Origin: Parabacteroides sp.
GTDB taxonomy: Bacteria > Bacteroidota > Bacteroidia > Bacteroidales > Tannerellaceae
Reading direction: 5' to 3'
Assembly: GCA_020860905.1 (NCBI GenBank)
Contig: JAJBTJ010000279.1
Location: 1 to 37,391 of the forward strand
DNA length: 37,391 bases
Part shown: piece by piece, positions 1-37,391 of the stretch
Layout: the number at the start of each line of letters is the position of its first letter
Numbering within the stretch: position 1 is the stretch's first letter
Translations under genes and position numbers: made by a program
Notes under the pieces: generated by a model
What the model saw: only the letters and a program-made list of their open reading frames with translations
The model's database searches: none
What the model was told of the DNA's origin: nothing

Positions 1-1
1 C

Positions 2-1087
2 GGATGGGACGACAAATTTAAACAAGCACTGGAAAAGGTTAACCGATGCCACATCGTCGGAATGGAAAAATTGAATTCGTTAAACGAATATTTCGACTGG
101 CTGGACAAGCTATTACGCTGGATTCCGATGGAAAACAATTACGGCACCCTCGTATACGAATATGTTTGCAAATTTTACTTCGTGTTGGATCAGGATCCCT
201 TGCTGGGCCTCCAAAATGAAATCAAGCCCAGCGACAAGATGCTTCCTCTCACCCCGCTATCTGCATGGATCGTAAAATATATAAATAGCATGGGAGAATT
301 TATGGATACTCCGGAATCTTTTTCACCGGAAACAGAAAAAACATTTTACGACTCGCCTGTTTATAATATGAGCGAATATATGCGTCCGCGCGCCGGATGG
401 AAATGTTATAATGATTTCTTCGCCCGTTTTTGCAAACCAGGTGCGCGGCCGATAGCTGCTATCGCCGATTCGTCGGTTATTGTTTCGCCGGCAGACTCTG
501 TTTACTGCGGACACTGGGAAGTGCGGGAAGATTCGGAAGTAACCGTTAAAGGATTGCACTGGAAAATCATGGAATTACTGGAAGGCAGCCCGTATAAAGA
601 CCGGTTCAAAGGAGGTTATTTTACCCATTCGTTTCTGAGCACGCCCGACTACCATCGCCAGCATGCACCGGTCGGGGGAAGAGTAATAGAAGCGCGGAAC
701 ATCCAGGGAACGGCCTATATTAATATTACTTCGGCACCTGTTCCGGACGACATCGACGGAAACAACCAACTGGTTACCAAGCGTATATTCCAAATAATCG
801 ACGAGCCGGGTTACCAATTCCTACAGACACGGGGCTTGGTTATCTTGGATAGCCCGATCGGCCTGGTTGCCGTGTTACCGATGGGAATGGGTCCGGTGTC
901 TTCTGTCGTTATTACTGCTGAAGAAGGAAGAACTCTTCGGAAAGGAGAAGAAATCTCGTACTTCCAGTTCGGCGGTTCGGATATTGTAATGGTATTCGAA
1001 GCATCCAGCAATGTAAGCTTTACGGCCCAACCGGGTGCGCATTACAGATACGGTACCAAGTTGGCTGACGCTTACCCGGTTATTTAA
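2..1087 (+). CDS. Phosphatidylserine decarboxylase-like protein, 5' end truncated by the window
   Basis: The reading frame is open from base 2 (GWDDKFKQALEKVNRCHIVGMEK...). The ATG at 62 is an internal Met or alternative start. The C-terminal 'KGEEISYFQFGGSDIVMVFE' resembles the PSD maturation-site region (GGS in place of LGST). Confidence 0.75.
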   Translation, partial: GWDDKFKQALEKVNRCHIVGMEKLNSLNEYFDWLDKLLRWIPMENNYGTLVYEYVCKFYFVLDQDPLLGLQNEIKPSDKMLPLTPLSAWIVKYINSMGEFMDTPESFSPETEKTFYDSPVYNMSEYMRPRAGWKCYNDFFARFCKPGARPIAAIADSSVIVSPADSVYCGHWEVREDSEVTVKGLHWKIMELLEGSPYKDRFKGGYFTHSFLSTPDYHRQHAPVGGRVIEARNIQGTAYINITSAPVPDDIDGNNQLVTKRIFQIIDEPGYQFLQTRGLVILDSPIGLVAVLPMGMGPVSSVVITAEEGRTLRKGEEISYFQFGGSDIVMVFEASSNVSFTAQPGAHYRYGTKLADAYPVI

Positions 1088-1165
1088 GAACCGTCTTCTC
1101 CGTGGCCGGGCTCGTTGCCGCCCACAAAAAAACAGGCTTGCTACGGGCATAGGCCTTACTTGTTC

Positions 1166-1202
1166 AAAAAGGCTGTTTCCCATTTAGGAAAACAGCCTTT
1201 TT
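1166..1202 (+). terminator. Intrinsic terminator downstream of the PSD-like gene
   Basis: AAAAAGGCTGTTTCC..GGAAAACAGCCTTTTT inverted repeat with a T tract. Confidence 0.7.
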
Positions 1203-1405
1203 GTTAAAAACTAGGGCAGACGCGTCAAAAATCAAACAAATCCCCTTCCAGAAATCACAGCGGGTAACCCGGATGTTCGGAAAGCCATTTCCCTACCCTC
1301 TATCGGAGTAAAGAAATGACTTTTTACCGTTAATGAAGGTGCCGCGGGCTATAATGCGGAAGTTATCGTTTCAAGAACCCGAATTTTAACACATCCGTAG
1401 CCTAA

Positions 1406-1843
1406 TCAATCGATAGAGATACTTCTTACTTTATCTTCTTTCGCGTCCTGTTCTTTCGGAAGAATAATCTGCAACACCCCGTTTTCCTGCGAAGCGGAAA
1501 TATTATCCGTATCGATACCTTCGGGAATCGTAAAGCTCCGCGAAAAAGAAGAATACCCGAACTCGTGGCGCAATACCTTTTCGTTCTCGTCTTTCTCTTC
1601 TGTTTCGGTTTTCTTTTCGGCCGATATTTTCAGTACGTTTTTATCCACTTCCACTTTGATATTTTCCTTATCCATACCCGGAGTGGAAACATCTATGATG
1701 AATTGTTTGTCGTTTTCTTTCACATTGGTTGCCGGAACGCCCCCGTCAAAAAAATTCTTGAGGAAGTCGTTGTTCCAGTAACTGCTGAAAAAGGTAGGCA
1801 AGTTACCCTGCTCCTTACCCGTTTTTTTCGTATCAGGTGTCAT
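1406..1843 (-). CDS. Small heat-shock protein, HSP20/alpha-crystallin family
   Basis: 145 aa. Alpha-crystallin features: 'FIIDVSTPGMDKENIKVEVDKNVLKISAEK', '...GYSSFSRSFTIPEGIDTDNISASQENGVLQIILPK'. Confidence 0.93.
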   Translation of the reverse strand: MTPDTKKTGKEQGNLPTFFSSYWNNDFLKNFFDGGVPATNVKENDKQFIIDVSTPGMDKENIKVEVDKNVLKISAEKKTETEEKDENEKVLRHEFGYSSFSRSFTIPEGIDTDNISASQENGVLQIILPKEQDAKEDKVRSISID

Positions 1844-2195
1844 AATTATTACCCTCCTATTATTTTTATTATTATATCTTGTAAACGGTAAATCACGTGC
1901 TTTTGTTTAGACGGTAAAATGTTTTAATCTGATTTTCAGTTTAATAACATTCAACATCCCCGGCACTTTTCCGGTAGCAGACCGAAAAAACGCTTCGAGA
2001 TAAACCGCGTTTATCGCCTTATCGACTGTATTTATCGAATAATGCGTTTATTTATAAAACTATCGGACGGATAACCGGTTTTTATACTATATACCGTAAA
2101 AACATCCTGCCGGTGCGGCCAAAGCGCTTCCTTTCACCGGCGGCTACCGGCTTAAAACAAACGATTATCCTTTAAATTCTATAAACTGGTGTATC

Positions 2196-3740
2196 ATGGA
2201 AGAGAAAATCAAACAATTGCGCGAGCTTAACCTGAAAGCAGAGTTAGGCGGTGGGGAGGCCCGTATCGCCAAACAGCATACGGCCGGCAAACTGACTGCC
2301 CGGGAACGGATAGAGCTGCTCCTGGAAAAAGGAAGTTTCGTAGAAATCGACAAGTTCGTTACGCACCGTTGCCACGAATTCGGACTGGAGAAACAAAAGC
2401 CGCTGGGCGACGGCGTGGTAACGGGGTACGGAATGATCGGACAGAAAACCGTATTCGTATTCGCCCAGGATTTCACCGTATTCGGAGGGGCGCTCTCGGA
2501 AACCTATGCCCGCAAAATCTGTAAAATCATGGATATGGCCATGCAATTGGGGGCGCCGGTTATCGGACTGAACGATTCGGGAGGCGCCCGTATCCAGGAA
2601 GGGGTACGTTCGCTGGCCGGTTATGCAGAGATTTTCCTGCGCAATTCGCTGGCATCCGGGGTAATCCCGCAAATCAGCGCCATCCTGGGACCGTGTGCAG
2701 GAGGCGCCGTATACTCGCCAGCCCTCACCGATTTCATCTTTATGGTGAAAGAATCGAGCTACATGTTCATCACCGGGCCGGAAGTAGTAAAAAGCGTTAC
2801 GCAGGAAGAGGTCACGATGAACGAGTTAGGGGGAAGCGACGTGCACAGCGCCCGCTCGGGTGTAGCGCATTTCGCCGCCGATAACGACATGGACTGTATC
2901 CTGAAAATCCGGGAACTGATGTCGTTCCTGCCGAACAACAACATGGAGGAACCGCCGTTCGTTCCGACCACCGACAGCCCGAACCGCATCGACCCGCAAT
3001 TAGATGTGTTGATTCCTACCAATCCGAACCTGCCGTACGATATGAAGGAACTGATTGTTTCGGTTGCCGACGACAATAACTTTTTCGAAGTGCAGGAAGA
3101 GTATGCCAAAAACATCATCATCGGTTACATCCGGCTCAACGGAAAAACCGTGGGCGTGGTAGCTAACCAGCCGGCGTCGCTGGCCGGAACGCTGGATATC
3201 AATGCGTCGGTAAAAGCAGCCCGTTTCGTGCGCTTTTGCGATGCGTTCAACATCCCGCTGCTTACGTTGGTCGACGTGCCGGGATTCCTGCCGGGGGTAA
3301 ACCAGGAATACGAGGGGATTATCCGGCACGGGGCGAAGCTGCTGTATGCGTATTGCGAGGCTACCGTTCCGAAGGTAACCGTGATTACCCGCAAAGCGTA
3401 CGGAGGCGCGTACGATGTAATGAGCTCGAAGCATATCCGGGGCGACATCAATTTTGCCTATCCTACGGCCGAAATTGCCGTGATGGGGCCGGAGGGTGCC
3501 GTCAATATCCTGTTCAAGAAGGAATTGAGTAAAGAAACGGACGTGGAAAAGAAACGGAAGGAGTTACAGCAAGATTACCGGGATAAGTTCGCCAATCCGT
3601 ACCGGGCTGCCGAACTGGGGTATGTAGACGAAATCATCGAGCCGTCGATTACCCGTTCGCGACTGATTCGCAGCTTCGAGCTGCTGGCAAACAAGCGGCA
3701 ATCCAATCCGCCTAAGAAACATTCGAATATTCCTCTTTAA
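2196..3740 (+). CDS. Acyl-CoA (propionyl/methylmalonyl-type) carboxylase carboxyltransferase subunit
   Basis: 514 aa. Carboxyltransferase motifs 'GGARIQEGV', '[16 protein letters not shown]', '[28 protein letters not shown]', '[15 protein letters not shown]'. Confidence 0.95.
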
Positions 3741-3753
3741 AACGCTTGTGATT

Positions 3754-5265
3754 ATGATAAAGAAAGTATTAGTAGCGAACCGCGGCGAAATCGCCATGCG
3801 TATCTTCCGCACCTGCCGCGTAATGAATATCCCTACGGTGGCCATTTATACGCACGTAGACCGGGGCGCCTTGCATGTGCGTTATGCGGAAGAGGCTTTT
3901 TGCATTTCGGAAGACGAAGGGGATACATCGTACCTGAAGCCCGACCTGATAATCGGAATCGCTAAGAAAACAGGGGCGGCTATCCATCCAGGGTACGGCT
4001 TCCTGTCGGAGAATGCGGATTTCGCTCGCCGTTGCGAAGAAGAAGGGGTGATATTTATCGGGCCGAGCGCCGATATTATCCACCGGATGGGTATCAAGAC
4101 GGAAGCGCGCAAGATTATGAAAGAAGCGGGCGTTCCGGTAGTGCCCGGAACGGAAGCGCCGGTGGCCGACCTGGAGGAAGCGAAAAAGGTGGCGGCCGAA
4201 GTGGGGTATCCCATTATGCTGAAAGCGCTGGCCGGAGGCGGCGGCAAAGGAATGCGCCTGGTTCGCGAGGAAAGCGAAATCGAAACGGCTTTCCGCCTGT
4301 CGCGCTCCGAAGCGGGCAACTCGTTCGGGAACGATGCGATTTACATCGAGAAGTATATCGAGAATCCGCACCACATCGAGGTACAGGTATTGGGCGATAA
4401 ATACGGAAACGTGATTCACCTGTACGAACGGGAATGTTCGGTGCAACGGCGTAACCAGAAGGTTATCGAAGAGTCGCCTTCGCCTTTCGTACAGGAAGAA
4501 ACGCGGAAAAAGATGCTGGAAGTGGCGGTAGAGGCGTGCAAAAAAATCCATTACTACAGTGCCGGCACACTGGAGTTTATGATGGATAAAGACCAGAATT
4601 TCTATTTCCTGGAAATGAACACGCGCTTGCAGGTGGAGCATCCGGTTACGGAGGCGACTACGGGCGTCGACCTGGTAAGGGATATGATTATGGTGGCGGC
4701 GGGCAACCGGTTGCCTTACAAACAGGAGGACATCGAGTTTCGCGGAGCGGCTATCGAATGCCGGATTTATGCGGAAGACCCGGAAAACAATTTTATGCCT
4801 TCGCCGGGAGTTATCCAGGTACGCGAAGCGCCGGAAGGGCGGAATATCCGGCTCGACAGTGCGGCGTACGCGGGCTTCGAGGTATCGTTGCATTACGACC
4901 CGATGATTGCCAAGCTGTGCAGTTGGGGACGTAACCGGGAATCGGCCATCACGAATATGCTCCGGGCGTTACGCGAATATAAGATTCTGGGTATAAAAAC
5001 GACGATTCCGTTCCATATCCGTGTATTGCGGAACGAAACGTTCCTGAAAGGAAATTACGATACGACGTTTATCGACACGAAGTTCGACAAGGAGGATTTA
5101 AAGCGGCGCAAGAATAACAACCCGACTATCGCGATTATCGCAGCGGCGCTCAAGCATTTCGAACAGGAAAAAGAGGCGGCTGCACGGGCAACGACGGTTC
5201 CGTTAGTGGGCGAATCGCTGTGGAAGCATTACGGGAAGTTACAAATGTCGGCCAATAATTATTAA
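3754..5265 (+). CDS. Biotin carboxylase subunit of an acyl-CoA carboxylase
   Basis: 'IKKVLVANRGEIAMRIFRTCR', 'KALAGGGGKGMRLV', 'FLEMNTRLQVEHPVTE'. ATG at 3754; the track start at 3748 is a GTG. Confidence 0.95.
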   Translation: MIKKVLVANRGEIAMRIFRTCRVMNIPTVAIYTHVDRGALHVRYAEEAFCISEDEGDTSYLKPDLIIGIAKKTGAAIHPGYGFLSENADFARRCEEEGVIFIGPSADIIHRMGIKTEARKIMKEAGVPVVPGTEAPVADLEEAKKVAAEVGYPIMLKALAGGGGKGMRLVREESEIETAFRLSRSEAGNSFGNDAIYIEKYIENPHHIEVQVLGDKYGNVIHLYERECSVQRRNQKVIEESPSPFVQEETRKKMLEVAVEACKKIHYYSAGTLEFMMDKDQNFYFLEMNTRLQVEHPVTEATTGVDLVRDMIMVAAGNRLPYKQEDIEFRGAAIECRIYAEDPENNFMPSPGVIQVREAPEGRNIRLDSAAYAGFEVSLHYDPMIAKLCSWGRNRESAITNMLRALREYKILGIKTTIPFHIRVLRNETFLKGNYDTTFIDTKFDKEDLKRRKNNNPTIAIIAAALKHFEQEKEAAARATTVPLVGESLWKHYGKLQMSANNY

Positions 5266-5279
5266 TAACGGAGGGTATT

Positions 5280-5804
5280 ATGGCAAAAGCATTAGCAACG
5301 TATTTCGCTACGGTAAACGATATACCGGATACGGAATTCAAAGTGGAAATATGGGAAGACGGGCCGGTGAAGAAGATTTCGGTAAACGGTACCGTTTACG
5401 AGGTAGATTATAATGTAGGGGGCGATACGATTCACTCGATTATATTGAATAACAAATCGCACGGGGTTCAAATCAGTTCGCTGAACGAATCGACTTACGA
5501 AATCAAAAACAAGGGGGATAATTTCCAGGTGGAGATTATGGACGAGCTGAAAAAGCTGCGTCTGTCGCGTACGAAATCGAAAATGGCCGGAAGGCAGGTA
5601 ATCACGGCGCAAATGCCGGGTGTAATCCAGAAGGTGCATGTGGTGCCGGGCCAGGAGGTAAAGGCGGGCGAACCGCTGTGTATCCTGGTGGCCATGAAAA
5701 TGGAAAACGAAATCCATTCGCCCATCGACGGGGTGGTAAAAGAGGTATATATCCAGCCGGCCGACAAGGTGGCGGTAGGCGATAAAATGCTGGTGGTAGA
5801 ATAA
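5280..5804 (+). CDS. Biotin carboxyl carrier protein subunit
   Basis: The C-terminal biotinyl domain carries the 'AMKMEN' motif. Immediately downstream of the biotin carboxylase. Confidence 0.93.
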   Translation: MAKALATYFATVNDIPDTEFKVEIWEDGPVKKISVNGTVYEVDYNVGGDTIHSIILNNKSHGVQISSLNESTYEIKNKGDNFQVEIMDELKKLRLSRTKSKMAGRQVITAQMPGVIQKVHVVPGQEVKAGEPLCILVAMKMENEIHSPIDGVVKEVYIQPADKVAVGDKMLVVE

Positions 5805-5841
5805 GGGTGCGTTTTTCTTTTCAGGCCGCCCGAAAAGTTAC

Positions 5842-5885
5842 AAACGGCCGGTTCGCTTTCTCGGTTGCGAACCGGCCGTTTTATT
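5842..5885 (+). terminator. Intrinsic terminator of the carboxylase operon
   Basis: AAACGGCCGGTTCGC-loop-GCGAACCGGCCGTTTT, a perfect long stem followed by TTTT. Confidence 0.8.
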
Positions 5886-5927
5886 TGGCCGAACAGCTTT
5901 TTCTCATACAAATGCAGAGCAGGCTAC

Positions 5928-6827
5928 CTACAGGTTGTCGATTTCTGCCGGGGAAAGACCGGATATTTCGCAAATGAAAGCCGTATCCAACCCCCGTTGT
6001 TTCAAAGCAAAAGCAACTTCGAGGGCTTTTTTCTTTTCACCTTCTTGCTTACTTTTTTCCATCGCGCTATTCATAACACGATAGGCATCGAGCTGCGCTT
6101 CATAGCGGGCTTGCTCTTCCGGGGTGAAGTTGGCTGTTTCGGCACGCTCCATCAGCTTTTCGAAAGCAGCTTTCTGTGCCTTCCAAGGCATTCTTTCCAA
6201 TGTATCCATACGCGTTAATATATAAAACCATTTATCCAGATTCGTTTCACACGCTTCCTCCTTTTTACTGAAAAGAGGTAATTGCAAGAAAATCATACGC
6301 ATGCGATCAGAAAACTGCTCGCCCGTATCCATATCCATCAAAGCAACATCAGTTCGTAACCGGGGAACCGGAGGCAAAACGAAATTCAGTAAAAAAATAC
6401 CGTATACCGGACATAAAGAAAAATTCCAGTCGCGGCCTTTCACGCCCTGTTTATCGATCGCTCTCGCCATATAATAGAGAAAACGGTCTTTTACATATAA
6501 CTGCGACCGGTTTTGCAACTCTACGATAAACTGCTCGCCCTTATTTCCGGTACAAAGTACATCGAAGATAGAGCAAACCGAGAGCAGAAACAAGCTTGCT
6601 TGGTTATGCCGAGGTGCAGCCTATTTTCGTTTTTCTAAAGCAAAGATAACACCTCTTCCGAAAGCAAATTCCGGAAGTGTTTCTGTTTTAAGATACTTTA
6701 TATCCTTTACCTCCCGTTCGCCTTCCAACAAATCGTTAAGAAAATCGATTAAAATACTCTTGGAGGCTTCTTCGCCGAACAAATGCTTGAAACCCATATC
6801 CGTAAACGGATTGATAAATCGTCCCAT
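5928..6827 (-). pseudogene. Rpn-family PD-(D/E)XK nuclease/transposase gene interrupted by a 78-bp insertion
   Basis: Two collinear ORFs (6621..6827 and 5928..6593) in the same frame, separated by one TAG. They align with the N- and C-terminal parts of the intact paralogue at 29637..30533 (MGRFINPFTDMGFKHLFGEE vs MERFINPFSDYGFKRIFGQE; FDVLCTGNKGEQFIVELQNRSQ vs FDIFCENNTGEKFVVEIQQRRQ). Confidence 0.88.
6565..6648 (-). repeat. 78-bp inserted element flanked by a 6-bp TATCTT direct repeat
   Basis: The TATCTT copies (AAGATA on +) lie at 6565-6570 and 6643-6648, exactly 78 bp apart. Deleting one period gives GTT ATC TTC GAT GTA = VIFDV and restores a 273-aa ORF. Confidence 0.85.
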
Positions 6828-6955
6828 AGGTTAAAGTTTTGGATTAATAACTAATTACCGCTTACAAATATAGTCGATTTTTCTCAATTCATCTTACCGG
6901 AAACAGTATTCTGCATCCAAAACGCCAGAAACCGGAACCGTCAGGGCATTACCCG

Positions 6956-9142
6956 CTAAAACGTATATCCCAGGCCGGCATACACTTCCAGTTTCTTTGT
7001 CCGGTTGGAAACGCCGAATACCGCTTCCAGCGGCCCGAACCGGCTATTATACGCATACCCGGCGCTTCCGCCCCATAAATAATGCCCGTCCAGCAGATCG
7101 AAGAAATCGTCGTCGTGCGCCCCGCCGTTGAACGTAAGCGTGGCATAATGTTTGCTTCCGAAACGGTACCGGACGGCCAGCTTCAACACCATCACCGAAT
7201 TACCGAGTAATTCCACGTTGTTGATACCGGCAAAAGGAATTTGCTGCGGCAGGTAGCGGCCGAAGTACGTACCTCCCACCGCATTCAGGTACGGGTTCGC
7301 CACGTAATGCCCGATAAGCACGCGGCCGTATAAGGTCGGCAGCAAGGCCAGACGCTCGGTTAACGGAACGGCGATGCCGTACGAAGCGTTCAGGGCCGAG
7401 AAAGGAGTATGCCCGTCGTAGGTAGCCATATTGTCGGTATACAACGAATAACCGGCATGAAGCGACATGCCCGCGGTAGGAAAATACGAATCATCGTATG
7501 TTTCGTACCGAAGCGAAGCGTAATAACTGAACAGTCCCTTCGCTCCGTTATCGCCGAATACGCCCTCGTCGTCGGCATACAGGAAAGAGCGGCGGTTGAA
7601 ATACTCGAACCTCACGCCCACCTGGTACATGAAATTAAGCCAGTGTACATCGGCCATTCCGATTTCGGCCGTCTGCCGCCTGAACGTAACATTCTGGGTT
7701 TTCGTGCCGTGCGTATATATATCGATGTCGTTATACTGGAACTGGTAAGCGATGTTAAACTGTTTCATGTAGTTATTTTCCACCGAGTATTCCAGGCGCA
7801 CATACGGGCATACGTTGATGCGTCCGGTCAGGGATACCTGCGAACTGTATTTGGTATCAAGGCTTACCGCAGCATTCAACAGCACCGAAGCCAGCTCCTG
7901 CGTATCGAACCGGAGGCCGAAGTTAAACTGACTTTGCGGATTGTCTTTCATCGTGACCTGCAAATTATTATAACGCGGCCCCCCGATAAACCGGTAATCT
8001 ATGTCGGCATAGGCCTTCGTGCCGTATAAAACGGATACGGCCCGGTCGAGGTGGGGCAATACGAGGTTGCTGTCGGGCTCCAGCCTTCCTTCGCGCATAA
8101 AGCGGCGCTCGTCTTTCGGCGAGCTGCCGGTAAAGGTAATCGTACCGACCGGTATCGTATCGCGCAGGATGTATTTTTTATAAGGTGCCGGCGTAATCTT
8201 GTCGGGCAACCCTAACTGCCGGCGTACCGCCAGCAGGTCGTCCCATTTCTCGCGAGCCGCCCGCTCGCCTCTTACCAGAAATGTATCCACATCGACCGGG
8301 TTGAAATCGGCGGCCGTATAACCTTTCAAGTCGGGATGGATATGGACGGTAGCCAGTTTTACGTTTTGGTCGTATTCGTCGACGCTGAAAAAGTCGACAA
8401 TCTGGCCGAGAATATCGGTTACGGAATGGAGCTCGTCGATGGTTTTGTAACCCGACTGCACGTCCACGCCGATAATAATATCGGCTCCCCGCTCCTTAGC
8501 GATGTCGGTAGGGAAATTATCCACGATTCCGCCGTCGACCAGCAGCATCGAATCTTTCCGCACCGGGATGAACACGCCCGGAATAGCCATACTCGAACGC
8601 ATCGCTTCCGGCAGGCTCCCCTTATCCAGGATTACCTTCTTGCCGTTTACCACGTCGGAGGCTACACAAGCGAACGGAATAGGGAAACGGGAAAAATCGC
8701 TATCTTCGTACCCGATAGCCAAGTTGGCGAACAGCACGCCTAAATTCTGGCCGCGAATCAGGCCAGCCGGAATACGTTTGTTTTTGTCTTTGGCAAAGGG
8801 AAAAGAAACCAGGTACTTGTCTGCCTTTTCCCGTTCGGGAAGCGACAGGTATTTGCGCGGTACTCCATCGGACAGCAGGAACGACCAGTCTTGCGTACGC
8901 ACCATGCTATCCAGCATCGCGGCATCATAGCCAATGGAATACAGGCCCCCCACAATCGACCCCATACTGGTACCCACAACATAATCGATCGGGATGCCGG
9001 CCTCTTCTATCACTTTCAACGCCCCTACATGGGCTATTCCTTTGGCTCCGCCGCCGCTTAAAACCACGGCTACTTTCTTACGCTGGGCGGAAACGCCCGA
9101 AAAAACAAATAACAGGATGGTAAAGATTAAAAAATTCCTCAT
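6956..9142 (-). CDS. Patatin-like phospholipase with C-terminal outer-membrane beta-barrel (PlpD/RssA-like)
   Basis: Signal peptide; 'VVLSGGGAKGIAHVGAL', 'GTSMGS', 'LVDGGIVDNFP' (Ser-Asp dyad); long C-terminal region with aromatic alternating strands ending in 'GLGYTF'. Confidence 0.92.
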   Translation of the reverse strand: MRNFLIFTILLFVFSGVSAQRKKVAVVLSGGGAKGIAHVGALKVIEEAGIPIDYVVGTSMGSIVGGLYSIGYDAAMLDSMVRTQDWSFLLSDGVPRKYLSLPEREKADKYLVSFPFAKDKNKRIPAGLIRGQNLGVLFANLAIGYEDSDFSRFPIPFACVASDVVNGKKVILDKGSLPEAMRSSMAIPGVFIPVRKDSMLLVDGGIVDNFPTDIAKERGADIIIGVDVQSGYKTIDELHSVTDILGQIVDFFSVDEYDQNVKLATVHIHPDLKGYTAADFNPVDVDTFLVRGERAAREKWDDLLAVRRQLGLPDKITPAPYKKYILRDTIPVGTITFTGSSPKDERRFMREGRLEPDSNLVLPHLDRAVSVLYGTKAYADIDYRFIGGPRYNNLQVTMKDNPQSQFNFGLRFDTQELASVLLNAAVSLDTKYSSQVSLTGRINVCPYVRLEYSVENNYMKQFNIAYQFQYNDIDIYTHGTKTQNVTFRRQTAEIGMADVHWLNFMYQVGVRFEYFNRRSFLYADDEGVFGDNGAKGLFSYYASLRYETYDDSYFPTAGMSLHAGYSLYTDNMATYDGHTPFSALNASYGIAVPLTERLALLPTLYGRVLIGHYVANPYLNAVGGTYFGRYLPQQIPFAGINNVELLGNSVMVLKLAVRYRFGSKHYATLTFNGGAHDDDFFDLLDGHYLWGGSAGYAYNSRFGPLEAVFGVSNRTKKLEVYAGLGYTF

Positions 9143-9277
9143 ATCTGTGTAGTTACTTATTGAATTGCAGCATGTTTGTACTTACATAACAATTCACTGC
9201 AAATTAAGTAAAACAGATAGGAGGAATTATTTATTTTTTAACGTTTACAGAACCTTCGCCGGATACCGCGAACAACT

Positions 9278-10936
9278 TTATTCGTAAATCAGTTCGAAAT
9301 CGTCGAGCCACAAGGTGCTGCCGTCGCCGCCGGTGAAATAATCGCCGTACTTGCTGGCCGAAGCCACTACGATAAGGTAAGTGGGTTTGCGGGTAAGCGA
9401 GCGGTAGTCAAGGTTCAACTTGAACTCCGTCCAGTTACTTACCGTTTTATCTATTACCATTTCCTGGTAAGCGATAATATGGGGGTCGTCTTTATCGAAT
9501 AACTCCAACGTTTTGGTTTTAATGCGAACCGGCGAATCCCAGTCGCCTACCGCAACATAGATTATCGCTTTATCGTTCATCCCTTTCTGGGCATCTTCAA
9601 TAGAAGAAGGTAATTTCCCAACCGACGAAATAGGGATGGAAGTATACTTAAACCATCCTTTCAAAGCAGAAGGACGCACAGTAAACGGACGACCGAAATC
9701 TAACTCGCCATCCATACCGTCTGTTTTAATATACTTTCCGGCAAATAAGTTTCCTGCAGCAAACTTAATTACTACATTTTCCGATTTTAAGCGAGCAGAA
9801 CGTTTCCCTTCGTGATAATCGGTTTCCTCGAACAAAGTAACATTTACTCCACCAATTACAGACCCCCAATTGCCAGTATCCCAGAACATCTCTTCTCCTT
9901 CGCCATGTACCGCCCATGCTACTTTAGAAGCAACCCCATCTCGTTTATACTCCGACCAGTTCTCGAATCCCGAATTCGGCAACTGCAAAACGGTGTCGGT
10001 AGTAAAAGAGGAAAGACCGAAATCCTGGGTTCCTATCGTTGCCTGATACTCGTAGGTAGTGGCAGGCGACAAATGGCGCAAAAGCGCATAAAAATTTCCG
10101 TCTTCCGAGAAGGTTATTTCATCGTCGAATACCTGGTCCCAGTCTGTTTCACCTTCTTTCCGGTACTTGATGTCGATAGCCGTTCCTTCTTTCGCCACGC
10201 TACTTATATAGGCGCGCCGCGACCAAGGCGTTACGGTTAACAACGTTCCCTGGAAATAAGTTACGCTTACAATCCAGGTTTCCGACTGGCCGAAAGCGGT
10301 AACCGTAAATTCGCGCGGACGCCGGAAATCGGTTACAGTAACCGGGTCGGGTTGTGTGGTAGCGACGGAACTGCCTAATTGCAACTGCTCGATTACGAGA
10401 TTTTTCAAATCTGTATTTTTCTCTACATACACGATTACGGTACGGTTCGACTCATCCACTATCGGATTGCTTACCTGCACGTCTTTCCCGTCGACCGAAC
10501 GAAGTTTAAAAATTCGCTTAATGTCATGCTTCGCCGTAACTTTCCAGGGATAATCCTGATACGTGTGTAAAACAAATTGTACCGGCTGGCTCATATCCAT
10601 ACGGGTATTGGCCGTACCGGGCAAACTGTCGACCGATACGAAGCCGGTATCCGGGAAGTTTATAAAGTCTTCGCAAGCCGCTTCGTCGGGTATCACCTTC
10701 GCACTGTCGGAAACCACTAATTTCGTTACCGTTACTTTCCTCAAATCGATGGTATCGTCTACCAGTACGGTAACTTCGCGCGTATCTTTCCGGATAGTAG
10801 ACGAAACGAAACCGGTAAGTTCGATTTCCTGTATTTCGGCTTTGATTACCGGATAGAGAACGTCGTTGGCAATACATCCCGTAAGGAATGCCAACGTGCA
10901 TGTTATGATAGAATGTATGTAATTGCTATATTTCAT
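9278..10936 (-). CDS. PCMD-domain surface lipoprotein
   Basis: 552 aa. Lipobox 'LAFLTGC'; 'LPNSGFENWSEY...FWDTGNWG...KFAAGNLFAG...LWLDDFELIYE', typical of PCMD C-termini. Confidence 0.8.
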   Translation of the reverse strand: MKYSNYIHSIITCTLAFLTGCIANDVLYPVIKAEIQEIELTGFVSSTIRKDTREVTVLVDDTIDLRKVTVTKLVVSDSAKVIPDEAACEDFINFPDTGFVSVDSLPGTANTRMDMSQPVQFVLHTYQDYPWKVTAKHDIKRIFKLRSVDGKDVQVSNPIVDESNRTVIVYVEKNTDLKNLVIEQLQLGSSVATTQPDPVTVTDFRRPREFTVTAFGQSETWIVSVTYFQGTLLTVTPWSRRAYISSVAKEGTAIDIKYRKEGETDWDQVFDDEITFSEDGNFYALLRHLSPATTYEYQATIGTQDFGLSSFTTDTVLQLPNSGFENWSEYKRDGVASKVAWAVHGEGEEMFWDTGNWGSVIGGVNVTLFEETDYHEGKRSARLKSENVVIKFAAGNLFAGKYIKTDGMDGELDFGRPFTVRPSALKGWFKYTSIPISSVGKLPSSIEDAQKGMNDKAIIYVAVGDWDSPVRIKTKTLELFDKDDPHIIAYQEMVIDKTVSNWTEFKLNLDYRSLTRKPTYLIVVASASKYGDYFTGGDGSTLWLDDFELIYE

Positions 10937-10945
10937 TTATTATCC

Positions 10946-11680
10946 TCACAAATAAAAAGTAATGCCCAGGCTAATCGACAACAGATTAATCTGGAAATTG
11001 GCGCCACTGCTGGTACGCTTGCCCGTTTCCACCTGGTTGGTTTTCTGGTCGTACCATTTGAAATCGAGCCCTAACACATCGACAGCAGCTTCTACCGCCG
11101 TATAATCGTTAATAAAACAAGTAATGCCGGGAGCTAACCCGAAATTCAGGTTTTGCTTAATCTGGTGCGTACCTTTCAAATCGTCGCCGGTACCGTCTTC
11201 CACCCGGCTTTGTCCGTAACCGTAGGTCATGCGCCCTTCGCTAAAGAGCCCGAAGCGTTTGCTGTCGCCCAGGTTGAGGTAGGTACGGATAAAAAAAGCG
11301 CCGGATACGGTATGCGACTTGTCTTTGTAATCCGACAAATCGAAGTTCAAATCATCCCCCAGATTCAGCGATAAATTGCCCAAATCGGTAACACTCCGCG
11401 AATAGGCCAACCTGCCGCCGATGGCTACGTTATCGCGGATAAAATAGCTTACCACGGGTGATACTTTGAAAGTATATCCTACGCTATTAATATCGTCGAT
11501 TACCAACCATTTGAAATTATCGTCGGTATGTTCGGAGTATGAAAAAGAGGCTCCGCACATCCATTGGCCTTTGGGTATAAATGTTTTCTGCTCTATTCCT
11601 CTGTCGAATTTGGTTCCCTTGGCTGCTACCGGCAGTACACCTGCCAATAACAGCGCCATTCCTAAAATTATATGCTTCAT
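10946..11680 (-). CDS. Outer-membrane beta-barrel protein
   Basis: 244 aa. Signal peptide; OmpW/PorT-like alternating pattern; C-terminal 'LSISLGITFYL'. Confidence 0.75.
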   Translation of the reverse strand: MKHIILGMALLLAGVLPVAAKGTKFDRGIEQKTFIPKGQWMCGASFSYSEHTDDNFKWLVIDDINSVGYTFKVSPVVSYFIRDNVAIGGRLAYSRSVTDLGNLSLNLGDDLNFDLSDYKDKSHTVSGAFFIRTYLNLGDSKRFGLFSEGRMTYGYGQSRVEDGTGDDLKGTHQIKQNLNFGLAPGITCFINDYTAVEAAVDVLGLDFKWYDQKTNQVETGKRTSSGANFQINLLSISLGITFYL

Positions 11681-11686
11681 TGTTTG

Positions 11687-13900
11687 CTAATTGTTCGTGT
11701 TTGCGGGTTGCCGGCCTTCCAAGGATGTGCCGACAAAAGAGGCCGGGTTATAATCGTATTCCAATTCACAATCATCGACATATAACACACTGTTCGTACT
11801 ACCGGTAAAATAATCACCGTATTTGCTTGCCGTCATCACAATTAAAATATAAGTAGGTTTAGTATCAAGACCACTTTCTTTATATTTAATATCAATATCA
11901 AATTCAGTATATTGGTCGACACTGGTTGCAGTAAAAAATTCACCAAATCCTATTGCTTTTGATTTATCTACAAAAGTACCCTCTTTCGTATTCACTTGAA
12001 AACGGCTTGTCCAATCATTAAAAAAAGCTACATAAATATGGCAAGTATCAGGAACTTTTTTCGATACATAGTCCAATTCTGAATAATCAATACTTCCGGA
12101 AGTATATTTATACCATCCTTTCAACTTGGTAGGACGACCACCGTTAAAGGGTTGTCCCATATTAATTTTAGCACCGCTCATACCGAGAACTTCATCAAAT
12201 ACTCCCGAATAAAGATTACCTGCTGCAAATTTACCAAGTGGACCGCCTACTCCTACATATTGAGATTTTAAATATGCAGCTTTTCCTGTACCTGTACGGG
12301 TATCACTTGTTTCATCAGTCGGCGTTCTACTACCTAATTTAGCTCCTGTATTTCCTGAATCCCAATAAATTTCAGAAGTTTTATTGGGATATTTTACAGA
12401 GCCCGAATACCAATCATCAAACCCTAAATTCGGCACAAACGGATTCCCGTTTTCATCCGCATTGGCAAAATCGGTAGTAAATTCTACCATATTTCCCTCG
12501 ATACGTCCGCTACTTCCCTCCATATCATTGTTAGAGAATCCGTAGTAAACATATTTGGTATGCGGTTTCAGGTTATTCACTAAGCACCCGAACGAATTAT
12601 CGGCGTTTTTGGAAGAAACGGCTATTTCCGTCCATTCTGTTGCATCCGCTTCTTTATATTTGAAACCCAAATCCGTTTGGTTGTCGGTTACGGCGCTAAA
12701 CCGGGCAAAAGTAGTCCATACGGAAGCCGGCGTCATTTCGGCCGTGAATACACCCGCATTCGGTTTCACTTGGTAACTGAAAGTCACTGTTTTTTCCTGG
12801 TGCATCTTATCCAATACGATAAACGAAAATGTATGTACCTGAATCCGATCGTCGTAAGGTACCAACGTATTCGCCATCGCGGTTAAATCGAATGTAAGGG
12901 TATCCGTTGCATCTTTTACCGTTGCTGGTACGAGGAAAGAAATCTCCTCCAGCAAAGCCTGTTCCACAGCACCGAGATTAACCAAATCAAAAGACGTAAT
13001 TCCTTTTGCATTCAACGAATCCGACTGAACCGATACACGAAAAGTTTCAACGCCGTTCGGAGCAATTACTTTTACCCGGTTTTCCGTAGCTTCTCCCGAT
13101 TTCACAACAAGCGAATGGTCATCGGCAAAACCTTCCAAGCGGAAAACAGGTACCTGCATTTTTTCCAAGTCGTCGGCTACAATCGGAATCCTGATCAAAA
13201 TCATATCCGCATCTTCATCCACCGTTATATCGAAATTACCGCCGGCATTATTGCTTCCGTCTCCTTCTTCCAAAGTAAATTTCAAATTGTAATGCGTTTT
13301 TTCCTCGATATTGGAAAAAACCCGTTTCAATTCGAACGTCCGGCCATCAGTATTCGTGAGGCTCAACCAAGCTGTTAACTTCTCGGCGGCAAAATAACCG
13401 CCTCGCGTTTCGCCTTTCTGATAAGTTAACGAACCGGACGAATTACTTACCGTAGCGGTATATTCGGGGAAATAGGTTTTAAACGATTCGCTGTAATCTA
13501 CCGTTACCTTAGTATTGGCTATTTTACAAATCACCTGCAAATCGCTTACCTGCCCGGCAACAATCCGGCATTGTTCCTTACCGTAAAAAAACGGAGTTTC
13601 CCAGGCTGCCGAATCCTGTTTGCCGGAAGTAACGATAACCGTATAGACGCCTGCTTCGAGTTCGATGCGGTCGTTCTGTGCCGGGTCGAAACCGGTTAGT
13701 TGCTTCACCGGGTTCTCCGATGCATCCAAAATCGTTACATCCAACGATACCGCATCGGAAGATTTGGTTTGCAAGGTTACGTCGTTTTCCACTCCCAGTT
13801 GCAAATAGCCCCGGTTTGTCAACGCTTTGTCATCGTTCGTACAGCCAGCCAAAGCGACCAAACTCCCTATAACTATCAAATAACCTATTATCTTTTTCAT
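11687..13900 (-). CDS. DUF4493 plus PCMD-domain lipoprotein
   Basis: Lipobox 'LVALAGCTNDDK'; N-terminal 'LEAGVYTVIVTSGKQDSAAWETPFFYGKEQCRI'; C-terminal 'VPNLGFDDWYSG...KFAAGNLYSG...LYVDDCELEYD'. Confidence 0.82.
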   Translation of the reverse strand: MKKIIGYLIVIGSLVALAGCTNDDKALTNRGYLQLGVENDVTLQTKSSDAVSLDVTILDASENPVKQLTGFDPAQNDRIELEAGVYTVIVTSGKQDSAAWETPFFYGKEQCRIVAGQVSDLQVICKIANTKVTVDYSESFKTYFPEYTATVSNSSGSLTYQKGETRGGYFAAEKLTAWLSLTNTDGRTFELKRVFSNIEEKTHYNLKFTLEEGDGSNNAGGNFDITVDEDADMILIRIPIVADDLEKMQVPVFRLEGFADDHSLVVKSGEATENRVKVIAPNGVETFRVSVQSDSLNAKGITSFDLVNLGAVEQALLEEISFLVPATVKDATDTLTFDLTAMANTLVPYDDRIQVHTFSFIVLDKMHQEKTVTFSYQVKPNAGVFTAEMTPASVWTTFARFSAVTDNQTDLGFKYKEADATEWTEIAVSSKNADNSFGCLVNNLKPHTKYVYYGFSNNDMEGSSGRIEGNMVEFTTDFANADENGNPFVPNLGFDDWYSGSVKYPNKTSEIYWDSGNTGAKLGSRTPTDETSDTRTGTGKAAYLKSQYVGVGGPLGKFAAGNLYSGVFDEVLGMSGAKINMGQPFNGGRPTKLKGWYKYTSGSIDYSELDYVSKKVPDTCHIYVAFFNDWTSRFQVNTKEGTFVDKSKAIGFGEFFTATSVDQYTEFDIDIKYKESGLDTKPTYILIVMTASKYGDYFTGSTNSVLYVDDCELEYDYNPASFVGTSLEGRQPANTNN

Positions 13901-15162
13901 TCTTCGTTTATCGCCTTAATCGTTAATGTTTTGCTATTTTTTGTTCCGTTCCGGTCGTCAACAGCAATAGTAAACGTATGGGTACCAGGGAAATTAATCA
14001 GCAATTCCATGAAACTACTTACATCGAACCGGATGGTCTTTTGTCCGGCTTTTACCGCATCCAACAGCCCTGACTGCATATCATTGAGATGTAACATATC
14101 GAAAGGATTCCCTATATCAGCTACGGCACTCATAAATCCTGCATCAGTCGAATTGATATTCACTTTCATAGCAGACACACCGGTAGGCAGTTCAATATTG
14201 ATTACCACCTTCGTATCTTTAGCATTCGCCGAAGTGAGTATCACCGGCTTATCCAAATCGAATCCATCGCCTTCAATACTCGGTTTAGTAAGGGTATCTC
14301 CCCCTTCCTCATCTCCGCCGGAAACGATATTCGACGGGATTTCTATTACATATTCCCGTTCAACCAGGCTAACGTCGATTTTGATAAGGGGACGTTCCGC
14401 TTCACCGGTACCTCCACCGGGAATATCGGGCACCTCCGGTTCGGAAGGTTTAACGATGTCGAGGGCTACCACTACGTTATTGTAGTCTTTTACTTTTGGA
14501 TCGTTATATAAGTCGCAGTAATAATTTACGTCTTCACCGTTTTTGGTAGTGGCGCGCAACGTAAAATCCAACTGGTCGGTAGTTTTGAAATAAGGAGTCC
14601 GGTTTTCGCCGGCATGTGCAGTGAGTACACCTATTCCGTTCGTCATCACAATATCGTAATCGTCGAGAAAATAGTCAGCGAATTCTTCCGAGAAGAAAAG
14701 AGAAACTTTTTTGTTATCCAACACACAAGGAGTAACCACATCGGCTACTTCCAACGGATTTACGACGCATTTTTCCTCGCCTTTATAATAAGGAGCATCG
14801 AAAGCGGCATTTTTCAGTTCGCCTTTCGAAGCAACGATTTGATAATTACCGGCAGGCAGGCGTAACTCCTCTATATCGGCAAACGAATCGTATTCGTTTA
14901 CGACCTTGCCATCCTCATCTAACACTTGTACGGCAAAATCGTTCACATCCAACTCTTCGTCGGTGGCTTTCGTGGTATTCCCCACTACCGATTTTTCTTT
15001 TTGCGGGTCGAGCTTGAGGTTGATTACGCCCAACTGGTTCGGGTCGACTTCCTGGTTGCTTCCGGGAACTTTGGTTTTTCCGGTGAGGTCGTCTTTCATT
15101 TCACAAGCGGCTAAAAGCACCAGCAAGCCCGCTAATAAAGTATATAAGGGATATTTTTTCAT
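13897..15162 (-). CDS. DUF4493-domain lipoprotein
   Basis: Lipobox 'LLVLLAACEMKDD'; 'LPAGNYQIVASKGELKNAAFDAPYYKGEEKCVV'. 4-bp overlap with the next gene. Confidence 0.8.
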   Translation of the reverse strand: MKKYPLYTLLAGLLVLLAACEMKDDLTGKTKVPGSNQEVDPNQLGVINLKLDPQKEKSVVGNTTKATDEELDVNDFAVQVLDEDGKVVNEYDSFADIEELRLPAGNYQIVASKGELKNAAFDAPYYKGEEKCVVNPLEVADVVTPCVLDNKKVSLFFSEEFADYFLDDYDIVMTNGIGVLTAHAGENRTPYFKTTDQLDFTLRATTKNGEDVNYYCDLYNDPKVKDYNNVVVALDIVKPSEPEVPDIPGGGTGEAERPLIKIDVSLVEREYVIEIPSNIVSGGDEEGGDTLTKPSIEGDGFDLDKPVILTSANAKDTKVVINIELPTGVSAMKVNINSTDAGFMSAVADIGNPFDMLHLNDMQSGLLDAVKAGQKTIRFDVSSFMELLINFPGTHTFTIAVDDRNGTKNSKTLTIKAINEE

Positions 15163-15177
15163 TGTTTCCGTAATTTG

Positions 15178-15945
15178 TTAATGAGCAACTTGGGTAGATG
15201 GAACTTCGCCGGTAAACTGAATTACATAGTACTCGCCGACATGCGGTATTTCCTTTCCGTTAAGAATATAATACGTTCGTTCCGGATAAGGCGCATCCGC
15301 CTTTTGCGACTGTACGGTTACCAGCATTTTCATCGATTCGCCTACCCGGTCGAAATAAGCTATTTTTCCTTTGGTATCTTTCGTAAAAGTGACTTTTCCG
15401 CCGGCGCAGTTATCGACCGTAATGGAGTAGTTATCTTTAAAAAGAATATCGAAGAAAGCATCGAACCGGATATCGACGGCGACACTGGCAAATTTACAAA
15501 CCACGTTTTCTACGGTGGTAACCGTTTTATCCAGGAGAACAAAAGAACGTTCCCCCATAAAATACGGAACGTCGAAGCCACCGTTTACCGGCTCGCTCGA
15601 ATAGGCGCGAAGGGTATACTTCCCGACCGGCAGGATAACCATCGGTTGGCTGCCTTCCTTGAGTTCGCGGTAAGAATCGAATTTTTTCACTACTTCGCCG
15701 GCCTCGTTCCGTATTTCGACGATAAAGTTATTTACATCCATCCCGAAACTTTTGGTGGTTGTAATTACAGGAATACTGGATTCGTCGACAGTAGCAACGC
15801 TACGGATACTCAAGCCGCCCATCCCTTCGGGAATCGACTGTTCGCCGGTCACATCCCCGCTGATTATATCCTCGCTTTGGCACGATACGGCCAACAGGCT
15901 GAAGATACCTAACAGTAAAAAAGAGAATTTATAAATCGATTTCAT
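15178..15945 (-). CDS. DUF4493-domain lipoprotein (short form)
   Basis: Lipobox 'LLAVSCQSED'; 'LPVGKYTLRAYSSEPVNGGFDVPYFMGERSFVL'. Confidence 0.8.
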   Translation of the reverse strand: MKSIYKFSFLLLGIFSLLAVSCQSEDIISGDVTGEQSIPEGMGGLSIRSVATVDESSIPVITTTKSFGMDVNNFIVEIRNEAGEVVKKFDSYRELKEGSQPMVILPVGKYTLRAYSSEPVNGGFDVPYFMGERSFVLLDKTVTTVENVVCKFASVAVDIRFDAFFDILFKDNYSITVDNCAGGKVTFTKDTKGKIAYFDRVGESMKMLVTVQSQKADAPYPERTYYILNGKEIPHVGEYYVIQFTGEVPSTQVAH

Positions 15946-15947
15946 TG

Positions 15948-18620
15948 TTATTCGTAGATTAGTTCGACATCGTCGATATAGAGTTTACTTCCGACGTATT
16001 CACTGTCACTCAGATTTGATCCTGGAGGGCCATCTGTATTATCTTTATTTACGCTCCAGCAATCTTTATTTGCAGAAGATTTAAATCGAATATACATCGA
16101 AACAGCTTTTCTATCAGGATAAGTGAGATTTACCGTTTGTAATGTCCAATCAGCCGTTGAAGTTCCTGTTACATTTTCTATAGCTATTATTTGTCCATCT
16201 GCATCTTTTAATCCGATTTCAGCCTCAAAATAATCATTTGGGTTCTTAGGAGTATATTTATAATGAAAGTTAAATCCGGAAGGACGCGTATCAAAAGGAA
16301 TACCGTAAATACCTCGCTGGTTTTCACTATCATAAGCACCTAAATAAAGTTCTCCCGGAGTAAAATTTGCACAGTCACCCAAATTGCCGGTAAGCACAGG
16401 AGCAGAATTACCACTCCCCCATCCAACAGTACGAATCAATGCAGCTTTTGTACCTGAATGACAATCAGAGGTCTCTGAAGTTCCCGAATTAGCGACATAG
16501 CGCGTCCACTGCCGCTTAGTAGATCCTAAAGTGGTGTTCGATGTTCCTCCATCTTTAGTAGTCAATTCATTTAATGTATCCCAACCTTTTGTATCGTCAC
16601 TATCCCATGGGAACCACTTCTGCCAATATCTATATGGGGAGCTTATTTGGCTAAGCCAATTTGGTGGGCCCGCAACTCCTCCATCATTTGACCAGTTTTC
16701 AAACCCCACATTCGGCAACGTCCCCACATTCTCCGTAGTAAACGAATACTCTTCACCTTCCTTTACACTTCTGCCGCTATTATACACCGCCCGAATCGTA
16801 TAACTCGAAACCGGATTCAATCCTTTCAGCGTATCCACCTGCACGGTCGTACCTTCCATAATCCGGCGCGCACTTGCATCCACATCTACCCAAGAGCCGC
16901 CTTCCTGCTTTTGGAATTTCAGCTTAGCCGGATTACCCACTGGCAAATCGGCACGCAATACCGCCCGTTTGGCAAATACATCGCCTTCGTTCGCCGACAT
17001 CGCCAGCGAAAACTGCGGAGCCAGCACCTTTACATTCGCCGTTTCCGTAACCGACTTCAATCCGTCCAATCCCCTTTTCGCACTTACCGTAACGGTCATG
17101 GCATATTCTTTATCGTTCGCGCCGTCCGCATCCAGGCTCTCGGTAAACGAAGCCGGCAACGTAAGGGTAGACTTCGTATTCTCCCTATTTATATCCAGCG
17201 AAGCCCCCAATTCCGACAGGTTACCTTCCGACAAACTGTACGTATTTACCGTAGTGCTGTTAGAAAAGGCGATAACCACATCCTCGAACTCACCGTCGGC
17301 TGTTAAATCGGCCACTACCGGATGTTGCAACGCATCGCCTTCCACCACCCCGTTTTCCGGGAACGGCGAAGTAAACGCGATAACAGGCGCACCCGGTACT
17401 ATCTGTACAAACAAATGCAACTTATCGGTATAATTCGTTACAGGCAAATTATCGCTGGCAAAGAAAATAAACTCGTACGGTTCGTCTCCCGGGGTAGGTT
17501 CCAACCGATTGATAGCTTCCGCCAACAATAGGCCGTTCGTTCCGGCATATCCCGCTAAATCATCCACCGGCTGGGCCAATGCAAAACCGGCCTCGCGTGC
17601 GGTTTTCATATCCTCCGGCTTCGTTAAATCCAATTTCAGCGTATCGGACGAACCTTCTACGGTGCGCCACACGTGCAATCCCCCCACTCCGGCAGGCACG
17701 CCGAATGCCACATAGGGAGCGGTAGATAAGCTGCTCTTTAGTATTTCTATTTTTTCGCCGGGAATAAAGCCGTTCGCCTCTACCGTAGGTTTATCATAGG
17801 GTTTCCACATAAAATCGGAAATCCCTTCTTCGAGTTCCAGCTCTTCCATACGGTCGTCGAGCACAATCGACAAAGCCAAGCCGTCGCCCGCTTTTCCGTC
17901 GGTCGACAATATCAGGTTAACCGACTCCTGCGGCTTCAACGCGATAGAAGGATTGGTTACCGTATACGTTTTCGCTTCCGTCCACGAAGCCCGTTTCAAC
18001 GAAACCGACACTTCCAGGTCGGTACCTTTTTTATCGGATTGCAAATAAACAGAACGGGATTCGGTTTGCGGAACCAGGAATACATCCCCCGTATAAGAAG
18101 TACGGAGCGATACCGTGCAATCGGTATACGCTTCGCGGAAATCATCGGTATATGTAATGAATAACCGGGTGTTCGCCAACGTACAGGTAACGTCGAGCGG
18201 CGTTTTCATCCCTTCCTTGATAGTAAATTCTTTCGTACCCTCGAAATACGGATTCAGGAAAGCAGCCGGAAGATTTACCCCCTTGAAAGCGCGTAAAATA
18301 TAATTACCCTCTTTCAATTCCACTTTTTCCGGAAAATCTTTGTAGAATGCGCTTTGCAGCGTGTCGGAACCTTGATATACCTGTACACGGTACTCTTTTT
18401 CGTCTAAAAAACCATCGAATTCGGTTAACGCCTTGGTAGCAATCGAACCCGTTTTCACACCGGCTGTATCGGCTGACAGATTCAATACCAAAGCTCCGGA
18501 CGGCTGCTGGATGACGGAGTTATCCGCCGTACAGCAAAATAATCCTAAACTTAAGGCTGCTATCCCGCAGGAAACTTTTCCCATTTTAGCTAACCTATAC
18601 GCCAATTTACCTTTTTTCAT
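15948..18620 (-). CDS. DUF4493 plus PCMD-domain lipoprotein, first gene of the operon
   Basis: 890 aa. N-terminal signal with Cys ('LGLFCCTADN'); 'LKEGNYILRAFKGVNLPAAFLNPYFEGTKEFTI'; C-terminal 'LPNVGFENWSNDG...LYIDDVELIYE'. Confidence 0.82.
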   Translation of the reverse strand: MKKGKLAYRLAKMGKVSCGIAALSLGLFCCTADNSVIQQPSGALVLNLSADTAGVKTGSIATKALTEFDGFLDEKEYRVQVYQGSDTLQSAFYKDFPEKVELKEGNYILRAFKGVNLPAAFLNPYFEGTKEFTIKEGMKTPLDVTCTLANTRLFITYTDDFREAYTDCTVSLRTSYTGDVFLVPQTESRSVYLQSDKKGTDLEVSVSLKRASWTEAKTYTVTNPSIALKPQESVNLILSTDGKAGDGLALSIVLDDRMEELELEEGISDFMWKPYDKPTVEANGFIPGEKIEILKSSLSTAPYVAFGVPAGVGGLHVWRTVEGSSDTLKLDLTKPEDMKTAREAGFALAQPVDDLAGYAGTNGLLLAEAINRLEPTPGDEPYEFIFFASDNLPVTNYTDKLHLFVQIVPGAPVIAFTSPFPENGVVEGDALQHPVVADLTADGEFEDVVIAFSNSTTVNTYSLSEGNLSELGASLDINRENTKSTLTLPASFTESLDADGANDKEYAMTVTVSAKRGLDGLKSVTETANVKVLAPQFSLAMSANEGDVFAKRAVLRADLPVGNPAKLKFQKQEGGSWVDVDASARRIMEGTTVQVDTLKGLNPVSSYTIRAVYNSGRSVKEGEEYSFTTENVGTLPNVGFENWSNDGGVAGPPNWLSQISSPYRYWQKWFPWDSDDTKGWDTLNELTTKDGGTSNTTLGSTKRQWTRYVANSGTSETSDCHSGTKAALIRTVGWGSGNSAPVLTGNLGDCANFTPGELYLGAYDSENQRGIYGIPFDTRPSGFNFHYKYTPKNPNDYFEAEIGLKDADGQIIAIENVTGTSTADWTLQTVNLTYPDRKAVSMYIRFKSSANKDCWSVNKDNTDGPPGSNLSDSEYVGSKLYIDDVELIYE

Positions 18621-19061
18621 TTATATTACAGTACGAATTATTCTCTGAATAGCTAATCAACAATATAAAAGACCTCATTAAAAACCGATGCAAAATAACG
18701 ACAATCCGTTGATTCCGGCAAGGTCAAATTTTACGATTGGATGTTCTTTTCTTCATATTATGCCCAGATTCTACAAGTTTTAATACCTTATATACCGATT
18801 TTTACAAGTAAACCGGCATTCAGGCCTTATCGTAAGCCGGTTGAACCCGCAAGCCAAGGACAAGCCCAGAAAAGAGCTTAAAAATCAATGCTTACCTACC
18901 AACTATCTTCTGCAAACGAACCGGCCAACCGCCCGGTTCCCGTTCCTCCGAAAAGGAATGCCTCAAGCAAAAAGAATAAAGAAATCGCCCGTAACCATAG
19001 GATTTATAAGGAAAACCGGTTATCTTCGCAACATCTTATAACCCGCAAAAAGACAGAATCT

Positions 19062-20558
19062 ATGGCAGTATACTTAAACGACGTATCGAGAACATTCGGT
19101 GAATATTTGCTTATCCCGGGGTTAACTACCAAGCAGTGCATCCCTACGAACGTTTCGCTCAAAACGCCGCTGGTTAAATTCAAACAAAAGGAGAAATCGG
19201 CCATCGAGCTCAACATTCCTTTCGTATCGGCCATCATGCAGGCGGTATCCGACGACGGCCTGGCTATCGAGTTGGCCCGTAACGGAGGCTTATCGTTCAT
19301 CTTCGGTTCGCAGCCCATCGCCTCGCAAGCGGAAATGGTACGGAAAGTAAAGAAGTTCAAAGCCGGATTCGTTGAAAGCGATTCGAACCTCACCCCCGAG
19401 CATACGTTGAACGATGTATACGCCCTGATACGCCGTACGGGACATTCAACCATCGGCGTAACCGACGACGGTACGCCGCACGGCCGCTTAGCCGGCATTG
19501 TTACCAGCCGCGATTACCGCATCGGAATAGACCATCCGGACAAGAAGGTTAAAGAGTTTATGACGCCTTTTTCCAAATTAACGGTAGGTACAGTGGGAAT
19601 TACCTTGTCGGAAGCCAACCAGGTTATCTGGGACCATAAGTTGAATACGCTGCCGATTATCGACGCCGACCAGCGATTGGCTTATTTCGTGTTCCGGAAG
19701 GATTACGACAGCCACCGCGCCAACCCGCACGAATTATCGGATTACGCAGATAAAAAGTTGTTAGTAGGCGCCGGAATCAACACGCGCGATTACAAAGAGC
19801 GGGTGCCGGCTTTGGTAGAAGCGGGAGTGGACGTATTGTGCATCGACTCGTCGGACGGTTATTCGGAATGGCAATGCGACACCATCCGCTGGATAAAGGA
19901 AACGTACGAAAATAAAGTATTGGTGGGTGCCGGCAACGTGGTAGACAGCGAAGGGTTTATGTACCTGGTGAATGCCGGAGCCGATTTTGTAAAAGTAGGT
20001 ATCGGAGGCGGCTCGATTTGCATCACGCGCGAGCAAAAAGGAATCGGACGCGGACAGGCTACGGCGCTTATCGATGTGGCGAACGCCCGCGACGAATATG
20101 CCAAGGCCACCGGGATTTATATACCGATTTGCAGCGACGGCGGCCTGGTACACGATTACCATATGGTGTTGGCTTTGGCTATGGGGGCCGATTTCCTGAT
20201 GATGGGGCGCTATTTCGCCCGCTTCGACGAGTCGCCTTCCAAGAAACTGAAAATCGGGAACAATTACGTAAAGGAATATTGGGGCGAAGGTTCGAACCGG
20301 GCTCAGAACTGGCAACGGTACGACATGGGCGGCAGCGAGTCGCTCAAGTTCGAAGAAGGGGTAGACAGTTACGTACCGTACGCCGGAAAAATGAAAGACA
20401 ACCTGAATATTACGTTGGGCAAGATAAAGGCTACGATGTGCAGTTGCGGCGCCATTACCATCCGCGAGCTACAGGAACACGCTAAAATCACGTTGGTTTC
20501 GTCGACCAGCATCGTAGAAGGGGGTGCGCACGACGTAATCCTGAAAGAGCATAATTAA
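19062..20558 (+). CDS. guaB: IMP dehydrogenase, Tritrichomonas foetus-type subclass
   Basis: '[21 protein letters not shown]' active-site Cys loop, '[31 protein letters not shown]', '[18 protein letters not shown]', CBS region. ATG at 19062; the track start at 18888 is an upstream extension. Confidence 0.9.
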
Positions 20559-20656
20559 AGCCCGGAACGGCTATCGGTGCCTGAAGTAAGAAGGAACTGT
20601 TTGCCTGTATTCCAGGGCTGCGGGGAAAAGAAGAGGTATTCCGGAAATAATACGAT

Positions 20657-20700
20657 ATAGGCAATTGATTCATGGATAATCAATTGCCTATCTTTATTTT
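20657..20700 (+). terminator. Intrinsic terminator of the IMPDH gene
   Basis: ATAGGCAATTGATT-CATGGAT-AATCAATTGCCTAT, a perfect 14-bp stem, followed by CTTTATTTTT. Confidence 0.8.
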
Positions 20701-20856
20701 TAAGCATCCCCCCGGAAAACGAGGGTTGACGGCCCGAACGAAGGGAAATCCGAACGAAAAAACACCAGATAAAAACAGTATCCTTTTTTTTAAAAGCGAT
20801 TCGTTCACCGGATTTATTCTTTTTTATGCTGGACGAAAACCGGTTTTATGCGGATA

Positions 20857-20910
20857 AAAACTGTATCCGCAACTTAAGGACGGCCGTCCGCAAGCTAAGG
20901 ATACAGTTTT
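20857..20910. repeat. Symmetrical 54-bp inverted-repeat element
   Basis: AAAACTGTATCC-GCAACTTAA-GGACGGCCGTCC-GCAAGCTAA-GGATACAGTTTT: outer 12-bp perfect inverted repeat, two 9-bp near-identical direct repeats, central 12-bp palindrome. Confidence 0.75.
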
Positions 20911-21002
20911 CATTACGGGGAACGGATGAAAAGGACAGCCTGAAACCGGGTTTATCCGGGCAAGCCGGAAAAAATGCCTGTTTACTGAAATTCCGTAAAT
21001 AA

Positions 21003-21036
21003 TAAAAAAGCAACCGGCTCGTGACGAGCCGGTTGC
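21003..21036 (-). terminator. Intrinsic terminator of aguA-aguB
   Basis: GCAACCGGCTCGTGACGAGCCGGTTGC hairpin with a T tract on the minus strand. Confidence 0.8.
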
Positions 21037-21174
21037 CTCGGTATGTTTATTGACTTAATATCCCAAAGAAATGAAAAGCTGTTGTGGCAAAGGTTATTTC
21101 CGGCCGGAAAGCACAACCCCGGCCTTCGTAACAAAAACCGGGGGCTTCGTTTCTTTTACAATCGGCCCGTGGAG

Positions 21175-22056
21175 TTATTTCAAAAACCGTTCCGTTAACC
21201 CGCCGAACGCATCGATACGCCGGTCGCGAAAGAAAGGCCACATCCGGCGAACAGCCTCCGTCCGTAACAAATCGATTTCCACCACCCGGTTCTCCTCTTC
21301 GTCGTTCGGGAAAACCTGCAATAATTCTCCTTGCGGGCCCGCCACGAAGCTATTTCCCCAAAACCGGATGCCGCCGGTTTGCCCCGAAGGGTCTTTTTCA
21401 TACCCCGTGCGGTTTACGGTAATTACTGGCAAGCCGTTCGCCACCGCATGGGCACGTTGGGCAATCGTCCAGGCATCCAACTGCCGCCGCTTCTCTTCAT
21501 CCGTATCCGTACTCTCCCAGCCTATGGCCGTAGGGTAAATCAATATGTCCGCGCCGCGCATCGCCATCAGCCGGGCGGCCTCGGGATACCACTGATCCCA
21601 GCAAACCAATACGCCCAACTTTCCCAGCGAAGTATCCACCAGCTCGAACCCCAAATCGCCGGGAGTAAAATAAAACTTTTCGTAATACGCCGGGTCGTCG
21701 GGGATATGCATTTTCCGGTACCGGCCGGCAATCGAGCCGTCTTTCTCAATCACCACGGCCGTGTTGTGGTAAACGCCCGGCGCCCGCTTCTCGAAAAGTG
21801 AAAGCACCAATACGATACCCAGCCGCCGCGCCAACGCCCCGAACCGTTCCGTAGAAGGACCCGGCACCGGTTCCGCTTCGTCGAAAACAGCCGGATTTTC
21901 CGTCTGGCAGAAATACAGGCCGTTATGTAATTCCTGCAATACCACCAACTGCGCCCCGGCAGCGGCGCACTCGGTTATATTCTTTTCCAGCTTTACGATA
22001 TTCGCCTCCCTGTCGGCCGTATTCGCCTGCTGTACCAATCCCACTTTCAGCTTCAT
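21175..22056 (-). CDS. aguB: N-carbamoylputrescine amidohydrolase
   Basis: Nitrilase-type Glu-Lys-Cys triad: 'LQELHNGLYF', 'YRKMHIPDDP', 'VCWDQWYPE'. Adjacent to agmatine deiminase. Confidence 0.93.
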   Translation of the reverse strand: MKLKVGLVQQANTADREANIVKLEKNITECAAAGAQLVVLQELHNGLYFCQTENPAVFDEAEPVPGPSTERFGALARRLGIVLVLSLFEKRAPGVYHNTAVVIEKDGSIAGRYRKMHIPDDPAYYEKFYFTPGDLGFELVDTSLGKLGVLVCWDQWYPEAARLMAMRGADILIYPTAIGWESTDTDEEKRRQLDAWTIAQRAHAVANGLPVITVNRTGYEKDPSGQTGGIRFWGNSFVAGPQGELLQVFPNDEEENRVVEIDLLRTEAVRRMWPFFRDRRIDAFGGLTERFLK

Positions 22057-22074
22057 AGCTTTATACTTTATATA

Positions 22075-23109
22075 TTATATAACGAATCCCTCGGGATATT
22101 GCATCGTTACGCAATGCAGCGACCCGTGCTGTTTGATTAACGGCAGGCAATCGATTCCGATTACTTCCCTGTCGGGAAACACCTCTTGCAATACCGCCCG
22201 CGCTTCCTCGTCGCGGGGCGAACCGTAAAACGGAAGTAACACAGCGCCGTTGATAATCAGGAAATTCGCATAAGTAGCGGGCAAGCGTTCGCCATTCCAT
22301 ACCACTTTGTCGGCCATCGGAAGCGCCACCAGCCGGTACGGTTTTCCACTGAGCGTGCGGAACTCTTCGAGCTCCTTCTCCATGGCTTTCAGCTCGCCGT
22401 AATGCTCGTCCGTTTCATCGGTACACGCTACATACGCAATCGTTTCTTCGTTACAGAAACGGGCCAGCGTATCGATATGCCCGTCGGTATCGTCGCCTGC
22501 CAGCTGTCCGTGCGACAACCAGAGGATACGCCGGAGGCCGAACAGTTTTTTCAAGCGGTCGTCGATTTCCTCGAAATACAAATTATCGTTGCGGTTCGGC
22601 GCCCGGAAACACGACTCGGTGGTAAGCAAGGTACCTTTCCCGTCGGACTCGATGCTCCCCCCTTCCAGCACGAAATCGAGGTGGCTCCGGTACTTCACGC
22701 GTCCGGGAAATACCAACTCGGAATACAACTCGACGGTAATCACATTATCCAGGTTGGCTGGATACTTCAGCCCCCAGCCGTTGAACTGGAAATCGTACAA
22801 ACAGGGATGGCCGCCCTCGAACACCGACACCGGCCCGTGGTCGCGTGCCCAGGTATCGTTGGTAGGAAGCGTACGGAAAATCACCTTTCCGTAATCCACA
22901 TCTCCCAGTTGCCGCTTTACCGTTTCTATATCCCGGCAAACGATAATCAGCTTTTCGCGCAGGATAACGGCTTTGGCAATCGCCGCAAAACAGGGAATTA
23001 CTTCTTCGAGGATAGGCCGCCAGTCGGTATCTTCGTGCGGCCAGGTAAGTTGCACCGCACTTTGCGGATACCACTCCGGAGGCAATAGAATAGATGTGTT
23101 CCGTTTCAT
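22075..23109 (-). CDS. aguA: Agmatine deiminase
   Basis: 'PPEWYPQSAVQLTWPHEDTDW', 'LEGGSIESDGKGTLLTTE', 'DGHIDTLARF', catalytic 'GSLHCVTMQYP'. Confidence 0.95.
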   Translation of the reverse strand: MKRNTSILLPPEWYPQSAVQLTWPHEDTDWRPILEEVIPCFAAIAKAVILREKLIIVCRDIETVKRQLGDVDYGKVIFRTLPTNDTWARDHGPVSVFEGGHPCLYDFQFNGWGLKYPANLDNVITVELYSELVFPGRVKYRSHLDFVLEGGSIESDGKGTLLTTESCFRAPNRNDNLYFEEIDDRLKKLFGLRRILWLSHGQLAGDDTDGHIDTLARFCNEETIAYVACTDETDEHYGELKAMEKELEEFRTLSGKPYRLVALPMADKVVWNGERLPATYANFLIINGAVLLPFYGSPRDEEARAVLQEVFPDREVIGIDCLPLIKQHGSLHCVTMQYPEGFVI

Positions 23110-23125
23110 GCCGGCAAAAATACAT

Positions 23126-23155
23126 AAAAAAGGCGAAGATTCGCATCTCCGCCTT
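23126..23155 (-). terminator. Intrinsic terminator of dps
   Basis: AAGGCGAAGAT-TCGC-ATCTCCGCCTT hairpin, T-rich on the minus strand. Confidence 0.65.
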
Positions 23156-23194
23156 TCCTAACATAACCTAATAACATACTATACGAATGTCGAT

Positions 23195-23671
23195 TTATTT
23201 CGAAGCGTACGCTACGAGCATCCAAACCAGTTTTTCCTGTTCTTTCAGGTAGTCGCTCATCAGGGCTACCGTTACTTCGTCGCCCGCTTCGGAAGCGTTG
23301 GCCAGGATTTCGCGTTCCTCGGCAATCAACGCGCCGTACGTATCCAATACATGGCTCAAGGCTGCATCCGCACAGCATACATCCGATACTTCGGCGATGG
23401 AAGCCGTTTTAAGGTAATCGCTGAATTTATTGGCCGGAACACCTCCCAGCATCAGGATACGCTCGGCTATTTCGTCGACCTTTTCGGCGGCATCGTCGTA
23501 CATTTCCTCGAATTTGCTGTGAAGCACGAAAAATTGATTACCTTTGATGTTCCAGTGGAATCCGCGGAGGTTAGTGTAGAAGACCTGGAAATCGGCCAAT
23601 AATTGTTGAAGACCGTTTACTACGTTGGCTACTGCTGCTGCATCTAATTTGATATAATCTAACGTTTTCAT
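23195..23671 (-). CDS. dps: Dps/ferritin-like DNA-protection protein
   Basis: 'LLADFQVFYTNLRGFHWNIKGNQFFVLHSKFEEMYDDAAEKVDEIAERILMLGG', the Dps ferroxidase signature. Confidence 0.95.
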   Translation of the reverse strand: MKTLDYIKLDAAAVANVVNGLQQLLADFQVFYTNLRGFHWNIKGNQFFVLHSKFEEMYDDAAEKVDEIAERILMLGGVPANKFSDYLKTASIAEVSDVCCADAALSHVLDTYGALIAEEREILANASEAGDEVTVALMSDYLKEQEKLVWMLVAYASK

Positions 23672-23822
23672 ACTTTTAAATTTTTAATCGGGTTTATAAT
23701 TTCTTTTTCCTGTTGCAAAGATACGACAGGAAACAGGCCGTGTCAAACTGATAATTTCTATAAAAACATAGACATCGTCTATAAAAAACCGGTTCCGGAA
23801 TAGGATACCCGGCAGAGATAGT

Positions 23823-23900
23823 ATATCTTTGCTTCGCACAATCGAAAATAAGCTGCACGAAGAGGCCTGTTTTCACTCCCGGATTGCTTTCCTTTGCCGG
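23823..23900 (+). repeat. Degenerate relative of the element inserted at 6565-6648, in the dps-oxyR intergenic region
   Basis: TATCTTTGCTT..CGAAAATAAGCTGCAC...CCTGTTTTCACTCCCGGATTGC vs TATCTTTGCTT..CGAAAATAGGCTGCAC...CTTGTTTCTGCTCTCGGTTTGC, with an internal gap. Confidence 0.55.
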
Positions 23901-24034
23901 CCCGGAACAAAATGAAGAAAGTGATAAGAGCGAGCCGGGTGCTGCTTCCGGATTATAAAAGAGGAAGATTCAATGCCGGGAAAGGAGAACATACGCGTTC
24001 CTTGTACGACCATACATTATTAAATATATATTCC

Positions 24035-24961
24035 ATGAACCTGCAACAACTCGAATACATCCTGGCCGTAGACACCTACCGCCATTTCGCCAAAGCAGCC
24101 GAGCACTGCCGCGTTACCCAACCCACACTCAGTATGATGATTCAGCGCCTCGAGGAGGAAATCGGCGCCAAGATATTCGACCGGAGCAGCCAGCCCGTGC
24201 AACCCACTCTGTTAGGCGAGCGCATTTTGAAACAGGCCCGGAGCATCCTGCACGAAACGGCGCTAATCCGGGAAATCGTGCACGAGGAAGAAGGTTCGTT
24301 AAAAGGCAAATTCAAGCTCGCCATCTTGCCCACTATCGCCCCCTACCTGCTCCCCCGGTTCTTCCAACAAATGACCGACCGCTATCCCGAACTCGACATC
24401 CAACTGATGGAGATGCAAACACAGCCCTCGCTGGCGGCATTGCTCGACGGCGAACTCGATGCTGCTCTTATCGCCTCCGAGCCGGTCAACCCGCGGCTAC
24501 AAAGCGAAATACTTTTTTACGAACAGTTCTTCGGCTATGTTTCCAAAAACGAGCCGGTTTACCAGCACGAGTTGATACGCACGGCCGACATCAACGGCGA
24601 AAGGCTCTGGTTGCTCGACGAAGGGCATTGTTTCCGCGACCAGCTGGTGCGGTTCTGCAAAATGGAAAAGGTGAAAGTGCGCCAGGCGGCCTACCGGCTG
24701 GGCAGCATGGAAACATTCATGCGTATGGTAGAAAGCGGCAACGGGATTACGTTTATCCCCGAACTGGCGGTTTCGCAGTTGAACGAAGAGCAGAAAAAGC
24801 TGGTGCGACCGTTCGCCATCCCCCGCCCTACCCGGCAAATCAACCTGGTTACCCGCAAAGATTTCATCCGGCATTCCATCCTGGAGATACTGAAAAAGTG
24901 TATCCGCGAATCGGTTCCCAAAGAGATGCTCACGTTGCACAACACGCAAAAGCTGATGTAA
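24035..24961 (+). CDS. oxyR: Hydrogen-peroxide-responsive LysR-family regulator OxyR
   Basis: N-terminal 'MNLQQLEYILAVDTYRHFAKAAEHCRVTQPTLSMMIQRLEEEIGAKIFDR'; redox Cys pair 'LLDEGHCFRDQLVRFC'. ATG at 24035. Confidence 0.93.
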   Translation: MNLQQLEYILAVDTYRHFAKAAEHCRVTQPTLSMMIQRLEEEIGAKIFDRSSQPVQPTLLGERILKQARSILHETALIREIVHEEEGSLKGKFKLAILPTIAPYLLPRFFQQMTDRYPELDIQLMEMQTQPSLAALLDGELDAALIASEPVNPRLQSEILFYEQFFGYVSKNEPVYQHELIRTADINGERLWLLDEGHCFRDQLVRFCKMEKVKVRQAAYRLGSMETFMRMVESGNGITFIPELAVSQLNEEQKKLVRPFAIPRPTRQINLVTRKDFIRHSILEILKKCIRESVPKEMLTLHNTQKLM

Positions 24962-24971
24962 CGGGCAGAAC

Positions 24972-25070
24972 AGGCCGGGGGCGTTGCCTAACTTGCCGAC
25001 GCCCTCGGCTATATTGCCAACGGCGTCGTTTATTTTGCCAAGGGCGTCGGCAAACGAATCGTACGGCAAC
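24972..25070. repeat. 99-bp element: four 21-bp units plus 15-bp tail (copy A)
   Basis: Units at 24972, 24993, 25014 and 25035: AGGCCGGGGGCGTTGCCTAAC / TTGCCGACGCCCTCGGCTATA / TTGCCAACGGCGTCGTTTATT / TTGCCAAGGGCGTCGGCAAAC, then GAATCGTACGGCAAC. Confidence 0.8.
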
Positions 25071-25180
25071 CGACGGGATATTCCTGCCGTTTGCCGGGCT
25101 GCACCAGCCCCGGCTTTTCGGCCGGTTGGCGGGAAAAAGAAAAAAATCGGCCTCTTCCTCTAATTTTTTTTTACTTTTCG

Positions 25181-25210
25181 TTTGCGATTTACAAAAAAGC
25201 ATTACTTTTG
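25181..25210 (+). promoter_or_regulatory. Bacteroidetes-type promoter upstream of the pheA leader
   Basis: TTTG at 25181-25184 and TACTTTTG (TAnnTTTG) at 25203-25210, 18-bp spacing. The leader ATG is 25 nt downstream. Confidence 0.6.
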
Positions 25211-25234
25211 TCACCGTAATAAACAAACAGAACA

Positions 25235-25309
25235 ATGGCTAATTTCTTTTTTGCATACTTTTATTTTTACTTTTACTTTAGCAGAGTAAGGGCAGGAATT
25301 TGTATGTGA
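25235..25309 (+). CDS. Phe/Tyr-rich leader peptide of the pheA operon attenuator
   Basis: ATG GCT AAT TTC TTT TTT GCA TAC TTT TAT TTT TAC TTT TAC TTT AGC AGA GTA AGG GCA GGA ATT TGT ATG TGA = MANFFFAYFYFYFYFSRVRAGICM*. 11 of 24 residues are Phe or Tyr. Confidence 0.88.
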   Translation: MANFFFAYFYFYFYFSRVRAGICM

Positions 25310-25360
25310 AATTGAACATCCGTAATGAATAAGTAAATCAATTCGATATAAAGTCCTGCC
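25291..25360 (+). promoter_or_regulatory. Antiterminator helix of the pheA attenuator
   Basis: GGCAGGAATTTGTAT (25291-25305) pairs with ATATAAAGTCCTGCC (25346-25360): 14 of 15 positions pair, including one G-U. This is exclusive with the terminator hairpin. Confidence 0.8.
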
Positions 25361-25383
25361 GGCAACGGCGGGACTTTTTTTTT
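25351..25383 (+). terminator. Attenuator terminator upstream of pheA
   Basis: AAGTCCTGCCG-GCAA-CGGCGGGACTTTTTTTTT: stem of at least 10 bp (one G-U) and a T tract. Confidence 0.9.
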
Positions 25384-25408
25384 GAAGAAAAAGAAAAAAA
25401 GAAAAAGG

Positions 25409-26251
25409 ATGAAACGAGTAGCAATACAAGGCATCGCAGGGTCGTATCACGACATAGCAACGCGCAATTATTTCGAAGGCGAAGAAGTGGAAATCGTACC
25501 CTGCAATACGTTCAGGGAGGTGATTGCCGCGATGAAAAAAGAGCCGAACTTACTGGGGATGATGGCAATAGAAAATACGATAGCCGGCAGCCTGTTACAA
25601 AACCACGAGTTGATACGCGAAAGCGGTTTCACCATCATCGGCGAATACAAGCTGCGCATCACCCACTCGCTGGTAGCTCTTCCCGGAACGAATATCCACG
25701 ACATCAAAGAAATCAACTCGCATCCCATCGCCCTGATGCAATGCACCGAGTTCTTAGACACGTTACCGAACGTAAAGGTGGTGGAAAAAGGAGACACCGC
25801 CATGAGCGCCCGCTGGATTGCGCAGAACAAGCTGGAGGGGCACGCCGCCATTTGCGGCAAGCAGGCTGCCGGGATTTACGGCATGGAAGTGCTGGCCGAA
25901 GGAATCGAAACAAACAAGCGGAACTTCACCCGTTTCCTGGCCATCAGCGATAGATGGAATGCCGACGATTTGCTGCGCGACACTTATAAAAACAAGGCGT
26001 CGATTGTTTTCGCCGTTCCCCATACGGCAGGCAGCCTGTCGAAGGTGTTGTCGGTGCTTTCGTTTTACGATATGAATCTATCGAAGATACAATCCCTGCC
26101 GATTATCGGGCGCGAGTGGGAATACCTGTTTTACATCAATCTGTGCTTTACCGATTACACCCGTTACAAGCAGGCAATGGATGCCATTATTCCTCTTACC
26201 AAGGACTTCAAAATTTTAGGTGAATATGCAGAAGGAAAACAAAGCGTGTAA
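25409..26251 (+). CDS. pheA: Prephenate dehydratase with ACT domain
   Basis: 'RVAIQGIAGSYHDIATRNYF', 'GMMAIENTIAGSLLQNHELI', 'KRNFTRFLAI', ACT region 'GSLSKVLSVLSFYDMNLSKIQSLPIIGREWEYLFYINL'. ATG at 25409. Confidence 0.94.
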   Translation: MKRVAIQGIAGSYHDIATRNYFEGEEVEIVPCNTFREVIAAMKKEPNLLGMMAIENTIAGSLLQNHELIRESGFTIIGEYKLRITHSLVALPGTNIHDIKEINSHPIALMQCTEFLDTLPNVKVVEKGDTAMSARWIAQNKLEGHAAICGKQAAGIYGMEVLAEGIETNKRNFTRFLAISDRWNADDLLRDTYKNKASIVFAVPHTAGSLSKVLSVLSFYDMNLSKIQSLPIIGREWEYLFYINLCFTDYTRYKQAMDAIIPLTKDFKILGEYAEGKQSV

Positions 26252-27422
26252 GGCCGTTATGTCGGCCGACCGCGTAAACAGCGTAAGCGAATATTACTTC
26301 TCGAAGAAGCTGAAAGAGGTGGCCGAAATGAATGCCGCCGGGAAAAATGTAATCAACCTCGGGGTGGGCAGCCCCGACCTGCCGCCTTCGGAACGTACGG
26401 TAAACGTATTGTGCGAAAGTGCCCGGCAAGCCGATATGCACGGCTACCAGCCGTACGTGGGCATACCGGAGCTGCGGAGCGGCTTCGCAGAATGGTACCG
26501 CCGGTGGTACGGGGTAGAGCTCGACCCGAAAACGGAAATACAGCCGCTTATCGGCTCGAAAGAAGGAATCCTGCATATTTCGCTGGCGTTCCTGAACCCG
26601 GGCGACGGGGTACTGGTACCCAATCCGGGGTATCCTACCTACAGTTCGGTAAGCAACCTGGTGGGCGCTCGCCTGGTTCCGTACGACTTAAAAGAAGAAA
26701 ACGGCTGGATGCCCGATTTCGATGCACTGGAAAAGAGCGATTTGTCGGGTGTTAAATTGATGTGGACAAACTATCCGAATATGCCTACCGGGGCGAATGC
26801 GTCGGTTGCCTTATACGAAAAGTTAGTGGCGTTCGGCCGCAAGCACGGCATCGTTATCTGCAACGACAACCCGTACAGCTTTATCCTGACCGGCCATCCG
26901 TTGAGCATCCTGAGCGTACCGGGCGCAAAGGAAACGTGTATCGAGATGAATTCGATGAGCAAGGCGCACAATATGCCGGGGTGGCGGATGGCGATGTTAG
27001 CGTCGAACGCACAGTTCGTGCAATGGATACTGAAGGTAAAGAGCAATATCGACTCGGGGCAGTTCCGCCCGATGCAACTGGCGGCCGTGGAAGCGCTGAA
27101 AGCGCCGGAAGAATGGTACGAGGCCATGAACCGGACTTACCACAACCGCCGCGACCTGGCCGGACAAATCATGCACGCACTGGGTTGCGAATTCGACGAA
27201 AAGCAGGTAGGCCTGTTTTTATGGGGGAAGATACCCGATGCCGTGGCAGGAAGCGAAGCGCTGGCCGACCGGGTGTTGTACGAGGCGAATGTGTTTATCA
27301 CGCCGGGATTTATCTTCGGCAGCAACGGCAACCGGTACATCCGCCTTTCGCTGTGCTGCAAGGAAAAAACGCTCGAAGAGGCGTTACGACGAATCGAACG
27401 GTTACATTTAATAACAGGCTAA
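26226..27422 (+). CDS. Class I/II PLP-dependent aminotransferase, probably aromatic amino acid
   Basis: 'VINLGVGSPDLPPSERTV', 'NPGYPTYSSVSNLVGARLVPYDL', 'NSMSKAHNMPGWRMAML' (PLP-Lys). Overlaps the end of pheA. Confidence 0.9.
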   Translation: MQKENKACKAVMSADRVNSVSEYYFSKKLKEVAEMNAAGKNVINLGVGSPDLPPSERTVNVLCESARQADMHGYQPYVGIPELRSGFAEWYRRWYGVELDPKTEIQPLIGSKEGILHISLAFLNPGDGVLVPNPGYPTYSSVSNLVGARLVPYDLKEENGWMPDFDALEKSDLSGVKLMWTNYPNMPTGANASVALYEKLVAFGRKHGIVICNDNPYSFILTGHPLSILSVPGAKETCIEMNSMSKAHNMPGWRMAMLASNAQFVQWILKVKSNIDSGQFRPMQLAAVEALKAPEEWYEAMNRTYHNRRDLAGQIMHALGCEFDEKQVGLFLWGKIPDAVAGSEALADRVLYEANVFITPGFIFGSNGNRYIRLSLCCKEKTLEEALRRIERLHLITG

Positions 27423-27575
27423 AAACACGGAGTGAAAAAATAATACCAGGAGTAAACAGCATGTTACTTTCAGAAGAAAACGGCATCGAAAGCGGTTGTG
27501 TTCTTTCTCTCGAAAATGCTGTGCCTCCGTGCTTCTGTGTTCTTATTCGGAATAATTACAAACAATTTTATAATC

Positions 27576-28643
27576 ATGGAAATAGAATCGATTTTACTTC
27601 CGGGCGTCGATAGCAAGCGCCCCATCGTAATTGCCGGTCCGTGTAGTGCGGAATCGGAAGAGCAGGTAATGGATACAGCCAAACAATTAGCCTCGCGCGG
27701 GGTGAAAATGTTCCGGGCGGGGATTTGGAAACCGCGTACCAAACCGGGCGGCTTCGAAGGAATCGGCGTACCGGGCCTGGCGTGGCTGAAAAAAGTAAAA
27801 CAGGAAACTGGCATGTATGTGGCTACCGAGGTAGCGAACCAGCAGCACGTGTTCGAAGCGCTGAAAGCCGGAATAGATATTTTGTGGATAGGCGCCCGCA
27901 CCACCGTAAACCCGTTCGCCGTACAGGAGATTGCCGACGCGCTGAAAGGGGTGGATATTCCGGTATTGATTAAAAACCCGGTGAACCCTGACCTGGAGTT
28001 ATGGATCGGGGCTATCCAGCGTATCTATAATGCCGGCATCCGCCGTATCGGGGCTATCCATCGGGGTTTTAGCTCGTACGACAAAAAGATGTACCGGAAC
28101 CTGCCGCTCTGGCACATTCCTATCGAGCTGCGCCGCCGGATGCCGGAAGTGCCTATCATCTGCGACCCGAGCCATATCGGCGGGAAGCGCGAACTGGTGG
28201 CTCCGCTGTGCCAACAGGCGATGGACTTGAGTTTCGACGGCTTGATTATCGAGTCGCATTGCAACCCGGATTGCGCGCTGAGTGACGCTTCGCAGCAAAT
28301 TACGCCCGACGTGCTGGATTATGTGCTGAACCTGCTGGTTATCCGCGAGGGCACACAAACCACGGAGAGCTTGGCCGAACTGCGGCGCCAAATCGACGAA
28401 ATCGACGAAAGCCTGCTCGAGTTACTGGCCAAACGGATGCGGATTTCGCGCGAAATCGGGGTGTATAAAAAGGAGCATAACATGCCGGTATTGCAGGCGC
28501 CGCGTTACAGCGAAATACTGGAAAAGCGTTCAAATATGGGCGAGTCGATGGAACTGAGCTCGGACTTTATCAAGGAAATCCTGAAAGAAATCCACGAAGA
28601 GTCGGTAAGGCAGCAGATGATTATAATGAACGAAAATAACTAA
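27576..28643 (+). CDS. Bifunctional 3-deoxy-7-phosphoheptulonate synthase / chorismate mutase
   Basis: 'RPIVIAGPCSAESEEQ', 'FRAGIWKPRTKPGGFEG', 'ICDPSHIGGKRELV'; C-terminal mutase 'LAELRRQIDEIDESLLELLAKRMRISREIGVYKKEH'. ATG at 27576. Confidence 0.95.
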   Translation: MEIESILLPGVDSKRPIVIAGPCSAESEEQVMDTAKQLASRGVKMFRAGIWKPRTKPGGFEGIGVPGLAWLKKVKQETGMYVATEVANQQHVFEALKAGIDILWIGARTTVNPFAVQEIADALKGVDIPVLIKNPVNPDLELWIGAIQRIYNAGIRRIGAIHRGFSSYDKKMYRNLPLWHIPIELRRRMPEVPIICDPSHIGGKRELVAPLCQQAMDLSFDGLIIESHCNPDCALSDASQQITPDVLDYVLNLLVIREGTQTTESLAELRRQIDEIDESLLELLAKRMRISREIGVYKKEHNMPVLQAPRYSEILEKRSNMGESMELSSDFIKEILKEIHEESVRQQMIIMNENN

Positions 28644-28701
28644 TCAAGGGGTACGGTAAAAGGAACATTGTTTCTTTTACCGCACTTCAATCGAAACGAA
28701 A

Positions 28702-29475
28702 ATGAAAATATTGATTTTAGGTGCCGGAAAGATGGGTTCTTTCTTCACCGACCTGTTGAGTTTCCAACATGAAGTGGCCGTACTGGAAAGCGACCCGAAA
28801 CGGATGCGCTTTATTTACAACGCCGTGCGGATGACGCATGCCGAAGAAGTGGCCGATTTCAAACCGGAGTTGGTTATCAATTGCGTAACGTTGAACCATA
28901 CCGTTGCCGCATTCGACAGCGTTTTGCCTTACCTGCAACCGTACTGTATTATTTCCGATATCGCTTCCGTGAAGACGGGGTTAAAGGAGTATTACGAGAA
29001 ATCGGGGTTCCCGTACGTTTCCACGCACCCGATGTTCGGGCCTACGTTCGCCAACCTGACCAACCTGTCGAAAGAGAATACCATTATCATTTCCGAATCC
29101 GACCATTTGGGAAAGGTGTTTTTCAAGGATTTGTACGCTTCGCTACACCTCAATATTTTCGAATATACGTTCGAAGAGCACGACGAAACCATCGGCTACA
29201 GCTTGGGTATTCCATTCGCCTCCACGTTGGTGTTCGCTTCTACGATGAAACACCAAGACGCGCCGGGAACCACTTTCAAGCGGTGTATGAAAACGGCGCG
29301 GGGGTTACTTAGCGAAGACGATTTCCTGCTTACCGAAATCCTTTTCAACCCGCATACGCCGAAGCAGGTGGAACGCATCCAGGCCGAATTGTCGGAATTG
29401 CTGGAGATTATCAAAGAAAAAGATACTCCCAAAATGAAAAAGTACCTGGAGAAGATACGGAAAAACCTGGAATAA
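28702..29475 (+). CDS. tyrA: Prephenate dehydrogenase
   Basis: 'MKILILGAGKMGSFFTDLLSF', 'VSTHPMFGPTFANL', 'LGIPFAST'. In the aromatic operon. Confidence 0.88.
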   Translation: MKILILGAGKMGSFFTDLLSFQHEVAVLESDPKRMRFIYNAVRMTHAEEVADFKPELVINCVTLNHTVAAFDSVLPYLQPYCIISDIASVKTGLKEYYEKSGFPYVSTHPMFGPTFANLTNLSKENTIIISESDHLGKVFFKDLYASLHLNIFEYTFEEHDETIGYSLGIPFASTLVFASTMKHQDAPGTTFKRCMKTARGLLSEDDFLLTEILFNPHTPKQVERIQAELSELLEIIKEKDTPKMKKYLEKIRKNLE

Positions 29476-29485
29476 CGACTTATCG

Positions 29486-29538
29486 ATGTTGAATCCTGAG
29501 TGGCGTTTACCGCCAACACCGGATTCAACATCTTTTTT
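29486..29538 (+). terminator. Compound-hairpin terminator of the aromatic operon
   Basis: Outer stem ATGTTGAATCC/GGATTCAACAT, inner stem TGGCG-TTTA-CGCCA, then CTTTTTT. Confidence 0.75.
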
Positions 29539-29636
29539 ATCTCTATAAAATCTTTTATTCAACCGTTTTTCTTTATTTCCGAGATTATGGGTATATTGAG
29601 CCCCATATACTGACCCATTCACCTAAAACTTTAATT

Positions 29637-30533
29637 ATGGAACGATTTATCAATCCGTTTTCGGATTACGGATTCAAACGAATTTTCGGACAGGAACTTA
29701 ACAAAGACCTGTTGATCGACTTTTTAAACAGTTTGCTGCCCGACCGGCATATCACGAACCTTACGTTTCTCAACTCGGAGGCGTTAGGCGAAACCAACTT
29801 CGCCCGCAACTGCGTATTCGACATCTTTTGCGAAAACAACACGGGCGAGAAATTCGTTGTCGAAATACAGCAGCGCAGGCAGGAATACTTTAAAGACCGG
29901 GCGCTGTTTTACGCCAGTTTCCCTATCCGCATGCAAGCGCCCAAGGGAGCGTGGGATTACCGGCTGGCGCCCGTATACGTAGTATGCCTGCTTAATTTTA
30001 AAATGGAAAACTCTTCCTACCCGGATAAATACCGGTGGGACGTGGTGCTGATGGAAAAGGAAATAAAGGAAGTTTTTTACCCTAAACTTAACTTTTTGTT
30101 CCTGGAAATGCCTAAATTTACACTCCCGGTAGAGGAGTGCGATACGGATTACAAAAAATGGTTATACGTATTAAATAACATCCACATGTTAGACAGATTG
30201 CCGCCCAAATTCAACAACCAGGTTTTCCGGAAACTCAAGGAAATAACCGACGTAGAGCAACTTTCCCCGCAGGAAAGGAAAGAATACTATGCCAGTTGGA
30301 AAGCCTACAACGATTATGCCAATACGTTGGAATACGCCAAAAACGAAGGAAAAGCGGAAGGGCTGAAAGAAGGAATAGAGCAAGGCCTTAAAAAAGGCCT
30401 GAAAGAAGGTATTGAAAAAGGAGAACAAAAAGCCAGGCTCGGGATAGCTGCAACCCTGAAACGGCAAGGCGTAGATACAACGCTGATTGTACAAGCCACC
30501 GGCCTGTCTCCCGAAGAAATAAACCGGTTATAA
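29637..30533 (+). CDS. Rpn-family recombination-promoting nuclease / PD-(D/E)XK transposase-like protein
   Basis: 'MERFINPFSDYGFKRIFGQELNKDLLIDFLNSLL', 'GEKFVVEIQQRRQEYFKDRALFY'; C-terminal 'EGLKEGIEQGLKKGLKEGIEKG' repeats. Confidence 0.92.
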   Translation: MERFINPFSDYGFKRIFGQELNKDLLIDFLNSLLPDRHITNLTFLNSEALGETNFARNCVFDIFCENNTGEKFVVEIQQRRQEYFKDRALFYASFPIRMQAPKGAWDYRLAPVYVVCLLNFKMENSSYPDKYRWDVVLMEKEIKEVFYPKLNFLFLEMPKFTLPVEECDTDYKKWLYVLNNIHMLDRLPPKFNNQVFRKLKEITDVEQLSPQERKEYYASWKAYNDYANTLEYAKNEGKAEGLKEGIEQGLKKGLKEGIEKGEQKARLGIAATLKRQGVDTTLIVQATGLSPEEINRL

Positions 30534-30703
30534 CCGTACTATGAGGAACGCCTCTTCCCGGGAAGATGGCGCTCCTCACTTTTTCCCCACCCTCCCACCG
30601 GGCGACAACCGGTTAAAATAACACAAAAAACGCCTGCGTATGTTGGCAAATTCCGCGTATCCCTGTTTCTTTATACACAAATTAAATTCTACTCAAAAAC
30701 GAA

Positions 30704-33667
30704 ATGGATACAGAGAAAAAGCAAACCGGATTATCCGACGAGCAAGTAATCGAAAGCCGTAAGCTACACGGCTGCAACCTCCTCACTCCTCCCGAAAGAG
30801 ATTCGCTTTGGAAAATCTTCCTTGAAAACTTCAAAGACCCCATGATTCGCATCCTGCTGATGGCCGTCGTTCTGTCGGCAGGCATCAGCGTAATTCTGTA
30901 CTTTTCGGAAGGGAAACTCGAACTGGCGGAAACCATCGGCATTACCGTAGCTATCCTGCTGGCCACCGGCGTTTCCACGTGGTTCGTAAACGATGCGAAC
31001 CGGAAATTCGATATACTGAACCAGGTAAACGACGATACCCTCGTACGGGTAGTACGGAACGGAAACGTAGCGGAGCTTCCTAAAAAAGACCTCGTGGTGG
31101 GCGACATCGTGATGCTGGAGCAAGGGGAAGAAATCCCGGCCGACGGCACTTTGCTCGAAGCCATTTCCCTGCAAGTAAACGAATCTACCCTGACAGGCGA
31201 ACCGGTAACCGATAAAACGACCGACCCGGCCCGCTTCGACGACACCTCTACTTACCCTTCCAACGAAGTATTCCGCGGAACTACCGTAGCCGACGGACAC
31301 GGTATCATGGAAGTAACCGCCGTAGGCGATGCCACCGAATTCGGGAAAGTGGCCCGGAAAGCCACCGAGCTGAGCGGCGAAGAAACTCCGCTGAACCGGC
31401 AATTAGGCGTATTGGCGAAGTTTATCGGCGTAGCCGGCTTCTTCATCGCATTCCTTACCTTCTGCATCCTGTTTATCAAAGGCGTATTCTTCAACCCGCA
31501 CCAGCCGGCGCCATCGCTCGGGCAGCTCGGCCTGTTGGGCGCCGTATTACTGGCCGCTTTTATCGGATTAGCCAGCATCTGGCTGCCGGTAGTACACGAC
31601 TTCAAGGATTTAATCCGGAGGAAAAATACCGATGCTCCCCGGCCCGCTGCCGCCCGGAAACAGTACTGGGGGCTTTACGGGCTTATTACGCTATCGGTAC
31701 TATTCGCCGCCGGGATTCCGTTCGGAGTGAAATTCTGGGAGCCCGCCGACTGGATTTCGCTGGCAACGGCGCAAACCATCCTGCATGCCTTCATGGCAGC
31801 CGTAACCTTAATCGTGGTAGCCATTCCCGAAGGATTACCGATGAGCGTAACGCTGAGCCTGGCGATGAGCATGCGGAAAATGCTGAAATCGAATAACCTG
31901 GTACGGAAAATGCACGCCTGCGAAACCATGGGTGCGGCCACCGTTATCTGTACCGACAAAACCGGCACGCTTACAAAAAACCAAATGTCGGTATATCAAA
32001 CGCAGTTTTACGGGCTCAAGAACCAAGCGTTGGCCGACAACGAGCTCTCGGAGCTAATCGAAGAAGGTATCGCCGCCAACACTACCGCCTTCCTCGACCT
32101 TTCGGAAGGGGAAGGAAAAATAAAAACGCTGGGGAATCCTACCGAAGCCGCTTTGTTGCTATGGCTGCACCAAGCCGGGCGCGACTACCTCCAGCTACGT
32201 GAAAACACGCTGGTAATCAGCCAGCTTACATTCTCCACCGAACGCAAATACATGGCAACCGAAGTAGACTCGCCACTGTTGAAAAAGAAAATACTCTACG
32301 TAAAGGGTGCGCCGGAAATCGTACTCGGAAAATGCCGTACCGTACGTACCGAAACCGGATTGAAACCGGTAACAGAAGAAAAGGCCGCCATCGAAGCGCA
32401 ACTCCTCGCCTACCAGAACCAAGCCATGCGTACGCTGGGATTCGCTTATAAGGAACTCGATAACGGCGCGTCGTGCATCGCCGACGGAACGCTTACATGC
32501 AACGATTTGGTATTTTTAGGCATTGTAGCCATCTCCGACCCGGTACGGGAAGATGTTCCTGCCGCCGTAAAAGCCTGCAACGACGCCGGCATTAAAGTAA
32601 AAATCGTAACCGGCGATACGCCGGGTACCGCCAAGGAGATAGGACGCCAAATCGGCTTATGGCTGCCCGGCGATACGGAACGGAACCATATCACCGGAAC
32701 GGAATTCGCCGCCCTTACCGACGAAGAGGCGCTCGACCGGGTACAAGACCTGAAAATCATGTCGCGCGCGCGCCCTACCGACAAACAGCGGCTGGTGCAA
32801 CTGTTACAACAAAAGAAAGAAATCGTAGCCGTTACGGGCGACGGTACGAACGACGCCCCCGCCCTGAATTACGCCAATGTGGGCCTGTCGATGGGAAGCG
32901 GCACCTCGGTTGCCAAAGAAGCCAGCGACATCACGCTGCTCGACGACTCGTTCCGCAGCATCGCCGCCGCCGTGATGTGGGGGCGTTCGGTTTACCTCAA
33001 CATCCAGCGGTTTATCCTTTTTCAGCTCACCATCAATTTAGTGGCGCTCGTCATCGTATTGCTGGGCTCGCTTCTGGGTACCGATTCGCCGATTACCGTA
33101 ACGCAAATGCTTTGGATCAACCTGATTATGGATACGTTTGCCGCCGGTGCGCTCGCATCGCTTCCACCCAGCGAAGATGTAATGAAACAGAAACCGCGGA
33201 ATACGGCCGATTTTATCGTTACCCCGGCGATGCGAAACCGCATCCTGGGAATAGGGAGCGTATTTATCGTTGTTTTATTAGGGATGTTATACGGGCTGGA
33301 ACAGTATAAAGGAGGAATCGACCCGGCCACTTTCACCGGAATTTACAACCTGACGCTTTTCTTCACTACGTTCGTTATGTTCCAGTTCTGGAATCTTTTC
33401 AACGCCAAAACGTTCGGCAACAACCATTCGGCCTTTACCAGTTTGCGAAACAGCAAAGGCTTTTTACTGGTAGCCGCCGCCATTGTAATCGGGCAATTTA
33501 TCGTAGTGACTTTCGGAGGGAATGTTTTCCGTACCCGTCCGTTAAGCGGTCACGACTGGCTGCTCGTTATGCTCTTTACTTCGCTGATACTCTGGAGCGG
33601 CGAAATAATACGAGCCATCCGCAGGGCACGCGATAAAAAACGGCAGCCGGCGAAACGCCTTAGATAA
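30704..33667 (+). CDS. PMCA-type calcium-translocating P-type ATPase
   Basis: 'VIPEGLPMSV'-like 'VVAIPEGLPMSVTLSLAMSMRKML', phosphorylation site 'CTDKTGTLTKNQM', 'VTGDGTNDAPALNYANVGLSMG'. Confidence 0.94.
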   Translation: MDTEKKQTGLSDEQVIESRKLHGCNLLTPPERDSLWKIFLENFKDPMIRILLMAVVLSAGISVILYFSEGKLELAETIGITVAILLATGVSTWFVNDANRKFDILNQVNDDTLVRVVRNGNVAELPKKDLVVGDIVMLEQGEEIPADGTLLEAISLQVNESTLTGEPVTDKTTDPARFDDTSTYPSNEVFRGTTVADGHGIMEVTAVGDATEFGKVARKATELSGEETPLNRQLGVLAKFIGVAGFFIAFLTFCILFIKGVFFNPHQPAPSLGQLGLLGAVLLAAFIGLASIWLPVVHDFKDLIRRKNTDAPRPAAARKQYWGLYGLITLSVLFAAGIPFGVKFWEPADWISLATAQTILHAFMAAVTLIVVAIPEGLPMSVTLSLAMSMRKMLKSNNLVRKMHACETMGAATVICTDKTGTLTKNQMSVYQTQFYGLKNQALADNELSELIEEGIAANTTAFLDLSEGEGKIKTLGNPTEAALLLWLHQAGRDYLQLRENTLVISQLTFSTERKYMATEVDSPLLKKKILYVKGAPEIVLGKCRTVRTETGLKPVTEEKAAIEAQLLAYQNQAMRTLGFAYKELDNGASCIADGTLTCNDLVFLGIVAISDPVREDVPAAVKACNDAGIKVKIVTGDTPGTAKEIGRQIGLWLPGDTERNHITGTEFAALTDEEALDRVQDLKIMSRARPTDKQRLVQLLQQKKEIVAVTGDGTNDAPALNYANVGLSMGSGTSVAKEASDITLLDDSFRSIAAAVMWGRSVYLNIQRFILFQLTINLVALVIVLLGSLLGTDSPITVTQMLWINLIMDTFAAGALASLPPSEDVMKQKPRNTADFIVTPAMRNRILGIGSVFIVVLLGMLYGLEQYKGGIDPATFTGIYNLTLFFTTFVMFQFWNLFNAKTFGNNHSAFTSLRNSKGFLLVAAAIVIGQFIVVTFGGNVFRTRPLSGHDWLLVMLFTSLILWSGEIIRAIRRARDKKRQPAKRLR

Positions 33668-33756
33668 GCAGACGGATTCGCGAACGGATAAAAAACAGGC
33701 GGATGCCTTGTAAAAAATCAAACGCAGAAACGCAGAACAATCGATTTGACTTCTTG

Positions 33757-33855
33757 CTGCCGGCGTCGCCAGCTATTTTGCCGCCGACGCTGGCAGGTTT
33801 GTCACCGACGCCGTTTTTATTGCCGGCGTCGGCGGCAAACAAATCCGTAGGCAAC
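33757..33855. repeat. 99-bp element: four 21-bp units plus 15-bp tail (copy B)
   Basis: Units at 33757, 33778, 33799 and 33820: CTGCCGGCGTCGCCAGCTATT / TTGCCGCCGACGCTGGCAGGT / TTGTCACCGACGCCGTTTTTA / TTGCCGGCGTCGGCGGCAAAC, then AAATCCGTAGGCAAC. Confidence 0.8.
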
Positions 33856-33875
33856 AAAAAAGACAAACCGGTAGA

Positions 33876-33910
33876 AAAACGTTTAACCGGAGCATACGCT
33901 CCGGTTAAAC
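33876..33910 (-). terminator. Terminator of msrBA
   Basis: GTTTAACCGGAGC-ATAC-GCTCCGGTTAAAC perfect 13-bp stem. The minus strand reads into GTTTTT. Confidence 0.7.
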
Positions 33911-33983
33911 ATCCCTGTAAAACCCTCGCTCTCCCCTGACTTCGGAACCGGTATTCTCCGGGGTATTCCGAAGCCGTTTTTAC

Positions 33984-34943
33984 TCAGAATATCTTCCTGT
34001 ATACATGGCAATACGGCGTAGTGCCCTTATGCTCGTAATATTGCTGATGGTAATCTTCGGCCTTCCAGAACGTGGAAGCAGGGCGTAACTGCGTAGCCAC
34101 CTTATATCCTTTTCCGGTAAGTATCCGGATGTATTTTTCGGCAATCTGCTTTTCCTCCGGCGAAGAATAAAAAATACACGACAGGTATTGCGGGCCGATG
34201 TCGGGGCCTTGCCCGTTCGTTTGGGTAAAATCGTGCGTTTCGAAAAACAGCTTGACCAGGTTTTCGTACGACGTTTCCTTCGGGTCGTACACCACTTCGG
34301 TGGTTTCGAGGTGTCCGGTATTCTTCTGGCACACTTGCCGGTAAGTGGGATGCTCCACATGGCCGCCCATAAACCCGACCGCTGTCGACACCACCCCTTT
34401 CGCCCGCATGAAATAATATTCGGTTCCCCAGAAACAACCGGAAGCGAAATACGCTTTTTTCAACTCCGGTTTCCCGGCCGGCTGCTTCTGTACGGCCGGT
34501 ATCAGTTTCATGGAAACCGAATTAACGCAATGGCGGGTATTTTTAGGCGTAAAGCCCTCGCCGGTAAACACATGCCCTAAGTGGGCTCCGCAATTGGCAC
34601 AAATAATTTCGGTACGCATGCCGTCGGCGTCGGGAACCCGTTTTACCGCTCCCGGTATTTCGTCGTCGAACGAAGGCCAGCCGCAATGCGAATCGAACTT
34701 ATCATCCGAACGGTACAACGGCGCATCGCACCGCTTGCATACATAGGTACCCGAGTCTTTGGTATTTACATACTCTCCGGTAAAGGGCCGTTCGGTACCT
34801 TTATGAACGATTACCCTTTCTTCTTCCGGTGTCAATGGATTGTACTGCATATTTTCTTCTTTTAACTTATTCTGTGAATCCACCTGCTGCATCCCTGCCC
34901 ATGCGAGCAGGAGAGTGCATAAAATTAACCTGTATACTTTCAT
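33984..34943 (-). CDS. Bifunctional peptide-methionine sulfoxide reductase MsrB-MsrA, probably exported
   Basis: Signal peptide; MsrB zinc Cys pairs (CKRC, CANC) and 'RHCVNSVSM'; MsrA 'ASGCFWGTEYYF'. Confidence 0.95.
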   Translation of the reverse strand: MKVYRLILCTLLLAWAGMQQVDSQNKLKEENMQYNPLTPEEERVIVHKGTERPFTGEYVNTKDSGTYVCKRCDAPLYRSDDKFDSHCGWPSFDDEIPGAVKRVPDADGMRTEIICANCGAHLGHVFTGEGFTPKNTRHCVNSVSMKLIPAVQKQPAGKPELKKAYFASGCFWGTEYYFMRAKGVVSTAVGFMGGHVEHPTYRQVCQKNTGHLETTEVVYDPKETSYENLVKLFFETHDFTQTNGQGPDIGPQYLSCIFYSSPEEKQIAEKYIRILTGKGYKVATQLRPASTFWKAEDYHQQYYEHKGTTPYCHVYRKIF

Positions 34944-35304
34944 TTCCTGTTTTTACTTAATTACATGCGAACCGAATCCGGGAACAAACGCCCATCCAGT
35001 ACGCCGAGGCATATCCTATCCGGATTTCAACGCGACAACGCCAACCGCAAACCGAAGCAAACCCGCTCCATCAGGCTAAGCCGCCGGCCGCCTGCGTTCC
35101 GGATAAACAAAGATAAAACACTTTTCCCGAATCATTCTTTTGAATAACAGATAGAATTTATCTATGGTTGATACCCGGAACGAATAAATCCGGACGGATA
35201 CAGGCCGGAACGAGGCAAGTCCATTCTGATTTAGAACATTAATTATACCTAACGCACCTCTTTCCTCACTAAAAAATGCTACATTTGCCCCCAAATTTGA
35301 TAAA

Positions 35305-36471
35305 ATGGATTACAACCTGTTCACACGGACGCCTATCTGTTTTATTCTCATCCTGCTCGGTTTCTTCTGTATGCCTGCCGCAAGCAAAGCGGACAAGAAA
35401 TTCACGCTGGTAATCGACGCCGGACACGGCGGAAAAGATCCGGGAGCCCGCGGGACGAAAATAAACGAAAAACAGATTAACCTGGCTGTAGCGCTGAAGC
35501 TGGGAGCGCTTATCACGTCGAACCTGAACGACGTGCAAGTAATCTATACCCGTAAAACCGATAAGTTTATCGACCTCGACGAGCGGGCCAATATCGCCAA
35601 CTGGGCCAAAGCCGACTTGTTTATCTCCATCCATACCAATTCGGTAAAAAAAGGGAGTTCCGTAAGCGGAACGGAAACTTATACGCTGGGGTTGGCGCGT
35701 ACCGACGAGAACTTGGCGGTAGCCATGCGTGAGAATTCCGCTATCTTATTAGAAGACAACTACCTCCAGAAATACGAAGGATTCGACCCCAATTCATCCG
35801 AATCGTATATCATTTTCGAATTCATGCAAAACAAGCACATGGAGCAAAGCATCGGCCTGGCTTCGGAAATTCAAAAATCTTTCCGCACGGCAGGCAGAGG
35901 CAACCGGGGCGTTTACCAGGCCGGATTCCTGGTACTGCGCAAAACCAGCATGCCCAGCGTGTTAATCGAATTGGGTTTCATTTCCAACCGGAACGAAGAA
36001 AACTTCATGGGCTCGGCCGAAGGACAAGCCAAGCTGGCCAAAGCCATCTATACGGCGTTTTGCAAATACAAACGGGAATACGACCGCAAGCGGGGCGGAA
36101 TAGAGCAGACCGCAAACGCCGGAACGTCGCAGGCGAGCGGCACCGTACCAAACAACACCGTCCGTTCGTCGGCATCCGCATCGACGCCTGCGAATAAAAC
36201 AAAAACCACCACCTCTTCGCCGAGCCAAAACACCGGGAAAGTTGTTTATAAGGTACAGCTATTTACCTCCGAAAAAAAACTGCCGGCCGGCTCGCGGCAA
36301 TTCAAGGGGTATAAGAACGTGGATTATTATGTGGAAAAAGGAATTTACAAATATACATACGGCGAAAGCACCAGCTTCGACGCCATCAAGAAAGTGCGCC
36401 GGCAGGTAGTGAAAGATTTCGGCGACGCATTTATCGTTGCGTTCAAAAACGGGAAAAAGATAAAATATTAA
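35305..36471 (+). CDS. N-acetylmuramoyl-L-alanine amidase with C-terminal SPOR-like region
   Basis: 'LVIDAGHGGKDPGARG', 'DLFISIHTNS', 'SMPSVLIELGFISNRNEE'; C-terminal 'VVYKVQLFTSEKKLPAGSRQFKGYKNVDYYVEKGIYKYTYGE'. Confidence 0.94.
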   Translation: MDYNLFTRTPICFILILLGFFCMPAASKADKKFTLVIDAGHGGKDPGARGTKINEKQINLAVALKLGALITSNLNDVQVIYTRKTDKFIDLDERANIANWAKADLFISIHTNSVKKGSSVSGTETYTLGLARTDENLAVAMRENSAILLEDNYLQKYEGFDPNSSESYIIFEFMQNKHMEQSIGLASEIQKSFRTAGRGNRGVYQAGFLVLRKTSMPSVLIELGFISNRNEENFMGSAEGQAKLAKAIYTAFCKYKREYDRKRGGIEQTANAGTSQASGTVPNNTVRSSASASTPANKTKTTTSSPSQNTGKVVYKVQLFTSEKKLPAGSRQFKGYKNVDYYVEKGIYKYTYGESTSFDAIKKVRRQVVKDFGDAFIVAFKNGKKIKY

Positions 36472-36495
36472 ACGTACTATATTATATTAGAAAAG

Positions 36496-37380
36496 ATGAA
36501 AAAAATATTTACTAAGGAAGCGAAAATAGGCATCGTTTCGATTATCAGCCTGGCATTGCTTTATTTCGGCATCAACTACCTGAAAGGAATCAACCTGTTT
36601 AAGCCGGCCAACCATTACGAGGTAATATTTACCAACGTAAAAGACGTTACGGTTTCGAGCCCGGTATTTGTAGACGGATTCAAGGTAGGGTTGGTAAGAA
36701 GCCTTTCGCTCGACTACCAGACGCTGGATAAAATCACGGTAGATATCAGCCTGGAAAAAGAAATGAGAATCCCCAAAGGAAGCTACATTACCGTTAGCAA
36801 GAGCTTCCTCGGAGGCGCCGAGCTGCATATTCATCTGAATAAATACGTTTCGGACTATTATACGCCGGGCGATACCATCGAGGGCCGGCTGGCTCCCGAC
36901 ATTATGGGTACCGTAGAAAAAGAAATGCTGCCGCAGGTAGTGAACCTGCTCCCGAAAATCGACTCCATTATGACCGGCGTGCAAATGCTGCTCAACCACC
37001 CGGCGCTCGCCCAATCGTTCGTAAACATCGAACGCACCACGGCCAACCTGGAAAAGTCGACCAACCAACTGAACGGGCTGCTATTGAAAGACGTACCGGT
37101 AATCGTTTCGAACCTTAAAACCGTTACGAACGACTTTGCCGCAGTAAGTTCGGAACTGAAAGGTATCGATTTCAACCGGACGTTCAATTCGATCAACGCC
37201 ACGCTCGACAACCTGAAGCTGACTACCGAGAAACTCAATTCGCCGGAGAACAGCTTAGGATTGTTGCTCAACGACAAACAATTGTACGAAAACCTGAACA
37301 GTACGGCCGACAATGCATCGAAGCTGCTGCTCGATTTAAAGCAAAATCCGAAACGGTATGTTCATTTTTCGGTATTTTAA
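36496..37380 (+). CDS. MlaD/MCE-domain lipid-transport protein
   Basis: N-terminal TM segment; MCE region 'NHYEVIFTNVKDVTVSSPVFVDGFKVGLVRSLSLD...ITVDISLEKEMRIPKGSYITVSKSFLGGAELHI'. Confidence 0.9.
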   Translation: MKKIFTKEAKIGIVSIISLALLYFGINYLKGINLFKPANHYEVIFTNVKDVTVSSPVFVDGFKVGLVRSLSLDYQTLDKITVDISLEKEMRIPKGSYITVSKSFLGGAELHIHLNKYVSDYYTPGDTIEGRLAPDIMGTVEKEMLPQVVNLLPKIDSIMTGVQMLLNHPALAQSFVNIERTTANLEKSTNQLNGLLLKDVPVIVSNLKTVTNDFAAVSSELKGIDFNRTFNSINATLDNLKLTTEKLNSPENSLGLLLNDKQLYENLNSTADNASKLLLDLKQNPKRYVHFSVF

Positions 37381-37391
37381 TTACATAAAAC

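Follow-up and report, generated by a model that had tools for sequence, protein, structure and literature searches.

Two copies of a four-dyad element

The window (the whole stretch of 37,391 nucleotides of Parabacteroides sp. DNA that was analysed) contains two copies of a short intergenic element, which we call copies A and B (Table 1). Copy A follows a gene for a LysR-family regulator of the OxyR type (this annotation is based on Pfam): its left end is 5 bp past the stop codon of this gene, and its first dyad is 12 bp past it. By a fixed 15+6 parse and by alignment, copy A is made up of four 15-bp dyads, which are separated by 6-bp linkers (TAACTT, TATATT, and TATTTT, in order) and closed by 7-bp inverted ends.

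The original prediction was that four 21-bp units lie in an element of 99 bp at this place, and that a second element in the window has the same architecture. The four units are there, and matches elsewhere in the source genome, together with a pattern control (see below), rule out a chance arrangement. The predicted limits were wrong: the element is 92 bp long and lies a few bases upstream of them, and the sequence to its right, GTACGGCAAC, belongs to the flank. The second element, copy B, has the same parse into dyads and linkers, with dyads that start at 33759, 33780, 33801, and 33822.

Table 1. Features of the window. Positions are those of the window.
Feature	Positions	Strand	Basis
Terminator-like module of a larger composite, without the core	20995-21064	-	Match to query positions 17-87
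LysR-family regulator (OxyR-type) gene, ends just upstream of copy A	23894-24961	+	Pfam HTH_1, LysR_substrate
Copy A, whole four-dyad element, 92 bp	24967-25058	+	Fixed 15+6 architecture parse and alignment A1
Copy A, left inverted end, decayed (family consensus TTCGTTT)	24967-24973	+	Alignment
Copy A, dyad 1, GCCGGGGGCGTTGCC	24974-24988	+	
Copy A, dyad 2, GCCGACGCCCTCGGC	24995-25009	+	
Copy A, dyad 3, GCCAACGGCGTCGTT	25016-25030	+	
Copy A, dyad 4, GCCAAGGGCGTCGGC	25037-25051	+	
Copy A, right inverted end, AAACGAA	25052-25058	+	
Copy B, whole four-dyad element	33752-33843	+	Architecture parse and alignment
Copy B, right end, AAACAAA	33837-33843	+	

Beyond copy A, a short open reading frame at 25234-25308 (MANFFFAYFYFYFYFSRVRAGICM) closely precedes a prephenate dehydratase gene (25382-26251) and resembles a leader peptide of a Phe/Tyr attenuator. 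The Rfam Phe_leader model matches there with 26.6 bits, which is under the cut-off for the family.

A dispersed family with a fixed layout

We searched the source genome (3.65 Mb in 337 contigs, 86% complete) with the DNA of copy A and obtained dozens of matches, the best of them, other than copy A itself, with E = 6.8e-20. A second query added further matches, and a profile search of the retrieved stretches located about 36 intergenic copies. A 171-kb sample of contigs that were not selected for matches contained one copy. The pattern of the palindromic unit occurred 28 times in the source genome, versus 0 times for a reversed-pattern control. The element is thus a dispersed family: it is not limited to the two loci in the window, and its further copies keep the 21-bp phase.

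The layout follows the rule TTCGTTT-(15)-6-(15)-6-(15)-6-(15)-AAACGAA, with a period of 21 bp and usually four dyads. About 18 copies in the source genome have four dyads; the rest have three, two, or one, always as whole units, and a few decayed copies depart from the 15+6 layout. The 18 four-dyad copies align without gaps over 96 columns, with a mean column identity of 78%. A simple tandem repeat or minisatellite is ruled out by the one to four phased dyads and the inverted ends. Separately, near base 255 of contig C140 (L095), there are four 22-bp dyads (TATCAAAAGAACTTTTGATA) that may represent a second family.

Many of the copies lie within a longer repeat that has an arm on either side of them, and its left arm contains a terminator together with GTGCAGGTTAA...ACATGCTGCTG. 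The arms have a fixed orientation, and the core between them is found in both orientations. For example, between C120 and C266, the left arms are 91% alike and the right arms 71% alike, while the cores are 95% alike if one of them is inverted and 63% alike if compared directly. The same pattern was seen for C120/C316, C17/C4, and C90/C133a. This implies that the core inverts, or inserts either way around, independently of the arms.

Near-identical rho-independent terminators (AAAAGCAACCGG...CCGGTTGCTTTT) are also found genome-wide, including the terminator-like module in Table 1, and often make up the left-hand portion of a larger composite. The larger composite has the ends GGGATATTC...GAATATCCC, and one copy, on contig C195, has TACGGA on both sides.

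The same layout with other sequences in relatives

We built a covariance model (CM R1) from the source-genome copies and ran it on 125 genomes of the family. (Copy A scores 72.5 bits with this model, but copy A was itself part of the model.) At E <= 0.01, 42 of the 125 genomes had matches, some of which are ordinary tandem arrays or weak matches, and the best match outside of the source genome had E = 4.4e-17. The copies in other genera share the architecture, but their sequences are quite different. Their dyads are 15 or 16 bp long and are followed by a 6-bp linker, for a period of 21 or 22 bp. Over the copies examined, including those of the source genome, the end sequences were TTCGTTT/AAACGAA, ATCTGTT/AACAGAT, and WATTCTG/CAGAATW. 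One relative (G018) has 95 outer units, versus 0 for the reversed-pattern control, with a period of 22 bp and units spaced by 66 or sometimes 44 bp. The only other genome of the same genus in this search (G001) had no element. Among about 290 genomes of the order from outside the family, just one genome matched at 1e-6 (G380), and it has four 21-bp dyads in the same layout with a new sequence.

The matches in genus g12 were long tandem arrays, which we set aside as not being the element. One example is the long 21-bp tandem array GTCGACGTTGTCGCGAAGAAT (L130), an ordinary repeat that is also matched by the model.

The dyads covary as units. In the source genome, we observed 27 double changes, versus 14.9 for shuffled data (0/500), and across genera, we observed 72, versus 31.5 (0/500). 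The 7-bp outer inverted ends also covary strongly across genera. We rejected the idea that the conserved structure is a single long hairpin, which showed no excess of covariation in the source genome (28 versus 27.8); unlike in the source genome, covariation of the long hairpin does appear across genera.

We also searched 814 kb, with no information about sequence, for sets of four dyads that share one fixed period and are closed by an inverted repeat. Four-dyad arrays turned up 19 times at period 21 and 12 times at period 22; these numbers should not be read as densities, because most of the scanned loci were fetched for known copies. There were no four-dyad arrays at periods 18-20 or 23-26 in the 814 kb, and none in shuffled controls. 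Four of the matches are unrelated in sequence. Searches of the respective genera with two of these four (from G008 and G098) showed that each belongs to a multi-copy family that is essentially confined to its species and whose matches are about 90-98 nt long. These two families are a successful prediction from the architecture alone. Near position 2742 of L226 (G090), four 21-bp dyads (TATCTTTAGGCTAAAGATA) have another unrelated sequence in the same layout.

Insertion, inversion, and homogenization

In five species of genus g15, the element has an Smr-type gene on one side and a CYTH-type gene on the other (these names were read from the translations). In many other species of this genus, the same two genes are separated by 0-26 bp. 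The comparison of the filled and near-empty sites implies that about 220 bp was inserted. The relatives that we compared (locus 1, G018 relatives) are too divergent at the ends of the insertion for target-site duplications to be defined, and the matches from a search for empty sites of the G018 copies did not reach across the junctions.

At another orthologous locus (locus 4), two species have the inner block, which lies between dyads 2 and 3, turned around: of its 14 positions, 12-14 match in the inverted orientation and 5-7 in the direct one. Differences between orthologs are near zero in the arms of the dyads and highest in their central four bases. Across 21 elements from five genomes, dyad centers differ by 1.31 mismatches from those at other loci of the same genome, versus 2.05 from the same locus in another genome and 2.09 from other genomes overall (p = 0.004, permutation test), whereas the linkers track the locus (0.91 versus 1.98 mismatches). 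The family also offers a natural test of concerted repeat evolution within genomes, with centers that move genome-wide and linkers just 3 bp away that do not.

A proposed mechanism and its rivals

Dispersal, insertion polymorphism, inversion and loss bounded by dyads, homogenization of the centers, and a noncoding, intergenic nature are all read from the sequences themselves. Our best reading, held with moderate confidence, is a short, mobile intergenic element that is non-autonomous and has up to four dyad sites and inverted ends. The recurrence of the layout with different sequences suggests that such elements form a class of mobile DNA that rearranges itself and is so far little known.

We propose that a sequence-specific protein would bind each dyad as a dimer, on double-stranded DNA; this protein might be a transposase, a recombinase, or a host DNA-binding protein that the element uses. 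With dyads two helical turns apart, the four dimers would share one face of the helix, and the pairing of dyads would lead to inversions, losses, and homogenization. The dyad center would be the part that determines specificity and would co-evolve with the protein, which would give each species its own sequence on a common scaffold. No binding protein, transposase, or autonomous or parent copy of the element was found in this analysis. If the dyads are protein sites, then the elements would point to a DNA-binding or recombining protein in a Bacteroidales-type family.

The original prediction had left three options for the element: a structured RNA, a protein-binding array with same-face spacing, or a dispersed heptad-coding cassette. 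The second of these is favored, as judged from the occurrence of just the periods 21 and 22 across families of unrelated sequence. This spacing is expected for sites on the same face of B-DNA, whereas RNA hairpins do not need it. Alternatively, the spacing could be the legacy of a single ancestor and not the result of selection. A more specific version of the protein-binding idea is that these are site-specific recombination cassettes that are defined by their architecture: a recombinase would pair, invert, and excise the four same-face dyads, the center would be an exchange region that matches genome-wide, and each species would have its own version. We regard this version as speculative and would not expect it to hold.

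The dyads might instead be passive quasi-palindromes that are not recognized by any protein and that change only by template switching during replication and by gene conversion. Inversion and the loss of units could arise from template switching at quasi-palindromes without a dedicated enzyme, and units within one element are more alike than units from different elements (p = 0.0005), which is what one would expect from local template switching. Against this, the centers are common across loci in one genome and the linkers 3 bp away are not. Also, new loci have been filled, so some route of insertion exists. We think that a purely passive origin is unlikely, if not markedly so.

It seems rather improbable that the element acts as a structured RNA, with hairpins at the 3' ends of transcripts that serve, for example, as bidirectional terminators or mRNA stabilizers. 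The predicted folds of the elements are strong (z down to -8.7), the composites also carry rho-independent terminators, and the location of the copies in the source genome fits: of the 25 classified sites, 16 are flanked by convergent genes, a setting that makes up 22% of intergenic bases (p = 6e-6). (For these counts, genes were called with a simple codon-usage caller.) But most copies in G018 and in genus g15 are between tandem or divergent genes, so the 3'-end bias that had been suggested for the element is present in the source genome and does not extend to these relatives. Furthermore, the spacings are only 21 and 22 bp, although arrays of hairpins have no need for the helical repeat, and the element did not match any curated RNA family in Rfam.

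We are more doubtful that the element is of the REP/REPIN type and owes its mobility to a RAYT (Y1 HuH) transposase that works on single-strand hairpins. The element does have a REPIN-like form, with inverted palindromes, compensatory changes, intergenic locations, and species-specific sequence, and some of the genomes that carry it contain a Y1 gene. But Y1_Tnp is absent from the source genome (which is 86% complete), and several relatives with the element, such as G060, G070, G079, and G094, have no Y1 gene. The palindromes that flank the RAYT loci of G018, G065, G066, and G019 are other ones. Beside the RAYT genes that we examined, the covariance model found no convincing element, apart from a degenerate copy in G018 at a distance of about 1 kb. 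Nor does the element have a GTAG or CGTC tag at the base of its palindromes. Because of these absences and the other repeats at RAYT loci, we consider RAYT to be unlikely as the mover and do not file the element as a REPIN. In relatives, the RAYT genes at L190, L191, L192, and L196 are flanked by their own palindromes, such as ATCCCGAAGGGAT and CCGTCAGTT...AACTGACGG, which are unrelated to the element.

Finally, a dispersed heptad-coding cassette is barely credible and is refuted for the whole family: although the frames [FLIV]AD[AS][LV]G[NK] are open on both strands (because the dyad reads GCC-NNN-NNN-NNN-GGC) and 21 bp is seven codons, differences between orthologs are spread nearly evenly across codon positions (127/111/154), there are in-frame stops in 7 of 18 copies on the forward strand and 3 of 18 on the reverse, none of about 86 copies that we checked is inside a called gene, and the period in other genera can be 22 bp.

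Comparison to known repeat families

We read the element as working like a REPIN, BIME, or MITE. It has the insertion polymorphism of MITEs (filled and empty orthologous sites), terminal inverted repeats (7 bp, covarying), and no coding capacity. Iterons and transposase-binding arrays also contain repeated protein sites of about 22 bp that are two helical turns apart, and they are located at replication origins or at transposon ends beside their gene. In contrast, the element is free and dispersed, and its units are dyads.

Bacterial repeat families are normally found by sequence similarity, while what is conserved here is four dyads, two turns apart, with inverted ends. Because the geometry is maintained as the letters are replaced between species, ordinary similarity searches would miss such elements. 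We did not find a description of this family in the open-access literature that we searched.

As in REP, BIME, and REPIN sequences (PMC3116915, PMC3733652), the element consists of short, intergenic, inverted palindromes in tens of copies, with species-specific sequence, compensatory changes, and a mosaic of palindromes and linkers. Unlike them, it has four phased dyads at 21 or 22 bp, keeps its scaffold while its sequence is replaced, and lacks both the GTAG/CGTC tag and an association with RAYT.

The CGTC repeats, which include dRS3 of Neisseria and RPE-4 and RPE-6 of Rickettsia, are mostly inverted dimers, and no dedicated transposase is known for them (PMC3733652). The element resembles them in having palindromes of a similar size and no known dedicated transposase. 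It differs in lacking a CGTC tag and a CCA-like tail. Also, the CGTC repeats are mainly monomers or dimers and some are within genes, while the element forms phased tetramers and was never found in genes.

The nearest published element from the Bacteroidales is BrickBuilt, a MITE of Porphyromonas gingivalis that is strictly intergenic and has tandem 23-nt units, inverted ends, and about 20 copies (PMC4596501). Its units are direct repeats (AGAYCATARTATCCTCTCRTRTG), with up to 18 per copy, and its ends (GAGACCTTTGCA) match elements of the IS5 family (PMC4596501). The TAnnTTTG promoter box is absent from both strands of the 18 cores, but as just 0.36 occurrences were expected, this is uninformative about a promoter role like that of BrickBuilt. 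Both elements are from the Bacteroidales, are strictly intergenic, and contain repeated units in a small element with inverted ends, but the element that we describe has a period of 21 or 22, four units that are dyads, and a different sequence and different ends.
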